Assembly: GCA_021414245.1 (NCBI GenBank)
Contig: JAIOOU010000004.1
Coordinates: 372,001-436,000, forward strand
DNA length: 64,000 bases
Direction: 5' to 3'
DNA from: Chloroflexota bacterium
Lineage (GTDB): Bacteria > Chloroflexota > Anaerolineae > Anaerolineales > Villigracilaceae
Part shown: one piece after another, positions 1-64,000 of the stretch
How positions within the stretch are numbered: position 1 is the first letter of the stretch
How the letters are laid out: each line of letters begins with the position of its first letter
Made by a program: the position numbers and the translations under genes
The notes under the pieces: model-generated
Seen by the model: the letters and a program-made list of their open reading frames with translations, nothing else
Databases searched by the model: none
What the model was told of the DNA's origin: nothing

Positions 1-2
1 TT

Positions 3-395
3 GAAAAAAAGGAAGGGGAGGCCCGGTTTGGCGACCTGCAGATCAACGTGGTTGACCTGCCCGGCACCTACAGCCTGACGGCCTATTCGCCGGAGGAGAT
101 CATTGCCCGGGATTTTATGATCGAAGAACGCCCGGATGTGGTCATTAATGTCTTGGATGCGACCAACCTGGAGCGCAACCTGTATTTGACCGTTCAAATT
201 CTGGAATTGGATGTCCCTGTGGTGATCGCGTTAAACATGGCCGATGACCTGCGCAAGAATGGCGCGAAGATCGATCTCGGGCAGCTTTCGCAGCTGCTGG
301 GCGGGATTCCCGTGGTCACCACAACCGCCAATCAGGGCCGTGGTATTTCCGAGCTGATCTCGAGGGCCGTTCGCGCGGCGGGAAAAATATCGTGA
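3..395 (+). CDS. feoB: FeoB GTPase (G) domain, N-terminal part of a split ferrous iron transporter; 5' end outside window
   Basis: This is the cytoplasmic GTPase half of the Fe(II) transporter FeoB. The reading frame is open from base 3, so the P-loop (G1) lies upstream of the window. Visible motifs are EKKEG just after the G2 region, the G3 motif DLPG followed by TYSL, the G4 motif NMAD, and a G5-like TTANQGRGI. FeoB is normally one chain of roughly 650-800 residues. Here the G domain ends at a stop just after G5, and the next ORF opens in another frame with a 4-base GTGA overlap. That is either a natural translationally coupled split or a frameshift. The FeoB assignment is firm from the G-motif spacing and the neighbour. 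Confidence 0.9.
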   Translation, partial: EKKEGEARFGDLQINVVDLPGTYSLTAYSPEEIIARDFMIEERPDVVINVLDATNLERNLYLTVQILELDVPVVIALNMADDLRKNGAKIDLGQLSQLLGGIPVVTTTANQGRGISELISRAVRAAGKIS

Positions 396-2077
396 ACACA
401 CCCTCCCGGACTTTTTTCAGACTCGATTATGGTGGCAAGCTGGAACGCGCCATTGCGCGGCTCATGGCCGGATTTGACGAAAACGACTTTGATGCGGGGC
501 GCTATCCCCGCCGCTGGCTGGCCATTAAACTGCTGGAGGCCGATGCGGACATTCTGAGTCGCGTGCAGGAAATGCCGAATGGGGCGCAGGTCATTGCGCT
601 GGCGGGGCAGAATGCCGAATATTTGAAATCCATGCTCGGGGATGAGGTGGATCTGCTCACTGCCGACCGGCGCTACGGATACATCAACGGTGTTGTGCGC
701 CAGGCGCTTCAACGTCCGTTGATCGACCGCATCACCCTGACCGACCGTATTGACGACATCGTCACACACAAGTGGCTTGGCCTGCCCTTTTTCTTTGCCA
801 TCATGTATGTGATCTTTAGACTCGTGATCGATGTTTCCGCGCCGTTTCTGGATTGGACCGACATGGTCATCAACGGGCCGGTCGCACACCTCTTCTCGTT
901 CCTTCTGGACCTTGCAGCTGCTCCCGCGTGGATGCATTTCCTGGTCGTTGAGGGAATCGTGGCGGGCGTCGGCGGGGTGCTGGTCTTCGTGCCCGGGCTG
1001 CTGATCCTGTATTTCTTCCTGGCCTTGTTGGAGGATTCGGGCTACATGTCACGCGCCGCCTTTGTGATGGACCGCTTCATGCGGATCGTGGGCCTGCATG
1101 GCAAGTCCTTCATCCCGATGATCCTTGGTTTCGGCTGCGCCGTGCCGGCCATTTACGCCACACGCACCATTGCCAGCCGCCGTGATCGCATCCTGACGGC
1201 TTTGCTGGTTCCCCTGATGTCCTGTTCGGCACGCCTGCCGGTGTACGTGGTCTTTGGGCTGGCCTTCTTCGGAGCGCGGGCCGGCACGGTCATCTGGGCC
1301 ATGTATGCGCTGGGTATTCTGGTGGCCATGCTGGCCGGCATGGTCTTTACCCGCACCATTCTCAAACCCGATGTTTCCTCCGCCTTCGTGTTGGAACTTC
1401 CGCCATATCGCCAGCCTGCGTTGAAAAGCGTGTTGATTCATATGTGGGAGAACACGCGCGAATTTGTCCGCAAGGCCGGGACGACGATTTTGTTCGCCTC
1501 CCTTGTGATGTGGCTGCTGCTCAATTTGCCGTGGGGCGTGGATCATCAGCGTGATTCGTATTTTGGGAAAGTCAGCGGCATGATCGCCCCCGCCTTTGCG
1601 CCGCTGGGATTCGGAAACTGGCAGACCAGCGGCGCCCTTGTCACGGGTTTCATGGCCAAGGAGATCGTGGTCAGCACCATGAGCCAGGTTTATTTGAGAG
1701 GGGAGGAGGTCCAATCCACGGCCCCGCTTTCTTTTGGAGCCGAGGTTCTGAATATGGGGGGCGGTTTTGTGACTGCGGCCATCGACTCGGGAAGGATATT
1801 GTTAAGCATCCTGCCCGGCGTGGACCTGGTCCCGGCCGACCAGGCACCCGATGACACGGCCTTGAGCCTGGCCTTGCAAACGCAATTCACTCCCTTGAGT
1901 GCCCTGTCCATGCTGGTGTTCGTACTGCTGTATGTGCCCTGCGCCGCCACCCTGGGCGCTATCAAACATGAGTTCGGGACTTCCTGGGCGCTCACTTCCG
2001 CGGTCTATCAAACAGCCGTGGCCTGGCTGGCCGCCTTCCTGATCTTCCAGGGCGGAAGATTGCTGGGGTTTGGCTAG
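392..2077 (+). CDS. feoB: FeoB membrane domain (ferrous iron permease), separate ORF
   Basis: This is the membrane half of FeoB and moves Fe(II) across the cytoplasmic membrane. Residues 1-130 resemble the helical linker that normally follows the G domain. The membrane part then starts at KWLGLPFFFAIMYVIF. Gate 1 is visible as FIPMILGFGCAVPAIYATRT with the conserved Cys, and gate 2 as ALVTGFMAKEIVVSTMSQVY. I count about eight to ten hydrophobic segments. Translation starts at GTG 392, overlapping the stop of the G-domain ORF by four bases, as expected for coupled translation. Length (561 aa) plus the G domain matches a full FeoB. The feoC-like gene follows at once. Confidence 0.93.
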   Translation: MNTPSRTFFRLDYGGKLERAIARLMAGFDENDFDAGRYPRRWLAIKLLEADADILSRVQEMPNGAQVIALAGQNAEYLKSMLGDEVDLLTADRRYGYINGVVRQALQRPLIDRITLTDRIDDIVTHKWLGLPFFFAIMYVIFRLVIDVSAPFLDWTDMVINGPVAHLFSFLLDLAAAPAWMHFLVVEGIVAGVGGVLVFVPGLLILYFFLALLEDSGYMSRAAFVMDRFMRIVGLHGKSFIPMILGFGCAVPAIYATRTIASRRDRILTALLVPLMSCSARLPVYVVFGLAFFGARAGTVIWAMYALGILVAMLAGMVFTRTILKPDVSSAFVLELPPYRQPALKSVLIHMWENTREFVRKAGTTILFASLVMWLLLNLPWGVDHQRDSYFGKVSGMIAPAFAPLGFGNWQTSGALVTGFMAKEIVVSTMSQVYLRGEEVQSTAPLSFGAEVLNMGGGFVTAAIDSGRILLSILPGVDLVPADQAPDDTALSLALQTQFTPLSALSMLVFVLLYVPCAATLGAIKHEFGTSWALTSAVYQTAVAWLAAFLIFQGGRLLGFG

Positions 2078-2081
2078 GTTT

Positions 2082-2318
2082 ATGTTAAATCAATTGGTGG
2101 GTTTGTTCGAAAACAGGGAGAATGGCTTAAGCCTTTCGGAGATCGCCCGCGCCATGCAGGCCCAGCCATCGGCGGTTTTGGCGATGATCGAATTATTGGT
2201 TCAAAAGGGAAAGTTGATCGAGGTTGGCCCCGACGGCAAATGCTGCACAACCTGTGGCCTGCAATCGGACTGCAACCTGCTGGCTGCACGGGGAAAACGC
2301 TATAGGATTGCGCCGTAA
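2082..2318 (+). CDS. feoC: FeoC-like winged-helix protein with Cys cluster
   Basis: Small (78 aa) winged-helix protein of the FeoC type, thought to regulate FeoB stability or activity. The HTH is seen in LSLSEIARAMQAQPSAVLAM followed by a wing-like VQKGKLIEVG. The C-terminal half has a cysteine cluster (CCTTCGLQSDC) of the kind that binds an Fe-S cluster or metal in FeoC proteins. ATG 2082 is chosen. A TTG at 2070, overlapping the feoB stop, would add four residues and is an alternative. It is the last gene of the feo unit and converges on the acyl-AMP ligase gene. Confidence 0.75.
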   Translation: MLNQLVGLFENRENGLSLSEIARAMQAQPSAVLAMIELLVQKGKLIEVGPDGKCCTTCGLQSDCNLLAARGKRYRIAP

Positions 2319-2352
2319 AATAATACAACGCCTCCGGCCATGCGAGGCGTTG
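2316..2352 (-). terminator. Intrinsic terminator of the dlt-like operon
   Basis: Nine-base inverted repeat (2326-2334 with 2344-2352, loop of nine) just past the stop of the acyl-AMP ligase. On the minus strand the stem is followed by a T-rich TATTATTTTA. It sits between convergent genes and may also stop feo transcripts. Confidence 0.75.
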
Positions 2353-2381
2353 CAAATCGTTTGGTTTTGAATACGTGGGGG

Positions 2382-4061
2382 TTATTCATTAAGTTCCCGG
2401 ATGAACTTTTCCTTGTTCGCTGAGCGGGCCGTTTTTCCGCTGGATGTCTTAACGATCCATTTTTCCCCGACCACCTTGACGTGCCTGAGCGCGATGGCAG
2501 AGCTTTTCGTCACATGCCTGCGGATCGCATCCGCAATGACTTCCTGTTCGGCCGGGTCTTCACTATCCGCCTCGGCAATGATGACCACTTCCTCGGTGCC
2601 GGCTTCTTCATCGTACAGGCCGAAAGCCACCGTGCGGCCGGGATGCACGCCGGGCACTTCGCTGGTCAATGATTCCAGATCCTGGGGGTAGATGTTTTTT
2701 CCGCCCACGATGATCATGTCTTTTTTTCGCCCGGAAACATACAGTTCGCCGTTCGCAAGATAGCCGTAATCGCCGGTCAGATACCAGCCGTTGCGCAGGG
2801 CGGACTCGGTGGCATCGGGCCGGTTGTAATAGCCCGTCAGCATGCAGTTGCTTTGCAGCATGATCTCGCCGACCAGCCGATCCGGGATGTCCTCGCCGTT
2901 CTCGTTCACGATGCGGACCTTTGTGTTGTCGAGCGGACGTCCGGAGGAAAGCATCTTCATCGCCGGCCGGCCAGCTGTCGGCGGGGTCGCGACGCGATTC
3001 GTCATAAAGGATGCGCGGTCAATCTCATCGACAGCCGGTCCGTTTTCCAATGAACTTTGCGTGACCCCGAAGACATTCTCCGCCATGGCGTAGGAGGTTT
3101 GCAAAGCCTGCGGACGCAGGCCGAACTTTTCGAATTTTTCCGCGAAAAGGCTGTGGCTCTCCGCATGAACCGGTTCGGAGCAGTTGATGATCGCCCGCCA
3201 GGTGGACAGGTCCACGCCTTCCAGGTTGCGCTCACGGATCTTGCCCGCGCAAAAATTGTAGGCGAAATTTGGAAGCCAGCTGAGCGTACCCTTGTATTGC
3301 GAGACGGACTGCATCAGCTTGTAGGGCGCGCGCACCCAGTCGAACGGGGACATCTCCACGACCGGCACGCGCAGGAGGATCGGCATGAGAAAACAGGAGA
3401 TCAGTCCCATGTCGTGATAAAGGGGCAGCCAGGAGACGATCACATCCTTCTCCGGGTCGAGCTGGATGGCCCGGCTGTATGCCTGCAGTTGATTGAGAAC
3501 CGCCTGATGCGAAAGCGCCACACCCTTTTGCAGGCCGGTGGTGCCGGAGGAGTGCTGCAGCAGAACAATGTCATCGGGCCCGGCCTTCATGCCGGGCAAT
3601 GATTCAAGATCGGGTTCGGTTTGCGGTTCGATGGCGCCGGTGACGATCACTTTGCGGACCGAATCGCCGGGCACGAGAGCCGAACGCGCTTCGGATTCGA
3701 ATTCCGCGGAGGTGATGATCGCGGATGGTTTGGTGATCGAGATCAGGGAGGCCAGGTCGGTGCGGTATCGTTCCGGCGAAAGTTTTTCGCTCAGGAAAGG
3801 CATGATGGCTGGAATCGCGCCGTGCAGAACTGCGCCCCAAAAGGCGAAGACCAGATCCTGTCCATGCTCAAGGATGAGCAGGATCACTTCACCGGGCTGG
3901 ATTCCCTCGCGGGCATACGTCAGCGCATATTGATTCGCCCCCAGGACCAGCTGCCGATAGGTGAGCGGCTGGTCGGCCTGACCGGCATGCTGCAAAATAA
4001 TACTGACCCTTTCAGGGACTTCCAAAAAGGAACGCTGCAGCAGATTCGGAAAAGTAGTCAT
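2382..4061 (-). CDS. Acyl-AMP ligase, fatty-acyl-AMP-ligase (FAAL) type; DltA-position enzyme
   Basis: ANL-superfamily enzyme that should activate a carboxylic acid as acyl-AMP and load it onto the carrier protein encoded just upstream. Visible are the P-loop LLQHSSGTTGLQKG (about residues 170-183), the FAAL-like block WLPLYHDMGLI, the NCSEPV and YAMAEN segments, TGDYGYL, and the hinge/C-terminal block SGRKKDMIIVGGKNIYPQDL. At 559 aa the length fits FAALs. The WLPLYHDMG pattern fits FAALs better than D-alanine ligases (DltA), so the substrate is probably not D-Ala, but it cannot be read from sequence. The ATG immediately follows the stop of the carrier protein gene. Last gene of the operon. 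Confidence 0.88.
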   Translation of the reverse strand: MTTFPNLLQRSFLEVPERVSIILQHAGQADQPLTYRQLVLGANQYALTYAREGIQPGEVILLILEHGQDLVFAFWGAVLHGAIPAIMPFLSEKLSPERYRTDLASLISITKPSAIITSAEFESEARSALVPGDSVRKVIVTGAIEPQTEPDLESLPGMKAGPDDIVLLQHSSGTTGLQKGVALSHQAVLNQLQAYSRAIQLDPEKDVIVSWLPLYHDMGLISCFLMPILLRVPVVEMSPFDWVRAPYKLMQSVSQYKGTLSWLPNFAYNFCAGKIRERNLEGVDLSTWRAIINCSEPVHAESHSLFAEKFEKFGLRPQALQTSYAMAENVFGVTQSSLENGPAVDEIDRASFMTNRVATPPTAGRPAMKMLSSGRPLDNTKVRIVNENGEDIPDRLVGEIMLQSNCMLTGYYNRPDATESALRNGWYLTGDYGYLANGELYVSGRKKDMIIVGGKNIYPQDLESLTSEVPGVHPGRTVAFGLYDEEAGTEEVVIIAEADSEDPAEQEVIADAIRRHVTKSSAIALRHVKVVGEKWIVKTSSGKTARSANKEKFIRELNE

Positions 4062-4310
4062 TTATTTTTGGCGGGAAACGATCAAGGCTGTCAGCTGGGA
4101 CAAGTTGTCGAAGGTCTGCGCATTCAACTCGGTGTCCTCGATCCGGACGCCGAAGGTGTCTTCCACAAAAAGGGCCAGGTCCATCAAACTGAACGAATCG
4201 ACCAGCCCGCTCGAGATCAGGGCCTCATCGGGTCCGATCACTTTTTTTGCCTGCTTCAGGATCTTTTCCGCGATGAATTTTGCAAGTACGGAGGTGATTT
4301 CTTCGGTCAT
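4062..4310 (-). CDS. Acyl carrier protein (DltC-like position)
   Basis: Acidic 82-residue carrier protein. The phosphopantetheine attachment site is the Ser in GLVDSFSLMDL at about residue 40, in the usual place at the start of helix II. It would hold the acyl group made by the adjacent FAAL-type ligase as a thioester and hand it to the MBOAT protein. ATG 4310 is chosen because an AAGGAG lies about nine bases upstream. The longer reading frame (to 4421) overlaps the preceding lipoprotein gene and shows no family similarity. It lies between the SGNH lipoprotein and the ligase, spaced 0 bases from the latter. Confidence 0.9.
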   Translation of the reverse strand: MTEEITSVLAKFIAEKILKQAKKVIGPDEALISSGLVDSFSLMDLALFVEDTFGVRIEDTELNAQTFDNLSQLTALIVSRQK

Positions 4311-4354
4311 GGGTAAATTCTCCTTGTAATTGATGCCGTCATTACAACGACAGC

Positions 4355-5278
4355 TTATTGGGCCAGCCCCGTGCGCATGGCATCCAATACCTGCAGGGCG
4401 GTCAGGTTGCGCCAGGGCCACGCGCTTAACATGACCTTGGGGTCGTCAAAGAAATTCCTGCTGAATGATAAATGGAAACCGTCATTTAAACCGGTGTCGA
4501 ATCCGTGATTAGGGAGGGGTTGGGCCGCGGCCCAAAAATTCCAAACGGGAATGTCAAATTCATTGGCGATCATGGCAATTTCGGCATTGATGGCGTTGTT
4601 GCCTTCCTTGTTGTCCGCCTTGGTTCCAAGCACAGGAACGATGCCCTGCGAGATCGTGTACGCGACGATCTGGCGCATGTACTTGCCGTACTCCTCGGCG
4701 GTCCGTTGTTTGAAATTGGTCTCCATGCTGATGAGTGCCACACTCGGTTTGTTGAGCCGGTATTCGCAGGCCAGCGGAGTTTCGCCGGCATTGCATTGTT
4801 TCGGGTCCGCGCGCAGGGGGGAAAGCACAGCGGCAACGTTGAAGCCATCCTTCACCGCCAGGCTTTGCCTGGAGAACGAACCTTGATAATAATCGATCGT
4901 GGCCTGCAGTCCCGCATGTTCATCTCCGAGACTGTATGTACCCGCGTGGTCAAAATCAACAAGGAAGAAGTCGGTGCTGGTCTGGCAATCGCCGACCTTT
5001 GAAAAGGCCTGGGGGTTGTTTCCCAACTCCAGTCCGTGCCGATAGATTGCGCGGGCGGTGTCACTGACCGCGGGGACAATGGGCAGAGTCATCCATTCAT
5101 CGGCTGTCAGGGTCGGGCGGGGTGTGGAAACCGGAGCCGCAGTGGATGTCTCCGTCGCTGCAGGTGCGGCCGCATCCGGTGTGGATGAATCCGTGCCCGC
5201 GGCCGGCGTCTGCGCGCTGCTGCAGGCGGATAAAATTGCAAAAATTGTAAGCAGGTACACGAAACGAACCTTAACCAT
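4355..5278 (-). CDS. SGNH-like lipoprotein with Cys in place of the catalytic Ser
   Basis: Secreted lipoprotein: signal peptide with lipobox ILSAC at about residue 19, then a Ser/Thr/Ala/Pro-rich linker to about residue 60. The rest resembles a GDSL/SGNH esterase fold: a block I-like KVGDCQTST near residue 95, a mid-domain SMETNF/VLGTKADN region, and a C-terminal NDGFHLSF that supplies a DxxH pair. Block I reads GDC where SGNH enzymes have GDS. The protein may use Cys, or may be a non-catalytic binding subunit. Position in the operon, after another SGNH protein and before the carrier protein, suggests a role on the outer face in acyl transfer to a polymer. Confidence 0.7.
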   Translation of the reverse strand: MVKVRFVYLLTIFAILSACSSAQTPAAGTDSSTPDAAAPAATETSTAAPVSTPRPTLTADEWMTLPIVPAVSDTARAIYRHGLELGNNPQAFSKVGDCQTSTDFFLVDFDHAGTYSLGDEHAGLQATIDYYQGSFSRQSLAVKDGFNVAAVLSPLRADPKQCNAGETPLACEYRLNKPSVALISMETNFKQRTAEEYGKYMRQIVAYTISQGIVPVLGTKADNKEGNNAINAEIAMIANEFDIPVWNFWAAAQPLPNHGFDTGLNDGFHLSFSRNFFDDPKVMLSAWPWRNLTALQVLDAMRTGLAQ

Positions 5279-5315
5279 TCAAAACTCCTGATGCATTCTT
5301 TTGTTCAAGATCTGT

Positions 5316-6422
5316 TCATTTGCACATGCCGGGCAGGACGGATGCGATCCGGCCGGCCAGCAGGCTTTCCCCATTTGGGGTCAGATGGATCGCGCTGTTG
5401 GTAAATTCATCCACCGGCACAAGGTCCCATAGATCAAGATAATGCCAGCCGTTCCTACCGCTGAGCCCCGCCATCATATCACGGTACCGGTCATAGGCCC
5501 ATCGCGGGTAAAAGAAATTATAGCGGATGTCGCCATTCGCACCGGGGCTGATCAGCATTGGCTCGTTGACGAGCAGGACCGGCGTTCCATCCACGATTCG
5601 AAAACCGGTTTCAAGCGCATTCAGCGCCAGGCTTTTTTCATCGAGCACGGGCGGTTCGGCTTCGCGGAATTTTGGATCAGCTTCCAGGTCTGTCTGGGCG
5701 GGCGTGTAATCGGCTGGATAGGTCTGGTCAATGCCGGTGGCTGCCCACATCACGCCATACAACTGCAGGCGGAATACATCCGCCAGTGCCCGTCGCTGCC
5801 CGGGGATGGACCTGTCCCATGCAGATGGCTGTACAAAGGCCGGATCCTGCGGATCAAACTCAAGCCCGTAGCTGCCCTGCAGACCAAGGAGAGCTTCGCG
5901 GTTGTTGGCGACCAGCGGCGAAGCGATCTGTTTTTCCAGCGGGAATGCCTCCAGGGTTGTCAGCCAGATGACCAGGTCGGGCTGATATTTCATCCCGTAC
6001 GAAAGAAGGAGGGCATCCTTGGTCAGGGATATGGTTGGATATCCAAGATTGTATACGTTGACCTGTTTTCCACAGGCGGATAGATTTGCAGAATTAAGCT
6101 GCCCGGAAAGGGTCTCTTCCGGCTTGAGCAGGGTGCCCCAAACAGAGGAATCGCCGATCAACAGGACGCGAAATTCATCGCCCGGTTTTTGTCCACTGTT
6201 AATGACATGCGATGCAAACATGGCGTCCAGATTAAAGAGGCTGAGGTTGTATGCCTGCGCGGAATTCTCGCCGAAGGGCAGGCGCTGCCTGCCGGGGAAG
6301 ATCACGTTATAAGCGCTGACCTGTCCTTTCCCGGGTTGCCAGAGCGCGAAGATCCCATTGAGGAGGATAAAGAGCGTGAACCCTTTGATCAGGATATTAA
6401 TGAATTTGATGTCGTTTTTCAT
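5316..6422 (-). CDS. Membrane-anchored SGNH protein (DltD-like position)
   Basis: A 368-residue protein with one N-terminal membrane anchor (about residues 10-28) and an outside SGNH domain. Block I is VLLIGDSSVWG, around residue 92, with the nucleophile Ser in GDS. The C-terminal block is SAIHLTPNGE. The residue three before that His is Ser rather than the usual Asp, so the triad is not canonical. In dlt and PatA/PatB-type systems such a protein takes the acyl group from the MBOAT channel or microprotein and passes it to the polymer. Starts seven bases after the MBOAT gene, so co-transcribed. Confidence 0.75.
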   Translation of the reverse strand: MKNDIKFINILIKGFTLFILLNGIFALWQPGKGQVSAYNVIFPGRQRLPFGENSAQAYNLSLFNLDAMFASHVINSGQKPGDEFRVLLIGDSSVWGTLLKPEETLSGQLNSANLSACGKQVNVYNLGYPTISLTKDALLLSYGMKYQPDLVIWLTTLEAFPLEKQIASPLVANNREALLGLQGSYGLEFDPQDPAFVQPSAWDRSIPGQRRALADVFRLQLYGVMWAATGIDQTYPADYTPAQTDLEADPKFREAEPPVLDEKSLALNALETGFRIVDGTPVLLVNEPMLISPGANGDIRYNFFYPRWAYDRYRDMMAGLSGRNGWHYLDLWDLVPVDEFTNSAIHLTPNGESLLAGRIASVLPGMCK

Positions 6423-6429
6423 GATTCGA

Positions 6430-7860
6430 TCATTTCAGGCCGAACAATTTCGAAAACACCAGCAGTGAAACGGATGTGGAGGACAAGGCAAAGAATATCC
6501 AGCCCAATGCGACATAATGGAATGTGATCAGTGCCCCGCTGACGGCGAGCAGGTTTTTGCGCAGGGGAGTGGTCCCCCAGGCTGCGGCGCGCGCACGCGT
6601 GAGATCGCTCCAGCGGTTGTGGATGAACAGACCCAGTCCGTGCCAAAGGCCCCAGAGTGTAAAGTTCCAGGTTACGCCGTGCCAGAAACCGATCAGCACC
6701 ATGGTGGCGACCTGGGTCAGCAGGATCATGGCAGGCATGGGCAGCGGCCGATTCCACGAACGCAGCCAGCGCGTGACCGGATTGAAGAAATAAGCCCGGA
6801 ACCACTGGGTCAGGGTCATGTGCCAGTTGTTCCAGAACTGGGTCAGGTTTGGTTTTAGATAGGGTGCCGAAAAATTTTCGGGCAATTGGAAGCCCAGCAA
6901 CCGGGAAGTCCCGATCGCGATGTCGGTATAGCCGCTGAAGTCAAAATAGATCTGCAGCGAGTAGGCATATAACAGAATCCAGGTCCAGCCGGCGCCGTGG
7001 ACCTGGAGTGCGTTGGTGTCATTTAAGGCGATCAGGGCCAGTGCGTCCGCGACCACAAATTTTTTGAACAGCCCCATCGTAAATCGTTGACCTGCGATGA
7101 GCAGATCGTCATTTTTGGGTTTGTCCTGCGGCCGGCGCAGATCCTGGATGAATCTTTCAATGCGATCGATCGGTCCCGCCGTAAAGGACGGGAAAAAGAT
7201 CACATAGGTCACATACTCGGCAAGGTTGGCGGCCGGCAGGCGTCCCATTTGCCGGTCCCGCAGCGTGTGCAGGATGCGAAAGGCAACATATGAAAAGCCA
7301 AGCCAGCGCAGGTCGGCCACCTTTGCCTGCGCCAGGGATTGATGGGTCAGGGAACGAAGCCCGTAACTGACCCAATAGGTCAGCGCTGGGACTTTGATGG
7401 CGAGAAAAACAATGATCAGCCCGATGATGCTGATGGATAAAAATGCCGCATTAAAACGCATCAGACGTGTCGTCAGCAGAAGGAGTATTCCCGCCGCACC
7501 CAAAACAAATAGGAAGATCCCGGTTTGTGGCGGACGCGCACCGGTCAGGATGGAATCAAATGGAAGAAAACGGGTCAGGTTTAACAACAGGGCCGTGCCG
7601 GCGATCACGGCTGCGGCCACCCAATTCCCCCGCTCCCGCCGTGTCTCTTCCGGCGCGGTGATGTACCAGCTGAATACCGTGATGACGAGCGTCGCCGCCG
7701 GGAGCCAAAAGTCAAAACCTCTTAGCGGAAGAGCAGGCTGTAGCCAGAATATGACCAGGATGCTGGCGATCAGCAGGAAATGGGAACGGCCGCGTTCGCG
7801 CATGACCAGTCCCCAAAACAGGGCGGCGGCCGCAACGATCAGGATTTGACCGATCGCCAT
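6430..7860 (-). CDS. MBOAT-family O-acyltransferase (AlgI/DltB-like)
   Basis: Polytopic membrane acyltransferase of 476 residues with about ten to twelve hydrophobic segments. MBOAT signatures are FSGYTDIAIGTSRLLGF, FWNNWHMTLTQWFRAYFF, and the catalytic His region IGFWHGVTWNFTLWGLWHGL. In DltB the enzyme forms a funnel through which the cytoplasmic carrier protein delivers the acyl thioester. AlgI and PatA act in the same way for acetate. Here a carrier protein and a ligase are encoded in the same operon, which points to the DltB rather than the acetyl-CoA mode (inference). ATG 7860 comes two bases after the stop of the microprotein gene 7862-7993. Confidence 0.9.
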   Translation of the reverse strand: MAIGQILIVAAAALFWGLVMRERGRSHFLLIASILVIFWLQPALPLRGFDFWLPAATLVITVFSWYITAPEETRRERGNWVAAAVIAGTALLLNLTRFLPFDSILTGARPPQTGIFLFVLGAAGILLLLTTRLMRFNAAFLSISIIGLIIVFLAIKVPALTYWVSYGLRSLTHQSLAQAKVADLRWLGFSYVAFRILHTLRDRQMGRLPAANLAEYVTYVIFFPSFTAGPIDRIERFIQDLRRPQDKPKNDDLLIAGQRFTMGLFKKFVVADALALIALNDTNALQVHGAGWTWILLYAYSLQIYFDFSGYTDIAIGTSRLLGFQLPENFSAPYLKPNLTQFWNNWHMTLTQWFRAYFFNPVTRWLRSWNRPLPMPAMILLTQVATMVLIGFWHGVTWNFTLWGLWHGLGLFIHNRWSDLTRARAAAWGTTPLRKNLLAVSGALITFHYVALGWIFFALSSTSVSLLVFSKLFGLK

Positions 7861-7861
7861 G

Positions 7862-7993
7862 CTAGAACCCTTGATAGATCCAGGTTGGGCTGCTGTCTGC
7901 CGTGAAGATCACCAGGGCGATCAGGATCAGACAGAAAAGCAGGGCCCACAGGTTTTCGCGGGTGAGGATGCGTTTCAAGAGATTATTGGGCAC
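7862..7993 (-). CDS. DltX-like single-pass microprotein ending in IYxxF
   Basis: A 43-codon ORF that ends one base before the MBOAT start. Translation gives a short basic N-terminus (LLKRILTREN), one strongly hydrophobic helix (about residues 15-31), and a short outer tail ending WIYQGF. Gram-positive DltX is about 50 residues, has a single membrane helix, and ends in a very similar FIYxxF tail whose Tyr is proposed to carry the D-alanyl group between DltB and DltD. Size, topology, C-terminus and position all agree. Start GTG 7993 overlaps the lipoprotein stop by 11 bases. An in-frame ATG at 8014 would give 50 residues. Neither has a clear ribosome binding site, so the start is uncertain. Confidence 0.75.
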   Translation of the reverse strand: MPNNLLKRILTRENLWALLFCLILIALVIFTADSSPTWIYQGF

Positions 7994-8369
7994 CGCAAAC
8001 CAGCCAGTTGCCATTCTGTTGCACCACCCGATAGGTGCGCGTGGACAGATCCAGCTCCTGGTCTTCGCCGTTATAACTAAGGACCAGTTTTCCAGTGCAT
8101 GTCACCAAAGCGGTATCGCCATCCGTGCCGGACTGGCTGCAGGAAAGACCGTCGACAGTGGCGGTCACAGCCTGCAGGGAATCCAGCTCGGTCAGGGCGG
8201 ACGATTCCCAATCCGCACAGGACAGCGCGGAAAGACCGGCCTCATCATTCGCGGCGAGTGCGGTAATATACCCTTCGACCGCATCCTTTGCCCCCGTTGA
8301 GCCGGCGGACGATCCGCAGGCCGATAAAAGTATGCTCAAGGCGAGCATGGATAATAATAGGTAACGCAT
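7983..8369 (-). CDS. Small lipoprotein with NTF2-like domain, first gene of the dlt-like operon
   Basis: A 128-residue lipoprotein: signal peptide MRYLLLSMLALSILLSAC, then a Ser/Gly linker and an NTF2/DUF4878-like alpha+beta domain (KDAVEGYITALAANDEAGL at the start, repeated YRVVQQNGNWLVC at the end). ATG 8369 follows a GGAGG at good spacing, so the longer frame up to 8474 is not used. The extended -10 promoter at 8406-8414 lies upstream. Its 3' end overlaps the microprotein start, so it is probably translated and transcribed with the acylation genes. Function is unknown. Such domains often bind a ligand or scaffold a complex outside the membrane. Confidence 0.7.
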   Translation of the reverse strand: MRYLLLSMLALSILLSACGSSAGSTGAKDAVEGYITALAANDEAGLSALSCADWESSALTELDSLQAVTATVDGLSCSQSGTDGDTALVTCTGKLVLSYNGEDQELDLSTRTYRVVQQNGNWLVCGAQ

Positions 8370-8405
8370 GGAAAACCTCCATTGATGGGTGAAAAACAAA
8401 TCGGG

Positions 8406-8434
8406 ATTATAGCATAAGGGATTAAGCGCATAAA
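8406..8434 (-). promoter_or_regulatory. Extended -10 promoter of the dlt-like operon
   Basis: On the minus strand a perfect TATAAT (8406-8411) is preceded by TGC, making an extended -10. A weak -35 (TTTATG, 8429-8434) lies 17 bases upstream. The start codon of the first gene (8369) is about 37 bases downstream of the -10, with a GGAGG between. The divergent gene at 8498 starts nearby. Confidence 0.6.
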
Positions 8435-8497
8435 AAGGATATCCTTTCCGCTTTGCATGGGTTGTAGCAGACAAATCAATCTTCTCAGGAGTTTCAC

Positions 8498-9199
8498 TTG
8501 AACAACTATCTGGCCCTCATCATCACGTTCGTCATCTCCCTGGTTTTCCTGCGCTCGATGGATTTCATCGCCCAGCGCGGCTGGATGGATGGAAAGCTCA
8601 GCCGCAAGGTGATCCACATCGGCACGGGACCGATCTTCGTGCTGTGCTGGTTCCTGTTTCGCGACACGCCGGATGCGCGCTGGCTGGCAGCTTTGGTGCC
8701 GTTTGCGATCACCATTCAATTCGCACTGATCGGGCTTGGAATCATGAAGGATGAAGCTTCTGTAAAATCCATGTCCCGCACCGGCGACCCGCGCGAGATC
8801 CTGCGCGGGCCGTTATATTACGGGATCATGTTCGTGGTGCTGACCCTGGTCTATTGGAAGGATTCCCCGATCGGGATCATCGCCCTGATGATGATGTGCG
8901 GCGGCGATGGAATTGCCGATATTGTCGGCCGGCGCATTGCCTCACCGAAACTGCCGTGGAGCAGGGAAAAATCCATCGCGGGAACCGTCAGTGTTTTTGC
9001 GGGCGGATGGCTGATGGCCGCGGTTTTGATCTATATCTATGTGGCCGCCGGCGTATTTGCCGGTCCGTTCATGAATTATCTTTTACCGATCACGTTCATC
9101 GCGCTGGCGGGCGCGATGGTTGAGTCCCTGCGTTATAAGGATATCGATAATGTGACCATGACCCTGGCCTCTGCCCTGGTCGGCAGTCTGTTCTTCTAA
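8498..9199 (+). CDS. Polyprenol/phytol kinase-like or CDP-diglyceride-type integral membrane enzyme
   Basis: Integral membrane protein of 233 residues with six to seven hydrophobic segments. The segment SRKVIHIGTGPIFVLCW near residue 35 matches the RKxxHxxxG signature of the dolichol kinase / VTE5 phytol kinase / DGK1 family, and MMMCGGDGIADIVGRRIA matches the later GDGxAxxxGRR block that binds CTP or lipid phosphate. These proteins phosphorylate a lipid alcohol using CTP. The start is TTG 8498, supported by AGGAG eight bases upstream. Transcribed away from the dlt-like operon. Substrate cannot be told: isoprenoid alcohol or diacylglycerol. Confidence 0.75.
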   Translation: MNNYLALIITFVISLVFLRSMDFIAQRGWMDGKLSRKVIHIGTGPIFVLCWFLFRDTPDARWLAALVPFAITIQFALIGLGIMKDEASVKSMSRTGDPREILRGPLYYGIMFVVLTLVYWKDSPIGIIALMMMCGGDGIADIVGRRIASPKLPWSREKSIAGTVSVFAGGWLMAAVLIYIYVAAGVFAGPFMNYLLPITFIALAGAMVESLRYKDIDNVTMTLASALVGSLFF

Positions 9200-9234
9200 T
9201 AGAAAATACCGCCCATCGGGCGGTATTTTCTATT
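9198..9234. terminator. Bidirectional intrinsic terminator
   Basis: Perfect 17-base inverted repeat (9198-9214 with 9218-9234) with a 3-base loop, GC core and AT flanks giving U-rich ends on both strands. It lies between convergent genes and overlaps both stop codons region, so it serves both. Confidence 0.9.
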
Positions 9235-9973
9235 GAGTTTTTTCGTCTTCCTTTTCGAATATCATCACCCGGTATGCCTCGGCGAAATCGAGGCCCTTTT
9301 CCCTGCCCTCCTCCTTCGCCCAATCGCGCATCCACTTGTCCACTTCATTGACTTCCACCTGGCTGGCGTGTTTCTTTAAGGCTTCGATCTTGGTCTCGAT
9401 GGTTTCGCTGATGTCGATCCAGGTATCGTTCTTTTCCGACCCATGAACATACAGCCGTTTGACGTTGTGCGGTTCAAACCCCGCCTCAAGCAGATCGGTG
9501 AAAATGAGCCGGGTCCCTGCTGACGGGAAGACCGCTTCACAGGCGGCCTGCGCGGCGGCGCGGTGATCGGGGTGATTGACATACTCATTGCCGTAAAACC
9601 AGGCCTCGGGATTTCCAGCCAGGACCACATCCGGCTTGTGTTGACGAATGATGCGCGTCAGGTCCCTGCGCAGGGCGATGGATGGCTCGAGTTCGCCATC
9701 CGGGTAGTGCAGAAAAACCGTCTGCCTGACGCCAATGGTTTCGTTGGCTGCCAGTTGTTCGGTCTCGCGCAGACGCGCCAGCTCGGCTTTGTAGTCCCTG
9801 CCTTTGGTCACATCATTGGACCCGGAGTCGCCGCTGGTGATGACCACGGAGATGATCTCACAGCCCGCCTGCGCCCATTTCGCCAGTGTGCCTGCAATTG
9901 AAAATTCCTGGTCGTCAGGGTGGGCCTGAATGGACATCGCTGTTTTGGGAAGGTATTCCTTTTCGTTTGTCAT
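9230..9973 (-). CDS. PIG-L family (LmbE-like) deacetylase
   Basis: Zn-dependent N-acetyl deacetylase family that removes acetyl from GlcNAc-containing small molecules or lipids. The signature AHPDDQEFSIAGTLAKW is near residue 15 (the HPDD metal-binding motif), and a later NHPDHRAAAQAACEAV supplies the HPDH metal ligand. Length (247 aa) is normal. ATG 9973 is chosen. A start at 10000 would run into an inverted repeat and adds residues unlike the family. Stands alone on its strand. The substrate is unknown; mycothiol-type or sugar-nucleotide substrates are possible. Confidence 0.87.
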   Translation of the reverse strand: MTNEKEYLPKTAMSIQAHPDDQEFSIAGTLAKWAQAGCEIISVVITSGDSGSNDVTKGRDYKAELARLRETEQLAANETIGVRQTVFLHYPDGELEPSIALRRDLTRIIRQHKPDVVLAGNPEAWFYGNEYVNHPDHRAAAQAACEAVFPSAGTRLIFTDLLEAGFEPHNVKRLYVHGSEKNDTWIDISETIETKIEALKKHASQVEVNEVDKWMRDWAKEEGREKGLDFAEAYRVMIFEKEDEKTQ

Positions 9974-9985
9974 GGGCCGGATTTT

Positions 9986-10029
9986 AACGCAAACATCCAA
10001 AGCAGAACAGCGCCTTGGATGTTTGCGTT
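9986..10029. repeat. 15-bp perfect inverted repeat between the kinase and PIG-L genes
   Basis: Arms 9986-10000 and 10015-10029 are perfect complements with a 14-base loop. It lies just after the stop of the histidine kinase gene and directly before the PIG-L start. It probably ends or attenuates the kinase transcript, although no clear U-run follows on the minus strand. Confidence 0.6.
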
Positions 10030-10042
10030 TTGGGCCGCCCTG

Positions 10043-13000
10043 TCATTCCACGGTCGGTTTGGTGAATTTCTTGATCAGTTCCAGCAGGGCCCGCATGTTG
10101 ACCGGCTTGCTCAAGTATTCATTCATTCCGGCCGCCAGACAGCGTTCGCGGTCACCGGGCATGGCGAAGGCGGTCAGCGCAATGATCGGAACCGAGGCAA
10201 ACTCCGGCAGGGAGCGGAGATGGATGGTTGTTTCGAAGCCGTTCAGGTCGGGCATTTGTACATCCATCAGGATCAGATGCGGGGAGATATTCTGCACATT
10301 GGCGAGCACCTCCCTTCCGTTGCCGGCAACAAAAACTTCATAGCCAAAATGCTCAAGGTAATCCCTGACGACCATCACATTGGTTTCGTTATCCTCCGCA
10401 ATGAGTATCCTTGTGCTTGCAGGAAGTTGAACCTCCTTCTTCTTTTCCGCAACAGCCGTTTTTTGCGGATCCTGATGGGCATTCCTTTCAGAGTCGGGGA
10501 TCCACGGGAAGGTGACGATAAAATTGCTGCCCGCGCCAACCTCGCTTTCCACCGATACCTGTCCGTCATGCATGTCCACCAGCTTCTTGACCAGAACCAG
10601 CCCCAGCCCCGACCCCTCATTTTGCCGTGAAAGGCTGTTATCCAGTTGTACGAACGGTTTGAACAACTTTTTCAAATCGTCAGAAGCAATACCCAGGCCG
10701 GTATCCTGGACGGAAAACCGGATCTGCTTTTCGGTTGCATCGGCCTGCACTTTCAGCCTTACATTTCCCTTTTCATTGGTGAATTTGACGGCATTGCTCA
10801 GCAGGTTGACCAGGATTTGTTTGAGGCGTTTGGGGTCGGCATAGACGATCCTTGCATCCGGCTGGCGCTCATATTCCACGGTGATCGATTTCTTTGAGGC
10901 GATCTGCCTGATAAAGCTCAGGCTGGAGACGCAGATCTCATTGACCGAAAGGTATTCGGGAAAAAGTTCGAACTTGCCCGCCTCGATCTTGGACACATCC
11001 AGAATGTCGTTGATCAACCCCAGGAGGTGTTCCCCGCTGGCGTAGATCGTTTGCAGTGATTGCTGCTGTTTCTCGTTTAGAGAGCCGCGTATCCCCTCCA
11101 GCAGCGATTCCGAAAGACCCAGGATGCCATTCAATGGCGTGCGCAATTCATGGCTCATATTGGCGAGGAATTCATCCTTGGTGCGGTTGGCATGAATCAA
11201 TTCCGAAGTGCGTTCATTCACCCGTTTTTCAAGATTTGCGTTAAGTTGACGAATCTCATCCTCGGCTTGTTTTTTGGCCAGCACACCGGACATCACCTGG
11301 GCAAGCATCTGGCATTGGAACAATATGGATTCGGACCAGTGTGCAGGCTGGTGGGTGGCGGCAAAGGAAAGTGTGCCAAATAACTGCGGTTCTCCAAATG
11401 AAAATGGGATCGCAAGGGTGGATTTATCGCCGTAATAAAGCAGCCGCTCACGATCCCTGACAGCTTCCACCGGCATGACATTTACGTCCGGGATGGCAAC
11501 GACCTTGCCGTCCAGGAGCTGCCGGGTGATCCATGGAAATTCGGCGTTTGCCGTCACTCCCTCCGGAACAGGCGGTATCTCGTCGAGCGTGCAGAGATGG
11601 GTCAGCCTCAACGTTTGGGGCCTGTCAATGGATCCCTGCCAGAGCGCCGAGCGGTCCGTACCCAGGAACTCGCAAAGCTGGCGCTGCGCATTGATGACTG
11701 CACGGTCAAAATCGTCCCCAATGGCCACGAGGAAGCTTGCCTGTATATCCGTTAAAAGTTTTTCAAATGTCAGGCGGGCCGCCAATTCGTCTTCAGCGTG
11801 CTTGCGCTCGGTAAAGTCCTCGGTATGAACCATCACCAGATCGGGCGGGACAAAGGCGTAATTGATCACCAGATATCTGGTCTCCCCGGTGGATGCAAGA
11901 TGATGCCACCGTTCCCCTCTCGAGTTGGTCCGGGTCCGCCCGCAATCCTTTAATTTGTTCAGGGTCTCCGAATCGTTCTGATAGACAACGCTTGCATTTT
12001 TGCCGATCAGATTGATGATATTCCCCTTTGTGTATTCAAATGCGCTTTCGTTGTAATCGACCAGGATCAGATCGTCTTCAATCATCTGCCATGTATAAGT
12101 GGGAACCGGGATGCCTTTGTACTGGGCCTTGAATTTCTCCTCGCTATTGCGCAAGGCATCCTCTGCCTGTTTGCGCTCGGTGATATCGCGCCCGGCCCCC
12201 TGCAGTTCAATGATGTTGTTCCGGTTATCCAGCACAGCCGAGTTTTCCCATTCGATCCAGCGAATACCGTGCGGCGTAATATGCCGGGTCTCCGTGCTTG
12301 CCCGGTAGGGCGGGGATTGAATTTTTTTCAATGCCTCCAATGAGATCGGCAGATCCTCCGGTAATATGCTTGGAGTAAATGATGTCCCCAGCAATTCCTC
12401 CTGGGATTTTCCAAACATCCAGCAATATGCTTCATTCACAAAGGTCAATATTCCGGAAGTATTACTGCGGGAAATCATTTCGGTCTGATTCGTGATCAAA
12501 CTGCGATAGCGTGCTTCACTTTCCCGCAGTGCCTCATCCGCCTGTTTGTGATCCAGAAATATGGACAGGCTCCGTGCCAACCCGTTGATCAGGGTGCGTT
12601 CCTCCGCCAGGAAGGGCCCTTCCGCTTCTGCAGGCCGCTCTTCAAGATACACCACCTCGACGATACCCTGACGCCCATCCTGAGTCGCAATAACCGCATT
12701 TTGCTTCCACGGTGCGTCGGAATAGTTGGGGGTTCTGAATTCCATTTCATCGAAGAGCACGCGCGCGGCGGCAATCTCAGAATACTGCCAGCCGGCGGGA
12801 AGCAGGGCGACGATTTGCTCCAGAATTCCGGGAACCGGCAGGGAGGCATCCGTGAGGATCTCGGTGGCTCGATACAGCGTGCTCATTTCCTTAATCCGCT
12901 CGCCCAGATTGAGGAGAAGGATTTCCTTTTCCTCCTCGTTCTTCTTGCGTTCCGTAATATTCATTACGTGGGAAATAAAGTAGATTGACTTCCCCTCGTC

Positions 13001-14806
13001 GTTTCGAATCAAGGTGCTGGACACCTGCCCCCAGACGGGTTGACCATTCCTGTGGAGGTAAACCTTGTTGAATTCAAAATGATCCATCTTTCCCGCCAGG
13101 GATTGCTGGATGAAATCCTGACTGGCATCCACGTAGTCCGGATGCGTGATGGCACTGATATTCATGCGTTCCATCTCCGCCCTTTCATAGCCAAGCATGT
13201 TGCATAGTTGACGGTTAACGCTGGAAAGGTTTCCGTTCAGATCGACGAGGCACATTCCAATATTGGCGTTCTCAAACCCGAGGCGGAAACGTTCCTCGCT
13301 TTCCCGTAATAACTCCTCGGTCTGTTTGTGTTCAGTAATATCCCGGACAACCCCTTCCGTACCAGCAACCTGTCCATTCTCGTCCTGAATGAATTGCACA
13401 TTCATCGATACCCAGAATACCGTTCCATCCTTTCGCAGCCCTCTGCAATGCAAATTGCTGATGTGTCCCTTGCTCCTTAATTGATCCAGCATTAAGTCTC
13501 TTTCCTGCATTTCTGCATAAAGAGCAGTGGCTGGCATTCCGACCATCTCCTCTACCGAGTCGTAGCCGTACATCTTCACTGCAGTGGAGTTTACGATAGT
13601 GAATTTTCCGGTCAAGTCAGCTTGAAAATAGGAATCCTGAAGATTTTCTATAATATTGTTAATTTTTGCGTGGCTTAGGCGCAGCGCTTCCTCGGTCTGT
13701 CTATGTTCAAGGACCTCCTTCCGTAAATCCACAATGACATCCTCTAAATGCTGGGCCATATGGTTAAACGTATCGCCGAGATTTTTTAGCTCATTTTCCT
13801 CAGAAATAATGACGCGGGTATCGAATTTGCCGCGGCTAAAATGCCCGGCAGCCTCGGTCAATTGCTCAAGGGGTACAGTGATCCTTCTGGAAATCATTGT
13901 CCCCATCCAGAGGATCGCAAGGGCGCTGGTCAGCAGCCCAAGCCCGAGGATTAATAGGTAAATAAAGATTGGAGTGTATACCTTCGTGGCAGGCACTTCG
14001 ATCACCACCAGCCAGTTTGCGGGGGAAGTGCGGGTGGCGCTTCCCAGTACGTTCACGTCGGACAAGCCTTTGTATATCCGTGGTTCATCCGCTGGAGTGC
14101 TTGGAAAAACCGTGCTTACAGGGCTTTGTGACAGGTCCCTGAAATTAAATGGGTCGGGCATTTGCCCGGATTGAGCAATGACAAAATTCCTTTGATCCAG
14201 TACATAGATATACCCGCCATCCTCCGGTTTTTCCTCAATAAGAATTGCCCATAAAAACTTAAGATTTACTTTTGCAAATAATATGCCGTCCACCTTGTTT
14301 TGGCTGTCTCGGATGGGAACAGCCATGATCAGGGTCGGCCATGGTTGTTGGGGAGTTAATTCAACAGTGCCGATGAAATCCTCTCCCGCGCGGAATGCGC
14401 GCCGGAATGCGACCGTATCCGCCCAATTAACAGGAATGGTTTCATTCGACGCGGATAATCCCGTCAATAAATGACCGTTCTCATCCACCAACCCGACCAT
14501 CTCATAGGCATGATTACTGTTTACCAATCCTTGCAGGAGATTCGTCTGTACGGAGGTCTCAAATGTGGTCAAACTTGGTATTCGTGCGAGATAATTCAAG
14601 TGACGCTGCAGATCATCGATGTAACTGTTGATCTCCCCGGCGGTCCCCTGTGAATTGGCAGATTGAACAAGGTATTGCTGGTGAAGTTGGGTCCGGAAAC
14701 TATAGTATCCCAGCGCTCCGCCGGTTATCGTCAAACCAAACACAATGACGGCCAGCAAGCTTGTTTTCAATTGAGTTGAAATGGAGGGTAGGCGATTCTT
14801 TTTCAT
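10043..14806 (-). CDS. Giant hybrid sensor histidine kinase (dCache-HAMP-PAS-GAF-HisKA-HATPase-REC)
   Basis: Membrane sensor of 1587 residues. Order: membrane helix (about 12-34), extracytoplasmic dCache-type ligand domain (40-280), second helix, HAMP (about 305-360), several PAS domains with the typical ERKQAEDAL linkers (about 380-1005), a GAF domain (1010-1180), HisKA with the phosphorylated His in SHELRTPLNG, HATPase with DTGLGIASDDLKKLF and GSGLGL, and a C-terminal receiver ILIAEDNETNVMVV with phospho-acceptor Asp in LILMDVQMPDLNG. It probably responds to a small molecule outside the cell. The BMP-type lipoprotein encoded 50 bases upstream may present that ligand (inference). No separate output regulator is adjacent. 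Confidence 0.92.
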   Translation of the reverse strand: MKKNRLPSISTQLKTSLLAVIVFGLTITGGALGYYSFRTQLHQQYLVQSANSQGTAGEINSYIDDLQRHLNYLARIPSLTTFETSVQTNLLQGLVNSNHAYEMVGLVDENGHLLTGLSASNETIPVNWADTVAFRRAFRAGEDFIGTVELTPQQPWPTLIMAVPIRDSQNKVDGILFAKVNLKFLWAILIEEKPEDGGYIYVLDQRNFVIAQSGQMPDPFNFRDLSQSPVSTVFPSTPADEPRIYKGLSDVNVLGSATRTSPANWLVVIEVPATKVYTPIFIYLLILGLGLLTSALAILWMGTMISRRITVPLEQLTEAAGHFSRGKFDTRVIISEENELKNLGDTFNHMAQHLEDVIVDLRKEVLEHRQTEEALRLSHAKINNIIENLQDSYFQADLTGKFTIVNSTAVKMYGYDSVEEMVGMPATALYAEMQERDLMLDQLRSKGHISNLHCRGLRKDGTVFWVSMNVQFIQDENGQVAGTEGVVRDITEHKQTEELLRESEERFRLGFENANIGMCLVDLNGNLSSVNRQLCNMLGYERAEMERMNISAITHPDYVDASQDFIQQSLAGKMDHFEFNKVYLHRNGQPVWGQVSSTLIRNDEGKSIYFISHVMNITERKKNEEEKEILLLNLGERIKEMSTLYRATEILTDASLPVPGILEQIVALLPAGWQYSEIAAARVLFDEMEFRTPNYSDAPWKQNAVIATQDGRQGIVEVVYLEERPAEAEGPFLAEERTLINGLARSLSIFLDHKQADEALRESEARYRSLITNQTEMISRSNTSGILTFVNEAYCWMFGKSQEELLGTSFTPSILPEDLPISLEALKKIQSPPYRASTETRHITPHGIRWIEWENSAVLDNRNNIIELQGAGRDITERKQAEDALRNSEEKFKAQYKGIPVPTYTWQMIEDDLILVDYNESAFEYTKGNIINLIGKNASVVYQNDSETLNKLKDCGRTRTNSRGERWHHLASTGETRYLVINYAFVPPDLVMVHTEDFTERKHAEDELAARLTFEKLLTDIQASFLVAIGDDFDRAVINAQRQLCEFLGTDRSALWQGSIDRPQTLRLTHLCTLDEIPPVPEGVTANAEFPWITRQLLDGKVVAIPDVNVMPVEAVRDRERLLYYGDKSTLAIPFSFGEPQLFGTLSFAATHQPAHWSESILFQCQMLAQVMSGVLAKKQAEDEIRQLNANLEKRVNERTSELIHANRTKDEFLANMSHELRTPLNGILGLSESLLEGIRGSLNEKQQQSLQTIYASGEHLLGLINDILDVSKIEAGKFELFPEYLSVNEICVSSLSFIRQIASKKSITVEYERQPDARIVYADPKRLKQILVNLLSNAVKFTNEKGNVRLKVQADATEKQIRFSVQDTGLGIASDDLKKLFKPFVQLDNSLSRQNEGSGLGLVLVKKLVDMHDGQVSVESEVGAGSNFIVTFPWIPDSERNAHQDPQKTAVAEKKKEVQLPASTRILIAEDNETNVMVVRDYLEHFGYEVFVAGNGREVLANVQNISPHLILMDVQMPDLNGFETTIHLRSLPEFASVPIIALTAFAMPGDRERCLAAGMNEYLSKPVNMRALLELIKKFTKPTVE

Positions 14807-14856
14807 GAATAATCCGTCTTATGGTCCGGGATATATTGCGTAAAGGGATTTCAACT

Positions 14857-15876
14857 TTATGGAAGTGTGTCTATTTCCCCGGTCAGAATATCGTTCTTTA
14901 TCAGGTTTATCCTGCTCTCCTGCTCTGGCGACAGCAGTCCATGAAAGGGCGCCAGATTCTGGATGCCCTCAGCCAGTCCAAATTTGTACTGTTTTCCTTC
15001 CCAGCGGCCCAGGTTGGAAAGGGTCGCCCCAGCCAGCAACATCTGTGGAACATCCTGAACATTACTTGTAATTACCGCGCCTGGTGCAAGATGATTTAGG
15101 TCTTCGATCCAACCCAGCGTGAAAATCCCGGCTTTTTCGGCCTGCGCGTGGACATCCGTTCCTGCGGATCCTGCCAGGACCAGAATCACATCAACGCCGG
15201 AGTTGATCTGTTTTTGTGCAAGTTGTTGCGCCTTTTCAGCATCTGTGAAATCCCCGACCCAGTCAATACTTACCTGTATAGAGGGATCTTCAGCCTGCGC
15301 ACCGCGCTCAAACAGGGCGGTGATTTCATCACCGCTGATGTTTTCCGCGCCGCCCAAATAACCGATATGTTTTGTTTTTGTTTTGATCGCCGCAATGCTT
15401 CCCAATAAATATGCCATTTCCCCTTCGCGCAATGAAAGACTTCCCAGGTTAATGTTATTTCCCTCATATCTGCCCGCTATGGCAAAATCCGTCTGTGGGA
15501 ATTCGGCAGCCACTTTTTCCGCCGCGGGAATGAATTGGTTGCCATGCCCGATGATGAAATCATAGCCCTCCAGCGCATATTGGCGAAAGACCTTTTCAAA
15601 ATCGTTTTCCGGAACATTTTCGGAATAGGCGATATCTGCGCCCAACTTCTTTTTAATAAGGACTATTCCCTGATAGCCGGAACGCGTCCAGCCGTCGGCC
15701 TCGATGGAACGCGGCAGCAGAATTGCGACACGAAAGGGATGTTTTTGAGTCGATGTGCCTTCGGAAGATATGGAGCTTGGCTGGCAGCCAAATGATCCGA
15801 AAAGGATCACCGCAACCAAAAGCACACCGGCAGTCAGTCGTTGTGATTTTATTTTGACCCCAAATTTTCTTTTCAT
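14857..15876 (-). CDS. BMP-family (PnrA-like) substrate-binding lipoprotein
   Basis: Lipoprotein with lipobox FGSFGC (about residue 30) and a periplasmic-binding fold of the basic membrane protein / PnrA family, which bind nucleosides or related small molecules. Typical segments: FRVAILLPRSIEADGWTRSG, GYDFIIGHGNQF, IGYLGGAENISGDE, GVDVILVLAGSAGTDVHAQA. ATG 15876 is preceded by GGGAG. No ABC ATPase or permease lies nearby. Instead the gene is followed 50 bases later by a dCache histidine kinase, so it may act as a receptor for signalling rather than transport. Confidence 0.85.
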   Translation of the reverse strand: MKRKFGVKIKSQRLTAGVLLVAVILFGSFGCQPSSISSEGTSTQKHPFRVAILLPRSIEADGWTRSGYQGIVLIKKKLGADIAYSENVPENDFEKVFRQYALEGYDFIIGHGNQFIPAAEKVAAEFPQTDFAIAGRYEGNNINLGSLSLREGEMAYLLGSIAAIKTKTKHIGYLGGAENISGDEITALFERGAQAEDPSIQVSIDWVGDFTDAEKAQQLAQKQINSGVDVILVLAGSAGTDVHAQAEKAGIFTLGWIEDLNHLAPGAVITSNVQDVPQMLLAGATLSNLGRWEGKQYKFGLAEGIQNLAPFHGLLSPEQESRINLIKNDILTGEIDTLP

Positions 15877-16422
15877 GGCGTCTCCCGTTCGAATGAAATC
15901 CTCCATTTCGTATCACCTCTGTTAAACAGCTCACTGAAAAACTGAAGATCCATTGAAAGTAACCGTGATTTCATATAATCATCTATTGTGGAGAAAAAAA
16001 CCGCCTGCACACAAGAGGTGAACACTCCCGGCATTGTTGGGGCCTGTTTCTTTTTTTTGTAATCCACCATAAAAATTCAGGATGGCCTTGCGGGGATAAA
16101 AGGCCATCCTGAATGATTTGCCCAAGCTTGTAATATGTTTGACCGAAAAAAAGGGGGATCCCTGGGCCTGATCTGACGCCAATGTTCCAAAAACAGAACA
16201 AGTCACAGGAATATTTTGTGTATAAGTGAGCTGTGCTTTGTTCTTTTTTCATTTTCCGCTCCTCCAATCAAGTTTTCAATCGCAGGAAGTGCAGGATGAA
16301 AAACGAGAATGCTATTAAAAAAGTATAGCATCCATGTGGTATTAAATAAATATCACTTTCATCTTAACTTTCAATAAAAGACTGCCTTCAATTAAGAACA
16401 GATCAACGATTTTTTTCGGATA
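15877..16422. other. 546-base intergenic region
   Basis: No convincing gene. It holds the terminator at 16068-16114, a T8 run on the minus strand near 16050, and an AT-rich 120 bases (16300-16420). Short open frames here have no family-like features and differ in composition from neighbours. The promoter for the lipoprotein/kinase pair should lie in its left part. Confidence 0.5.
16068..16114 (-). terminator. Intrinsic terminator downstream of the second MBOAT/SGNH pair
   Basis: Perfect 14-base inverted repeat (16075-16088 with 16101-16114, 12-base loop). On the minus strand the stem is followed by TTTTTAT. It is 300 bases past the SGNH stop, the nearest upstream gene on that strand. Confidence 0.7.
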
Positions 16423-17346
16423 TTAGTGAATAATCGCCTGAAGCGCCTCGCCCAGGATTTTCGTGAATTTCGCCTTTCCATCTGCGGTAAGGTGGACCCC
16501 ATCCCGGAACAGATCCGGGCCGAGACGGTCATCGTGGGCGAAATCAAGCAGGATTACATTATTTTGTGAAGCATAAGCGGACAGGAATTGTATATATTCC
16601 CCGACTGCCTGTGGTTCGGAGGCCGGATCGGAAAAGTCCTTTACCTTTGTCCGTACCAGGATGAGTTGAATGTTGTTGTCACGACAGAGCCGGATGATCT
16701 CTGGTAAAAATGATCGCGGTAATTGGCGATTGAAATCCAGGTTTGCCGCCTTGTAAAGCTGGTCGTCAGCGGTCCGGATCGCGTCCCCTTGAAGGTTATT
16801 CTCAAAATCATCCTTGTTCATGGCCCATGCCATGGCTGTATCTGTGCATTCAAGATCGCAATCCAAGAACATCCGGGGCAGAATGGTGCGATTGTGTTTG
16901 TTGATGGTCTGCCAGATAAGCTGATGAGCGCCGTATGGCGGGAAATATTGATCGGCCGCCTTTTCGATGCTGCTCATCTGATTAATATATGAAAGCTGAA
17001 GGAGCAGTTTTTCATCGGAGCCGGCCAATTCGTCAATTTGTTTCAGATAACTGCCGTCCACCCTGAAATCGGGTGTGGTGAGCATGGTGTCACGAAAAAA
17101 GATAATCAGGTATAAGGGTTTGAATTCCCCCGGTACGATCACATTTTTTGCAAGGAGGTACCATGTCGCTGAAGCTGACCCTTGAATGCTGATGCTGTAG
17201 ACGCTCTTGCCAGTGCCATTGGCAAGAGCGTCCGGGTCCACGCCGTAATGTAAAACTGAATCGCCGGCCAGAATGATCCGGGGGTGCTTTTGATTGATGT
17301 CTTTCTGATAATCCATGCGATGGGATGGGTCAAAGTGCGGGCCCAA
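16423..17346 (-). CDS. SGNH/GDSL-type protein paired with MBOAT; signal anchor separated by an in-frame stop
   Basis: SGNH hydrolase-like domain: block I IILAGDSVLHYGVD near residue 25 and the C-terminal DLFRDGVHLTADGKAKF with a DxxH pair, so the triad looks complete. In MBOAT/SGNH pairs such as AlgI-AlgX or PatA-PatB this protein completes O-acylation of an exported polysaccharide. The listed TTG start (17346) is the first in the open frame. The same frame continues upstream through proline-rich sequence to a TAA at 17389-17391, and beyond it to ATG 17445 followed by a hydrophobic stretch typical of a signal anchor. Without readthrough the domain would lack an export signal. Either a broken gene or a sequence error. 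Confidence 0.7.
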   Translation of the reverse strand: MGPHFDPSHRMDYQKDINQKHPRIILAGDSVLHYGVDPDALANGTGKSVYSISIQGSASATWYLLAKNVIVPGEFKPLYLIIFFRDTMLTTPDFRVDGSYLKQIDELAGSDEKLLLQLSYINQMSSIEKAADQYFPPYGAHQLIWQTINKHNRTILPRMFLDCDLECTDTAMAWAMNKDDFENNLQGDAIRTADDQLYKAANLDFNRQLPRSFLPEIIRLCRDNNIQLILVRTKVKDFSDPASEPQAVGEYIQFLSAYASQNNVILLDFAHDDRLGPDLFRDGVHLTADGKAKFTKILGEALQAIIH

Positions 17347-17452
17347 TGGTTTTGGATAGGGAATATGAAAATAAGTGGGGACAATTAATTAGACAGCCAC
17401 GGTAAGTAAAGTGAGAGAAGTCAGAGTCCGGGCAAGTAAACGCATGGGAATC

Positions 17453-18838
17453 CTAGAATGCGAAATATATAAAATCAGGCGAGGCGGAGTTGATATAGAC
17501 GATGATCGCCAGACAGGCGAGGGCGTAATACGAAGCGTTAAGCCACGAACCCGGCCCCGCCCAACGGTCGATTAATAGTTTGGCTGCAAGGGGAAAGCTG
17601 TAAAACAAAGTCAGTGAAAGACACATCAGGGCGACGATGACCTGTTCCCTTCCTCCTCCAAAAGGCCCATGGACCACAGTCTGCCAGATCCAATCCAGGG
17701 AGGGGGCGCGGAAAATGATCCAGCCAATGATAATTAAAATAAAGGTTGTCAGCCATGCTGTGATCCTTCCGGGATAACGGGCCGTTTTTAAATCCGCGCG
17801 GGGGATGAAAATCTGGTAAACCGCGATGAGGATACCGTAGTAAAGACCCCAAATTATGAATGTCCAGCCGACGCCGTGCCAGATCCCGCTGACCAGCATG
17901 GTTATGATGGGAGGAATGGATTCGCTGATCCAGCCGGGCCATTGATGCTGTTTCAACAGCATCCGACGCAGGGGAAAGAAGATGTAATCACGCAGCCAGA
18001 TTGAGAGCGTGATATGCCAGCGATTCCAAAACTCGGAGGGGCTTAGGGCAAGATAGGGTTTGTTGAAATTTTCCGTCGTTTCAAATCCCAGCAAAAATGC
18101 GAAGCCTCGTGAGAGGTCGGTGTATGCGGAGAAATCCGCCAGGATCTGCAGGGTGAAGGCGATGCCGCCGGTCAATAGTAATAATTTTGTCGGTGCCTGC
18201 ATGGTAAAGACTTGATCCACGATTGCCTTGATGCTGTCTGCTATGACCACTTTTTTGAAAAATCCCATGACCAGCAATGGCCAGGCGGAGGTGAAATTTT
18301 CGATTTTCCAGGTGCGGGCTGTTTCAATTTGCGGAATAAGTTTTTGCGGACGATCAATCGGTCCGGAAATCACCTGGGGAAAAAAAGAAACATACAGCGC
18401 GAAAGTCGTAATGTCATGGGTCGGTTTGAAGGCGCCGCGTGAGACATCCAGCATATATCCCATTTTTTTCAGCAGGTAAAAGGACAAACCGGCCGGGAGG
18501 AGGATGTTTTTCAGGAAAAAATCCCCTGTATCTGCAAAGAATAGCGTGGCAAATAAATGGAAATATTTGGCCAGGGCCAGCAGCCCAAGATTGGCGATCA
18601 GGCTCAATCCCAGGTAGCGCTTCGCCCTGCTCGGGTCACGTTCAATGCCGATTGCCAAATAGTAATCAAGGATTGTGGAGCCGCCCAGTACCATTGTATG
18701 CCAGGGTGCAACCCAGCCGTAGAATGTGTAACTTGCCAGCAATAAGATGATGTTTTGTGTGCGCGGATTGCGGGATATCCAATACACTGCCAATATGGCA
18801 GCGAAGAAAATTAAAAAATTGTGGCTGGTAAAACTCAT
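17453..18838 (-). CDS. MBOAT-family O-acyltransferase (AlgI-like), second copy
   Basis: Polytopic 461-residue acyltransferase with ten or more hydrophobic segments. Signatures: FSAYTDLSRGFAFLLGF, FWNRWHITLSIWLRDYIFFP, and the catalytic His region VSGIWHGVGWTFIIWGLYYG. Closest in style to AlgI, which with a partner SGNH protein O-acetylates exopolysaccharide. ATG 18838 begins MSFTSHNFL, the usual N-terminus of AlgI-like proteins. A longer frame to 18907 would cross a hairpin. Unlike the copy at 6430-7860 it has no carrier protein, ligase or microprotein beside it, so it may use acetyl-CoA. Confidence 0.88.
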   Translation of the reverse strand: MSFTSHNFLIFFAAILAVYWISRNPRTQNIILLLASYTFYGWVAPWHTMVLGGSTILDYYLAIGIERDPSRAKRYLGLSLIANLGLLALAKYFHLFATLFFADTGDFFLKNILLPAGLSFYLLKKMGYMLDVSRGAFKPTHDITTFALYVSFFPQVISGPIDRPQKLIPQIETARTWKIENFTSAWPLLVMGFFKKVVIADSIKAIVDQVFTMQAPTKLLLLTGGIAFTLQILADFSAYTDLSRGFAFLLGFETTENFNKPYLALSPSEFWNRWHITLSIWLRDYIFFPLRRMLLKQHQWPGWISESIPPIITMLVSGIWHGVGWTFIIWGLYYGILIAVYQIFIPRADLKTARYPGRITAWLTTFILIIIGWIIFRAPSLDWIWQTVVHGPFGGGREQVIVALMCLSLTLFYSFPLAAKLLIDRWAGPGSWLNASYYALACLAIIVYINSASPDFIYFAF

Positions 18839-18869
18839 GGGCTGGATTTTACACCAGACTTTTAAAGTG

Positions 18870-18904
18870 AGAGAGCCGGGCCTGCCCAGCCCGACTCTCT
18901 TTTG
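18870..18904. terminator. Hairpin between HD-GYP and MBOAT genes
   Basis: Eleven-base inverted repeat with one mismatch (18870-18880 with 18890-18900). TTTT follows on the plus strand. On the minus strand the following sequence is CACTTTAAAA. It lies 130 bases past the HD-GYP stop and just before the MBOAT start, so it may end the former transcript. Confidence 0.45.
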
Positions 18905-19032
18905 CAAAGGAGGAGAAGAAAAATCACCTTACATCTGCAACTTTATCATTTTCCTTCGCAGAGTACTTGACGCCCGCTCTACGCCTGTCCGCCGTTTCCC
19001 TGACGTTTTGGACATTTACGGGTGGCATTTTT

Positions 19033-22000
19033 TTATTCCTCGCGCAACATTGCCAGGAAGGCTTCCACGATCTTCGGGTCGAAGTGAGTTCCGGAATTTG
19101 ACTTGATGTACCCGATTGCTGTTTCCGAATCCCAACCCTGACGATAAGGCCTGTCGGAACGGATGGCATCCCAGACATCCACCACGGCAAAGATGCGTGC
19201 CGCCAGGGGAATTTGCTCGCCTTTCAGTCCACGCGGGTAGCCCGTGCCGTCCCATTTTTCATGATGGTTGGAGGGGATATCCAGCGCTTCGTGCAAATAA
19301 TCAATGGAGGAAAGCATTTCATACGCCAGCTGTGGATGTTTGCGCATGATCTCCCACTCCTCCCCGTTCAGATTCCCGTCTTTGAGCAGGATCGCATCTG
19401 GAACACCCATCTTGCCGATATCGTGCAGGAGGGAGCCGCGACGAATATGAGTCAGTTGGGATTCACTCAACCCGATACGGCGCGCCAGCTTCAAGGTCAG
19501 GCTTGTGACGCGCAGGGTGTGTCCTTCCGTTTCATGATCGCGAAGGTCCATGGCACGGGACCAGCCTTCGATGGTTGTGTCGTAGGCCGATGTGATGTCT
19601 GCGTTCGATCTTTTCAGATTTTCATAAAGGCGCGCGGCATGGATGGCCCCGGCAGCCTGGGATGCGAAAAGCGTCAGCAGGTGTTCGTCCGCCTCTGTAA
19701 ATTTGCGTTCAGAATCCCCTGCTTCGTCCGCAGTGAGAACACCGATCAATTCGCCCCGGTAAAGCATGGGCACCTCGAGCACTGCCCGGATGGGCATGCC
19801 TTCATATAATTTGGAGCGGCCTTCCCAGGTGAAATAATCCGCTATTCGCAGGGGCCTGCGGGTCTGTGCGACATGACCGGCTGCTCCTTCACCAAAATGT
19901 AATCGTGATCCAAGGGGAACATAAGGCGAAGTGTCCATGGAAAGTTCGAGCTCATCAGTGCCCGGAATGGCGAGGTACATGCCACTTGTGGCGGCATTAA
20001 GCAGTTTTCTGGCATTTTCCACAATGGATCTCAGCATCGTATCCAGATCGTGTTCGGCAGATAGTGTGTTGCTTGTTTCGTACAGCACTTCCAATTCGAT
20101 CAGCCGCTGACGTGCGTTTTGATATAAGCGCGCATTGTGGATGGCCACTGCCGCATAACCGGCGAATAATTCCAGCAGGGAAGCCTCCTGCATGTTAAAT
20201 GATTGATCAAGGTCGGCGAGTAAAACAAGAACTCCCAGGAACTCATTTCCCTTGATGATCGGTACGCCCATGACGGCCTTGAAAGGTTTGCCTTCATAAC
20301 GGGGGGCGCGTCCCTCCCAGTGTTCGTAATCGCCCACAATGATCGGTTTGCGCTGCGCCCAAACTTTTCCGGATAACCCCTCCCCGCGTTCGAGCAGGGT
20401 GCCCAGGGGGGTGATCTGTGTTCCAATCGCCACCACCCATTCCAACCTGTTCTGCTCCGGGCGGTATAAATATATCCCGCCGCCCGTACTGTGCAGAAGA
20501 GTAAGCGCGTGTGCGGTAATGGAGTGAAGCAATTTATCCACATCCAACTCGGCGATCAATTCGAGGCCGATCTCGCGCAGGGCTTCCAGCTGGGATGTGC
20601 GCTGACGCAGCGAATCCTCCGCCTGCTTTCGGTTGATGACCATCGCAGCCTGTGTGGATACAAAGGTCATCAGCTCCAGATTCTTTTGAGTCAGCCGCGA
20701 TTGGTCTGTATAGGTTTGAACCACCATGACTCCAAAGGTTTCATCTCCAACGGTCAGGGGAACGCCGATCCAGTCCACGGAGGCAATTCCCAGCAGGGCA
20801 ACCTGATTGTCAGCCACCATTTCCTCGAATACCTGCGGGGTTGCAAGCAGGGGCTGCCGGGTGCGGAGAACATACTCGGTCAGTCCATTGCCGGGTTTCT
20901 GAGGCAGGGGAGCCTGGTCATACTGATCGATAAAGTAGGGGAAGCTGAGCAGGTCATTTTGAGCATCATATATGGCAATATAGAAATTCTCCGCCGGCAT
21001 CAAGCTTGCGAGGGTTTTGTGAATGGAGGCAAAAAGATCCTTGAGGGAAAGTGTGGTTTGTGCCACATTTGCGATCTCGTAAAGCGCGCTTTGCAGTTGT
21101 TCCGCCTGCTTGCGTTCGGTGATGTCACGGATCACCCAAAGCGTATTCTCCGCATCCATGGGCGAGATGGAAGCTGAAAACCAGTTGTGGTGGTTGCCGA
21201 TCGGCAGCGCATACTCAATACGGGCTGTCTGGCGCGTGGTCAATACCTGCCGGATCGCATGGTTGAATTTATCAGCTTCCTCTGCGGGGAAAATATCCCG
21301 TAGATTCTTCCCCAGCAATTCCTCGGAAGATTTATAGAGCAGCTTTGGATTGGTGGGGGCGATCTTTCGATATATGCCGTCCCGGTCTATCACCAATACA
21401 GCATCCTGCATGGAGATAAACAGGGCCCGTAATTCCGCCTCGGAGATGGCGAGGGCGTCTTCCGCAAGCCTGCGTTCAGTGATATCCATCCATACACCCT
21501 GAATAACCGGCTTGCCGCCATTTTGAGGCGTCACAAATTGAGCCGAGTCTCGAATCCAGATCAGGCGGCCATCGCGGGTGAACATTCGATATTCACTTTC
21601 AAATGATTCATGCAGCTCGCAGGCCTGCTCTTCCAGCTTCTGTTGGCGGTCACGATCCTCTGGATGAACCTGCTGATACCACAATCCAGGATCGGCCATC
21701 CATTCATCAACTGTGAATCCGAGTAATTGTTCGATCTGCGGACCAATATAATGCCAATTCCCTTTTGCACCCAATTCCGACGTGTAAACAGCCACAGGCA
21801 GATGTTCTACAAGCAGGCGGTATTTTATTTCCGCTTCCTGCAGCGCATTCTCCGCTTTTTTACGTTCAGTAATATTAAGAAAAATTGTGGCAAAACGCCC
21901 GCGTATGGGAAGAGTTGTTGTTATAAAAAACCATTGGCCGCTTGGTTCATGATAGTATTCGGTTTGAGCAGCCTGTTTTTTTTGTATATGTTCCTTCCAC

Positions 22001-23292
22001 CAGTCACGGATGAAACCGGAACTCATCTGGTACAAATCCGTGGCTTTTTTCCCAAGGGCGTCCTCGATTTTGTAAGGGGATTGTCTTTCAAAGGCGGGAT
22101 TTACATCCAAAATGACATAATCAACCATGTCGCCGTTCTCGTCGAAGACCGCCTGATTAATAGCGACGCCCTCTTCCATGGTATTAAAAAGGGAACGATA
22201 TCTTTCTTCGCTATCTTGCAGTGATTTTTCCGACAGTTTGCGGTCGGTAATGTCCTGAATGGTTCCAAGCATCTTCACGGGCTGGTTTCGGTCATTGATT
22301 TCCAATTCCCCCATGCCATGCACCCAGCGTACAGCCTGGTCGTTTTTGCGAATAATCCTGTATTCCTTGTTGAAGTGTGCACGGTTTCTAACCACCTTGT
22401 TCCTGAAATAATCGACCACCATTTGACGGTCAGCGGGATGGATTAATTCCGTCCAGCCTTCTATCGTGTGCTCGAATTGATCGTCTATGCCGAATAATTT
22501 ATCCAGTACGGCTGAACTTTTCCACAATCCGGAGGGGATATCCAAAACATAACTGCCAAGGCCCACCAGGAATTGCGATTCTCTGAGCAGCCTTTCATTC
22601 TGGCGTAATGCTTCTTCGGCATGCTCACGTTCCCGCAAATCCTGTTCCAGCATGCCATACAGGCGGGCGTTTTCAACGGCTATGGCGGCGTGTGCAGCGA
22701 AAAGGCTTAATAATTCAAGATCGTCCTGATTGAAAAGCACGGATTTTTCAGCGTGGAGAACATCGATTACGGCGCTGACCCGTCCCTGCCAGAGCACGGG
22801 GACGGCCATCAAGGCAAAAAAAGATTCGATTTGATCGTACACTTTCGCCCGCCCGGGCCAGGTTTGATAATTGTCGACGATCAGGGGTTTGCCGGTTTTT
22901 GCCACGGTGCCGGCCGCACCTTCGCCATATTTCAATGTTATGCCAGTGAGATCCCGTTCTGTCCTGTGACTGACCACGCATCGAACCAGTTGATTTTCCG
23001 GGTCGCATAGATAGATGGCACCGCTGGATGCGTGCAGCAAATTACAGGAGCGCTCCGTGATCAGGGCCAGTAATTCGGATAAAGGCCGCGGCGAGGAAAT
23101 ATCAAGAACAGTTGCCTGGAGAGCAGCAAGTTCCTCAGCCCGCTGTTTGGGGGAGACAGATTTCCTGCCAGGTTTTTTGGCAATTTTTGGCGCGGAGGTA
23201 GTCCGGTTAGACCGGTTTGTCCTGGCGGCCCCCCCCTTGTCGGGTCCCTTGTTTTTTCTTGGTGGCAGGGCGGATTTTACTTTTGGCGGCAT
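19033..23292 (-). CDS. Multi-GAF/PAS protein with C-terminal HD-GYP (cyclic-di-GMP phosphodiesterase-type)
   Basis: Cytoplasmic signalling protein of 1419 residues with no membrane helix. Order: basic Lys/Arg/Pro-rich start, GAF (about 60-215), a run of about five PAS domains with ERK-type linkers (235-740), three GAF domains (745-1215) and an HD-GYP domain (1240-1415). The catalytic motifs HDIGK and DGTGYP are intact, with NHHEKWDGTGYPRGLKGEQI well conserved, so it should hydrolyse cyclic di-GMP. What the sensors bind is unknown. It is flanked by envelope genes, with a plausible own promoter at 23368-23396. Confidence 0.9.
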   Translation of the reverse strand: MPPKVKSALPPRKNKGPDKGGAARTNRSNRTTSAPKIAKKPGRKSVSPKQRAEELAALQATVLDISSPRPLSELLALITERSCNLLHASSGAIYLCDPENQLVRCVVSHRTERDLTGITLKYGEGAAGTVAKTGKPLIVDNYQTWPGRAKVYDQIESFFALMAVPVLWQGRVSAVIDVLHAEKSVLFNQDDLELLSLFAAHAAIAVENARLYGMLEQDLREREHAEEALRQNERLLRESQFLVGLGSYVLDIPSGLWKSSAVLDKLFGIDDQFEHTIEGWTELIHPADRQMVVDYFRNKVVRNRAHFNKEYRIIRKNDQAVRWVHGMGELEINDRNQPVKMLGTIQDITDRKLSEKSLQDSEERYRSLFNTMEEGVAINQAVFDENGDMVDYVILDVNPAFERQSPYKIEDALGKKATDLYQMSSGFIRDWWKEHIQKKQAAQTEYYHEPSGQWFFITTTLPIRGRFATIFLNITERKKAENALQEAEIKYRLLVEHLPVAVYTSELGAKGNWHYIGPQIEQLLGFTVDEWMADPGLWYQQVHPEDRDRQQKLEEQACELHESFESEYRMFTRDGRLIWIRDSAQFVTPQNGGKPVIQGVWMDITERRLAEDALAISEAELRALFISMQDAVLVIDRDGIYRKIAPTNPKLLYKSSEELLGKNLRDIFPAEEADKFNHAIRQVLTTRQTARIEYALPIGNHHNWFSASISPMDAENTLWVIRDITERKQAEQLQSALYEIANVAQTTLSLKDLFASIHKTLASLMPAENFYIAIYDAQNDLLSFPYFIDQYDQAPLPQKPGNGLTEYVLRTRQPLLATPQVFEEMVADNQVALLGIASVDWIGVPLTVGDETFGVMVVQTYTDQSRLTQKNLELMTFVSTQAAMVINRKQAEDSLRQRTSQLEALREIGLELIAELDVDKLLHSITAHALTLLHSTGGGIYLYRPEQNRLEWVVAIGTQITPLGTLLERGEGLSGKVWAQRKPIIVGDYEHWEGRAPRYEGKPFKAVMGVPIIKGNEFLGVLVLLADLDQSFNMQEASLLELFAGYAAVAIHNARLYQNARQRLIELEVLYETSNTLSAEHDLDTMLRSIVENARKLLNAATSGMYLAIPGTDELELSMDTSPYVPLGSRLHFGEGAAGHVAQTRRPLRIADYFTWEGRSKLYEGMPIRAVLEVPMLYRGELIGVLTADEAGDSERKFTEADEHLLTLFASQAAGAIHAARLYENLKRSNADITSAYDTTIEGWSRAMDLRDHETEGHTLRVTSLTLKLARRIGLSESQLTHIRRGSLLHDIGKMGVPDAILLKDGNLNGEEWEIMRKHPQLAYEMLSSIDYLHEALDIPSNHHEKWDGTGYPRGLKGEQIPLAARIFAVVDVWDAIRSDRPYRQGWDSETAIGYIKSNSGTHFDPKIVEAFLAMLREE

Positions 23293-23367
23293 GGAATTCT
23301 TTTATATCTCTGAATTTCAGACAAAAAATTGTTGTAAAGCATTTCTAAAATGGAGTGGTTAAGGGTG

Positions 23368-23396
23368 TTTATACTACCAAAAATAGCATAACACAA
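23368..23396 (-). promoter_or_regulatory. Candidate promoter of the HD-GYP gene
   Basis: On the minus strand TTGTGT (23391-23396), 17-base spacer, TATAAA (23368-23373). The HD-GYP start codon is about 75 bases downstream. Confidence 0.5.
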
Positions 23397-23452
23397 TTGC
23401 TTCTTCCAAACAGGATTACAATATTCCCATTCTTTTTTCAAGGAGTATTTCC

Positions 23453-24976
23453 ATGACCATTATTTTGGACGGTTCGTCCCTTACGATTGAGAAACTGGCA
23501 GCCATTGCGCGCTTCAATGAGAAAGTTGAGCTCGCGCCGGAGGCCCTCGAGCGGATCAAGATCTGCCGCACCATGCTGGAAGACAAGCTGGCCAAGAAAG
23601 AGATCATGTACGGCACGAACACGGGAATCGGTGAATTCTCAGAAACAATGCTTAATGATGAGCAGGTCAAGGAATTCCAGAAATATTTGATCTATAACCA
23701 TGCCGCAGGGATCGGCGATCCGGCTCCGATCGAACATGTACGAGCCGCCCTGGCGGGCCGTATCAATGTCCATGCGCATGGAAATTCCGGATGCAGACCT
23801 GAGATCACATTGACCTATGTGGAGATGCTGAACAAGGGCGTGACTCCGGTTGTTTGTCAGAAGGGGTCGGTGGGAGCAAGCGGAGACCTGGCTCCGATGG
23901 CGCAGGCCGCTCTTCTGCTGATGGGTGAAGGAGAGGCTTTTTATAACGGCGAGCAGTTGTCGGGCGCGGAAGCGATGCGGCGGGCGGGAATCAAGGTCCC
24001 CGGCCTGCAGGCCAGGGACGGTCTGGCCGCCATCAACGGGTCCAATTTGTTGACCGCCATGTCCGCCCTTCATATATATGACATGGAACGTTTCATCAAG
24101 CAGGCCGAGATCGCCGCGGCGATGTCGATCGAGGCGCTGCTGGGGAACATGAAGCCGTATAACACGAAACTGCATGAATTACGCGGATTTAAAGGCGCGA
24201 TCACATCTGCAAAGAACATCGCCAAACTTGTGGAAGGCTCGGACCTGACCACCGGTAAAATGAAGACCAAGGTGCAGGATGCCTACTCCATGCGCTCGTC
24301 ACCGCAGGTGATCGGTGCGGCCAGGGATGCGATCGCGTATGCCCGCTCGCAGGTCGAGATCGAGTTGAACGGGGTGGGTGACAATCCCATCTTTGTGCCC
24401 GAGATGAATCTCACTTTAACCGGCGCGAATTTTCAGGGTTCGCCGGTTTCATTGCCGATGGATATGGCAGGAATAGCGGTGACCATGGTGTGTGTTCTGT
24501 CGGAGCGGCGTTTGAATCGGCTGACGAATCCGGCTCTCTCGCAGGGATTGCCCGATTTTCTCGCACATGAGCCCGGTTTTTATTCCGGCCTGATGCTTTC
24601 CCAATATACGGCCGATCATTTGATTGTGGAACAAAAGATCCTGTCCACGCCCGCTTCGATCCAATCCATCCCGGCTGCGGCCGACCAGGAGGATTTTGTG
24701 TCCATGGGCATGAATACCGCCTTGAAGAACGGGCAGATCCTCGACAACGCCTATGGCATTCTTGGGATCGAATTCATGGCGGCCGCGCAGGCATTGGACT
24801 TCCGCGAATTCACCCCCGGCAGGGGATCCCTCAAGGCACGCGAGGTGATTCGCAGGTATGTGGACCATCTCGAAGTCGACCGGCCCCTGTATAACGATCA
24901 TAACAAAATGAAGACTTTGGTAAAGTCAACTGAGATCCTGGCGGAAGTGGAAAAGACGATCGGGGAATTGGGCTAA
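23453..24976 (+). CDS. MIO-dependent aromatic amino acid ammonia-lyase (histidine ammonia-lyase-like)
   Basis: Enzyme of the HAL/PAL/TAL family that eliminates ammonia from an aromatic amino acid. The Ala-Ser-Gly triad that forms the MIO cofactor is in KGSVGASGDLAPM (about residues 141-153). The catalytic Tyr loop is YGTNTGIGEF, and the selectivity position reads YNHAAGIG, where classic HALs have SHAAG. The His favours histidine-like specificity, but Asn is unusual. Length (507 aa) is normal, and ADQEDFVSMG is present. ATG 23453 has AAGGAG upstream. No urocanase or other hut genes are adjacent, so the physiological substrate is open. Confidence 0.85.
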   Translation: MTIILDGSSLTIEKLAAIARFNEKVELAPEALERIKICRTMLEDKLAKKEIMYGTNTGIGEFSETMLNDEQVKEFQKYLIYNHAAGIGDPAPIEHVRAALAGRINVHAHGNSGCRPEITLTYVEMLNKGVTPVVCQKGSVGASGDLAPMAQAALLLMGEGEAFYNGEQLSGAEAMRRAGIKVPGLQARDGLAAINGSNLLTAMSALHIYDMERFIKQAEIAAAMSIEALLGNMKPYNTKLHELRGFKGAITSAKNIAKLVEGSDLTTGKMKTKVQDAYSMRSSPQVIGAARDAIAYARSQVEIELNGVGDNPIFVPEMNLTLTGANFQGSPVSLPMDMAGIAVTMVCVLSERRLNRLTNPALSQGLPDFLAHEPGFYSGLMLSQYTADHLIVEQKILSTPASIQSIPAAADQEDFVSMGMNTALKNGQILDNAYGILGIEFMAAAQALDFREFTPGRGSLKAREVIRRYVDHLEVDRPLYNDHNKMKTLVKSTEILAEVEKTIGELG

Positions 24977-25008
24977 CCCGATTTAAGTCATCCGGGTCCG
25001 GAAAGAAT

Positions 25009-26079
25009 ATGAATCGATATTTATTTGTTTTTACGATTATCTTCATGTCTCTGCTTGCAGCCTGCGGACCTCAGCATGTGGATGTAGTTTTAGCCACTCA
25101 AACACCCGTCCCACCCGCAACAGGGACGCCCACACTTAAGCCTGTTCCGGATGAATTTGCTTTTCTGCCGGACCAGCTGGAAATCATTCAGCCCGGAAAC
25201 TTAATGCGCCTGCAATTATTAAAGACCTACCCGGCTGAAATCCCCCTCCAAAATTCGGCAGTCGCCATTTCCCCGGATGGCAGGACCCTGGCGGTGGGAA
25301 GCAGCAGCACAGCAGCCATCCTGTTCATTGACCTTGCCGGCGTAAATTCCTCCCGGAAAATTCAAGTCGACACGGGATTCCAGGGACCCTTCGATAAGAT
25401 CGAATATCTCGCAGACGGGACGATTCTGGCAAATTCAACCACGGGGTATCAGAGTTATCACCTCGATCCCGATGGCAATTTACTGGCCAGGTGGGGATAT
25501 CCTGCCGTCGTCTCACCGGATGGCAAAGTATTGGCTTATGCCGACAATGCAGGCACTGTTCTGGTGGATGTCAACAACGATCAAATTCTGGGCTCCCTGG
25601 AAGGAAATGTTGTCCTGAGTCTTTCGTTCTCGCCTGACGGCTCCAGGCTTGCAGTCGCAACCGCCGGTGTGGACTATCTCACCTGCCATGTCTGGGATGT
25701 GGTCCGCCGGACTTTGCTGGCGACTTTGAATGATGCGGGTGATGTGCGGTTTTCTCCGGACGGAAAGTTTCTGGCCGTCACAGGCATTGAAGGGGATTTG
25801 ACCAATTTCAAGATCTTCGATGCGGATGGCAAAACCCAACTCCAGACTCTTTCGGCCCCGCAGGGTCTGGATGGGTCGGCACCTCTTTTATCCCCGGACG
25901 GTCAAATGATCTTTTCTCAAATTCCAGGAGGAACTCCGGTGGCTTGGGAAACAAACAACTGGCAGTCGCTTGCCCTGCCGGTTCTGCAGGGCTCATTGGA
26001 TTCATTTTCCCCCGACGGGCGAATTCTCATCACCCGCACCTCAGATGGTGGAATTTTGTTGTGGGGGATTTTTTCGTAG
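25009..26079 (+). CDS. Lipoprotein with WD40/TolB-like beta-propeller
   Basis: Secreted lipoprotein (lipobox SLLAACG near residue 20) followed by a Pro/Thr linker and a propeller made of repeats with the SPDGxxLA pattern: AISPDGRTLAVGS, VSPDGKVLAYAD, SFSPDGSRLAVAT, RFSPDGKFLAVTG, LLSPDGQMIFSQ, SFSPDGRILITR. That suggests six or seven blades. Such proteins are usually binding scaffolds rather than enzymes, and no catalytic residues are recognised. It starts 32 bases after the ammonia-lyase gene and may be co-transcribed. It converges with the flavoprotein gene, with six bases between the stops. Confidence 0.8.
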   Translation: MNRYLFVFTIIFMSLLAACGPQHVDVVLATQTPVPPATGTPTLKPVPDEFAFLPDQLEIIQPGNLMRLQLLKTYPAEIPLQNSAVAISPDGRTLAVGSSSTAAILFIDLAGVNSSRKIQVDTGFQGPFDKIEYLADGTILANSTTGYQSYHLDPDGNLLARWGYPAVVSPDGKVLAYADNAGTVLVDVNNDQILGSLEGNVVLSLSFSPDGSRLAVATAGVDYLTCHVWDVVRRTLLATLNDAGDVRFSPDGKFLAVTGIEGDLTNFKIFDADGKTQLQTLSAPQGLDGSAPLLSPDGQMIFSQIPGGTPVAWETNNWQSLALPVLQGSLDSFSPDGRILITRTSDGGILLWGIFS

Positions 26080-26084
26080 AAATT

Positions 26085-27299
26085 TTATCGGGGGATTTTC
26101 AACCATTCCAGCACGCCGAATCCGGCGGCGCGTCCGCTCGCAAAACAGGCGGTCAACAGGTAGCCGCCCGTCGGCGCTTCCCAATCCAGCATTTCCCCCG
26201 CGCAAAAAACTCCCGGCAATTCACGGATCATTAAATGTTCATCCAATGATTCAAAGTCCACGCCGCCTGCACTGCTGATGGCCTCATCCAGCGGACGTGT
26301 CGCGATCAAAGGGACCGGTAATTGCTTGATAAAAGCCGCCAGCCTTTCCACATTTGCAAAATCCTGCCTGGGCATGAACTCATGCAGCAGCCCCACCTTG
26401 ACTCCCTTCAACCCGACAGTTTTTTCAAGGTGACTTGCCATTGAACGCGAGCCGCGCGGCTTCGATAGTTTTTCCACCAGCCATTCAAGGGACCGGTCAG
26501 GGGTCATGTCCAGTGTCATGACCGCCCGGCCTTTGGCTTCGATCTCATCGCGCAGCAGCGCAGAAGCCGCATACACCAGACTGCCCTGCACGCCTTTCCG
26601 GGTCACAATGAATTCACCCTGCTGGCGAAAAGACTGAAACGACAACACCACCGACTTGAGCGGCTGTCCGTCGAAACGTTCGCGGAAGTGCGGACTCCAG
26701 TCCACATCGAAACCGCAATTGGAAGGTTTAAACGCTTCGACCCTAACTCCGGCCTGCTTCACCCAATCGACCCAGGCGCCGTCCGAGCCGAGTCTTGCCC
26801 AGCTTCCGCCTCCAAGAGCCAATATTACCGCTTCTGCACGAATCGATTTTTCACCTTCAGGCGTTTTAAACTTAAGCGAGTGATCTGTATTCCACCCGAC
26901 CCATTTATGTCGCAGGTGCACCTGGACGCCCGCCGCATCCAGTCTTTTTAACCACGCCCGCAGCAATGGACTGGCTTTCATTTCCTTTGGAAACACCCGT
27001 CCGGATGTGCCAGTAAAAGTCTCGATCCCAAGTCCGCGCGCCCACTCGCGCAATTCATCCGCCCCAAAGGATTGGATCATCGGCTTAATTTTTTCACGGC
27101 GTTTTCCATAGCGGGATGCAAACTGTTCAAAGGGTTCCGAGTGGGTCAGGTTCAATCCGCTCTTGCCCGCCATCAGGAATTTCCGTCCCAGCGAGGACAT
27201 GGAATCATAGATATCCACTTTTACCCCGCCCTGACTTAATACTTCCGCGGCCATCAGCCCCGCAGGTCCGCCGCCGATAATGACAACTGAATGATCCAT
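26085..27299 (-). CDS. FAD-dependent oxidoreductase of the HI0933/BaiN family (TIGR03862-like)
   Basis: Flavoprotein of 404 residues. The N-terminal Rossmann motif VVIIGGGPAGLMAAEVL binds FAD, followed by the family block SSLGRKFLMAGKSGLNLTHS, then ALGGGSWARLGSDG and a C-terminal AGGVDFESL/GVFCAGEMLDWEAPTGGYLL FAD-binding block. The family has few characterised members; BaiN reduces bile-acid intermediates, while most are of unknown function. ATG 27299 follows directly on a hairpin that ends the upstream gene. No partner genes indicate the substrate. Confidence 0.85.
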   Translation of the reverse strand: MDHSVVIIGGGPAGLMAAEVLSQGGVKVDIYDSMSSLGRKFLMAGKSGLNLTHSEPFEQFASRYGKRREKIKPMIQSFGADELREWARGLGIETFTGTSGRVFPKEMKASPLLRAWLKRLDAAGVQVHLRHKWVGWNTDHSLKFKTPEGEKSIRAEAVILALGGGSWARLGSDGAWVDWVKQAGVRVEAFKPSNCGFDVDWSPHFRERFDGQPLKSVVLSFQSFRQQGEFIVTRKGVQGSLVYAASALLRDEIEAKGRAVMTLDMTPDRSLEWLVEKLSKPRGSRSMASHLEKTVGLKGVKVGLLHEFMPRQDFANVERLAAFIKQLPVPLIATRPLDEAISSAGGVDFESLDEHLMIRELPGVFCAGEMLDWEAPTGGYLLTACFASGRAAGFGVLEWLKIPR

Positions 27300-27311
27300 G
27301 CTTTCATTATA

Positions 27312-27344
27312 AAGAGAAAACTCCCGTTCCGGCCGGGAGTTTTC
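27312..27344 (-). terminator. Intrinsic terminator after the zinc-ribbon gene
   Basis: Eleven-base inverted repeat (27316-27326 with 27334-27344, 7-base loop). The minus strand continues TTTTCTCTTTATAAT, a U-rich end. It lies 40 bases past the stop of the gene at 27385-28455. Confidence 0.8.
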
Positions 27345-27384
27345 AATATCTTGTTGCAGATCATTCTTCCAGCAAATGGTTTGC

Positions 27385-28455
27385 CTATCTTTCCACACTG
27401 ACGACGCTGCCGAAGACATTCAATTTCAGGGTCCAGGTGCTTCCGACTTGAAATTGCTGGTATTCGCTGACCGAACCTGGAGAATAGGTTTCCTGCCCGT
27501 CCGGGGTGCTGAAATAAACGGTCAGGTCTTCCGAGTTGTCCCCCAGGCGCTGTCCGCTGGACAGGCTTGGGCTGTCGTATACCGGAGATAGGTCATGGCC
27601 CTGCAGGGTGTAGGTCTGAATGGTGGTCCATTCGTCAACGGTGTAGTCGCAGTATTGCTGGCTTTCGGTGTGGCATTCGCGCACCACTTCCGCGTAGCCA
27701 TTGCCTTTGTCGATGGTTTTGTCCTCACAGACTTCCCGATCTTCCGTGTGACATGAAACATTATAGGCGTCGGAGGGCGGGCTGCCGCTTTCATTGGAAT
27801 AATCCACGGCGCGCACCTCCTGCACCGGCACGGAGGTCTGCCATTGCACATCGGTTACCGTCCCCTCGACCGATTTCGACGGGATGAAGAAAATGGCGAA
27901 GATCGCGATGCAGCAGACGATCAGAAATGCGCCGATGCCGCCCAACAACAGCCAGTTCGGTTTTTTCTTTTGTGTGCCGGCCGGCATGGAGAAGATCTGT
28001 GCCTGCGGCGGAGTAGGAGGCTGGACGGGCGCAGGCATTGCTGCACGCGGCAATGGAGATCCACACTGTTTGCAATTGCGTTCACTGCCCGGGTTTTCGG
28101 TTCCGCAATTCGTGCACGTCACCACCTTGGGTCCCGTTGGAGCCGCCTGCAAAATCTGCCCCGCCTGACGGGCCCTGCCTTCCTTCAAGTCACCTCCGCA
28201 TTGTGAGCAGGTGTCCGCAGTGGCCGGGTTGCGTGTTCCGCAAAATCCGCAGTGGATGTCTGCGCCTGCCCTGGCAATCGCGGCTGCTTTTTCATCGGTG
28301 ATGAGCTTTTCGTCCGCCGCGCGCTGGAACTGCACGTTCTCCGGTTGGGGCGCCCCGCAGCTCGTGCACGTCTTTACCGGACCGGGGTTGCGATTGTCGC
28401 AATTGGGGCAGACCCATTCAAGTTGGACGAAGCCCCTGCTTTCTCTTCTTGCCAT
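27385..28455 (-). CDS. Membrane protein with three N-terminal zinc ribbons
   Basis: The first 135 residues carry three zinc-ribbon or RanBP2-like fingers: CPNCDNRNPGPVKTCTSCG, CGFCGTRNPATADTCSQCGG and CTNCGTENPGSERNCKQCG. A Pro-rich linker leads to one membrane helix (about 165-190), then an outside domain of about 165 residues with several Cys and many Tyr/Ser. Zinc-ribbon proteins with one helix are common in Chloroflexota, with no agreed function. The fingers would be inside the cell and the C-terminal domain outside. A function cannot be assigned. Confidence 0.7.
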   Translation of the reverse strand: MARRESRGFVQLEWVCPNCDNRNPGPVKTCTSCGAPQPENVQFQRAADEKLITDEKAAAIARAGADIHCGFCGTRNPATADTCSQCGGDLKEGRARQAGQILQAAPTGPKVVTCTNCGTENPGSERNCKQCGSPLPRAAMPAPVQPPTPPQAQIFSMPAGTQKKKPNWLLLGGIGAFLIVCCIAIFAIFFIPSKSVEGTVTDVQWQTSVPVQEVRAVDYSNESGSPPSDAYNVSCHTEDREVCEDKTIDKGNGYAEVVRECHTESQQYCDYTVDEWTTIQTYTLQGHDLSPVYDSPSLSSGQRLGDNSEDLTVYFSTPDGQETYSPGSVSEYQQFQVGSTWTLKLNVFGSVVSVER

Positions 28456-28512
28456 CTTTCGCTCCTTGTCGTCTTTGATCAGCGGAAAAAAATATTTTAC
28501 ATCAATTTGATT

Positions 28513-29529
28513 CTAGGATGGAAGCCCGTGCCATTCACGGATCTCCGCAAAACGCGCCTCGTGGTCCGGTTCGGGATGAGGAGACGTGTCGCGCGGATCA
28601 TTCTTTAACGGCGAGAGGCTCAGTGCGTCGAAGACAGCCATCGCCCCGTTGGCAACGTTCCCCGGATCATAGCCGCCCTCCAACACAAAGACGATCCTTC
28701 CGCTGCAATATTCGTCTGCGAGTTCCAACAGGTGTCTTGAAATATTGTAAAAACCCTTTGTCGACAACCCGAGTGAAGTGATTGGATCGTTCCAATGCGC
28801 ATCGAAACCGGCTGAAATGAAGAGCATTTGCGGCCGGAACGATTCCACCACGGGTTTAAAAATCCGTTCTGCCGCGCGGAGGAAGATCTCATCGCCGGCA
28901 TGAGCATGCAGGGGTACATTGACCAGCCGTCCCTTCGCACGAGGCGCGTCATCGATCCAGCCTGTGCCGGGATAAATTCCCCATTGATGGGTCGAGATAA
29001 ATCCAAACCGGTCATCCTTCAAACAGGCCGCCTGTGTGCCGTTGCCGTGATGCGCATCGTAGTCAATGACCATTATCCTGTCCATTCCCGAGGCCAGGGC
29101 TTCCCGGGCGGCCACGGCCACATTGTTAAAAATGCAAAAGCCCATGGCTCGGTGCGGCTCCGCATGATGTCCCGGCGGACGGACAATGGCGAACCCGTTC
29201 TGCGCTTCTCCATTCAAAACCGCTTTCGTGCAGGAAATGACTCCGCCGGCTGCCAGTAGGGCATCCTCAAAGGATGTTTGCGTGATATACGTGGGCGCGG
29301 AATCGATCACGCCCGGCCCCTTTTTGCATACTTCCTCGATCGTCTGAATTAAATGCGGCAGATGTACGTGCGCGATTTGATCGCGGGTGGCGGGAGCCAC
29401 CGGGATGGCTTCCGCGCCGCTCATTCCGGATTCAAGCAAGGGCTGCAGCAACTCCAGCCTGCCAGGTCTTTCGGGATGATCGGGGAACTCGTGGGTCCGC
29501 GACGGGACAAAAGTGTAAACGGTTCTCAT
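28513..29529 (-). CDS. Histone deacetylase family / acetoin-utilisation-like amidohydrolase
   Basis: Zn-dependent deacetylase of the arginase/deacetylase fold. Catalytic elements are visible: the His pair in IVRPPGHHAEPHRAMGFC, the metal ligands in MVIDYDAHHGNGTQAACL, a third Asp ligand in ISAGFDAHWNDP, and the GGYDPG loop near the C-terminus. Bacterial members act on acetyl-lysine, acetylpolyamines or small acyl amides. 339 residues is normal. ATG 29529 lies only six bases after a TATAAT on the minus strand, so transcription from that -10 would give a leaderless mRNA, or a longer structured leader is used. Confidence 0.88.
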   Translation of the reverse strand: MRTVYTFVPSRTHEFPDHPERPGRLELLQPLLESGMSGAEAIPVAPATRDQIAHVHLPHLIQTIEEVCKKGPGVIDSAPTYITQTSFEDALLAAGGVISCTKAVLNGEAQNGFAIVRPPGHHAEPHRAMGFCIFNNVAVAAREALASGMDRIMVIDYDAHHGNGTQAACLKDDRFGFISTHQWGIYPGTGWIDDAPRAKGRLVNVPLHAHAGDEIFLRAAERIFKPVVESFRPQMLFISAGFDAHWNDPITSLGLSTKGFYNISRHLLELADEYCSGRIVFVLEGGYDPGNVANGAMAVFDALSLSPLKNDPRDTSPHPEPDHEARFAEIREWHGLPS

Positions 29530-29551
29530 GTTCAAATTATAGCTTCAAAGC

Positions 29552-29698
29552 ATTCTCCCCCAAATCCATGCTCAAGGAATTTGGGGGAGAATATGGAGGA
29601 GTCTGCAAAAGGTTCCGCCGCCGGCCAACATGGGGGGGACATGCTGATCACGGCGGCGGAGAGACACCTAAATACCAATAAAGGGGAGGGCAGGTGTC
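29552..29698. repeat. Cluster of three inverted repeats upstream of the HDAC-like gene
   Basis: Three hairpins in 147 bases: arms 29552-29565 with 29579-29592 (14 bp perfect), 29614-29623 with 29651-29660 (10 bp perfect, GC only, with a smaller nested CATG repeat in the loop), and 29663-29669 with 29692-29698 (7 bp). None has a clear U-run. They lie between the NYN gene stop (29774) and the HDAC-like start (29529) and would all be in the leader or 3' region on the minus strand. Confidence 0.55.
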
Positions 29699-29773
29699 AA
29701 TGTGTACAATATACACCCTATTGGTCCGGTTTACATTAAAAGTAGATGAGAATATGGATGCAACTTGTCTGAA

Positions 29774-30241
29774 TTAGGGCTTTTTATCATTAAACAATTT
29801 CAGCCAGTGTTCCACTTCCTGAGCAGACACTTTTTTGTCCTCGCCCCCTATCTTTGGAATGGAATTAAAAACATCCTGTATGGTTCTGGCGAATTCTTCA
29901 GAAGAAATTGATTGAGCCTGGTATACGCGGGCTGCGCTCTGCACTTCCCGGTCCGAGGAGACCACAGTCCAGTTTCTGGCAGAGTTCCCCATCCTGTGCA
30001 AACGGGTCCGGATGGCATTGTCTGCCGACTCTCCCTGTTTCACAAAATGCGCCCGAACGGTGCCCAAGCTGCGGGTCCCAGCGTGACCGGCCGGCGCTCC
30101 ATCGAAATAAACTTCCACCTGCTGTCGCTTGAGTCGTGCAAACTCGCGCAGGATCCCGGCCAGCTCCATCTCATCATCCGGAGCATCCAGACGCAATCCC
30201 AGTTTGGGGATCAGGTTGTGTCCATCAATCAGGTAGGGCAT
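29774..30241 (-). CDS. NYN (YacP-like) ribonuclease-fold protein
   Basis: A 155-residue PIN-like NYN domain. MPYLIDGHNLIPKLGL holds the first acidic residue (IDGHN is characteristic of YacP/NYN proteins), VEVYFDGAPAG the second, ESADNAIRTRLHRMG the third, and VVSSDREVQSAARVYQA the last. The acidic set fits a metal-dependent ribonuclease related to Rae1/YacP, which in Bacillus cleaves mRNA on the ribosome. The C-terminal 35 residues are a helical tail. The gene is alone between OsmC and the HDAC-like gene, all on the minus strand. Confidence 0.8.
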   Translation of the reverse strand: MPYLIDGHNLIPKLGLRLDAPDDEMELAGILREFARLKRQQVEVYFDGAPAGHAGTRSLGTVRAHFVKQGESADNAIRTRLHRMGNSARNWTVVSSDREVQSAARVYQAQSISSEEFARTIQDVFNSIPKIGGEDKKVSAQEVEHWLKLFNDKKP

Positions 30242-30272
30242 CCAGCGATTTTACCCTTAACCCTGGCATGTC

Positions 30273-30671
30273 CTATGGTTGGATGATCTCAACCAATTTT
30301 GTTTTTACCTCGAACACCGGCGGATGTTCCAGGGTCTTCTTCACTTTGCACAATTCCGCCGAACGGACCAGGGCTTCATAATATTGGGGCGGAAAGGATG
30401 GCGGGACTTGAATTTCAAGATCGATCCTGTCGATCATGCCGGTGGCCCTGTTCGGATGGTTTCGCTGCAGAATTCGAATGCCGTCAGTGGGAAGATCCCG
30501 CTGCCTGCAGAAGCCAAGCACGTAAATACCCGCGCAGGTCCCAATGGAGGCCAGAAATATCTCGAAAGGGGATGGTGCCGAACTTGCAGGGGGCTGGTCG
30601 GTTTCAACAGTGAATGATCCGAAATGGGCGTCCACCTTTTGGCCGCCGGGGAAGTCAATCAACATTTCCAT
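30273..30671 (-). CDS. OsmC family protein
   Basis: OsmC/Ohr-fold protein of 132 residues, a family that reduces organic peroxides with two redox cysteines. Candidates are the Cys in ASIGTCAGIYVLGFC and the Cys in RSAELCKVKKTLEHPP, close to the usual positions. PSPFEIFLASIGTC is a typical family segment. ATG 30671 has GGAG six bases upstream, while the TTG at 30683 overlaps that site and is not used. Divergent from the DUF1232 gene. Confidence 0.85.
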   Translation of the reverse strand: MEMLIDFPGGQKVDAHFGSFTVETDQPPASSAPSPFEIFLASIGTCAGIYVLGFCRQRDLPTDGIRILQRNHPNRATGMIDRIDLEIQVPPSFPPQYYEALVRSAELCKVKKTLEHPPVFEVKTKLVEIIQP

Positions 30672-30824
30672 GAGGTTCTCCAAAAACAGGCTGGTGTGTC
30701 ATATATATGTGACATCCCGGGTGCTTTCGATATTACCCATGCGCATCAAATAAGACAGATTTGCGTATATTAAATGCCGCTTATTTGAAAGCAGTATAAT
30801 GTGACTATTCAAAAGGAGATTCGA

Positions 30825-31190
30825 ATGAACGAAAAAAAACCTTCCAATCTTATGGTGCCCCAGCAAAGCGGTGTGGTCCGCAATGTGATCAACCAACTTA
30901 AGCTCATAGCCCGCCTCATGGGCGATAGCCGTGTGAATATCTTTGCTAAACTTATTCCGATCGGTGCGCTGATTTATCTGATCTCCCCGGACCCAATCAT
31001 GATTCCCATCGTGGGCGTGTTGGATGATGCTGCAATTCTCTGGCTTGGCTCATATATCTTTACCGAATTCTGCCCGCCAGCCGTGGTTCAGGAACACATG
31101 AAGGCCCTGGCCGGCAACATCAATGTCAACCCGCAGGATGAAGTGGTGGATGCCGAAGCCACCGATGTGAGCGACAAACCCTCGGAATGA
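30825..31190 (+). CDS. DUF1232 (YkvA-like) membrane-associated protein
   Basis: A 121-residue protein. The core LIPIGALIYLISPDPIMIPIVGVLDDAAIL contains the DUF1232 pattern of a hydrophobic stretch with ISPxD and a following GxxDD. Function is unknown in the family. The ends are hydrophilic, the C-terminus acidic. ATG 30825 follows AAAGGAG, and a TATAAT lies at 30795-30800. Its stop overlaps the ATG of the sugar dehydrogenase-like lipoprotein gene by four bases, so the two are translationally coupled. Confidence 0.8.
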   Translation: MNEKKPSNLMVPQQSGVVRNVINQLKLIARLMGDSRVNIFAKLIPIGALIYLISPDPIMIPIVGVLDDAAILWLGSYIFTEFCPPAVVQEHMKALAGNINVNPQDEVVDAEATDVSDKPSE

Positions 31191-32407
31191 AGAGACTCTT
31201 AATATTTTTGGTCCTGCCGATTCTTGCCTGCAGCGGATTGACCGGGTCCCTTTCCCCGACACCAACGGCTCTCACACAACACATGGCTGTTCTGGCGACT
31301 CAAACGGAGTCCCAGCCTGCACTGTCTGTGACTGGGACTCCCACCCAGGCGCCTGCCGGCGCAGCCGCATTTCCGAATGCCGGTGATTACGAGTGGAAAC
31401 AAATTGTTGGCGGACTCAACCGCCCCGTGGATGTGCAATCCGCCCATGATGGGACAGGCCGTTTGTTCATCATCGAAAAATACGGCGCGATCCGCATCCT
31501 GGAAAATGGCCGGCTTTTGGATGCCCCCTTCCTCAATATTGATGCGCGCGTGGATGACGGCAGTAATGAAATGGGATTACTCGGGCTGGCTTTTCATCCG
31601 AATTACGAACAAAATGGGTATTTCTACGTCAACTACACAGGCGACGGTGGAAATACGCGCATATCGCGTTTTCATGCCAGCGGAAACCAGGCCGATCCGG
31701 ATAGTGAAATTGTCCTGCTGATCATCAGGCAGCCTTTTCCGAATCACAATGGCGGTTCGCTTGCTTTTGGTCCCGATGGGTATTTGTATGCCGGTCTCGG
31801 AGATGGCGGTCTGGCCGGCGACCCGTTTAAGAACGGCCAGAACACCGGCAGCCTGCTCGGCAAGATCCTGCGCCTGGACGTGAACCATGGCGACCCCTAT
31901 TCCATTCCAGACGATAATCCCTTTGGGAATGAAGTCTGGGCCTATGGCCTTCGCAACCCATGGCGCATTTCCTTTGACCAGGCGATGGGCGATCTATGGA
32001 TCGGAGATGTAGGCCAGGGGAATTGGGAGGAGGTGGATTATCTTCCCGCCGGCTCTCCTGGGGGTGCAAACTTCGGCTGGTCCATCGTGGAAGGGAACCA
32101 TGGCTACGACGGGGAGGCGCAGCCCGGCTTACTACTTCCAGCCGCCGAATACAGTCACAACGAGGGAGGCTGCTCGATCACCGGCGGATATGTGTATCGC
32201 GGTGCCATGTCCGAGTGGAATGGCATTTACCTGTACGGGGATTACTGTACCGGCCATATTTGGGGCATATTCCTCTCGCAGAGCGGCTGGCAGAACCGGT
32301 TGTTGTTTGAATCGGGAATGACCATCACCTCCTTCGGGCAGGATGAGTCTGGCGAGATCTATCTTGCAAGCGACAACGGCGGCGTCTACCACCTTGCAAA
32401 AAAATAA
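31187..32407 (+). CDS. PQQ-type aldose (glucose/sorbosone) dehydrogenase-like lipoprotein
   Basis: Lipoprotein (lipobox VLPILACSG at about residue 15, then a Thr/Pro/Gln linker to residue 60) with a six-bladed GSDH propeller. Family segments: GLNRPVDVQSAHDGTGRLFI, GLLGLAFHPNYEQNGYFYVNY, FPNHNGGSLAFGPDGYLYAG with the conserved catalytic-type His, GDGG, YGLRNPWRISFD, WIGDVGQGNWEEVDYL and CSITGGYVYRG. Such proteins oxidise aldoses with PQQ and Ca outside the cytoplasm. No PQQ synthesis genes are seen, so the cofactor may be taken up. A good terminator follows. Confidence 0.85.
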   Translation: MKRLLIFLVLPILACSGLTGSLSPTPTALTQHMAVLATQTESQPALSVTGTPTQAPAGAAAFPNAGDYEWKQIVGGLNRPVDVQSAHDGTGRLFIIEKYGAIRILENGRLLDAPFLNIDARVDDGSNEMGLLGLAFHPNYEQNGYFYVNYTGDGGNTRISRFHASGNQADPDSEIVLLIIRQPFPNHNGGSLAFGPDGYLYAGLGDGGLAGDPFKNGQNTGSLLGKILRLDVNHGDPYSIPDDNPFGNEVWAYGLRNPWRISFDQAMGDLWIGDVGQGNWEEVDYLPAGSPGGANFGWSIVEGNHGYDGEAQPGLLLPAAEYSHNEGGCSITGGYVYRGAMSEWNGIYLYGDYCTGHIWGIFLSQSGWQNRLLFESGMTITSFGQDESGEIYLASDNGGVYHLAKK

Positions 32408-32452
32408 GGACATATCACCTCTTCAATAGGTGTTTCGTCATCCTGAATAATG

Positions 32453-32485
32453 ACGCCTGTCACTGGTAAGACAGGCGTTTTTATT
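32453..32485 (+). terminator. Intrinsic terminator after the sugar dehydrogenase-like gene
   Basis: Nine-base stem (32453-32461 with 32470-32478), 8-base loop, followed by TTTTATTTT on the plus strand. Confidence 0.9.
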
Positions 32486-32517
32486 TTAAACTGGGAGCAT
32501 AGAGTCAGGAGGCAGAT

Positions 32518-32736
32518 ATGGCAGAAAAGATTTGGCAGGTTGAAAAAATCAAATACTGCGAACATGTCGGCCACGAAATCGAGATCGAAAACGAAGTCGT
32601 GTACCCTGCCGAAATTCTGCCTGACCAGCCGCCCAGAATTCTTGCACATCGCTGTTCCAACGCTTTGGAATGCAACATGCTTGAAAAGGCAACCTGTTCC
32701 CTGTGCGGCACGAACCCTGACCTCGACCCTGTGTAA
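32518..32736 (+). CDS. Small Cys-rich protein, probably zinc-binding
   Basis: A 72-residue protein with six cysteines and several histidines. Pairs such as KYCEHVGHEIE, HRCSNALECNML and TCSLCG look like a metal site. ATG 32518 follows a strong AGGAGG at seven bases, so it is very likely translated. I do not recognise the family. It sits alone between two terminator-like hairpins, a feature of independently expressed small proteins. Confidence 0.6.
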   Translation: MAEKIWQVEKIKYCEHVGHEIEIENEVVYPAEILPDQPPRILAHRCSNALECNMLEKATCSLCGTNPDLDPV

Positions 32737-32853
32737 TTGAGCAATCGCAAGTTGCTCTTCCAAACTCTCTCCTCCCTCTGAGTTGGTCTATTGGCTGCAC
32801 CGCGTATGTACGCGGTGTATGCCGTTAAAGGGGCTGTCTTATTGCAGCAAGAT

Positions 32854-33573
32854 TTATAACTCCTTCAAAAATTCCTTCACGCTTTTGTCTGCGGGCTTTG
32901 CTTTAATTTCCTTCGGTGTCCCCACCTGTTTCAATTTGCCATGAATGATCACAGCCACCCGGTCTCCCACCTGCGCGGCCTCTTTCAGGTTGTGCGTGAC
33001 GAAGATCGTCGTGCGATGATCATGTGACAGCACCCTGGACAGATCCTTGAGCAGCTGTGCCCGCGTTTGGGGATCGACCGCCGAGAACGGTTCGTCCATC
33101 AGCAATAAGACCGGATCGAGGATAAAGGCCCTTGCCAGGCTGACTCTCTGCGCTTCACCGCCTGACAATTGGCCTGCCCGCCGTCCGAGCAAATGATCCA
33201 CCCCCATGACTTTGCTCCAGTGAAGGACCCGCGCGCGGGCATCCCCTTTGGGGGTTCCGCGAAATTTTAATCCCAGGGCAATATTCTCCTCGACCGACAT
33301 GTCCATGAGCAGCGGATCCTGAAAAACAAAGGACAGCTTGCGCCGATATGCAAGCTCATTGAGTTCCGAAATGGATTTTCCATTGAAAATAATTTGCCCG
33401 CGTGCAGGTTTGATCAAGTGCGCGAGTGCAAGCAGCAATGTGCTTTTTCCGGCCCCGTTCGGACCGACAACGGCCAGGGTCTCGCCGCGTTTGATTTCCA
33501 GGGATTGGATGGACAGCGCATCCAGGCCGTCGCGCTGAATGAGCAGGTCGTCGACGGAAATCAGAGCGCTCAT
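32854..33573 (-). CDS. tupC: Tungstate/molybdate-type ABC transporter, ATP-binding subunit
   Basis: ABC ATPase of 239 residues. Walker A is GPNGAGKST (about residue 37), Q-loop FVFQDPLL, signature LSGGEAQRVS, Walker B LLLMDEPFSAVD, and the switch His in VTHNLKEA. It powers import by the permease whose gene overlaps it by four bases (33570-33573). Substrate is inferred from the TupA-like binding proteins encoded upstream in the same run. Last gene of the minus-strand locus. Confidence 0.85.
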   Translation of the reverse strand: MSALISVDDLLIQRDGLDALSIQSLEIKRGETLAVVGPNGAGKSTLLLALAHLIKPARGQIIFNGKSISELNELAYRRKLSFVFQDPLLMDMSVEENIALGLKFRGTPKGDARARVLHWSKVMGVDHLLGRRAGQLSGGEAQRVSLARAFILDPVLLLMDEPFSAVDPQTRAQLLKDLSRVLSHDHRTTIFVTHNLKEAAQVGDRVAVIIHGKLKQVGTPKEIKAKPADKSVKEFLKEL

Positions 33574-34211
33574 TTTTTATGCCCCCTTTGCTGGATCAAG
33601 GTCAACGCCAGGTTGATCAGGTAGGTCAGGCTGAGCAGCAGGGCGGAAAGCGCCAGTGCTTTTTCGAACTCGCCCTTCCCGGTTTCCAGCACGATGGCGG
33701 TGGTGAGCACCCGCGTCTGACCCTTGATGTTGCCGCCAACCATCATGGAAGCACCAACTTCAGAGATGACGGAGCCAAACCCGGCCATGAGGGCCGCCAG
33801 CAGGGGCAATCGCGCCTCCCGCCACAGCATCCAGATCATTTGTGTGCGGGAGGCGCCGAGTCCCAATAACTGCTGTTGCAGGCGCGGATCCAAAGCCTCC
33901 AGTGCCGCAGCCGTCAATCCCATCACCACAGGCGCAGAAATGATCGTTTGTGCAATGATGATGGCGATGGGTGTGTAGATCAACCTCAACCCTCCCAGGG
34001 GACCGCTGCGCCAGAGAGCCATCGCGACGACCAGGCCGACGACCACAGGCGGCAGGGCCATGCCCGTATTGACCACACTTAAGAGAAAGGAACGCCCGCG
34101 AAAATTTCCCAGGGCAAGCCATGTGCCGAAAGGCAGGCCGATCAACAGGCTGATCAGCGTGGCGATTGCAGACACCTGCAAGGAGAGGAGGGTGATCTCA
34201 AAAATTTCCAT
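33570..34211 (-). CDS. tupB: Tungstate/molybdate-type ABC transporter permease
   Basis: Permease of 213 residues with five to six membrane helices, typical of TupB (a shorter relative of ModB). The coupling-loop segment is EALDPRLQQQLLGLGASRTQ with the EAA-like Gly, and the conserved GSVISEVGASMMVGGNIKGQTRVLT is a hallmark of TupB-type permeases. Overlaps the ATPase start by four bases and lies eight bases after the binding protein gene, so one operon. Confidence 0.87.
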   Translation of the reverse strand: MEIFEITLLSLQVSAIATLISLLIGLPFGTWLALGNFRGRSFLLSVVNTGMALPPVVVGLVVAMALWRSGPLGGLRLIYTPIAIIIAQTIISAPVVMGLTAAALEALDPRLQQQLLGLGASRTQMIWMLWREARLPLLAALMAGFGSVISEVGASMMVGGNIKGQTRVLTTAIVLETGKGEFEKALALSALLLSLTYLINLALTLIQQRGHKK

Positions 34212-34219
34212 GGCCGTTT

Positions 34220-35032
34220 TTATTCTTGTTTTGCATCCGCAAAGAATAGCGGCTCGCCGTATTTATCCACGCCGAATTCACGGATGATCTGCTGTCCTTT
34301 GGTTGAAGTGATGAAGTCTGCAAAGGCTCTGGCACCTTCCAGATTGGTGTGTGGCCATTTCTCAGGATTGACTGTGATGACATGGTAAATATTCAGCAGG
34401 GAGGGGTCATTTTCCACCAGGATGGCCAGGTTGAGATTTGCCCGGTAAGCCAGAAATGTACCGCGATCAGTCAGGGCATAGCCGCCTTTTTCATTCGCAA
34501 TGGACAGAGTCGCTCCCTGTCCCTGACCAGTTTCCAAATACCAGGGCTGGCCGAGCGGGTCAAACCCAGCCTGCTTCCATAAATTTAACTCTTTGACATG
34601 AGTCCCGGAGTCGTCACCACGAGACACAAAGATTGCCTGTGCTTGATAAAGAACCTTGAGCGCTTCAACAGGGCCCTTATCCTTTATATCGGCGGGATCT
34701 TCTGCGGGACCAACCAGGACAAAATCATTGTGCATCACGAGGCGGCGGTCGATTCCGAAGCCCTGCGCCATGAATTCCTGCTCGGCAGTGGGAGAGTGCA
34801 GCAGGATCACGTCCGCGTTGCCCTGCTCGGCAATTTTAAGGGCCTGACCAGAACCGGTTGAAATTAACTGGACGGAGTAACCGGTCTGCTCTTCAAAAGC
34901 CGGGAGCAAGATGTCCAATAATCCCGAATCCTGGGTGGATGTGGTGGAAACGAGCAGTAATTGCGATTTCGATGGGGAAAGATTGCATGCGGTCAGTAGA
35001 GTTGCCAGCAGGAGAAGTAAAATTTTTTTCAT
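34220..35032 (-). CDS. tupA: TupA-like tungstate-binding lipoprotein, copy 1
   Basis: Lipoprotein (lipobox LLTAC near residue 16) with a type-2 periplasmic-binding fold. The TTSTQDSGL motif at the start of the domain is diagnostic for TupA, and FVSRGDDSGTHVKELNLW also belongs to the oxyanion site. TupA binds tungstate very tightly and prefers it to molybdate. It lies directly upstream of the permease gene. A near copy of the family is encoded just upstream at 35086-36015, with a terminator between, so this copy and tupBC may be expressed at a lower or separately controlled level. Confidence 0.88.
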   Translation of the reverse strand: MKKILLLLLATLLTACNLSPSKSQLLLVSTTSTQDSGLLDILLPAFEEQTGYSVQLISTGSGQALKIAEQGNADVILLHSPTAEQEFMAQGFGIDRRLVMHNDFVLVGPAEDPADIKDKGPVEALKVLYQAQAIFVSRGDDSGTHVKELNLWKQAGFDPLGQPWYLETGQGQGATLSIANEKGGYALTDRGTFLAYRANLNLAILVENDPSLLNIYHVITVNPEKWPHTNLEGARAFADFITSTKGQQIIREFGVDKYGEPLFFADAKQE

Positions 35033-35041
35033 TCAGCTCCG

Positions 35042-35074
35042 ATAAAAAAGGGGCGACTGAACAGCCGCCCCTTT
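35042..35074 (-). terminator. Terminator between the two tupA copies
   Basis: Nine-base stem (35047-35055 with 35066-35074), about ten-base loop, followed on the minus strand by TTTTTTATC. It should reduce read-through from the first binding protein gene (35086-36015) into tupA1-tupB-tupC. Confidence 0.8.
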
Positions 35075-35085
35075 AGTCGGGCTGA

Positions 35086-36015
35086 TTATAAGCCCAAGTC
35101 AGCGTCGGTTTTATCCGCATCCGGGATGAACAATTGCTGGCCGTACTTGTCCACGCCGAATTGCGCAATGACCGCCTGGGTGGCGGGATCGGTGATGAAT
35201 TTTGCGAAGGCGATCGCGCCGTCGTAATTGACCGCAGGCCACTTGTCCGGGTTGACCGTAATGACATGATAGACGTTCAACAGGGCATTGTTGCCTTCCA
35301 ACAGAATGTCAAGCTGAAGCTTGTCCTTGTTGGCGAGATAGGTGGCGCGGTCGGTAAGAATGTAGGCGCCTTTTTCAGAGGCTATGGTCAGGGATGCGCC
35401 CATGCCCTGGCCGGTTTCAATGAACCATGCGGGTTTTTCCGTCCGTGGATCCAGCCCCGCCTTGGACCAGAAGGTTAATTCCTTTTTGTGGGTGCCGGAA
35501 TCGTCACCGCGCGAGACGAAGGGCGAGCCTGAGTTGTAGATGGCCACGAATGCATCCTTGGGTCCAAGTCCCTTGATCGCAGCGGGATCGGAAGCGGGGC
35601 CGACCAGAATGAAATCATTATGCATGACCAGCAAGCGGTCCCTGCCAAAGCCGCCTTCCATGTAAGTCACTTCGGAAGAGGGCGCATGGACGAGCAATAC
35701 ATCCGCGTTGCCTTCCTCTCCCATCTTAAGCGCTTCGCCGGTGCCGACTGCAACGGTCTGCACGGTGTATCCGGTTTGTTTCTCGAACATGGGGATCAAG
35801 ACATCCAACAGACCCGAGTCTTGCGTCGAGGTGGTCGTGGCGAGGATCAGGTTCGGATTTGCGGGCACGGCAATGGGCGCCTGGGTTGGAGCTTCCGTGG
35901 GGAGAGGTGCCTGGGTCGCAGGAGCAGCTGTCGGGGCGGCTAAGCCGCAGGCCGTCAGCGCGATGGACAGAACGAGCAGCAGGGTCAAAAGAATATTGCG
36001 GGCGGTGTATCTCAT
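35086..36015 (-). CDS. tupA: TupA-like tungstate-binding lipoprotein, copy 2
   Basis: Paralogue of the neighbouring gene. Signal peptide with lipobox ALTAC near residue 22, a long Ala/Pro/Thr linker, then TTTSTQDSGLLDVLIPMFEK and FVSRGDDSGTHKKELTFW, the TupA oxyanion site. ATG 36015 gives the usual lipoprotein start; the frame extends to 36087 but only into the adjacent gene. Tandem TupA genes suggest either different affinity (tungstate versus molybdate) or surplus of binding protein over transporter. A terminator follows it. Confidence 0.88.
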   Translation of the reverse strand: MRYTARNILLTLLLVLSIALTACGLAAPTAAPATQAPLPTEAPTQAPIAVPANPNLILATTTSTQDSGLLDVLIPMFEKQTGYTVQTVAVGTGEALKMGEEGNADVLLVHAPSSEVTYMEGGFGRDRLLVMHNDFILVGPASDPAAIKGLGPKDAFVAIYNSGSPFVSRGDDSGTHKKELTFWSKAGLDPRTEKPAWFIETGQGMGASLTIASEKGAYILTDRATYLANKDKLQLDILLEGNNALLNVYHVITVNPDKWPAVNYDGAIAFAKFITDPATQAVIAQFGVDKYGQQLFIPDADKTDADLGL

Positions 36016-36019
36016 TGGA

Positions 36020-36387
36020 TTATCCTTGATTCGATTTATTTGAAAAACGGTTGAGGCCCAGCACAACCAGCGCGCCGAGCAGTCCACCGATCATTCCGAA
36101 AAGCAGGTGGCTGGTGAAGGGATATGCGACTCCGAAGCGGAACGAGCCGATCGGCCAGCCGGTGAGTAGGTTCACGATGATCTGACCGACCGGTTTGGTG
36201 GCGTGTGCAAATCCTCCAAGCAAAACCATGAACCAAAGTTTGTTTGCGTAACGGGGCATATAGCGACACGCGAGGTCCATGACGCGGCCGCACTGGTCAG
36301 CGTGCCCGCGCCGCGAAACTTCGAGGAGGCCCGTCCGATGATCATGATCGCCATCCATTCGATGCCTATCCAGTCTGTGGGATTCAA
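36020..36387 (-). pseudogene. Frameshifted small membrane protein gene in the tungstate locus
   Basis: Two overlapping frames together make one plausible membrane protein. The first, from TTG 36387, encodes a start like NPTDWIGIEWMAIMIIGRAS up to about TLTSA. The second, from about 36290, continues MDLACRYMPRYANKLWFMVL and two more hydrophobic segments to the stop at 36020. One missing base near 36285-36300 would join them. Each frame alone turns from family-like hydrophobic sequence to Arg/His-rich sequence across that point. It may be a recent pseudogene, a sequence error or programmed frameshift. The protein family is not recognised. It lies five bases before a tupA gene. Confidence 0.55.
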
Positions 36388-36436
36388 TTAAGTTTTACCT
36401 TAATTGAATGGACAAAATAAAAAACTTACCTTACGT

Positions 36437-36499
36437 CATGTCACCCTGGCGAAGCATCCCGGGTTTCGGCGGCAGGGATGCTTCGCTTAGGGTGACATG
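36437..36499. repeat. REP-like palindrome
   Basis: Near-perfect 24/25-base inverted repeat (36437-36460 with 36475-36499), one small bulge and a 14-base loop. Each arm reads GTCACCCT...GAAGCATCCC, the style of the short intergenic palindromes common in Chloroflexota. On the minus strand TTTTTTATTTT follows within about 15 bases, so it can also act as a terminator after the lipoprotein gene 36505-36966. Confidence 0.7.
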
Positions 36500-36504
36500 C
36501 TGGC

Positions 36505-36966
36505 TTACTTCACTATGATCTCGGCAACATCCTTCGTCCAGTTTGCCTTCCGAATATAGGTGGTGACCAGCTTCATCGTGCCGTGATTGTTGAAATCCAG
36601 GATTGTGTTTTGATCCACTTGTGCAAAGGTCAGCGTGGCTGGATTCGAACTTCCGGTCAGGGTAACTTCCGTGAATTCGGTAATTCCCGCCAAAGCCAAT
36701 ATGTCCCTGAGGTAGGGGCCTTCTTCCACTTTGTCGTCTGCTGAGACCTGAGCGAGGGGCAGGGCCTTGATCGCATCCAAAGTCACAGCGAACTTTGTGC
36801 CGTCCGGTTTGACGATCTGGAACAGGGCATCTGTGGCCGCGCGTGTCGGCCAGGGAGTCCTCGCGCGCGCGGGTGTTTCAGCTGCGTTTGGGGTAGGCTG
36901 AGCGGTGCAGGCGTAGAGAAGCAGGATGAGCGGCAGGAATGATGCGAAGAGGATCTTGTTTTTCAT
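36505..36966 (-). CDS. Lipoprotein with molybdopterin-oxidoreductase-like small domain
   Basis: A 153-residue lipoprotein (lipobox LLYAC near residue 19). After a Pro/Ala/Thr-rich linker comes a domain with VTLDAIKALPLAQV, EGPYLRDILALAGI and a TLTGSSNPATLTF stretch, the pattern seen in the small proteins related to the sulfite oxidase Moco-binding domain. No Moco-coordinating Cys is seen, so catalysis is doubtful. ATG 36966 follows AAGGA at good spacing. Its place between the regulator and the tungstate transporter suggests a link to Mo/W use. Confidence 0.6.
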   Translation of the reverse strand: MKNKILFASFLPLILLLYACTAQPTPNAAETPARARTPWPTRAATDALFQIVKPDGTKFAVTLDAIKALPLAQVSADDKVEEGPYLRDILALAGITEFTEVTLTGSSNPATLTFAQVDQNTILDFNNHGTMKLVTTYIRKANWTKDVAEIIVK

Positions 36967-36978
36967 GAGCATCCTTGA

Positions 36979-37953
36979 TCAGATATGGATTTGTTCGCCG
37001 CTGTGGGCGGCGTTATAACCGGTTAACTGGCCGAGCAGGCTGCGAAAATCCGCGCTTTGGATGTAATTCAGCAATGGATCAAGCGCCTTTTGATTTTCGT
37101 AAGGCAGGACCAGATCGTAGCGTTCCTCAAAAAGAGGGATGAAATCCAGCCCGTGTTGATGGGCGGCGGCCTGCAGACCGATGGATACATCCGCCTTGTT
37201 TTGGGAAATCAACAGGGCGGCCTCGCTGTGGGTGTTGACCGCCTTATCGTAGCCTTTGATCAGAGTTGGATCAAGCTTTTGTTTTTGGATCTCGGCGTCA
37301 AACCACAAGCGTGTTCCGGAGCCCGGATTGCGATTGATGAATTTCATGTTTTCACGGACGATATCGGCGATCTTGCAGATGCGTTTGGGGTTGCCGGGCG
37401 CCAGCATGAGTCCCTGGGTGCGGTGGGCCAGCGTGACCAACTCCACACTGTGTTCCGGAAAGAGGTGACGCACGGTGGGGGTGTTGTATTCCCCGGTCTC
37501 ATCCAGAATATGCGTGCCCGAGACCTGACACAGTCCCTGGCGCAGGTTGATCAGCCCGTCCAATGAGCCAACGGGCAGACTTAACAGGGTGACATGCCTG
37601 CCGAGATGTTCGGCGATCTCTTCAAGCGCCAGATCGTGGCTGCCCGAAAAGATGATGGCCGGTTTTTTGCTGTTGGGGAGGATGATCTCCTGCAGCAGGA
37701 AGGCGCCGCCCTTTGCACGGTAGAATTTTTCGGTCACCTTGCCTGTTTTGCGAACCTCGCTGATCTCAACCAGGTCGGCGGATTCAAGCGTCAGAATATG
37801 ATGGCGTATCCACGCGGGGGACTGCTTCAAGGTCCGGGCGAGATGCGTGAGCGTGGCGGGGGAATCCATCAACAGGCGCAAAATCTCCATGCGGCGCGAG
37901 TCTGCCAGGAGTTTGATCTTGTCAAAGGAGTGAATGGTTTGAACGGTCTTCAT
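36979..37953 (-). CDS. wHTH regulator fused to a PBP-like ligand domain, probable W/Mo sensor
   Basis: A 324-residue regulator. The first 85 residues form an ArsR/MarR-style winged helix (SRRMEILRLLMDSPATLTHL, then SPAWIRHHILTLESADLVEI). From about residue 95 comes a periplasmic-binding-like domain of the kind found in molybdate/tungstate-responsive regulators (PF12727-like), with RNPGSGTRLWFD and NKADVSIGLQAAA. It probably binds an oxyanion or Moco-related ligand and controls the transporter genes that follow on the same strand. It is first in that run, and divergent to the SAM-riboswitch promoter. Confidence 0.8.
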   Translation of the reverse strand: MKTVQTIHSFDKIKLLADSRRMEILRLLMDSPATLTHLARTLKQSPAWIRHHILTLESADLVEISEVRKTGKVTEKFYRAKGGAFLLQEIILPNSKKPAIIFSGSHDLALEEIAEHLGRHVTLLSLPVGSLDGLINLRQGLCQVSGTHILDETGEYNTPTVRHLFPEHSVELVTLAHRTQGLMLAPGNPKRICKIADIVRENMKFINRNPGSGTRLWFDAEIQKQKLDPTLIKGYDKAVNTHSEAALLISQNKADVSIGLQAAAHQHGLDFIPLFEERYDLVLPYENQKALDPLLNYIQSADFRSLLGQLTGYNAAHSGEQIHI

Positions 37954-38028
37954 GGGGACTTTCCGCTAAGGAAAAACTTAATTATTAGTTTAAGACCAAA
38001 ACTTTGGGGAGTCAAGCCGAATATTTGT

Positions 38029-38057
38029 TTGACATGCCCCATTCGCTATGTTATAAA
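38029..38057 (+). promoter_or_regulatory. Strong sigma-70 type promoter of the SAM-riboswitch unit
   Basis: TTGACA (38029-38034), exact 17-base spacer, TATAAA (38052-38057). The riboswitch aptamer begins about 22 bases after the -10. Confidence 0.85.
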
Positions 38058-38079
38058 ACAGGAACAATTTAGTGATCTG

Positions 38080-38176
38080 TACTCATCCAGAGAGGTGGAG
38101 GGACCGACCCTTTGAAACCTCGGCAACCGTTCAAGCGGTGCCAACTTCGGCAGACATTTGTCTGGTAGATGAGAGT
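38080..38176 (+). ncRNA. SAM-I (S-box) riboswitch
   Basis: All conserved SAM-I elements are visible: P1 from ACTCATCC pairing with GATGAGAG at the end, the kink-turn side AGAGAGGTGGAGGGAC, the core GAAACCTCGGCAACC, and GTGCCAACTTCGGCAGA before the P4 hairpin. High S-adenosylmethionine should favour the downstream terminator (38193-38222) and switch off the genes that follow. Methionine synthase metH lies 2.5 kb downstream on the same strand. Confidence 0.93.
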
Positions 38177-38192
38177 TGCGTGTGTTGAATTG

Positions 38193-38222
38193 CGCCTCTC
38201 ATCCTGGAGAGGCGTTTTATTT
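38193..38222 (+). terminator. Expression-platform terminator of the SAM-I riboswitch
   Basis: Eight-base stem (38193-38200 with 38207-38214), 6-base loop, then TTTTATTTT. It lies 17 bases past the aptamer, the expected place for SAM-controlled attenuation. Confidence 0.88.
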
Positions 38223-38233
38223 TGGAGATGAAC

Positions 38234-38572
38234 ATGGAAATCGGTGAGACAATTTATGTGACCACGCGCGGCGAATTTCGCGAATGGCTCGAACAGAATC
38301 ACAAGTTCAAAAAAGAGATCTGGTTGATCCAGTACAAGAAGTTCACGCAGAAACCCTCCATTCCCTATGCGGATGCAGTCGAGGAAGCCATCTGTTTTGG
38401 CTGGATCGACGGTTTTGAGAAGGGCATGGACGAACAGCGCTTTGCCAAACGCTTCACTCCGCGCAGACAAAAATCCCAATGGACGGAAACCAACATCGAG
38501 CGGGCGCGCAAAATGATCGAGGAGGGCAGGATGACCGAAGCCGGGCGGGCGGCCCTGCCAAAAGGTGTGTGA
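38234..38572 (+). CDS. YdeI/OmpD-associated family protein, short
   Basis: A 112-residue member of the YdeI family. Signature segments: WLEQNHKFKKEIWLIQYKKF, IPYADAVEEAICFGWIDGFE, QRFAKRFTPRRQKSQWTETN and RARKMIEEGRMTEAGRAAL. Full-length relatives are often near 190 residues with a further C-terminal helical part; this one stops right after GRMTEAG, so it may be C-terminally truncated. ATG 38234 has GGAG six bases upstream. First gene after the SAM-I riboswitch, although the family has no known link with methionine. Function is unknown. Confidence 0.8.
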   Translation: MEIGETIYVTTRGEFREWLEQNHKFKKEIWLIQYKKFTQKPSIPYADAVEEAICFGWIDGFEKGMDEQRFAKRFTPRRQKSQWTETNIERARKMIEEGRMTEAGRAALPKGV

Positions 38573-38574
38573 AC

Positions 38575-39006
38575 ATGCATGAAGATGTCTTGAAGATCCA
38601 GCAGTTGATTGCCCGCTTTGCGAACTCGTTCGACGTCAAAGCCTGGGACGAGCTGCAGACCTGCTTTACCGAATCCATTTACACGGACTATTCCGACCTG
38701 CGCGGCACGCCTCCCGAAACCATCAGCGCCGGCGAATATGTGAGATTGCGCCGCGAGGCTTTGGATCATTTGAAGCTGCATCATCTTGTAAGTAATTTTG
38801 AGATCGATTTCATAGACCCGGACACTGCCACCTGCCGCGCTTCGATGGTCGTCTGGCGGAAATCGGAGGCGGAGGATTTTGTGACCCACTGCGTCTATGT
38901 GTTCCAGACGGTCCATGCAAATGAGACCTGGAAGATCAGCGAGATCATTCAAAAGGTCTTGTGGAGCGAGGGGACTCCCTCCATTCATAAAGGTGTGAAG
39001 AATTAA
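38575..39006 (+). CDS. SnoaL-like (NTF2-fold) protein
   Basis: A 143-residue SnoaL_4-type domain. It opens DVLKIQQLIARFANSFDVKAWDELQTCFTE, the usual first helix and strand of these proteins, and ends with a WKISEIIQKVLW strand. Members include ring cyclases, dehydratases and non-catalytic binders; no catalytic set is obvious. ATG 38575 begins two bases after the YdeI stop, so co-translation is likely. Under the SAM-I riboswitch if transcription reads through. Confidence 0.75.
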   Translation: MHEDVLKIQQLIARFANSFDVKAWDELQTCFTESIYTDYSDLRGTPPETISAGEYVRLRREALDHLKLHHLVSNFEIDFIDPDTATCRASMVVWRKSEAEDFVTHCVYVFQTVHANETWKISEIIQKVLWSEGTPSIHKGVKN

Positions 39007-39096
39007 CCGCAAAGTCCGCTAAGGCGTAAGGTAAAACTTTTGTTTTTCTTGGCGAACTCGCGCTCTTAGCGGTTCAAAAAAGGATTTTCGGATATT

Positions 39097-39519
39097 ATGA
39101 ATTGTCCCGAATGCGGCGCGGCTGACGATCTGTGCAAATCGCGCTTCGATGAATTTCTTGCGCTGGAATTTTCCGATATGGGATATGGCGCGGTGCACAA
39201 CCTGACCGTCGCCACGTACATGCTCCAGCATTCCAGCAAATTGTCCCGGGAAGGCTGGTCCTATGAACGCGATCTTCTGCGGGAGTTCATTGTGGAAAAA
39301 AAGTCGCCCTCGTTGATCCGCCAGCAGGTTAAGGATGCGGTGGATAGCGGCAAACGGACATTCAAGTTCAAATCGAAAGACGGTAAGCCTGTCATCAACA
39401 AAACAACGTGGACAAAGACGATTCTGGATGTCCGTGCCGAAAATGCGGAAGTGTATTGTGCGGATGTGAACGCGTGGGCGAGGTCTGTGCTGGAAGAGAG
39501 TCAAGGATTGGAAGTCTAA
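39097..39519 (+). CDS. DUF5946-like protein
   Basis: A 140-residue protein with an N-terminal Cys pair (NCPECGAADDLC), followed by DEFLALEFSDMGYGAVHNLTVATYMLQHSSKLS and VKDAVDSGKRTFKFK, a pattern I associate with DUF5946. The CPEC...C suggests metal binding. Function is unknown. A gap of 90 bases separates it from the SnoaL-like gene. Confidence 0.65.
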   Translation: MNCPECGAADDLCKSRFDEFLALEFSDMGYGAVHNLTVATYMLQHSSKLSREGWSYERDLLREFIVEKKSPSLIRQQVKDAVDSGKRTFKFKSKDGKPVINKTTWTKTILDVRAENAEVYCADVNAWARSVLEESQGLEV

Positions 39520-39547
39520 AACTAAATGTCAAGCAAAAGAGGTCTAT

Positions 39548-40669
39548 ATGCCACCAAAACCAATTTATGAAATTGACCCTAAAACGTATTTATTTGGGAA
39601 ATCACTTTCAATAAGTGCAGAAGAAGCAAATAACAAACGCAGAAAATTTCCTGAGGAAAAAGTTAGACAGTGGACCTTGTTTGAGCTTATGACTAGTTAT
39701 GGCTATCTAATTAATGACTTGAAAATTGAAGTCCCGTCAAAAATGGGCAGTGGGTATCATCCTGCTGATATAGTGGTATATCAAGACCATCGTCCTTTTA
39801 TCGTTATCGAATGCAAGAAAATTGGAAATAATAAAACTGATGAAGCAATTAAACAGGCAATAACATATGCAACAGGATTAAAAACTGAGTTTGCAGTTTA
39901 CACCGATGGCGAGAATTGGATTGTTAGAAGATTTGTCTCAGGATTTTGGGTAGAAGTTGTAGATATACCTGCAACTCTAAATTTGAATAAAGGAAAAACG
40001 GCTTTGAATTTGTTTTTGTTTATAGACAAATTAAAACCTTTGCTTTTTTGGACGCATAAATCTATCCCAGCTGCAAAAGTTCGAAAATATTTTTCTTACT
40101 TTGAAGATTTTATCTTTACAGAAAGCTTTAATTTCTTAGGAGAGATTAATGGAAATCTTTTGTTGGGTGCTCAGCATATAAGTAAAATTATGAGTGGTCC
40201 AGTTGGTGAGCAAGGTTCAAAAATCATAAAGAATGAATACAATAACAAAAACCTTTTGGTGGCTGTCTCTTTATTACGAAAGTATATGGGTGAAGTAGGT
40301 GTTGGAGGGGCGTTAGTTAAAGATGTTGAAACCGTGGAAGATAAGTATTACACGTTTGAAAAAATAGTTGAATTATTAAATATCGAGTTGAGCGCTGTTG
40401 CAATGAATTATATCAATACAGCTGGTGAAGAATTTTTCCTGTTGCGTTTGACAATTTCAGTGTTGCGATATTTACATGAGACATTGCGACACGACGGGAT
40501 TCTTCAGGATGTTTCATCTTCTACAACTCATGAGTTTTACTCTCTTGTAAATTTGATTTTAATTACCCAGTTAAATGTTGAATTACCAGATGTAGTAAAT
40601 CTAGATGGTGTTCAAGCTTTAGAACAATTTTCATCAAGTATGTGGTTCGAAAAAAACCAGGAGAATTAA
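39548..40669 (+). CDS. AT-rich gene with HsdR N-terminal-like PD-(D/E)XK nuclease domain
   Basis: A 373-residue protein with strikingly lower G+C (about one third by eye, versus well over half around it), so probably acquired. Residues 25-150 resemble the type I restriction HsdR_N domain. The nuclease core is HPADIVVYQDHRPFIVIECK (about residues 75-94), with Asp and the ExK pair of the PD-(D/E)XK fold. The following AIKQAITYATGLKTEFAVYT is the usual helix-strand. The C-terminal 220 residues are unrecognised and contain no helicase motifs. No HsdM or HsdS is near. Its stop overlaps the metH ATG (TAATG), so metH may depend on its translation. A solitary nuclease or defence gene is a fair guess. 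Confidence 0.72.
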   Translation: MPPKPIYEIDPKTYLFGKSLSISAEEANNKRRKFPEEKVRQWTLFELMTSYGYLINDLKIEVPSKMGSGYHPADIVVYQDHRPFIVIECKKIGNNKTDEAIKQAITYATGLKTEFAVYTDGENWIVRRFVSGFWVEVVDIPATLNLNKGKTALNLFLFIDKLKPLLFWTHKSIPAAKVRKYFSYFEDFIFTESFNFLGEINGNLLLGAQHISKIMSGPVGEQGSKIIKNEYNNKNLLVAVSLLRKYMGEVGVGGALVKDVETVEDKYYTFEKIVELLNIELSAVAMNYINTAGEEFFLLRLTISVLRYLHETLRHDGILQDVSSSTTHEFYSLVNLILITQLNVELPDVVNLDGVQALEQFSSSMWFEKNQEN

Positions 40670-43600
40670 TGAATCGAAAATACACCAACCGCCGTTACCT
40701 TGACGCTCTCGAAAAGAAAGTGCTTGTCTTCGATGGCGCCATGGGAACCAGCCTGCAGCTGCAAAACCTCACCGCCGAGGATTTCGGCGGCGAACAATAC
40801 AACGGATGCAACGACTATCTCGTCATCTCGCATCCTGAAGCCGTGGAAAAAGTCCACCGCTCCTTCCTCGAAGTCGGTGTGGACGTGCTTGAAACGGATA
40901 CCTTCCGCTCGAATCGTCTGACAATGGCGGAATATAAACTGCAGAATCGCATCATCGAGATCAACGTGGCCGCGGCGGGCCTCGCACGTAAACTTGCAGA
41001 TGAATATGCCGCGAAAACAGGCCAGCCGCGTTTTGTGGCCGGTTCCATCGGGCCTTCCGGAAAACTTCCGTCCACGAATGACCCCGAACTTTCCAATGTT
41101 AAATACGATGAACTGATCGATACCTTCCGTGAACAGGCTGTCGGATTAATTCAAGGCGGCGTGGATCTGCTTCTGATCGAAACCTCGCAGGACATTCTCG
41201 AAGTCAAAGCCGCCATCACGGGCATTCACAAAGCTTTCTATGAGACTCAGCAATATTTGCCGATCCAGGCTCAGGTCACGCTGGATACGACCGGGCGCAT
41301 GCTGCTCGGCACCGATATCAACGCATCCCTTACCATCCTCGAAGGCATGGGCATCGATGTCATCGGCCTCAATTGTTCTACAGGCCCCGAACACATGCGC
41401 GAACCGATCCGTTTCCTTGGCGAAAATTCCACACTGCCCGTTTCGTGCATTCCCAACGCGGGTCTTCCATTGAACGTCGATGGCCAGGCGGTTTATCCGC
41501 TGGAACCTGAACCCTTCGCGAATGACTTGTATGAATTTGTCACTAAACACAACATCTCTGTGGTGGGCGGATGCTGCGGCACGACGCCTGAGCATCTTAA
41601 GCTGCTGATTCAAAAACTGGATGCGCATCCACAGCCCAAGCGACCGCTTCACTCCACGCCCCAGCTTGCCTCTGCCATGTCGGCGATTGCCATGCGACAG
41701 GAACCCGCCCCCACCTTGCTGGGCGAGCGCTGCAACGCGCAAGGGTCGCGCAAGTTCAAAAAACTTTTGCTCGAAGAAGATTATGATGGCATTTTGCAAA
41801 TTGCGCGTGACCAGGTTGCAGGCGGCGCACATGCGTTGGATATTTCCGTGGCGGTCACCGAACGTGCCGATGAAGGCGAACAGATGCGCAAGGTCATCAA
41901 GAAACTGCAAATGGGCGTGGACGTTCCACTCGTGATCGACTCGACCGAAGTGGATGTGCTCGAGATCGCATTGCAAACTGCGCCTGGACGTTGTTTGATT
42001 AACTCCACACATCTTGAATCGGGGCGGGCCAAGGCCGATAAGATCTTTGGCCTTGCGAAAAAATACAACGCCGCCGTCATTTGCCTCACCATCGACGAGA
42101 ACGGCATGGCAAAGACCGCGCAAAGCAAACTGGATATTGCAAAACGCATCTATGATATTGCGGTCAACGACCACGGCCTCAAACCCGAAGATCTGGTCTT
42201 TGATGACCTGACCTTCACGCTTGCCACGGGCGATGTGGAATTTGTCGACTCGGCCAAGGAAACCATCGAAGGCATTCGACTTATCAAACAGAACCTGCCC
42301 GGCGTGATGACTTCATTGGGCGTCAGCAATCTGTCCTTTGGTCTTGCCCCACAGGCCCGCCCGCCATTGAACTCCGTCATGCTGTATTACTGCGTGCAGG
42401 CCGGTTTGGACATGGCCATTGTCAACGCCGCGCATGTCATGCCGTATGCCGAGATCGGCACAGAGGAACGCAATCTGTGCGAAGACCTGATCTTCAACCG
42501 CCGTGAAGATGCTTTGCAGAGATTCATTCAACACTTTGAAACCGTCACCGTTTCAACCGAATCCACGGTTGCGGACCCCACCGCAGGCATGACTCCTGAA
42601 CAACGCCTGCACTGGTGCATTCTACATCGCCACAAAGACGGAGTCGAAGCCGACATCGATACCATCATCAACCGCGGTTACATTTGGAATGAATCCCTGC
42701 CTGATAATGGCGCAGGTGTAACTCCCGCACCCACCCGACATGAAATCGCGGTTTACACGTTGAACAATGTTTTGCTGCCCGCCATGAAAGAAGTCGGTGA
42801 CAAATTCGGCGCTGGTGAATTGATCCTGCCCTTCGTGTTGCAATCCGCCGAAACCATGAAAAAAACCGTTTCTCATCTTGAGAATTATCTTGAGAAAGTG
42901 GAAGGTGTCACCAAAGGCACGGTCGTGATTGCCACCGTCTACGGCGATGTGCATGACATTGGCAAGAATCTGGTCAAGACCATCCTTGCCAACAACGGCT
43001 ATACCGTGGTTGACCTTGGCAAGCAAGTCCCCGCGGAAACGATCATCACGCGTGCCGTCGAAGAAAAAGCCACAGCCATCGGCCTTTCCGCCTTGCTGGT
43101 TTCCACCTCCAAGCAAATGCCGCTGATTGTCAACGAAATGCAGCGCCGTGGACATAAGATCCCGATCCTCATTGGCGGTGCGGCCATCAATCGCCGCTTT
43201 GGCCGCCGCATCCTTTTTGCAGAGGATGGCAGTGCCTATGAGCCGGGTGTCTTCTACTGTAAAGATGCCTTCGAAGGTCTCGATACCATGGACGCGTTGA
43301 TCGATCCGAATCGCAAACCCGCCATGCTTGAACAGCTCCGTAAGGATGCTGACATGGAAATGAACCGGGCCTCGCAGACTCCCGACCACCGCAAGATCGA
43401 AGGCGCACGCTCGAACATCGTCCCTGCGCCAATTCCATTGCCAGCCAAATTAGGTCAGCGCATTGTTAAAGACATGCCATTAGAAATGGTTCTCAAACAC
43501 CTTAACATCAATGAGTTATATCGTCTCTCTTGGGGTGCAAAGAATACGCACGGCGCGGAATGGGAGAAGATGAAGAAAGACTTCGATGCACGTCTTGCAA

Positions 43601-44214
43601 AGATGACCAGGGAGGCCCTCAAAGATGGCTGGCTCAAGCCCCAGGCCGTATACGGTTACTTCGCCTGTCAGGCCGATGGGGATGACCTGATCATCTACGA
43701 AAACGCGGATAATAAAAAGGAAATTGCGCGTTTTAACTTCCCGCGCCAGCCCTACGATGACCACCTCGCCCTTTCAGATTACTATGCCAGCGTGGAGTCG
43801 GGTCAAATGGATGTGGTTGCGCTGCAGGTCGTGACCGTGGGCCTGGAAGCCACCGAAAAATTCGAGAGGATGCAGGCCGCCAATGATTACACCGAAGCCT
43901 ACTTCACCCACGGTCTGGCCGTCCAGACCGCCGAAGCGACCGCCAATTATTTGCATGAACATATCCGTCGTGAGTTGGGTCTCGCTGAGGAACAAGGCAA
44001 ACGTTATTCGTGGGGGTATCCCGCCATCCCTGAATTGGAGGATCATTTCAAGGTCTTCCAGCTTTTGCCGGGCGCGGAAACAGAGCTTGGGATGAGTCTG
44101 GCCGCTTCGGGACAGCTCATTCCCGAGCAATCCACGGCCGCGATCATTGTTCATCATGCCCAGGCGAAATACTACTCGGTGGGTGAGTCTCGAGTGGAAC
44201 AATTGATGAAATAA
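40669..44214 (+). CDS. metH: Cobalamin-dependent methionine synthase
   Basis: Full-length MetH (1181 aa), which transfers methyl from methyltetrahydrofolate to homocysteine. Domains in order: homocysteine methyltransferase (1-320) with Zn Cys in GLNCSTG and GGCCGTTPEH; pterin-binding (about 345-610) with ALDISVAVTE and STHLESG; B12 cap (about 640-730); B12-binding (about 745-890) with the ligand His in VYGDVHDIGKNL; and the SAM-binding reactivation domain (900-1181) with RYSWGYPAIPELED. ATG 40669 shares bases with the stop of the preceding gene and has CAGGAG. Likely under the SAM-I riboswitch 2.5 kb upstream. Confidence 0.95.
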   Translation: MNRKYTNRRYLDALEKKVLVFDGAMGTSLQLQNLTAEDFGGEQYNGCNDYLVISHPEAVEKVHRSFLEVGVDVLETDTFRSNRLTMAEYKLQNRIIEINVAAAGLARKLADEYAAKTGQPRFVAGSIGPSGKLPSTNDPELSNVKYDELIDTFREQAVGLIQGGVDLLLIETSQDILEVKAAITGIHKAFYETQQYLPIQAQVTLDTTGRMLLGTDINASLTILEGMGIDVIGLNCSTGPEHMREPIRFLGENSTLPVSCIPNAGLPLNVDGQAVYPLEPEPFANDLYEFVTKHNISVVGGCCGTTPEHLKLLIQKLDAHPQPKRPLHSTPQLASAMSAIAMRQEPAPTLLGERCNAQGSRKFKKLLLEEDYDGILQIARDQVAGGAHALDISVAVTERADEGEQMRKVIKKLQMGVDVPLVIDSTEVDVLEIALQTAPGRCLINSTHLESGRAKADKIFGLAKKYNAAVICLTIDENGMAKTAQSKLDIAKRIYDIAVNDHGLKPEDLVFDDLTFTLATGDVEFVDSAKETIEGIRLIKQNLPGVMTSLGVSNLSFGLAPQARPPLNSVMLYYCVQAGLDMAIVNAAHVMPYAEIGTEERNLCEDLIFNRREDALQRFIQHFETVTVSTESTVADPTAGMTPEQRLHWCILHRHKDGVEADIDTIINRGYIWNESLPDNGAGVTPAPTRHEIAVYTLNNVLLPAMKEVGDKFGAGELILPFVLQSAETMKKTVSHLENYLEKVEGVTKGTVVIATVYGDVHDIGKNLVKTILANNGYTVVDLGKQVPAETIITRAVEEKATAIGLSALLVSTSKQMPLIVNEMQRRGHKIPILIGGAAINRRFGRRILFAEDGSAYEPGVFYCKDAFEGLDTMDALIDPNRKPAMLEQLRKDADMEMNRASQTPDHRKIEGARSNIVPAPIPLPAKLGQRIVKDMPLEMVLKHLNINELYRLSWGAKNTHGAEWEKMKKDFDARLAKMTREALKDGWLKPQAVYGYFACQADGDDLIIYENADNKKEIARFNFPRQPYDDHLALSDYYASVESGQMDVVALQVVTVGLEATEKFERMQAANDYTEAYFTHGLAVQTAEATANYLHEHIRRELGLAEEQGKRYSWGYPAIPELEDHFKVFQLLPGAETELGMSLAASGQLIPEQSTAAIIVHHAQAKYYSVGESRVEQLMK

Positions 44215-44233
44215 AAGCGGGGTTGAAATTGGA

Positions 44234-44301
44234 TATAATCCCGGAGCGAAGTGTACTCCCCGAAGGCGGCGTGCCAAACCGCAACAAGGAGATGTAACCT
44301 T
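44234..44301 (+). other. Possible -10 and three short hairpins upstream of the glycosyltransferase gene
   Basis: A perfect TATAAT lies at 44234-44239. It is followed by three small evenly spaced stem-loops: 44243-44246 with 44256-44259, 44266-44269 with 44279-44282, and 44286-44289 with 44298-44301, each a 4-base stem with an 8 or 9-base loop. The start codon at 44322 has GGAG upstream. Not a known riboswitch that I recognise. Confidence 0.35.
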
Positions 44302-44321
44302 ACTACGGTTGGAGCAGTGAC

Positions 44322-45938
44322 ATGGTCAAGCTCGAAAATGTTCGTTGGGAAAAAATATTCATCGGGTTGTGGCTGGTCATCAACCTGGTTGTTGGCGCAT
44401 TGATCGTACACCAGTATGGCATCAGTATTGACGAGCCCAACAACTATCGTTATGCGGAGGATACACTGGATTCCTACCCCTCTCTCTTTGGGATCCTTTA
44501 CGAGCCAAAATACGATTCGTCCTACGACGGTCATGGGCCGGCTTTTGTAGCCATGGCCGATCTGCTGGTCAGGACTGTTCAGGGTCTGGTTCCGGATGTC
44601 TTTGCGCCTGACCTCTGGCATTTCTCCTATTTTGTTACATTCCAATTAACCGGGCTGTGTTTATATTGGCTGGCAAAACGCTGGTTCGCCGACTGGACTG
44701 CCTGGGCGGTTCTCATGCTTTTTACCACCCAGCCCCTGCTGTGGGGACAGGCCTTCATTAATCCCAAAGATGTCCCCTTTATGTTCTTCTTTACTGCAAG
44801 TATTGTGTTTGGATTTCGTCTGGTGGACGGCATTCAGGCAAACGGGTTAACCGTTTCCCCGGAAAAACCGGAAAGGTCCTTGATCAGCAAAATCCCTGCT
44901 GAATTTTTTCGTGCACTGGGGAACCCGCACACCATTCTTGCCGGGGTCGTTTTGGGACTGGCCACCGCAATGCGCCCGATCGCCCCGTTTGCCGGCGCAA
45001 TTGTGTTTTTCTTCCTGTTCTTAAAAGTCCGCTCCAGGGCATGGGCAGCAGGGATGGCTTATTTCCTGATTGCGGCGCTCAGCACGTACTTTTCATGGCC
45101 ATATTTGTGGAAGTCGCCCATTGTCAACTTTTTTTCAAGCCTGAAAACCACATCCGGTTTTCCGGTTCGCGGCCCCGTCCTGTTCATGGGAGCCATCTAT
45201 CCCACGAATCAACTGCCCAGGAGATTCTTTCCTGCGCTGCTGGGTTTCCAATTAACCGAACCGGCCTTGATCCTTATTTCAATGGGTTTAGTGATTTCCT
45301 TATACATGCTTATAAAAGGTAAAAAGAGGGAGCCCATTCTGCTGTTTGCGATATGGTTCCTGCCCCTGGCACTTTGGATCGTCGCCTCGCGCAGCGCCTT
45401 GTACGATAACGCCCGCCAGCTATTATTTCTTTGGCCGCCCCTTTTTATGCTGGCTGGATTGGGAATTGACTCATTAATGGCCCTCGCAAGGTCAACGCCG
45501 GCCAGGTTGATTTTGGTGATGGTCATGGTTTTCCCGGGCGTTTTTGCGGCCATTCAACTTCACCCCTATCAATATATATATTACAACAGCCTGGTTGGAG
45601 GAGTGCAGGGCGCATTCCGTAATTTTGAACTGGATTACTGGAATACTTCCTTCAGGGAAGGCATGCTTTATCTTAACGGGAATGCGGAGGAAGGAGCCAC
45701 GATCGTGGTGATAGGCGCGAGGCCGATCGCCAGGGAGTATGCCCGTCCCGACCTTCTAGTCACCGGCCCGGACGCCCTGGAATCGCTTCAAAACCAAACC
45801 TACTATATGCTTGCTTCAACCCGGGCAAACAAGGACCAGTCGCTTTGCATAGAATCGGAGACGGTCTTTGCTGTGGAAAGGGCGGGCGGCACTCTCTCAC
45901 TGATAAAAAGAATAACCCCCGGACAGGTTTGCAGATAA
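44322..45938 (+). CDS. GT39/ArnT-like membrane glycosyltransferase, copy 1
   Basis: Integral membrane protein of 538 residues with about eleven helices. The first outside loop reads ISIDEPNNYRYAEDTL, with the acidic pair typical of the catalytic site of GT-C enzymes (PMT/ArnT), and KDVPFMFFF, PFAGAIVFF and IHPYQYIYYNS follow the usual order. Such enzymes transfer a sugar from a polyprenyl phosphate to a protein or glycan outside the membrane. Closely similar in layout to the gene at 47366-49153 (both have QPLLWGxAFxNPKDxPF and YDNxRQ segments). Acceptor and donor are unknown. Confidence 0.75.
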   Translation: MVKLENVRWEKIFIGLWLVINLVVGALIVHQYGISIDEPNNYRYAEDTLDSYPSLFGILYEPKYDSSYDGHGPAFVAMADLLVRTVQGLVPDVFAPDLWHFSYFVTFQLTGLCLYWLAKRWFADWTAWAVLMLFTTQPLLWGQAFINPKDVPFMFFFTASIVFGFRLVDGIQANGLTVSPEKPERSLISKIPAEFFRALGNPHTILAGVVLGLATAMRPIAPFAGAIVFFFLFLKVRSRAWAAGMAYFLIAALSTYFSWPYLWKSPIVNFFSSLKTTSGFPVRGPVLFMGAIYPTNQLPRRFFPALLGFQLTEPALILISMGLVISLYMLIKGKKREPILLFAIWFLPLALWIVASRSALYDNARQLLFLWPPLFMLAGLGIDSLMALARSTPARLILVMVMVFPGVFAAIQLHPYQYIYYNSLVGGVQGAFRNFELDYWNTSFREGMLYLNGNAEEGATIVVIGARPIAREYARPDLLVTGPDALESLQNQTYYMLASTRANKDQSLCIESETVFAVERAGGTLSLIKRITPGQVCR

Positions 45939-45978
45939 TCATGGATACCTGTCTTTCGCGCACATACTGGAATTGCCG

Positions 45979-47352
45979 ATGAAACATTCCCTGCAAACCG
46001 CGTTTAAATCATGGATCGGACTCACTTTGCTGGTCCTTGCCAGCCTGGCTGCCATTTTTCTTCGCAATGGGATGGATGGCCTAAGTCTTTTCATTCAGCA
46101 ATGGCCGCTTTCCAACCTGGTCGTGACGCTGCTGTCCACTGCCATCACCTGGCTGCTGCTCGGTGCATTGATTTACATGTGGATGAGTGAAAAAATTAAC
46201 GCCGGGAATGTGTTTCTTGTGGCAGGTTTCTTCCTTGTACTGTTCCTGTATTTGAATATCCTGCGGGAAAGGTTCCGCTACGGAGACTATGCCTATTATA
46301 TTGAAGCCGCCACCGCACTCTTAAACAACCAGCATTTGCCGGATACGTATTTGTATCTCCCGCTCTGGGCGACCCTTTTGCAGTATATCGTCCCGCTGGG
46401 CGACCAGGGGGTACTCGCCATTTTATGGACCATGAACATTGTCATGCTTGGCCTGTTCTATGTCCTGTTGGTAAGAGTGCTGGAAAGATACGGTTACTCA
46501 AACCGGCTTGCCGTCTTGATCGCCGTTCTTTTTATGCTGGTCAACACCCCACTGCATCGCACGCTCGGGTATGTGCAGGTCAATCTGTTGGTGATGGTGT
46601 TGGTGATGTACAGCCTGCTGGCCTTCCCGGGAAACACTTTTCTTTCCGCCCTGGCCATGGCGCTGGCTGTGCATTTGAAAACGTCACCGGCCGCGCTGGT
46701 ACTGGCGTTTCTGCTTGAACGCAACTGGCGCTGGCTGGCCTGGTTTGCCTTGAGTTTTATCGTGATCGCCCTGATTCCCTTGGCGCTCGAGGGCGTGACA
46801 CCCTACTTCGATTATGTAGCCAATATCCGCATTCTCACTCGCATTGCAGATACAAACTTCCACGATACCTCCTTTGACTCATTCCTCCGTTTCCTTGATC
46901 CCTTCCTGGGCATTGGCATACAAACCACGCGCTGGATCATCTATGCCGCCAAGGCTGTACTGGGTTTGTCCACGATCCTTGTCATGTTGCAAAATGTCCG
47001 CAGGCATGCCTTTGTGGATGATCAGGCCGCCAGCCCCGCCTTGTTGAATGCGCTTCCGTCCCTGTTCGTGGTCATGACTCTCGCCTCGCCGATCGTCTGG
47101 GATCATCATGGGATTTTTCTCACCCTGTCGTTTTTATTGCTGATCAAATGCATTGAAATGCCATTCCTCTGGGTGTGGTTTGGTTTCGCCTATTTTCTTG
47201 AATTTATCCTGCCCTCGTTTGACTTCTTCCCGTGGTCCTTTGGCCGCCTGCTCGCTCCGATGATCGTATTGTGGCTGATGTGGAAAAATACAAACAGAAG
47301 CTCGTCCTTCTTTGAAAACGCCAGTCGAACGCTTGCGGCCTGGAAGATCTAG
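45979..47352 (+). CDS. GT87-like (DUF2029) membrane mannosyltransferase-type protein
   Basis: Integral membrane protein of 457 residues, about eleven helices. It shows GDYAYYIEAATALLNNQHLP and YLPLWATLLQYI (GT87-style first loop with an Asp followed by a Tyr-rich segment), then LHRTLGYVQVNLLVMVLVMY and LKTSPAALVLAFLLERNWRW, which match polyprenol-phosphate mannose-dependent alpha-mannosyltransferases. ATG 45979 is used; TTG 45973 is an alternative. It sits between two GT39-like paralogues and overlaps none, so the three may build one glycan. Confidence 0.7.
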   Translation: MKHSLQTAFKSWIGLTLLVLASLAAIFLRNGMDGLSLFIQQWPLSNLVVTLLSTAITWLLLGALIYMWMSEKINAGNVFLVAGFFLVLFLYLNILRERFRYGDYAYYIEAATALLNNQHLPDTYLYLPLWATLLQYIVPLGDQGVLAILWTMNIVMLGLFYVLLVRVLERYGYSNRLAVLIAVLFMLVNTPLHRTLGYVQVNLLVMVLVMYSLLAFPGNTFLSALAMALAVHLKTSPAALVLAFLLERNWRWLAWFALSFIVIALIPLALEGVTPYFDYVANIRILTRIADTNFHDTSFDSFLRFLDPFLGIGIQTTRWIIYAAKAVLGLSTILVMLQNVRRHAFVDDQAASPALLNALPSLFVVMTLASPIVWDHHGIFLTLSFLLLIKCIEMPFLWVWFGFAYFLEFILPSFDFFPWSFGRLLAPMIVLWLMWKNTNRSSSFFENASRTLAAWKI

Positions 47353-47365
47353 CCCCTCATTATTG

Positions 47366-49153
47366 ATGAAACATAATTATTCAATTGCCATTGTTCTTTG
47401 TTTAAGCCTGCTGATCGGCATGTTTACGTTGACACATTATGGCGAGAGTTGGGATGATCTGTCCCTGCAAAAATATGCGGCCAAATCATTAAATGCCTAT
47501 GGTACCTGGCCGATGCAGGGGGTAATGAAAATAACAAAGGAGGACCTGGGCGATTACGGTCCTTCCTACGTCATGGCGATCGCTCTTGGCTCGAAGTTGC
47601 TCGACCCCATTCTCCCGGTTGGGCCGTCCGATATTCGCCATCTGCTTTACTTTGTTACTTTCCTTGCGGGTGTTTGGGCTTTTTACGGCCTTGGCAGGCG
47701 CTGGCTCACCCAAACAGCTGCCATTGGGTCCACTCTGCTTTTTATGACCCAGCCGCTTCTTTGGGGACATGCGTTCATGAACCCGAAGGACACGCCCTTT
47801 CTCGCATTTTTTCTGCTCAGTGTCCTTTTTGGATTCAAAATGACGGATTCCATCCCTCCACTCTCCTTTGACTCTTTGACCTCAACTGCGAAAAGGGCCC
47901 TTGCGCTTCTGACCGCCCTGTGGCTTGTTTCTGTTTTCTCGGTCTTTGTTTTTACTGACGCATTTCACACGGCCATCGCACACCTGGTCCTGGCCGCCCG
48001 TGCGGGGGAGGCCAATATCGTTTCCCTGATTGCGTCTGATATTCACAAGGTCGCCCCCGAAGTCTATATCCAAAAATACTTTACATGGTTCATTCGGGCC
48101 CGGGCTGTGTTTTTCTGTCTTTTCACTTGCGGATTGGGATACCTGTATTACCGCGTTTTCCCCTCCGTATTCAGAGTTTTGTCCGTGGCTGTTTTTCCAG
48201 CGATCCTGCTGGGCTTTACCTGCTCCATTCGCATCCTGGGTCCCTTTGCGGGATTGATCGTCCTTCTTTTTGCACTGTGGACAAAAGGCAGGCAATCCGT
48301 GCCCGTTCTGGCAGCCTATGGATTGATGGCGCTTGCCGCAATGTATTTGACCTGGCCGTATCTTTGGGCGGACCCGGCCGGGCATTTCATTGAAAGTCTG
48401 CAGGAGATGTCGCTGTACCCCTGGAAGGGACAGGTCCTTTTCAATGGCCTGAAATACGCATCGACGGAATTGCCCTACTCCTATCTCCCGGTCCTGCTTG
48501 GCATTCAGTTGACCGAACCGGTCTGGGTGTTGTTCATTGCCGGTTTGGCGGTGGCAGGCTTCCGGTTAAGAGAGAAGCGGGAATTGGCGGGGCTGGCGGC
48601 GCTTTGGTTTGCCATTCCTCTGGTCGGGTTTATCATCATGCATTCGGCATTGTATGATAACTTTAGACAGGTGCTGTTCATTCTGCCGCCCATTTTTTGG
48701 ATGGCGGGTCTCGCGTTTGAAAAAATAAGGAATGTAAAGTGGCAGGCGGCGCTTGTCACTCTGTGCCTGATCCCGGGATTGATCGGCATCCTGCGCCTGT
48801 ATCCATACGAATATATTTATTACAATCGTTTTGTCGGCGGGGTGGGCGGCGCGGCAGGACGATTTGAATTGGATTACTGGGGTACGTCGTATCGCGAGGC
48901 GGCGGAATTTATAAATGGGATCGCCCCCCAAAATGCACCCATTTGGGTCGAAGGCCCCTCTCATTTGTTCGAATTGTATGCGAGACCGGATCTGAAGATC
49001 TATTCGGATCATGAGGCTGAAAGAGCCGGCCATTACGATTATGTGGTTGCCATGACGCGTTTTGATTTGGATCAATCCACATATCCGGACGCGGCGATAA
49101 TTTATCAGATCACACGCGAGGGCGCGGTCCTGAGCGTGATCAAACAACCTTGA
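47366..49153 (+). CDS. GT39/ArnT-like membrane glycosyltransferase, copy 2
   Basis: Integral membrane protein of 595 residues with ten or more helices. The first outside loop is YGESWDDLSLQKYAAKSL with the acidic pair, and the middle QPLLWGHAFMNPKDTPFLAF and C-terminal RLYPYEYIYYNRFVGGVGG match the copy at 44322-45938. The later chain has a longer loop (about 160-240). ATG 47366 is used because upstream sequence belongs to the preceding gene. A paralogue pair around a GT87-type gene points to sequential sugar additions. Followed by the metH/metF fusion 10 bases later. Confidence 0.75.
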   Translation: MKHNYSIAIVLCLSLLIGMFTLTHYGESWDDLSLQKYAAKSLNAYGTWPMQGVMKITKEDLGDYGPSYVMAIALGSKLLDPILPVGPSDIRHLLYFVTFLAGVWAFYGLGRRWLTQTAAIGSTLLFMTQPLLWGHAFMNPKDTPFLAFFLLSVLFGFKMTDSIPPLSFDSLTSTAKRALALLTALWLVSVFSVFVFTDAFHTAIAHLVLAARAGEANIVSLIASDIHKVAPEVYIQKYFTWFIRARAVFFCLFTCGLGYLYYRVFPSVFRVLSVAVFPAILLGFTCSIRILGPFAGLIVLLFALWTKGRQSVPVLAAYGLMALAAMYLTWPYLWADPAGHFIESLQEMSLYPWKGQVLFNGLKYASTELPYSYLPVLLGIQLTEPVWVLFIAGLAVAGFRLREKRELAGLAALWFAIPLVGFIIMHSALYDNFRQVLFILPPIFWMAGLAFEKIRNVKWQAALVTLCLIPGLIGILRLYPYEYIYYNRFVGGVGGAAGRFELDYWGTSYREAAEFINGIAPQNAPIWVEGPSHLFELYARPDLKIYSDHEAERAGHYDYVVAMTRFDLDQSTYPDAAIIYQITREGAVLSVIKQP

Positions 49154-49163
49154 AAGAGAAACC

Positions 49164-51011
49164 ATGAACCTTCTTGAAACACTTTCCGAAAAGATCCTGC
49201 TGGCCGACGGCGCCATGGGCACCATGCTGCACGGGCGCGGCGTGGGTTTTGACAAATGCTTCGATGAATTGAATCTCACCAATCCCGCCGCGGTCGCGGA
49301 TATTCACCGTGAATACATCGAGGCGGGTGCGCAGTTGATCATCACCAATACGTTCGGGGCAAATCGCTTCAAACTCGGGAAACACGGTTTGCGTGATGAG
49401 CTGACCTCCATTAATCGGGCCGGCGTGGAACTTGCCAGGAAGGCGGTGGCGGCATCCTTTAAGGATGTGTTCGTGGCGGGTGACATCGGACCTTTGGGAG
49501 TGCGCATAGCCCCTTACGGTCGTGTAAAGCCGGAGGAAGCCCGTGCAGCTTTTGCGGAACAAGTCCGGGCGCTTTCAGATGCCGGCGCTGACCTGCTTGT
49601 GATCGAAACCATGAGCGATCTTTATGAAATTCAGGAGGCGATCAAGGCTGCAAAACAAACCTGCAGCCTGCCGGTCGTTGCTTCGGTGACCTTTACACGC
49701 GATGACCGCACCTTGCTTGGCGATGATCCGGCCAGGGTGGCGCGCACCGTGCATGAGGCTGGGGCGGATGTGATCGGGGTGAATTGCTCTGGCGGACCTT
49801 CGCAGTTGCTGCGGATTCTTAAGCAAATGAAGCAGGCCGTCCCTGCCGGTAAATTTTGGGTCAAGCCCAACGCAGGCTGGCCCGAACAGGTCAGCGGCCG
49901 GATTATGTATCCGGCGGATGCGGATTATTTTGGCGATTATGCCGTCTCCTTCCGTGAAGCGGGCGCCAACATTGTCGGCGGTTGCTGCGGGACGACCCCC
50001 CAGCATATCTCCATGATGAAAAAGGCGCTTGAATCAACCCAGCCTGATTCGAACAGTGTCATCCTGAGCATGCCGGTGGATGAAGTCGCTCTGGAGCCGG
50101 TCGAACAATCCACGCAGCTCGCGCAGAAACTTGCTGCTGGAAAATTCTCCATTTGTGTGGAAATGGACCCGCCCCGCGGCCTCTCGACACATAAACTGCT
50201 GGCCGGTGCCTCCCTGCTGTACGACTCCGGCGCGGACGTGATCAATGTGGCGGACTCGCCGATGGCGCGCATGAGAATGTCCGCCTGGGCGGTCTGCGAT
50301 CTGGTTCAGCGGAAAATTGGTGTGGAAACCACCCTGCATTTTCCAACCCGCGGACGGAACCTGCTGCGCGTGCAGGGAGACCTGCTGGCCGCTCACGCAA
50401 TTGGCTTGCGAAATGTTTTCGTGGTGATGGGTGACCCCACTTCGATCGGGGATTATCCCGAAGCGACGGACAATTACGACCTTGTGCCGTCCGGCCTGAT
50501 CAAGCTGATCAAGCAGGGATTCAACATGGGCGTGGATCACTCCGGGACAAGCATTGGCCAGCCCACCACATTTTTTGTGGGCGCGGCATTAAATTTGTGC
50601 CCACAGGATGTGGATGCGGAGATCAAAAACCTGCATCGCAAGGTCAAAGCCGGTGCAGATTTCTTTCTGACCCAGCCGACCTACCGGGCCGACGACGGGC
50701 CCAAATTATTGGAAGCTTATGAAGCAAGGCATGGAAAATTGGACAGGCCCATTCTTGCGGGCATCCTGCCATTGGTCAGCGCAAAACATGCCAGCTTCCT
50801 GCACAATGAAGTGCCGGGCATTTTCATTCCCGATGAAGCCCGCAGGAGAATCGAATCGGCCGGCGATTCGGAGAACGGGGCAAAGGTGGGTGTGGACCTG
50901 GCTGTGGAATTGATCCGGAATATCAAGAGCTGGGCAGCGGGCATCTACATCATGCCGCAGTTCCATCGGTATGACATGGTTTCCGACATCATTATGGCCG
51001 TCAAGGAATAG
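49164..51011 (+). CDS. Bifunctional homocysteine S-methyltransferase / methylenetetrahydrofolate reductase
   Basis: Fusion of 615 residues. Residues 1-290 are a homocysteine methyltransferase domain with Zn Cys in VNCSGG and GGCCGTTPQH, opening LLADGAMGTML. Residues about 325-610 are MetF-like, with EMDPPRGL, HFPTRGRNLLRVQGDL, VMGDP and DFFLTQPTY. It supplies methyltetrahydrofolate for MetH and may methylate homocysteine itself. Such fusions are known in Chloroflexota and Bacilli. With metH at 40669 it makes a complete methyl cycle branch. The two are separated by three glycosyltransferase genes. Next gene begins eight bases later. Confidence 0.92.
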   Translation: MNLLETLSEKILLADGAMGTMLHGRGVGFDKCFDELNLTNPAAVADIHREYIEAGAQLIITNTFGANRFKLGKHGLRDELTSINRAGVELARKAVAASFKDVFVAGDIGPLGVRIAPYGRVKPEEARAAFAEQVRALSDAGADLLVIETMSDLYEIQEAIKAAKQTCSLPVVASVTFTRDDRTLLGDDPARVARTVHEAGADVIGVNCSGGPSQLLRILKQMKQAVPAGKFWVKPNAGWPEQVSGRIMYPADADYFGDYAVSFREAGANIVGGCCGTTPQHISMMKKALESTQPDSNSVILSMPVDEVALEPVEQSTQLAQKLAAGKFSICVEMDPPRGLSTHKLLAGASLLYDSGADVINVADSPMARMRMSAWAVCDLVQRKIGVETTLHFPTRGRNLLRVQGDLLAAHAIGLRNVFVVMGDPTSIGDYPEATDNYDLVPSGLIKLIKQGFNMGVDHSGTSIGQPTTFFVGAALNLCPQDVDAEIKNLHRKVKAGADFFLTQPTYRADDGPKLLEAYEARHGKLDRPILAGILPLVSAKHASFLHNEVPGIFIPDEARRRIESAGDSENGAKVGVDLAVELIRNIKSWAAGIYIMPQFHRYDMVSDIIMAVKE

Positions 51012-51018
51012 CAGGGTT

Positions 51019-53076
51019 GTGAAGGCATTAAAGTTTCTCTCCCGCGCAGGTTTTGGTTTTCTGGCAGCTTTAATGGTCAGTTATTTCTGCGCGGTGAATC
51101 TATTTAATGTTTCGGGCTATAAAACAAATCTTGACCGTTTTTTTCTGATCCTGGTCCCGGCTCTGGCACTGGGGGTGTTATTCTTTGAGGCCTCCATCCC
51201 GCTGGGGGAATGGTTTGGCCGGCGGCAGCCGCGCATGTTGGTTTTGTCCGGTACGCTTGCGATTTTGGGATCTGCGGCCTTGGTTGCACCTCCGGCTTTT
51301 TCGCCGCTTTCCCTGCTTGGTTTGACATTATGCGCATCTGTTCTGTTTGCGGTCATGCTTCCGGTTCTTCCCTGGCTGGAACGTTTTCAAGAACGTCATT
51401 CATTCAAGCAGTATTTGACCGGATTCCTTTTCTGCCTCATTTTTGCGTACGGAAGCGTTGGGTTTTTGGATGAGGCGTTTCAGACTCCCTTTAAGCTGGC
51501 CCTGTTCACGTTTGCCCTGGTCGCCCCCGGCAGTGTGGCCGGGTATTATTTGGTGCGCCGCGTTTCGGGATCTATTGCGGGCGGGTTTTTAAGAAAGCCG
51601 CTCAACCTTATCCTTGTCCTGGCCCTGCCCGTTCTGCTGATTGTGCTGATTCAAACCAGCCTGCAATTTCCAGCCATGTTCATTCCCGGATACATCACCA
51701 TTCCGCAGGATCGGATGGGGATGTTCCTTGCGGGTGTGCTGGTTGCAGGAGTGTGGGGCGCAGGCTTGTTGGAACAATGGGAAGAGCGCGGATATTACGG
51801 CCGGTTCGCCCGGACGAAACTCCACTCCTTCATTAAGCAGAATCTGCCGGGTCTATATGCCGGTGGAATGTTCTTTCTCGTCAACCTGATAATTGCCCGC
51901 GCCTTGAATCATCCGGCATTAAGTATCAACAGCGTGCTCTTCGAAACAGATGCCGGTCCATGGATGGAAATTCTGGGCAGCCCGGCCGGAGATGCGCTCA
52001 ATCGCTCCGTGCATCCCATGGTTTTGCTGATCGTGCGTCCGCTTGTACGCATGGTTGGGATATTGCTGGGTGACCAATGGCATTTGGCGCCGATCCTTTG
52101 GGCGGCAGCCTTGAGCGGATTGTGCGTCTTCATGGCCTGGCTATTCGTCAGACGCGCAACTTCAGCCGATACCTACTCATTTATCTTTGCCATCTTTCTG
52201 GGTTCCACGGCCACGCACCTGCTCTTCGGTTCTCTTACCGAGACGTATGTTTTTGGCATGACATCCCTGATATTTTTCTTCCTGTTGATCCAGGCGGGAG
52301 AAAACCGTTTCTCCGTTCTTGTTCCTGCAGGATTGCTTCTTTTTGGGATCACGATTTCCAATATTGCGCAGGGCGTGATCGGTTTGTTTTTCAACGGATT
52401 TGGGTATCGCAGGCTGGTCCGGTATGGCGTGTTGGTCCTCGCTGCGGGTATCACCCTGACGGCTGTCACCAGTGCCTTGTATCCGCATCGACAGACTTTT
52501 TTCTTTGTTCCCGGTGACCTTGCCTTTGAGACGCATTTTGTCAAGCCGGTTTCCGATTCCCCGGTCCACCGTTTGCGGGACAGGGTTCAACTGGTCGCTC
52601 GCACGATGTTCCTGTACGACGTGGTTGGGCCCAGCCCGGTTGAAGTGATCTCGCATAAGGACCCCCGCCCGACCATTGACTTTAAGACTTTTGAGCCGGA
52701 CGGCCGCCAATTTGCCTCCTATCGGGGAATTGCCAACATCCCCCTGGTCTTGTGGCTGCTTTTACTCGGCGGGTCCTTTCTGGTTTTCGTAAAAAATCTT
52801 CGTTCTTCGAAATATTTGCCGCTCATGGCTGGCTTGCTGGGCAGTCTTGCTTTTAATTTTCTGCTGCACATGGTCTATGGAACGGAGCTGTTCCTGTACA
52901 CGCCATACTGGATGTATTTGCTTGTGTTTTTTATTGCGCTGGCACTCTCGGAATTCGCGGACAGGAAATGGTTTGAGATCGTCCTTGCAATGATTACGAT
53001 TCTATTAATGGTTAATAACCTGGGTTTTATTTCTGGTATCATGCGCGGACTGGCTCCTTTTTACGGCCCTTTATAA
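51019..53076 (+). CDS. Large multi-spanning membrane protein, possible GT-C enzyme
   Basis: A 685-residue protein with about fifteen to seventeen membrane helices. An outside loop near residue 310 has SVLFETDAGPWMEILG, acidic like GT-C catalytic loops, and SLTETYVFGMTSL recalls the conserved region of membrane glycosyltransferases. I do not assign a family. GTG 51019 is chosen, with AGGG upstream, because a longer frame overlaps the previous gene. Together with the glycosyltransferase genes at 44322-49153 it probably belongs to the same glycan module (inference). Confidence 0.5.
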   Translation: MKALKFLSRAGFGFLAALMVSYFCAVNLFNVSGYKTNLDRFFLILVPALALGVLFFEASIPLGEWFGRRQPRMLVLSGTLAILGSAALVAPPAFSPLSLLGLTLCASVLFAVMLPVLPWLERFQERHSFKQYLTGFLFCLIFAYGSVGFLDEAFQTPFKLALFTFALVAPGSVAGYYLVRRVSGSIAGGFLRKPLNLILVLALPVLLIVLIQTSLQFPAMFIPGYITIPQDRMGMFLAGVLVAGVWGAGLLEQWEERGYYGRFARTKLHSFIKQNLPGLYAGGMFFLVNLIIARALNHPALSINSVLFETDAGPWMEILGSPAGDALNRSVHPMVLLIVRPLVRMVGILLGDQWHLAPILWAAALSGLCVFMAWLFVRRATSADTYSFIFAIFLGSTATHLLFGSLTETYVFGMTSLIFFFLLIQAGENRFSVLVPAGLLLFGITISNIAQGVIGLFFNGFGYRRLVRYGVLVLAAGITLTAVTSALYPHRQTFFFVPGDLAFETHFVKPVSDSPVHRLRDRVQLVARTMFLYDVVGPSPVEVISHKDPRPTIDFKTFEPDGRQFASYRGIANIPLVLWLLLLGGSFLVFVKNLRSSKYLPLMAGLLGSLAFNFLLHMVYGTELFLYTPYWMYLLVFFIALALSEFADRKWFEIVLAMITILLMVNNLGFISGIMRGLAPFYGPL

Positions 53077-53113
53077 ACTCCGCCCGATTCTCACAAAAGG
53101 GTAAAATAAATCC

Positions 53114-53878
53114 ATGCTCCTCACCATCGATGTTGGAAATACCAATCTCACACTCGGCCTTTACGAAGGCGAACAGCTTGGCGCGCACTGGCGCCTGGCC
53201 ACAGACCACCATCGCATGCCGGATGAATATGGCCTGCAATTTTTGGGCCTGCTCCAGAATGCCGGGAAAACGATCGAGGATATCAAGGGCATCTCCCTCG
53301 CTTCCGTGGTACCGCAGTTGACCAGTCGCGTGATCCAGGCCTGCCGTGAATATTTGAAACAGGAGCCGCTGGTTGTGGATGCGGGCATCAAGACCGGAAT
53401 CAAGATCCGTTATGAGGATCCCAGGGCTGTCGGCGCGGACAGGGTTTGCGATGCGGTTGCGGTCATGAAGATGTATGGCGGGCCGGCTTGTGTGGTGGAT
53501 TTTGGCACGGCCACGACCTTCAATGCGATTACAAAAGACGGTGAATATCTTGGGGGTGCCATCACCGCCGGAATCAATCTTGCCGCCGAAGCACTTTATA
53601 CGCACGCCGCAAAACTTCCGCGTATTGACCTGCAGCTTCCCCCGTCCGTGATCGGCCGGAATACGATTCATGCCATGCAATCCGGATTGTTGTTTGGGTA
53701 TGTGAGCATGGTCGAGGGAATGGTGGCAAGATTCCGGTCCGAACTGGGAGCCGGGATGAAGGTCATTGCCACCGGCGGACTGGCCGAGGTGGTCGCAAAG
53801 GAGACCAGGGTGATCGACGTGATTGCCCCCTGGCTGACGCTGGATGGTTTACGCTTGATTTGGGAGATCAATCAATAG
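53114..53878 (+). CDS. coaX: Type III pantothenate kinase
   Basis: First enzyme of coenzyme A synthesis, phosphorylating pantothenate with ATP. CoaX motifs are clear: LLTIDVGNTNLTLGLYEG (phosphate 1), GADRVCDAVA, CVVDFGTATTFNAI (phosphate 2), GGAITAGINL and the C-terminal ATGGLAEVVAKET. Length (254 aa) is normal. Cytosolic, homodimeric and insensitive to CoA in known members. Starts 37 bases after the membrane protein gene. Confidence 0.95.
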   Translation: MLLTIDVGNTNLTLGLYEGEQLGAHWRLATDHHRMPDEYGLQFLGLLQNAGKTIEDIKGISLASVVPQLTSRVIQACREYLKQEPLVVDAGIKTGIKIRYEDPRAVGADRVCDAVAVMKMYGGPACVVDFGTATTFNAITKDGEYLGGAITAGINLAAEALYTHAAKLPRIDLQLPPSVIGRNTIHAMQSGLLFGYVSMVEGMVARFRSELGAGMKVIATGGLAEVVAKETRVIDVIAPWLTLDGLRLIWEINQ

Positions 53879-53898
53879 GTTTTCTTAATGGGATTTAA

Positions 53899-54852
53899 AT
53901 GAGTCTAAAACCAATTTTAATAGCGGGGATTTCGCTTGTCTTAACGGCCTGCGGGATGAGATCTTTCCCCCAAATAACCCCAACAGGCACCGATGCAATT
54001 CCCTTTGAATCTGCCACCCCCACCCCGGGCCTGCCAACCCCTTCGCCGATCCCGACCATTCCCACGGTTTTTCAGGGACCGGATTTGGTCACTGTGCCGA
54101 TTCTCCTGTATCACCGGATCGATGTTTCCCAGACCAACAGTTTGTATTACATAACCCCGGAAAACTTTGAGGAGCAATTGAGACTGCTTCGGAACTGGGG
54201 CTACAACACGATCACCACGGAACTGCTGGTGAAGGCGATTACACAAGGCGCGGATCTTCCCCAGCATCCGATATTAATAACCTTTGACGACGGCCATTTG
54301 GATAATTACACTACGGCCTTTCCGATCATGCAAAAGTACGGTTTTACCGGGGTCATGTATATTGTCGGGGGATATATGGGGGCGCCTGAATATATGAATG
54401 CGGATCAGATCAAGGAAATGGCTGCCGCCGGCTGGGAGGTGGGCAGCCACGGCATGACCCACCTGGATTTGACCTCGCTTGATTCCCAGGGGCAACGGTA
54501 TGAAATATTTGAGTCCCGCAAACTCCTCGAAAAAAACCTGGGCGTTCCCATACTTACCTTTGCGTATCCGTTCGGCTCAAATGATCCTTATATTTTGGAC
54601 TATACGTATTTGGCGGGCTATATTGCCGGCATGGGACTGGGCCCCACCAGCGAGCAGATCCGTCCCAACCTCTTTACCCTGCAGCGCCGCGATGTCAGCA
54701 GTGCTTATGATCTGAAAACCTTTTCTTCCTTCCTGCCATGGCAGGGGGACAAGGCCTTTCTACCGACCGATACGCCCACTCCGGAACCGACTTTCACCCG
54801 CACGCCGATCCCGACTTATACATTATTCCCCACCAACACCTCCGCGCCATGA
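53899..54852 (+). CDS. Polysaccharide deacetylase (NodB-like) lipoprotein, copy 1
   Basis: Secreted lipoprotein (lipobox VLTACG near residue 15, Thr/Pro linker to about 60) with a CE4 deacetylase domain. Metal ligands: the Asp pair in ILITFDDGHLDNY and the two His in VGSHGMTHLDLTSL; a further LTFAYPFGSND matches the last motif. It would remove acetyl groups from GlcNAc-containing glycan at the cell surface. The C-terminal 30 residues are Thr/Pro-rich. A close tandem copy follows at 54952-55863. Confidence 0.85.
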   Translation: MSLKPILIAGISLVLTACGMRSFPQITPTGTDAIPFESATPTPGLPTPSPIPTIPTVFQGPDLVTVPILLYHRIDVSQTNSLYYITPENFEEQLRLLRNWGYNTITTELLVKAITQGADLPQHPILITFDDGHLDNYTTAFPIMQKYGFTGVMYIVGGYMGAPEYMNADQIKEMAAAGWEVGSHGMTHLDLTSLDSQGQRYEIFESRKLLEKNLGVPILTFAYPFGSNDPYILDYTYLAGYIAGMGLGPTSEQIRPNLFTLQRRDVSSAYDLKTFSSFLPWQGDKAFLPTDTPTPEPTFTRTPIPTYTLFPTNTSAP

Positions 54853-54951
54853 TCCAAATCGGAGTATAAAGGTGGGAGTCGTTACAGATGAAGAAGGGGT
54901 CGGCGATATAATGTATATGTAATTTTCCCCATAGTTATTCCGTTGTGTCGT

Positions 54952-55863
54952 ATGAAAAATGCATTTGGATTCATTCTGGCATTGTCCGTGGTTTTGATCT
55001 GCGCCTGCGCGGACGGCTCAATGACAGGACCGACAGTGACGTTTCCCCCTCCGACTGTGGCTGCCCTGCCCACCCAAACATTTTCTACCCCTGCAATACC
55101 CACTACATCCAAAACTCCAATTCCAATACCGTCAGCCACCTGGGTGGCTCAAGGTTCAGGTATGGTCAATGTGCCGATCCTTTTATATCATCACATTGGG
55201 ACCTCGACTGCCAACAGCCAGTATTATGTTTCGCCGGCCGGATTCGAAGAGCAGATGAAACTTTTAAAGGATTGGCAGTACGTCACGGTCTCGACCGAAA
55301 TGCTGGTTCGAGCCATTCTGGAAGGGGCTCCGCTCCCGCCCCGTCCGATCATGATCACATTCGATGACGGGAATCTTGATAATTACACGACCGCCTTCCC
55401 CATTATGCAAAAATATGGATTTACCGGTGTGCTCTACATTGTTGATAATTACATGGATACGCCCAACTACATGAGCGCCGGTCAGATCTGGGAAATGGCC
55501 AGTACGGGCTGGGAGGTGGGGAGTCACAGTCGCAATCACGTGGACCTGACCCTGGTGGATACGCAAAGACAGAAGTATGAGATTGTCGACTCGCGCATCC
55601 GGTTGACCGGGGAGCTGGGCCTGCCCATCCTGAGTTTTGCCCACCCTTATGGAGTCAGCAATCACAGCGTCATCGATTATGCCGAATTTTCAGGTTATAT
55701 CGCCGGGATGGGACTTGGATTTACAAATGACCAGGGCAGGGGCAATTTGTTCACCCTGCAGCGCCGCGGTGTTAAAGGGGCATATGACCTGAAGCAGTTC
55801 GCCGCCCTGCTTTCCTGGCAGGGCGATCCAAAGTATTTGTCAACGGGTACACCTGCCCCCTGA
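54952..55863 (+). CDS. Polysaccharide deacetylase (NodB-like) lipoprotein, copy 2
   Basis: Paralogue of the preceding gene, arranged in tandem. Lipobox VLICAC near residue 18, linker rich in Thr/Pro to about 65, then IMITFDDGNLDNY, VGSHSRNHVDLTLV and LSFAHPYGVSN. The HSRNH motif keeps both metal His residues. It shares almost the same central region (NYTTAFPIMQKYGFTGV) with copy 1, so the duplication looks fairly recent. ATG 54952 is used. It converges with the EamA gene, five bases between stops. Confidence 0.85.
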   Translation: MKNAFGFILALSVVLICACADGSMTGPTVTFPPPTVAALPTQTFSTPAIPTTSKTPIPIPSATWVAQGSGMVNVPILLYHHIGTSTANSQYYVSPAGFEEQMKLLKDWQYVTVSTEMLVRAILEGAPLPPRPIMITFDDGNLDNYTTAFPIMQKYGFTGVLYIVDNYMDTPNYMSAGQIWEMASTGWEVGSHSRNHVDLTLVDTQRQKYEIVDSRIRLTGELGLPILSFAHPYGVSNHSVIDYAEFSGYIAGMGLGFTNDQGRGNLFTLQRRGVKGAYDLKQFAALLSWQGDPKYLSTGTPAP

Positions 55864-55868
55864 CGCGG

Positions 55869-56789
55869 CTATTCCGTGAATCGCAGCAGGAGCACCCCGA
55901 ACAATACCAGCAGGCCGCCTGCGAGCTGGATGGGATTCAGAACTTCGCTTAAAAAAAGATAAGCCCACACCGCGGTAAAAGCGGGTTCCAAAGTGGCGAT
56001 CAAATTTGCAGAGGTGGGGGAAAGATAACGGATGCTGAGCGTGTATAACCCGAAACCGCCCAGGGTGGGCGCCACTCCCAGAAAAAACAACAAGCCCCAG
56101 CCCGCGGACGAATTTCCCAACCAGAGCATATCCGAAAGGGGAGTTTTACCCGTGATGAAAATGTCATTCCCAAGATTGAACAGGAATAAAAACACGGTCG
56201 CCCACGAAAAGCTGTAGAGCAGCGCCGTCCATGAATCGATCCTTGCATCCGAGGCATGCTTGCCTTCGAGATTGTAGACCGCGAACAGCAGGCCGGAGAG
56301 CAGTCCAAAGACGATCCCCAACGGATTGAGATTCCACACCGACGGGTTATAGGCGCCCGCCACCAGTACGATCCCGGCCAGACTGAGCAAGATCGACAGG
56401 ATCTTGATCCCGCTGAAATTTTCCTTGAGCACGATGCGACTTAGGATCGCGGTCATGGCGGGCGAACTGAATGCCATCACGGTCGCCACCGCTGCACCGT
56501 TGTATTGGACCGAGAATGTCCATAGCGAGTTGAAGATCGCCAGCGACAGGCCGTACAAAACCATGAACCGCCAGTGGGTCCGCTCTAGATGAAAACGCGC
56601 ACGGCTGAACACCAGCAGCCCGACGGCCATTCCGAAGGAGACAAAGAGGTCGCGCCAGAAGGCCAGCACCAGCGAGGGCAGGGCATAGGTTTTGCTTAAA
56701 TAACTGATGAGCGGACCGGTCGTTGACCATAATACGGTTGCGACCATGGCGATCAGAAATCCGCGTGAGGATCTGGATGAAGCTTTCAT
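55869..56789 (-). CDS. EamA/DMT-family transporter
   Basis: A 306-residue membrane protein with ten helices in two EamA halves. Typical segments: AMVATVLWSTTGPLISYLSK at the start, VATVMAFSSPAMTAILSRIVLKE and LLSLAGIVLVAGA in half 1, and SPTSANLIATLEPAFTAVWAYLFLSEVL with QLAGGLLVLFGVLL in half 2. The family exports amino acids, nucleosides or other metabolites; the substrate is not predictable. ATG 56789 has AAAGGATG upstream. The longer frame runs through the tRNA gene and is discarded. Confidence 0.88.
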   Translation of the reverse strand: MKASSRSSRGFLIAMVATVLWSTTGPLISYLSKTYALPSLVLAFWRDLFVSFGMAVGLLVFSRARFHLERTHWRFMVLYGLSLAIFNSLWTFSVQYNGAAVATVMAFSSPAMTAILSRIVLKENFSGIKILSILLSLAGIVLVAGAYNPSVWNLNPLGIVFGLLSGLLFAVYNLEGKHASDARIDSWTALLYSFSWATVFLFLFNLGNDIFITGKTPLSDMLWLGNSSAGWGLLFFLGVAPTLGGFGLYTLSIRYLSPTSANLIATLEPAFTAVWAYLFLSEVLNPIQLAGGLLVLFGVLLLRFTE

Positions 56790-56802
56790 GTTGACATCCT
56801 TT

Positions 56803-56830
56803 TCAAAACAAAACCCCGCCTGCGCGGGGT
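56803..56830 (-). terminator. Terminator after tRNA-Glu
   Basis: Seven-base GC stem (56813-56819 with 56824-56830), 4-base loop, then TTTTGTTTTGA on the minus strand, 12 bases past the tRNA 3' end. Confidence 0.85.
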
Positions 56831-56841
56831 GAATGATTGTG

Positions 56842-56914
56842 TGCCCCCACGGGAATTCGAATCCCGGTTTAAGCCTTGAGAGGGCTTCGTCCTGGGCCAC
56901 TAGACGATGGGGGC
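56842..56914 (-). tRNA. tRNA-Glu (CTC anticodon)
   Basis: A 73-base cloverleaf on the minus strand. Acceptor stem GCCCCCA pairs with TGGGGGC, with discriminator A. The anticodon arm is AAGCC-CTCTCAA-GGCTT, anticodon CTC for Glu codon GAG. The T arm has the usual GGGATTCGAATCCC-like loop (here GGGATTCGAATTCCC). CCA is not encoded. Confidence 0.95.
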
Positions 56915-56957
56915 GTGCTTGTTTCAAAGAGCGGGTTGCATTGTATCACTGCAAATT

Positions 56958-58937
56958 TTAGCCGTCAACAACGAAGACGTGAATTTCCTTCGGGCCGTGC
57001 ACGCCGATGGTCAGCGTCATTTCGATGTCCGCAGTACGGGAGGGGCCGGTGATGAAGACGGCCGCGTCCACTTCCTTGACCCTGTGCATGGCGGCCGGCA
57101 GCGAGGGCAGGATATCCGTTGACTTTAACACGGCAATATGTATCTCAGGCAATAGGGACGCCTGCAGCGGGAACTCCGCCCCGTCCACGATCAAAACGGA
57201 CCCGGTATCTGCCAGCCCGCAAGCGGCATTCGTCACCCCGACGAGGAGCTTGTCATCAGGCTGGTGCGTAAATTCAATGTCTGTTTCCTGCAATGCATGC
57301 TCATCCAGGGTGTTCGGCTCAAGATGGATTCTATGAATGCCGCGTGCCTTTAAAAATTCAATCACATCCCTCGTGACATTTTTTGCGGGATGTACATGTC
57401 CGCCCAGCATGGTGAGTTCATTTGTAAATTGCTCGATATTGCTCATGCCGCTTGGCGGAGGAGGAGTGACCGGAAGGTCTTTGACGTTTTGCGGGGGAAC
57501 TTGGGCTTCGTGTACACTGAAATCCTCTTTATTCCATCCTTCCCGAAACGTCCTGCCTGCGAACCTGGGAAAATCCTTGCTTTGGCCCCAGCCTGTAAAC
57601 GCCGGCAGGCGCATCCACGGCGAGAAGGGCGAAAGCAGGGAGCTTGTCAACGCCGCGAATTTTTGTGAGGCCGCATACAGCTTCGGGTGAGTCGCGATGC
57701 GCGCATACAGCTGCAGGCCCAATCTTGTGGGGGAGGAAAGCCCCTTTCCGTCACCAAAGGCCGGTTGGGATGAATATCCGGCCCTGACCCGGGTTAATAA
57801 TTTCGGCAGGTCAATGTCCACGGGACAGGCATCCTTGCACGCGCCGCACAACGAGGAAGCCTGTGCCAGGTCGACATAATTCTCACCCAGCAGGCCCGGT
57901 GAAATGACCGAACCGATCGGGCCGGGATAGGGCGCAATCGAGAGGTCGCTGCCGATATAGGCATGCCCGCCCAGCTCGCGAAAGACGGGGCAGGCATTCA
58001 GACAGGCCCCGCAGCGGATGCAATACAGGGATTCCTTGAGCGGCGAATTTCTTAATCGCATGCGGCCGTTGTCCAGCAGAATGATATGGCGCTGTTGTCC
58101 GGCCAACGGCTTGCGAAGCAGCTGGGTGTAGACCGTAAGTTTTTGTCCCGTTGCGGAACGCGGCAGAAGCGAAAGCATGAGGGCCAGATCATCCAGGCCG
58201 GGCACGATGCGTTCCATGCCCATCAACGCGATGTGAACGGGCGGCAGGCTGGTGACCATGCGCCCGTTGCCTTCATTGGTGACGATGCAGATCGAGCCGG
58301 TTTCCGCCACGCCGAAGTTGACCCCGCTTAATCCGATATCGGCGGTGAGAAAGACCTCACGCAAAACCTTGCGCGCGGTGGCCGTCAGGGTGGGGATGTC
58401 GGTGGTGTAGGGGATGCCGAGTTTTTCGTGGAAGAGTTCGGCCACCTGTTCCTTGCGCAAATGCGCCGCGGGCGTAATGATGTGACTCGGCCTTTCGTGG
58501 CGCAGCTGCACGATGTATTCGCCGAGGTCGGTCTCCACAACCCGAACGCCCTGCTTTTCAAGGGCGTGATTGAGTTCGATCTCCTCGGAGACCATGCTCT
58601 TGGATTTTGCGATCAAGACCTCCGGCGCGGGCTTCCGCACCCCGGCACAAATATCCAGTACGATGTGAATGGCTTCGGCTGCATCCTTTGCACGATGGAC
58701 GATGATCCCGTTCTCTGCATTCCTGGCAGTGAACTTTTCCAGGTAATCATCCAGATGCCCGATCACATCCGCGCGGACTGCGTGCGCACGCCGGCGTCTT
58801 TCAGGCCAGTCCGGAATGGATTCAAATGCGGCGGCACGGCCTTTCAGGCGGCGTTCGGTATTGTTGTCCAGCGCCGTTTGCAGGCTTGGGTCATTGATTG
58901 ATTCTTGAATCCTTTTGCGAAAGGAAACTGAACTCAT
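56958..58937 (-). CDS. Fused LutB-LutC lactate utilisation protein
   Basis: A 659-residue fusion. Residues about 60-290 are the LutB LUD domain (GLSGVNFGVAETGSICIVTNEG). The Fe-S part has two 4Fe-4S clusters, CIRCGACLNACPVF and CGACKDACPVDI. The C-terminal 170 residues are a second LUD domain like LutC (NIEQFTNELTMLGG, ACGLADTGSVLIVDG, FITGPSRTADIEMTLTIGVHGP). In Bacillus LutABC is needed to oxidise L-lactate via Fe-S electron transfer. LutA is encoded upstream at 59667-60392. The start overlaps the methyltransferase stop by four bases. Confidence 0.88.
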   Translation of the reverse strand: MSSVSFRKRIQESINDPSLQTALDNNTERRLKGRAAAFESIPDWPERRRRAHAVRADVIGHLDDYLEKFTARNAENGIIVHRAKDAAEAIHIVLDICAGVRKPAPEVLIAKSKSMVSEEIELNHALEKQGVRVVETDLGEYIVQLRHERPSHIITPAAHLRKEQVAELFHEKLGIPYTTDIPTLTATARKVLREVFLTADIGLSGVNFGVAETGSICIVTNEGNGRMVTSLPPVHIALMGMERIVPGLDDLALMLSLLPRSATGQKLTVYTQLLRKPLAGQQRHIILLDNGRMRLRNSPLKESLYCIRCGACLNACPVFRELGGHAYIGSDLSIAPYPGPIGSVISPGLLGENYVDLAQASSLCGACKDACPVDIDLPKLLTRVRAGYSSQPAFGDGKGLSSPTRLGLQLYARIATHPKLYAASQKFAALTSSLLSPFSPWMRLPAFTGWGQSKDFPRFAGRTFREGWNKEDFSVHEAQVPPQNVKDLPVTPPPPSGMSNIEQFTNELTMLGGHVHPAKNVTRDVIEFLKARGIHRIHLEPNTLDEHALQETDIEFTHQPDDKLLVGVTNAACGLADTGSVLIVDGAEFPLQASLLPEIHIAVLKSTDILPSLPAAMHRVKEVDAAVFITGPSRTADIEMTLTIGVHGPKEIHVFVVDG

Positions 58938-59653
58938 GCTTGATCCAGGGATTTCGTGCCGATGTACAGGCCGCGCCCGTCCACGCCCTTGGGATCATGA
59001 ACTACCTTTAATCCCGCCAGACGAAACGCATCCAGATATTCCTTTTGGGTGAACAGGCCCAGTTCAAGAATTTCCGCATCGCGTTCGATGCCTTTTGGGG
59101 TCCCGATCAGATATTCGAATTGAATTATTGAAAGGCTGCCCCGCTGCAGGCTCAGGCTCATGCGGACAATTTTTACGTCGGGTTTGTCGATCTGGATGCT
59201 ATAAACCCGCCCCGGATGCCATTGAGCGGGCGAGAACCAGGGCTCGACCAGCAGGACGCCGCCCGGTGCAAGATGGCGGGCCATATTTTTAATGGTTTTC
59301 TGGAGGCGTGTCCTGGTTTTGACATATGCGATGGCGCTGAACAGGCAAACGATAACATCGAACCTGTCCTTTCGTTCGAAATTTGTCATGTCGCCCTGGT
59401 GAAAGCGGATGTTGGGAAAATTTCTTCTGGCAACGGCCAGCATCTGCGGATCAAGATCCAGGCCCTGTACCTGATATTGCCCGCTGAGCAGGCTGGCATG
59501 AATACCGGTGCCGCAGGCGACATCCAGCAGCCTGTGACCGGCCGACTTCTTATGTTTTCGGATCAGCCTGTGCAGGATCCTGGCTTCGGCTGGATAATCC
59601 TTGCCTGCGGCGGCGTAAATATCATCATAATATTTTTGTGATTTTGAATACAT
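58934..59653 (-). CDS. Class I SAM-dependent methyltransferase
   Basis: A 239-residue methyltransferase. Motif I is RLLDVACGTGIHASLL, followed by QVQGLDLDPQMLAVARR, IRFHQGDMTNF, FDVIVCLFSAIAY and PGGVLLVEPWF. The acceptor is unknown. It lies between lutA and the lutB-lutC fusion, overlapping the latter by four bases, so it is translated with the lactate genes. Its biological link to lactate oxidation is unclear, but the arrangement looks deliberate. Confidence 0.82.
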   Translation of the reverse strand: MYSKSQKYYDDIYAAAGKDYPAEARILHRLIRKHKKSAGHRLLDVACGTGIHASLLSGQYQVQGLDLDPQMLAVARRNFPNIRFHQGDMTNFERKDRFDVIVCLFSAIAYVKTRTRLQKTIKNMARHLAPGGVLLVEPWFSPAQWHPGRVYSIQIDKPDVKIVRMSLSLQRGSLSIIQFEYLIGTPKGIERDAEILELGLFTQKEYLDAFRLAGLKVVHDPKGVDGRGLYIGTKSLDQA

Positions 59654-59666
59654 GGGACCTCGGGTT

Positions 59667-60392
59667 TTATATCCGATTTAACACTTCTGCGATGTGCAGG
59701 ACCTTCTGTTTCTTCCCCTGGCGGTGCAATCCGCCGGCGATGTGCATGAGACAGCCCGCATCGGTCACGACCAGGGTCGGGGACTGGGTCATTTCGAGGT
59801 TGCTGATCTTGCGCTTCAACCACTCTGCCGACAGTTCGGGATGTTCAACCGACATCACTCCGCCGAAGCCGCAGCATTCCTCCCCGTGGGGCAGGTCCAC
59901 AACAGTGGCGCCCTTGACCTTTGCCAGCAGGGCGCGCGGTTGGTGATCCACGTGGATGCCGCGCAGGGTGTGGCAGGAGGGGTGGTAGGTCAGCAGGCCG
60001 TTCCACTTTGCGTCAACATCGGTGATGCCTAGTTTATCCACCAGATATTCTGTGAATTCATAGGTCCGGGCCGCCAATGTCTGTGCGCGCGGCAGCCAGA
60101 CTGTATCACCTTCAAATAATTCGGGGTAGTTATGCCTGAACATGTGCGCGCACGAACCGGAGGGGGTGACAATGTCTCCACGGGTTTGCTCAAACACCTT
60201 GATCGTATGCTCTGCGATGGCGCGCGCATCCTTTCGAAGGCCGGCGTTGAACTGCGGTTGTCCGCAACAGGTTTGCCCGCGGGCAAAATCCACATGGATG
60301 CCGAGGCGGCCGAGAATGTCCACGACGGCTCCGCCAGTTTGCGGGAAGAATGAATCGGTGAGACAGGTGATGAAAAGCTGGACCGTGGTCAT
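59667..60392 (-). CDS. lutA: LutA-like (Fe-S)-binding protein
   Basis: A 241-residue protein with two CCG domains: the first around GQTCCGQPQFNAGL, the second around GEECCGFGGVMSVEHP, plus HPSCHTLRG. These bind 4Fe-4S clusters in heterodisulfide reductase and LutA/GlpC proteins. First gene of the lut-like unit, divergent to glgP. It fits as the LutA partner of the fused LutB-LutC protein. Confidence 0.9.
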   Translation of the reverse strand: MTTVQLFITCLTDSFFPQTGGAVVDILGRLGIHVDFARGQTCCGQPQFNAGLRKDARAIAEHTIKVFEQTRGDIVTPSGSCAHMFRHNYPELFEGDTVWLPRAQTLAARTYEFTEYLVDKLGITDVDAKWNGLLTYHPSCHTLRGIHVDHQPRALLAKVKGATVVDLPHGEECCGFGGVMSVEHPELSAEWLKRKISNLEMTQSPTLVVTDAGCLMHIAGGLHRQGKKQKVLHIAEVLNRI

Positions 60393-60519
60393 ATTCCCAT
60401 TTTAATCCCGAAAAGAGTCTCCACCCGTACATAGTTCATCCACATCATCCTTTATCCTGTGATTGATTTTGTGAATCCAAAAATCCCGAATCCCTGTTTT
60501 TACGGTATCATTCGCCGCT

Positions 60520-62655
60520 ATGGAATTCTTAACCAGCCCCTCTCAAAAATTTGACCTGCCCAAGCGCCTGGCGCGCCTTGGCGAACTGGCTTTCAACCTG
60601 TGGTGGACGTGGCAGCCGGAGGCTGCGCGTCTCTTTGGACGACTGGATTACGATCTGTGGGAACGCCTGGGACATAACCCGATCCGTTTGCTGCAGGAGA
60701 TCAGTCACGGGCGTTTGGTGCAGGCCTCAAAGGACAAGGATTATCTCGCGCTGTACGATGCGCTCTTTGAAAATTTCGATTCGTACTTCACCAAAAAATC
60801 CTGGACTCAAAAGGCGCATCCTGAATTTGACAACCAGCCGGTTGCCTACTTCTCGATGGAATTCGGCCTGCATGAAACCCTGCCGATCTATTCAGGCGGC
60901 CTGGGCGTGCTGGCTGGCGACCATCTCAAGGAATCCTCCGATCTCGGCCTGTCCCTGATCGCGGTCGGTTTCATGTATGCGCAGGGATATTTTTCCCAGC
61001 GCATCAGCGAGGACGGCTGGCAGGAGGCGCTCAACAAACCGTTGATCTTCGATCATCTGCCGGTTTCGCTTGTCACCAAAAATAAAAAACCCGTCACCAT
61101 TCAGATCGAATTTCCCGACCGAAATATCACCGCCCAGATCTGGGAGGTGCGGGTCGGTCGCGTTCCTTTATATCTCCTTGATTCAAATGTGGAAGAGAAC
61201 AATGATTTTGACCGTTTGTTGACCGCGCGCCTGTACTGGTCGGATCTGGATCGCCGCGTGATGCAGGAAGTTTTGCTCGGCGTGGGCGGCGTGCGCGCCT
61301 TGCGCGCGCTGGATTATTCACCGGCCGTCTGGCATATGAACGAAGGCCACGCTTCCTTCCTGACCCTGGAACGGGCCCGCGAACTGGTGGCTTCCGGTTC
61401 CACCTTTGCAGAAGCCGCCCAGAAAACCCTCAAGCAAAACGTGTTCACCACACATACCCCGGTTCCGGCCGGCAATGATGAATTCCCGTTATGGCTGCTG
61501 GACAAGTATCTTGCCAAACTCTGGCCCGAACTGGGACTGACCCGCGAAGAATTCGTGGACATCGCCAAACACCATCAACCGCACGGCGAGACCTTTTCGA
61601 TGCCAATCCTGGCCCTAAAGCTTTCCGGCGGGAGCAACGGCGTTTCCGAGCTGCACGGACAGGTCTCGCGCGAAATGTGGAATTTCCTCTGGCCCGAAAA
61701 GGCGCAGACCGATGTGCCGATCCAGTATGTTACCAACGGAGTGCACACCCGCAACTGGATGGCGCGCCGTTTGAATATTCTGCTTGAAAAGCATCTGGGT
61801 GTGGATTGGTATGAGAATCTGGACGATCACGAACTGATGAAGAAGCTCGATCAGGTGCCGTCACCGGAATTGTGGGCGGTGCGTTTGCATCTCAAACGCA
61901 AACTGGCCTTCTATCTCAGGGAACGCGTCCGTGACCGATGGGCACACGGCGGATTCCATCCGGTACAGGTGGTAGCCTCGGGTGTGTTGATCAATCCCTA
62001 TGCGTTGACCATTGGTTTTGCGCGCCGTTTTGCTACCTACAAACGCGCGAACCTGATCCTGTCCGATATCGAACGACTGCTCGACATCATCAACCGTCCC
62101 AACATGCCCGTGCAGATCATCTTTGCAGGCAAGGCCCATCCCGCGGATGAACCCGGCAAGGAATTGATCCAGAAAGTCTACCGCACCGTAAAAAAGGCTG
62201 AGACGGGCGGGCGCCTGGTCTTCCTTGAAGACTACGATATGAATCTCGCACGCTACCTCGTGCAGGGTGTGGATGTGTGGATGAATACCCCGCGCCGCCC
62301 CATGGAGGCCAGCGGTACTTCAGGCATGAAGGCCGCCATCAACGGCGTGCTGAACTTCTCCGTGCTCGATGGCTGGTGGCGCGAAGCCTATAACGAGACC
62401 AACGGCTGGTCGATCGGCGAGGACAAGGAATATGAATCGAATGAGATCCAGGACTCGGCCGATGCGGAGGATCTGTATCACACCCTTGAGCATGAGATCA
62501 TTCCCTTGTATTACAACCGCGACCCGAAGGAAATTTCACACGAATGGATCGCGATGATGAAGGACACCATGAAAACCGTCATCCCGCAATTTTCCACCCG
62601 CCGCATGGTGAAGGAATACGTCGAGAAATTCTACGCACCGGCGTTGAAGAAATAA
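60520..62655 (+). CDS. glgP: Alpha-glucan (glycogen) phosphorylase, short type with DUF3417 N-terminus
   Basis: Releases glucose-1-phosphate from glycogen or maltodextrins using phosphate and pyridoxal phosphate. The DUF3417 start is RLARLGELAFNLWWTWQPEA. The catalytic domain has YFSMEFGLHETLPIYSGGLG, VWHMNEGHASFLTLERAREL, and the PLP Lys in EASGTSGMKAAINGVLN. 711 residues is typical of the bacterial/archaeal short GT35 type that lacks the allosteric sites of the muscle enzyme. The upstream region holds a possible TATCAT near the start codon. Strong terminator downstream. Confidence 0.92.
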   Translation: MEFLTSPSQKFDLPKRLARLGELAFNLWWTWQPEAARLFGRLDYDLWERLGHNPIRLLQEISHGRLVQASKDKDYLALYDALFENFDSYFTKKSWTQKAHPEFDNQPVAYFSMEFGLHETLPIYSGGLGVLAGDHLKESSDLGLSLIAVGFMYAQGYFSQRISEDGWQEALNKPLIFDHLPVSLVTKNKKPVTIQIEFPDRNITAQIWEVRVGRVPLYLLDSNVEENNDFDRLLTARLYWSDLDRRVMQEVLLGVGGVRALRALDYSPAVWHMNEGHASFLTLERARELVASGSTFAEAAQKTLKQNVFTTHTPVPAGNDEFPLWLLDKYLAKLWPELGLTREEFVDIAKHHQPHGETFSMPILALKLSGGSNGVSELHGQVSREMWNFLWPEKAQTDVPIQYVTNGVHTRNWMARRLNILLEKHLGVDWYENLDDHELMKKLDQVPSPELWAVRLHLKRKLAFYLRERVRDRWAHGGFHPVQVVASGVLINPYALTIGFARRFATYKRANLILSDIERLLDIINRPNMPVQIIFAGKAHPADEPGKELIQKVYRTVKKAETGGRLVFLEDYDMNLARYLVQGVDVWMNTPRRPMEASGTSGMKAAINGVLNFSVLDGWWREAYNETNGWSIGEDKEYESNEIQDSADAEDLYHTLEHEIIPLYYNRDPKEISHEWIAMMKDTMKTVIPQFSTRRMVKEYVEKFYAPALKK

Positions 62656-62660
62656 ATTGT

Positions 62661-62697
62661 AAATGGAGGGGCGGGTACCCGCCCCTCCATTTTATTT
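62661..62697 (+). terminator. Terminator after glgP
   Basis: Perfect 16-base palindrome (62661-62676 with 62677-62692, centre GGTACC), GC-rich, followed by TATTT. It separates glgP from the rhodanese gene. Confidence 0.8.
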
Positions 62698-62706
62698 GGA
62701 GAAACC

Positions 62707-63051
62707 ATGTTTCCAGAAATTACGGTCACCGAACTGGCTGAAAAACTTAACTCGGACGAGAAATTTATCCTGTTGGATGTGCGTGAACTTGAGGAGTTGG
62801 AGCATGCCCGTATCACAGACAGCAGGCTCGAGGTCACGCCGATGAGCCGCCTTGCCAATGAAGGCCCGGCAGCCCTGCCGGAGTCTGTTAAATCCGGGGG
62901 AATTCCGGTCTATGTCATGTGTCATCATGGAAGCCGCAGCATGCAGGTCACGGGCTGGCTGATCCAGCAGGGATACAAACTGGTCATTAATGTCAGCGGG
63001 GGAATTGATGCGTATGCGCGCCGGGTCGATCCTTCGGTCGGATCCTATTAA
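62707..63051 (+). CDS. Rhodanese-like domain protein
   Basis: Single rhodanese domain of 114 residues. Opening EITVTELAEKLNSDEKFILLDVRE matches the first strands. The active-site Cys is in VYVMCHHGSRSMQVTGWL, and the terminal GGIDAY is typical. It could move sulfane sulfur for thiosulfate or Fe-S/tRNA chemistry. ATG 62707 has TTGGAG upstream. Downstream transcripts converge with the small minus-strand unit at 63084-63286. Confidence 0.9.
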   Translation: MFPEITVTELAEKLNSDEKFILLDVRELEELEHARITDSRLEVTPMSRLANEGPAALPESVKSGGIPVYVMCHHGSRSMQVTGWLIQQGYKLVINVSGGIDAYARRVDPSVGSY

Positions 63052-63083
63052 TTGCAGCGCAGGCTTATCCTGCAGGGTGTCCT

Positions 63084-63134
63084 TTAAACCAGACTGCCAT
63101 CCTTGCGGATGGCAATCGTGGTGCGCTGTGGCAA
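63084..63134 (-). CDS. Candidate 16-codon ORF (second of a tiny pair)
   Basis: Starts at TTG 63134, eight bases after the stop of the first tiny ORF, behind AAGGAAG. It encodes MPQRTTIAIRKDGSLV. Its start codon lies in the right arm of an 11-bp hairpin (63123-63133 with 63160-63170) whose left arm is inside the first ORF, so translation of the first could open the second. No known family. Could be chance. Confidence 0.25.
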   Translation of the reverse strand: MPQRTTIAIRKDGSLV

Positions 63135-63141
63135 TTCTTCC

Positions 63142-63192
63142 TTAGATCTCGGAGAGGGATGCCACAGCGCTGGGTTTACTGCTACTATTCAT
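63142..63192 (-). CDS. Candidate 16-codon ORF with near-ideal Shine-Dalgarno
   Basis: Starts at ATG 63192 behind GGAGGTGAT (63200-63208), a full complement of the 16S anti-SD, with a promoter at 63258-63286. It encodes MNSSSKPSAVASLSEI. An in-frame ATG at 63228 would lengthen it to 28 residues (opening MPFYEMEEVMSL). No homologue is recognised. The ribosome site quality is unusual for random sequence. Confidence 0.35.
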   Translation of the reverse strand: MNSSSKPSAVASLSEI

Positions 63193-63257
63193 AAGTGACA
63201 TCACCTCCTCCATTTCATAGAATGGCATTTAATTGTGCGCCCCCACTCAGTGTTGAA

Positions 63258-63286
63258 AGTATGTCACAAAATAAATCGGATGTCAA
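63258..63286 (-). promoter_or_regulatory. Sigma-70 type promoter of a small minus-strand unit
   Basis: TTGACA (63281-63286), exactly 17 bases, CATACT (63258-63263). The tiny ORF pair lies 65 bases downstream on the same strand. No larger gene follows on that strand before the 3' end of the rhodanese gene. Confidence 0.55.
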
Positions 63287-63414
63287 TAGGCCGGATTTGG
63301 TTTCTCATGCACCTGTAAGGTGTCTTCCCCCGGTTTGAAGATTTGTGATACCTTTTGATAGTCTTCGCCAGAGGATCACGACTATCCTTTCTGAAACTTA
63401 ATCAGGAGAAAACT

Positions 63415-64000
63415 ATGAAGACCAATCCCAATAAGCTCTGGATCCCTGTATTTGCCCTTGGCTGGCTGTTCGATTTCCTGTTCTGGGAAAAGACCCCGGG
63501 CTTGAACTTTGCCATCTTTGCCACGGCCTGCCTGGTCGTGACTTTCTATCTGTTGTTGAGCGACGGGCTGCGCCCGGATCGCGCCAGCCTGATCCTGCTG
63601 CCCCTCTTCGGTTTTTTTGCGGCTGTGACCTTTATCCGCGCTGAGCCGATGACTGCCTTCCTGGCCCATGCCTTCACCCTGCTGGTGATGGCCCTGCTGG
63701 CAGTGACCTATCTGGGCGGGCGCTGGTATCTTTATACCATTTCAGATTATGTCTCGAAGGCGCTGAATTTGTTCGGCAGCACGCTGGTCCGCCCGATCAC
63801 CTATTTGACGGAGGTTCGCAAGGCACAAAGTGAGGCCGGCATTCAACCTTCGAAGCGGAGCATCTGGCCGGTGGTGCGCGGCATTGTCATTGCCCTGCCC
63901 GTCATTGCGATTTTTGCATCCCTGCTGGCTTCTGCGGATGTGATCTTCGGCCAGAGGCTGCAGGACCTGATCGACTGGTTCAATATCGACGATCTGCCTC
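63415..64000 (+). CDS. DUF4153/DUF4173-like membrane protein, truncated by the window end
   Basis: The frame is open from ATG 63415 to the window end (195 codons). AGGAG lies eight bases upstream. It shows at least five membrane helices (residues about 10-25, 30-47, 58-75, 82-100, 150-172). ALPVIAIFASLLASADVIFG is the hallmark of DUF4153/DUF4173 proteins, often linked to a two-component or sigma system. Function is unknown. Confidence 0.75.
   Translation, partial: MKTNPNKLWIPVFALGWLFDFLFWEKTPGLNFAIFATACLVVTFYLLLSDGLRPDRASLILLPLFGFFAAVTFIRAEPMTAFLAHAFTLLVMALLAVTYLGGRWYLYTISDYVSKALNLFGSTLVRPITYLTEVRKAQSEAGIQPSKRSIWPVVRGIVIALPVIAIFASLLASADVIFGQRLQDLIDWFNIDDLP

Follow-up and report, generated by a model that had tools for sequence, protein, structure and literature searches.

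A Putative FAAL-Fed Acyl-Relay Operon of the MBOAT-SGNH Type in a Chloroflexota Genome

The 64,000-nt stretch of DNA analyzed here (the window) contains seven minus-strand open reading frames spanning 8369-2382, all of the members of a same-direction set that had been claimed from the sequence. The first gene (7983..8369) encodes a small lipoprotein of 128 aa with LSAC ending in Cys18, the second (7862..8014) a DltX-like microprotein of 50 aa (38 aa from a TTG at 7978) with one hydrophobic stretch and a C-terminal WIYQGF, the third (6430..7860) a DltB-like MBOAT acyltransferase of 476 aa, and the fourth (5316..6422) a predicted DltD-fold SGNH protein with an N-terminal helix. These are followed by a lipoprotein of predicted SGNH fold with GDC in place of GDS (4355..5278), an acyl carrier protein (ACP) of 82 aa with Ser39 in DSF (4062..4310), and a FAAL-type acyl-AMP ligase of 559 aa (2382..4061). 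The junctions, from first to last gene, are -32 (lipoprotein/microprotein), +1 (microprotein/MBOAT), +7 (MBOAT/DltD-like SGNH), +37 (DltD-like SGNH/GDC), +44 (GDC/ACP), and 0 (ACP/FAAL), against the 0-45 bases that had been claimed, and the operon anatomy is well supported. Cys18 of the first lipoprotein was present in 27/27 aligned rows; its earlier "NTF2-like" label is unconfirmed, as the protein had no match in a Pfam search and scored 30.2 bits on Rv0361_Cterm, under the cut-off of 37. The divergent neighbor (8498-9199) had no match in Pfam or NCBIfam profile searches.

Upstream of the operon, the anticipated extended -10 promoter element, TGCTATAAT, was located at 8406..8414 on the minus strand. 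Within the window the pattern TGnTATAAT is unremarkable (2 occurrences versus 0.93 expected), and a strict -35/-10 scan gave no site at this location. The exact motif is conserved in 18 of 27 upstream regions (the window plus 26 relatives, which are related rather than independent sequences), compared to 0.11 expected by mononucleotide shuffles, and 13 of those 18 sites sit 41-45 nt ahead of the start codon.

The microprotein resembles DltX, whose shuttle is reportedly the subject of a 2023 paper. Among 36 distinct sequences, the first, second, and third codon positions were variable at 16, 7, and 30 of 31, and mean pS and pN were 0.694 and 0.175; this pattern and these values rule out a chance open reading frame and, at the level of sequence, identify the microprotein as a real gene under purifying selection. 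Its start may be the TTG at 7978 rather than the ATG at 8014, because homology begins close to the former. Tyr47 and the final Phe were each found in 37/37 sequences, with Trp at position 1 of the hexapeptide; among the named loci, the ending is WIYQGY in two microproteins and WIYQNF in one. The tail thus opens with W, not with the F of the published FXYXXF hexapeptide (given in the available part of PMC12148441), and compares to EFIYQGY and DFVYQGF in the DltX proteins of relatives. Comparison with DltX by hhalign gave a probability of 87% over 23 columns. On the DltX profile PF12459 (cut-off 25), three microproteins had no match up to E 10, and two true DltX proteins of relatives scored 34.4 and 29.6.

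The MBOAT matched PF03062 at 73.6 bits (cut-off 27) but fell below the DltB equivalog TIGR04091 (216.6 bits, cut-off 375), on which two fused-tail MBOATs scored 176.4 and 164.8 bits. His347 and His394 were invariant in 42/42 rows, two of which are the fused-tail MBOATs, and a sequence search of solved structures at E 0.001 returned two DltB sequences as its sole relatives. The genome encodes two further MBOATs with a fused tail (FIYFAF and VLYAKF), each adjoining an SGNH protein. In the tree, the split-tail MBOATs group beside DltB (99/95); we treat this grouping as a lead because long branches meet there, as the program warns.

Both SGNH-like proteins gave only sub-threshold GDSL matches with Pfam profiles. 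In the DltD-like protein, Ser92 of the GDS motif and His346 were present in 41/41 sequences, and the block V Asp expected at His-3 is replaced (S 30, T 10, Q 1 of 41), so its catalytic triad is unproven. A sequence search of solved structures gave no match at E 1. The predicted model (mean pLDDT 88.8) aligned to DltD structures with Z 14.4-15.0 over 273-289 residues, the longest alignments among the matches listed, the top one of which was CgnD (Z 15.2 over 218); the modeling indicates an SGNH/DltD-type fold. For the GDC lipoprotein, the best sequence match to a solved structure had E 0.44, and its model folds like an SGNH esterase, the top score (Z 15.7, with many rows tied) being to a CE3 esterase. 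The block V Asp-His is retained in 94/119 Cys copies, and pat operons carry a third gene, an esterase, according to the available text of PMC12148441. These features are consistent with an editing esterase akin to Ape1 of the pat operon, or with an inactive binder, instead of an acyl carrier, a role compatible with the relay proposed below and one to which we give slightly less than an even chance. Against it, the nucleophile column, occupied here by Cys98, is Cys in 97 of 105 distinct copies, the other 8 having Ser. Among the named loci, each of the 86 operon-direction copies has Cys; those with Ser (8) and a single one with Cys run opposite to the operon. This predominance of Cys is a hint that the reaction differs from simple ester hydrolysis, and an SGNH lipoprotein with Cys for Ser is a testable oddity in its own right.

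The ligase matched AMP-binding PF00501 at 158.6 bits (cut-off 29.9), and the ACP matched PP-binding PF00550 at 30.6 bits (cut-off 20.8) but was below the DltC equivalog TIGR01688 (18.8 bits, cut-off 52.35). Fatty acyl-AMP ligases were the best NCBIfam matches of the ligase, among 25 matches listed that were all under curated cut-offs, and on the curated FAAL subfamily NF006624 it scored 365.5 bits, under the cut-off of 600; by these profile scores it is FAAL-like yet outside that subfamily. The ligase carries an HDMGL motif and a region, which we take to be the published FAAL-specific insertion, that aligns gap-free to the chain of 3kxw and is absent from six DltA proteins of relatives. With FAAL models as its best matches and an insertion missing from the relatives' DltA, the ligase is of the FAAL type, as had been suggested. 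An Asp of the FAAL aligned with the Asp of the DltA FDLSV motif, and judged by this residue the cargo could be an amino acid.

Canonical dlt genes were sought alongside. In the genome of the window, the best DltA match was 173.3 bits (TIGR01734, cut-off 559.85) and lies at a different place, and DltD PF04914 gave 0 matches. The hint that the phylum is devoid of such chemistry does not hold for some relatives, as 4 of 61 carry canonical dlt genes (DltD PF04914 in 4, DltA above its cut-off in 3). An alternative is a Dlt pathway with a swapped ligase: a FAAL-like enzyme would activate D-alanine or a different amino or hydroxy acid, and a teichoic-acid-like polymer would still be modified. It would account for the DltB-like MBOAT, the DltD-fold protein, the DltX-like tail, and the Asp common to the DltA motif. 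The genome also has one partial glycerophosphotransferase-family match just over threshold (24.7 versus 22.1 bits) and three LCP-family matches. We nevertheless consider this explanation improbable: the ligase has the FAAL-type insertion and HDMGL motif, and three of the four relatives with dlt genes (G012, G023, and G026) hold separate DltA/DltD matches beside a shortened FAAL-fed system (L063-L065), so the two systems would be redundant. In G023, the dlt genes are fragmentary, with a DltD piece at 34.4 bits and DltA just under the cut-off.

As predicted for a set conserved together, the genes recur in relatives. The DltD-like SGNH gene was found in 41/61 relatives, pieces of all seven genes in 22/40 fetched regions, and all seven genes in 27/45 named loci with adequate flank (in three of them the set is broken or interrupted); the named loci overlap the other locus set, since 20/80 hold the same gene as a locus of that set. 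Both ACP and FAAL were lacking near the relay in 13 of these 45 loci, and FAAL in two more. In the suggested co-occurrence check, run for FAAL and the DltD-like gene in 200 Anaerolineae genomes, the DltD-like gene was present in 53 and FAAL in 52, with both genes in 50, the DltD-like gene only in 3, FAAL only in 2, and neither in 145 (Fisher p 6.6e-41, uncorrected for descent and inflated by shared ancestry). The two genes lie within 12 kb in 31 of the 50 genomes and not in 19. In a draw across the phylum, 34/301 genomes matched at E 1e-3; the 26 strong matches are all in Anaerolineae, and the remaining 8, with E 2e-10 at best, are weak matches confined to the nucleophile region. Longilinea arvoryzae KOME-1 has the system genes, with ACP and FAAL ~3 kb away behind an insertion. 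A plasmid of Leptolinea sp. HRD-7 carries lipoprotein, microprotein, and MBOAT together with no annotated SGNH gene after the MBOAT, and FAAL lies ~33 kb off. The presence of system genes in these cultured strains makes envelope acylation testable in a poorly known phylum. Viral contigs gave 8 pattern matches and zero relatives. A plasmid tblastn for MBOAT-FAAL neighbors outside Chloroflexota returned 130 MBOAT and 67 FAAL records, with 30 of each listed, and the three non-Leptolinea FAAL records inspected had no annotated MBOAT within 6 kb.

It is highly improbable that ACP and FAAL belong to a soluble pathway for lipids or natural products and are merely co-located with an MBOAT relay running on acyl-CoA, like PatA. 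In favor of that reading, typical bacterial FAALs are described in the available part of PMC8460268 as always accompanied by PKS/NRPS genes, and 13/45 loci have neither gene near the DltD-like gene. Against it, of 55 genomes with at least one of the two genes, 50 hold both, 19 of these not within 12 kb; the carrier-fed Dlt pathway is the only one for which a separate microprotein is described (PMC12148441, in the part available); and no PKS/NRPS domain occurs in the ten longest open reading frames near 15 unlinked FAALs. Seven of those ten have other Pfam families and three have none; the original prediction had named charging of a carrier for a soluble pathway, such as a polyketide one, as an outcome that would count against it.

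The operon probably encodes an MBOAT-SGNH-type relay by which an acyl group, most likely a fatty one, leaves the cytoplasm for an acceptor on the outer side of the membrane; the best reading is a second, FAAL-fed Tyr-shuttle relay. From the observed gene order, selection, conserved residues, predicted folds, and co-occurrence, we infer the chemical steps, fatty cargo, topology, acceptor, and role of the GDC Cys as follows. FAAL would form acyl-AMP and load the dedicated ACP; the MBOAT would accept acyl-ACP at the cytoplasmic face and, via His347/His394, acylate Tyr47 in the outward WIYQGF tail of the microprotein; from the tail, the acyl group would move on to Ser92 in the DltD-like protein; and this protein, possibly with the Cys98 lipoprotein, would place it on a glycan, glycolipid, or protein at the surface. 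With a FAAL-type ligase as the feed, the operon probably attaches an acyl group other than D-alanine. A more specific version, in which a long-chain fatty acyl group is exported via the MBOAT and a Tyr-ester microprotein, with the Cys-nucleophile SGNH lipoprotein as a further thioester carrier, and lipidates a Chloroflexota surface polymer, is doubtful. The original interpretation is partly borne out: its central prediction, the same relay carrying a different acyl group, is favored because the gene set recurs, FAAL and the DltD-like gene co-occur even when unlinked, and the DltD-type fold and DltX-like tail are joined by a FAAL-type insertion that has no counterpart in the relatives' DltA. 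The Dlt mechanism taken as the model is itself disputed, since the available portion of PMC11035591 suggests that DltB may act directly on the acceptor and that the DltD domain may take no direct part.

A literature search that covered few subscription papers found no MBOAT-FAAL link, and a word search of the available text of the review PMC11837247 found no use of "MBOAT". Compared to typical bacterial FAALs, which the accessible part of PMC8460268 places in a PKS/NRPS context along with a few others, the ligase shares the insertion, the HDMGL motif, and a dedicated ACP but lies in an acyl-relay context. PatA/PatB and AlgI/AlgX-type pairs share with the operon an MBOAT, an SGNH protein, and a Tyr hexapeptide; in contrast to the operon, they carry the hexapeptide as part of the MBOAT itself and have no carrier protein, an acyl-CoA donor having been shown for PatA, and MBOAT/SGNH pathways other than Dlt have neither carrier protein nor microprotein (PMC12148441, as far as its available text goes). 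The operon and the Dlt system (DltA-D and DltX) both comprise a ligase, a carrier, an MBOAT, a separate one-helix microprotein with a Tyr hexapeptide, and a DltD-fold protein. They differ in the FAAL-type ligase and the two extra lipoproteins found here, and no part of the operon reaches the cut-off of the corresponding DltA, B, C, D, or X model. In Gram-positive bacteria, the Dlt machine attaches D-alanine to the cell wall. If the operon works as proposed, its combination of carrier and microprotein with a different type of ligase would make the Dlt relay a cargo-neutral machine for acyl-group export.

Seven minus-strand genes (window 8369 to 2382, within G000:C7:372001-436000 of a 3.87-Mb genome that is 98% complete) encode, from 5' to 3', a lipoprotein, a 50-aa microprotein, an MBOAT, a DltD-like SGNH protein, an SGNH-fold lipoprotein with a GDC motif (the GDC protein), an ACP, and a FAAL-type ligase. 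The junctions from first to last gene measure -32, +1, +7, +37, +44, and 0 bases. An extended -10 element, TGCTATAAT, lies 5' of the first gene; taken alone, its frequency within the window is unremarkable. Upstream regions of the first gene were compared for the window and 26 relatives: exact TGnTATAAT occurred in 18 of the 27 (mononucleotide shuffles predict 0.11, the sequences being related) and stood 41-45 nt 5' of the start codon in 13 of those 18. In some relatives (L041, L046, L048, and L073), the interval from the conserved promoter to the first gene contains similar stretches with GCAATGAC, a pattern that resembles insertion of a small repeat. The stretch that codes for the microprotein's invariant YQGF tail (7862-7885) includes a purine-rich AAGGG that may be a ribosome site for the MBOAT gene. 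A divergent hydrophobic protein (8498-9199; no match in Pfam and NCBIfam searches) and a PIG-L deacetylase (9230-9979) lie near the operon and recurred in 32 and 25, respectively, of 120 loci compared, a set that includes some genomes twice.

The DltD-like gene was present in 41 of 61 relatives, own genome counted. The genes are conserved together: recognizable pieces of all seven were found in 22 of 40 regions examined (including L042 with a broken microprotein frame, L068 with several broken frames, and L072, into which contig ends cut). Among the best 80 of 320 named loci with a relative of the DltD-like protein, 45 had flanks of over 3 kb (upstream) and 6.5 kb (downstream), and 27 of these held all seven genes; the 27 include L086 and L098, whose frames are broken, and L153, where about 3 kb separates ACP and FAAL from the rest. 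The two counts overlap, since 20 of the 80 represent the same gene as another locus of the 40-region set. Nearly all of the 80 are labelled Anaerolineales, Anaerolineae, or other Chloroflexi/Chloroflexota, and one is labelled "uncultured bacterium." Within the 45, ACP and FAAL were missing from seven loci; GDC, ACP, and FAAL from three; microprotein, ACP, and FAAL from two; FAAL only from two; and lipoprotein and GDC from two. L118 lacked lipoprotein, microprotein, and MBOAT, and at L121 GDC was the sole partner next to the DltD-like gene; neither ACP nor FAAL was nearby in 13 of the 45. A 212-kb plasmid of Leptolinea sp. HRD-7 carries the lipoprotein, microprotein, and MBOAT of this ACP/FAAL-fed relay (FAAL system; L202:6377-8356); the plasmid has FAAL at a separate place, and its annotation shows no SGNH gene after the MBOAT.

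In one draw of 200 class genomes (E up to 1e-40 for the DltD-like protein and 1e-140 for FAAL), the DltD-like gene occurred in 53 and FAAL in 52; 50 genomes held both, three the former alone, and two the latter alone (Fisher p 6.6e-41, uncorrected for descent). Both genes lay on the same contig within 12 kb in 31 of the 50, and contig breaks perhaps account for part of the other 19. An unlikely alternative is that the ligase serves a polyketide-type pathway; according to PMC8460268, typical bacterial FAALs neighbour PKS/NRPS genes, and a few bacterial FAAL-like domains occur in other contexts. We viewed the FAAL neighbourhoods in 15 of the 19 non-adjacent genomes and found an ACP close by in eight and a second microprotein and MBOAT in two (L210 and L211). 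A 595-aa ORF of the latter (L211:6099-7886, genome G213), without a Pfam match, lies between this second pair and ACP-FAAL, in the place expected for a DltD-like gene. None of the ten longest ORFs near the 15 unlinked FAALs had a PKS/NRPS domain; seven matched housekeeping or other families, and three matched nothing. FAAL probably belongs to the relay.

Across 36 distinct microprotein sequences, codon positions 1, 2, and 3 were variable at 16, 7, and 30 of 31 (mean pS 0.694, pN 0.175), and selection acts at the protein level. Tyr47 and Phe50 were invariant (37/37), and the WIYQGF tail resembles the acyl-shuttle motif FXYXXF, as given in PMC12148441, except for W at position 1. Both MBOAT histidines were present in 42/42 aligned rows, two of them fused-tail MBOATs, and DltB was the only relative found by sequence among solved structures (E 0.001). 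The predicted DltD-like structure (mean pLDDT 88.8) aligned with DltD structures over 273-289 residues (Z 14.4-15.0), and its top match was CgnD (Z 15.2, 218 residues); because the Z values are tied and the DltD alignments are longer, coverage favours DltD. Ser92 and His346 were invariant in 41/41 sequences, all of which have S, T, or Q in place of the block V Asp at His-3. The GDC model (mean pLDDT 84.1) folds like an SGNH esterase; its best Z was 15.7, and many rows were tied. Its nucleophile column held 119 Cys and 9 Ser in 128 aligned copies (97 and 8 in 105 distinct copies); at named loci, Cys occupied 86/86 copies in the operon direction, and copies in the opposite direction had eight Ser and one Cys. 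The block V Asp-His was kept in 94/119 Cys copies and 9/9 Ser copies.

The earlier hint that the phylum lacks Dlt chemistry did not hold for some relatives: DltD (PF04914) was found in 4/61 relatives and DltA above cut-off in 3/61; PF04914 had no match in the own genome. At three loci of relatives (L196-L198), canonical dlt operons have the ORF order DltD, DltX, DltA, DltB, with a second DltA in L196 and L197 and DltX tails of EFIYQGY or DFVYQGF. No DltC was seen there in a rough inspection for motifs. Two DltX of relatives passed the Pfam DltX model (34.4 and 29.6 bits, cut-off 25), which gave no match up to E 10 to three FAAL-system microproteins, the window's included. Genomes G012 and G026 hold dlt hits plus a short FAAL system (microprotein, MBOAT, SGNH, ACP, FAAL; L063-L065), as does G023, its dlt hits fragmentary; G013 has dlt and no DltD-like match of the FAAL system. 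This side-by-side occurrence suggests that the two pathways differ in cargo or acceptor. The operon ligase has the FAAL-type insertion, which is missing from six DltA of relatives. Within its HDMGL motif, an Asp falls at the position of the Asp in the FDLSV motif of DltA, so the cargo class is assigned by family resemblance and not by that residue; judged from ligase type, the acyl cargo is likely fatty.

The own genome encodes two additional MBOATs with fused tails (VLYAKF and FIYFAF), giving three within about 21 kb. MBOAT-SGNH pairs with such tails flank the operon (locus L004:16099-17550 with 15048-16082; window 17453-18907 with 16423-17346); for the SGNH neighbours, the match to AlgX is clear and that to DUF1574 marginal. 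An FIYFxF-type MBOAT adjoins the operon in several relatives.

By analogy with Dlt as described in PMC12148441, FAAL would load ACP, the MBOAT would transfer the acyl group to Tyr of the microprotein on the outer side, and Ser of the DltD-like protein would take it and hand it onward; we infer every step from anatomy. PMC11035591 sees the DltB and DltD roles differently, so the Dlt model itself is open to dispute. Three LCP-family matches in the own genome show that wall-linked glycopolymers are possible, nothing beyond. According to PMC12148441, MBOAT/SGNH pathways other than Dlt lack a carrier protein and a microprotein, and a literature search of partial coverage found no paper that links MBOAT with FAAL. 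The operon is proposed to work as Dlt does, yet the locus passes none of the DltA, B, C, D, and X models; we read it as a variant of the Dlt-type relay.
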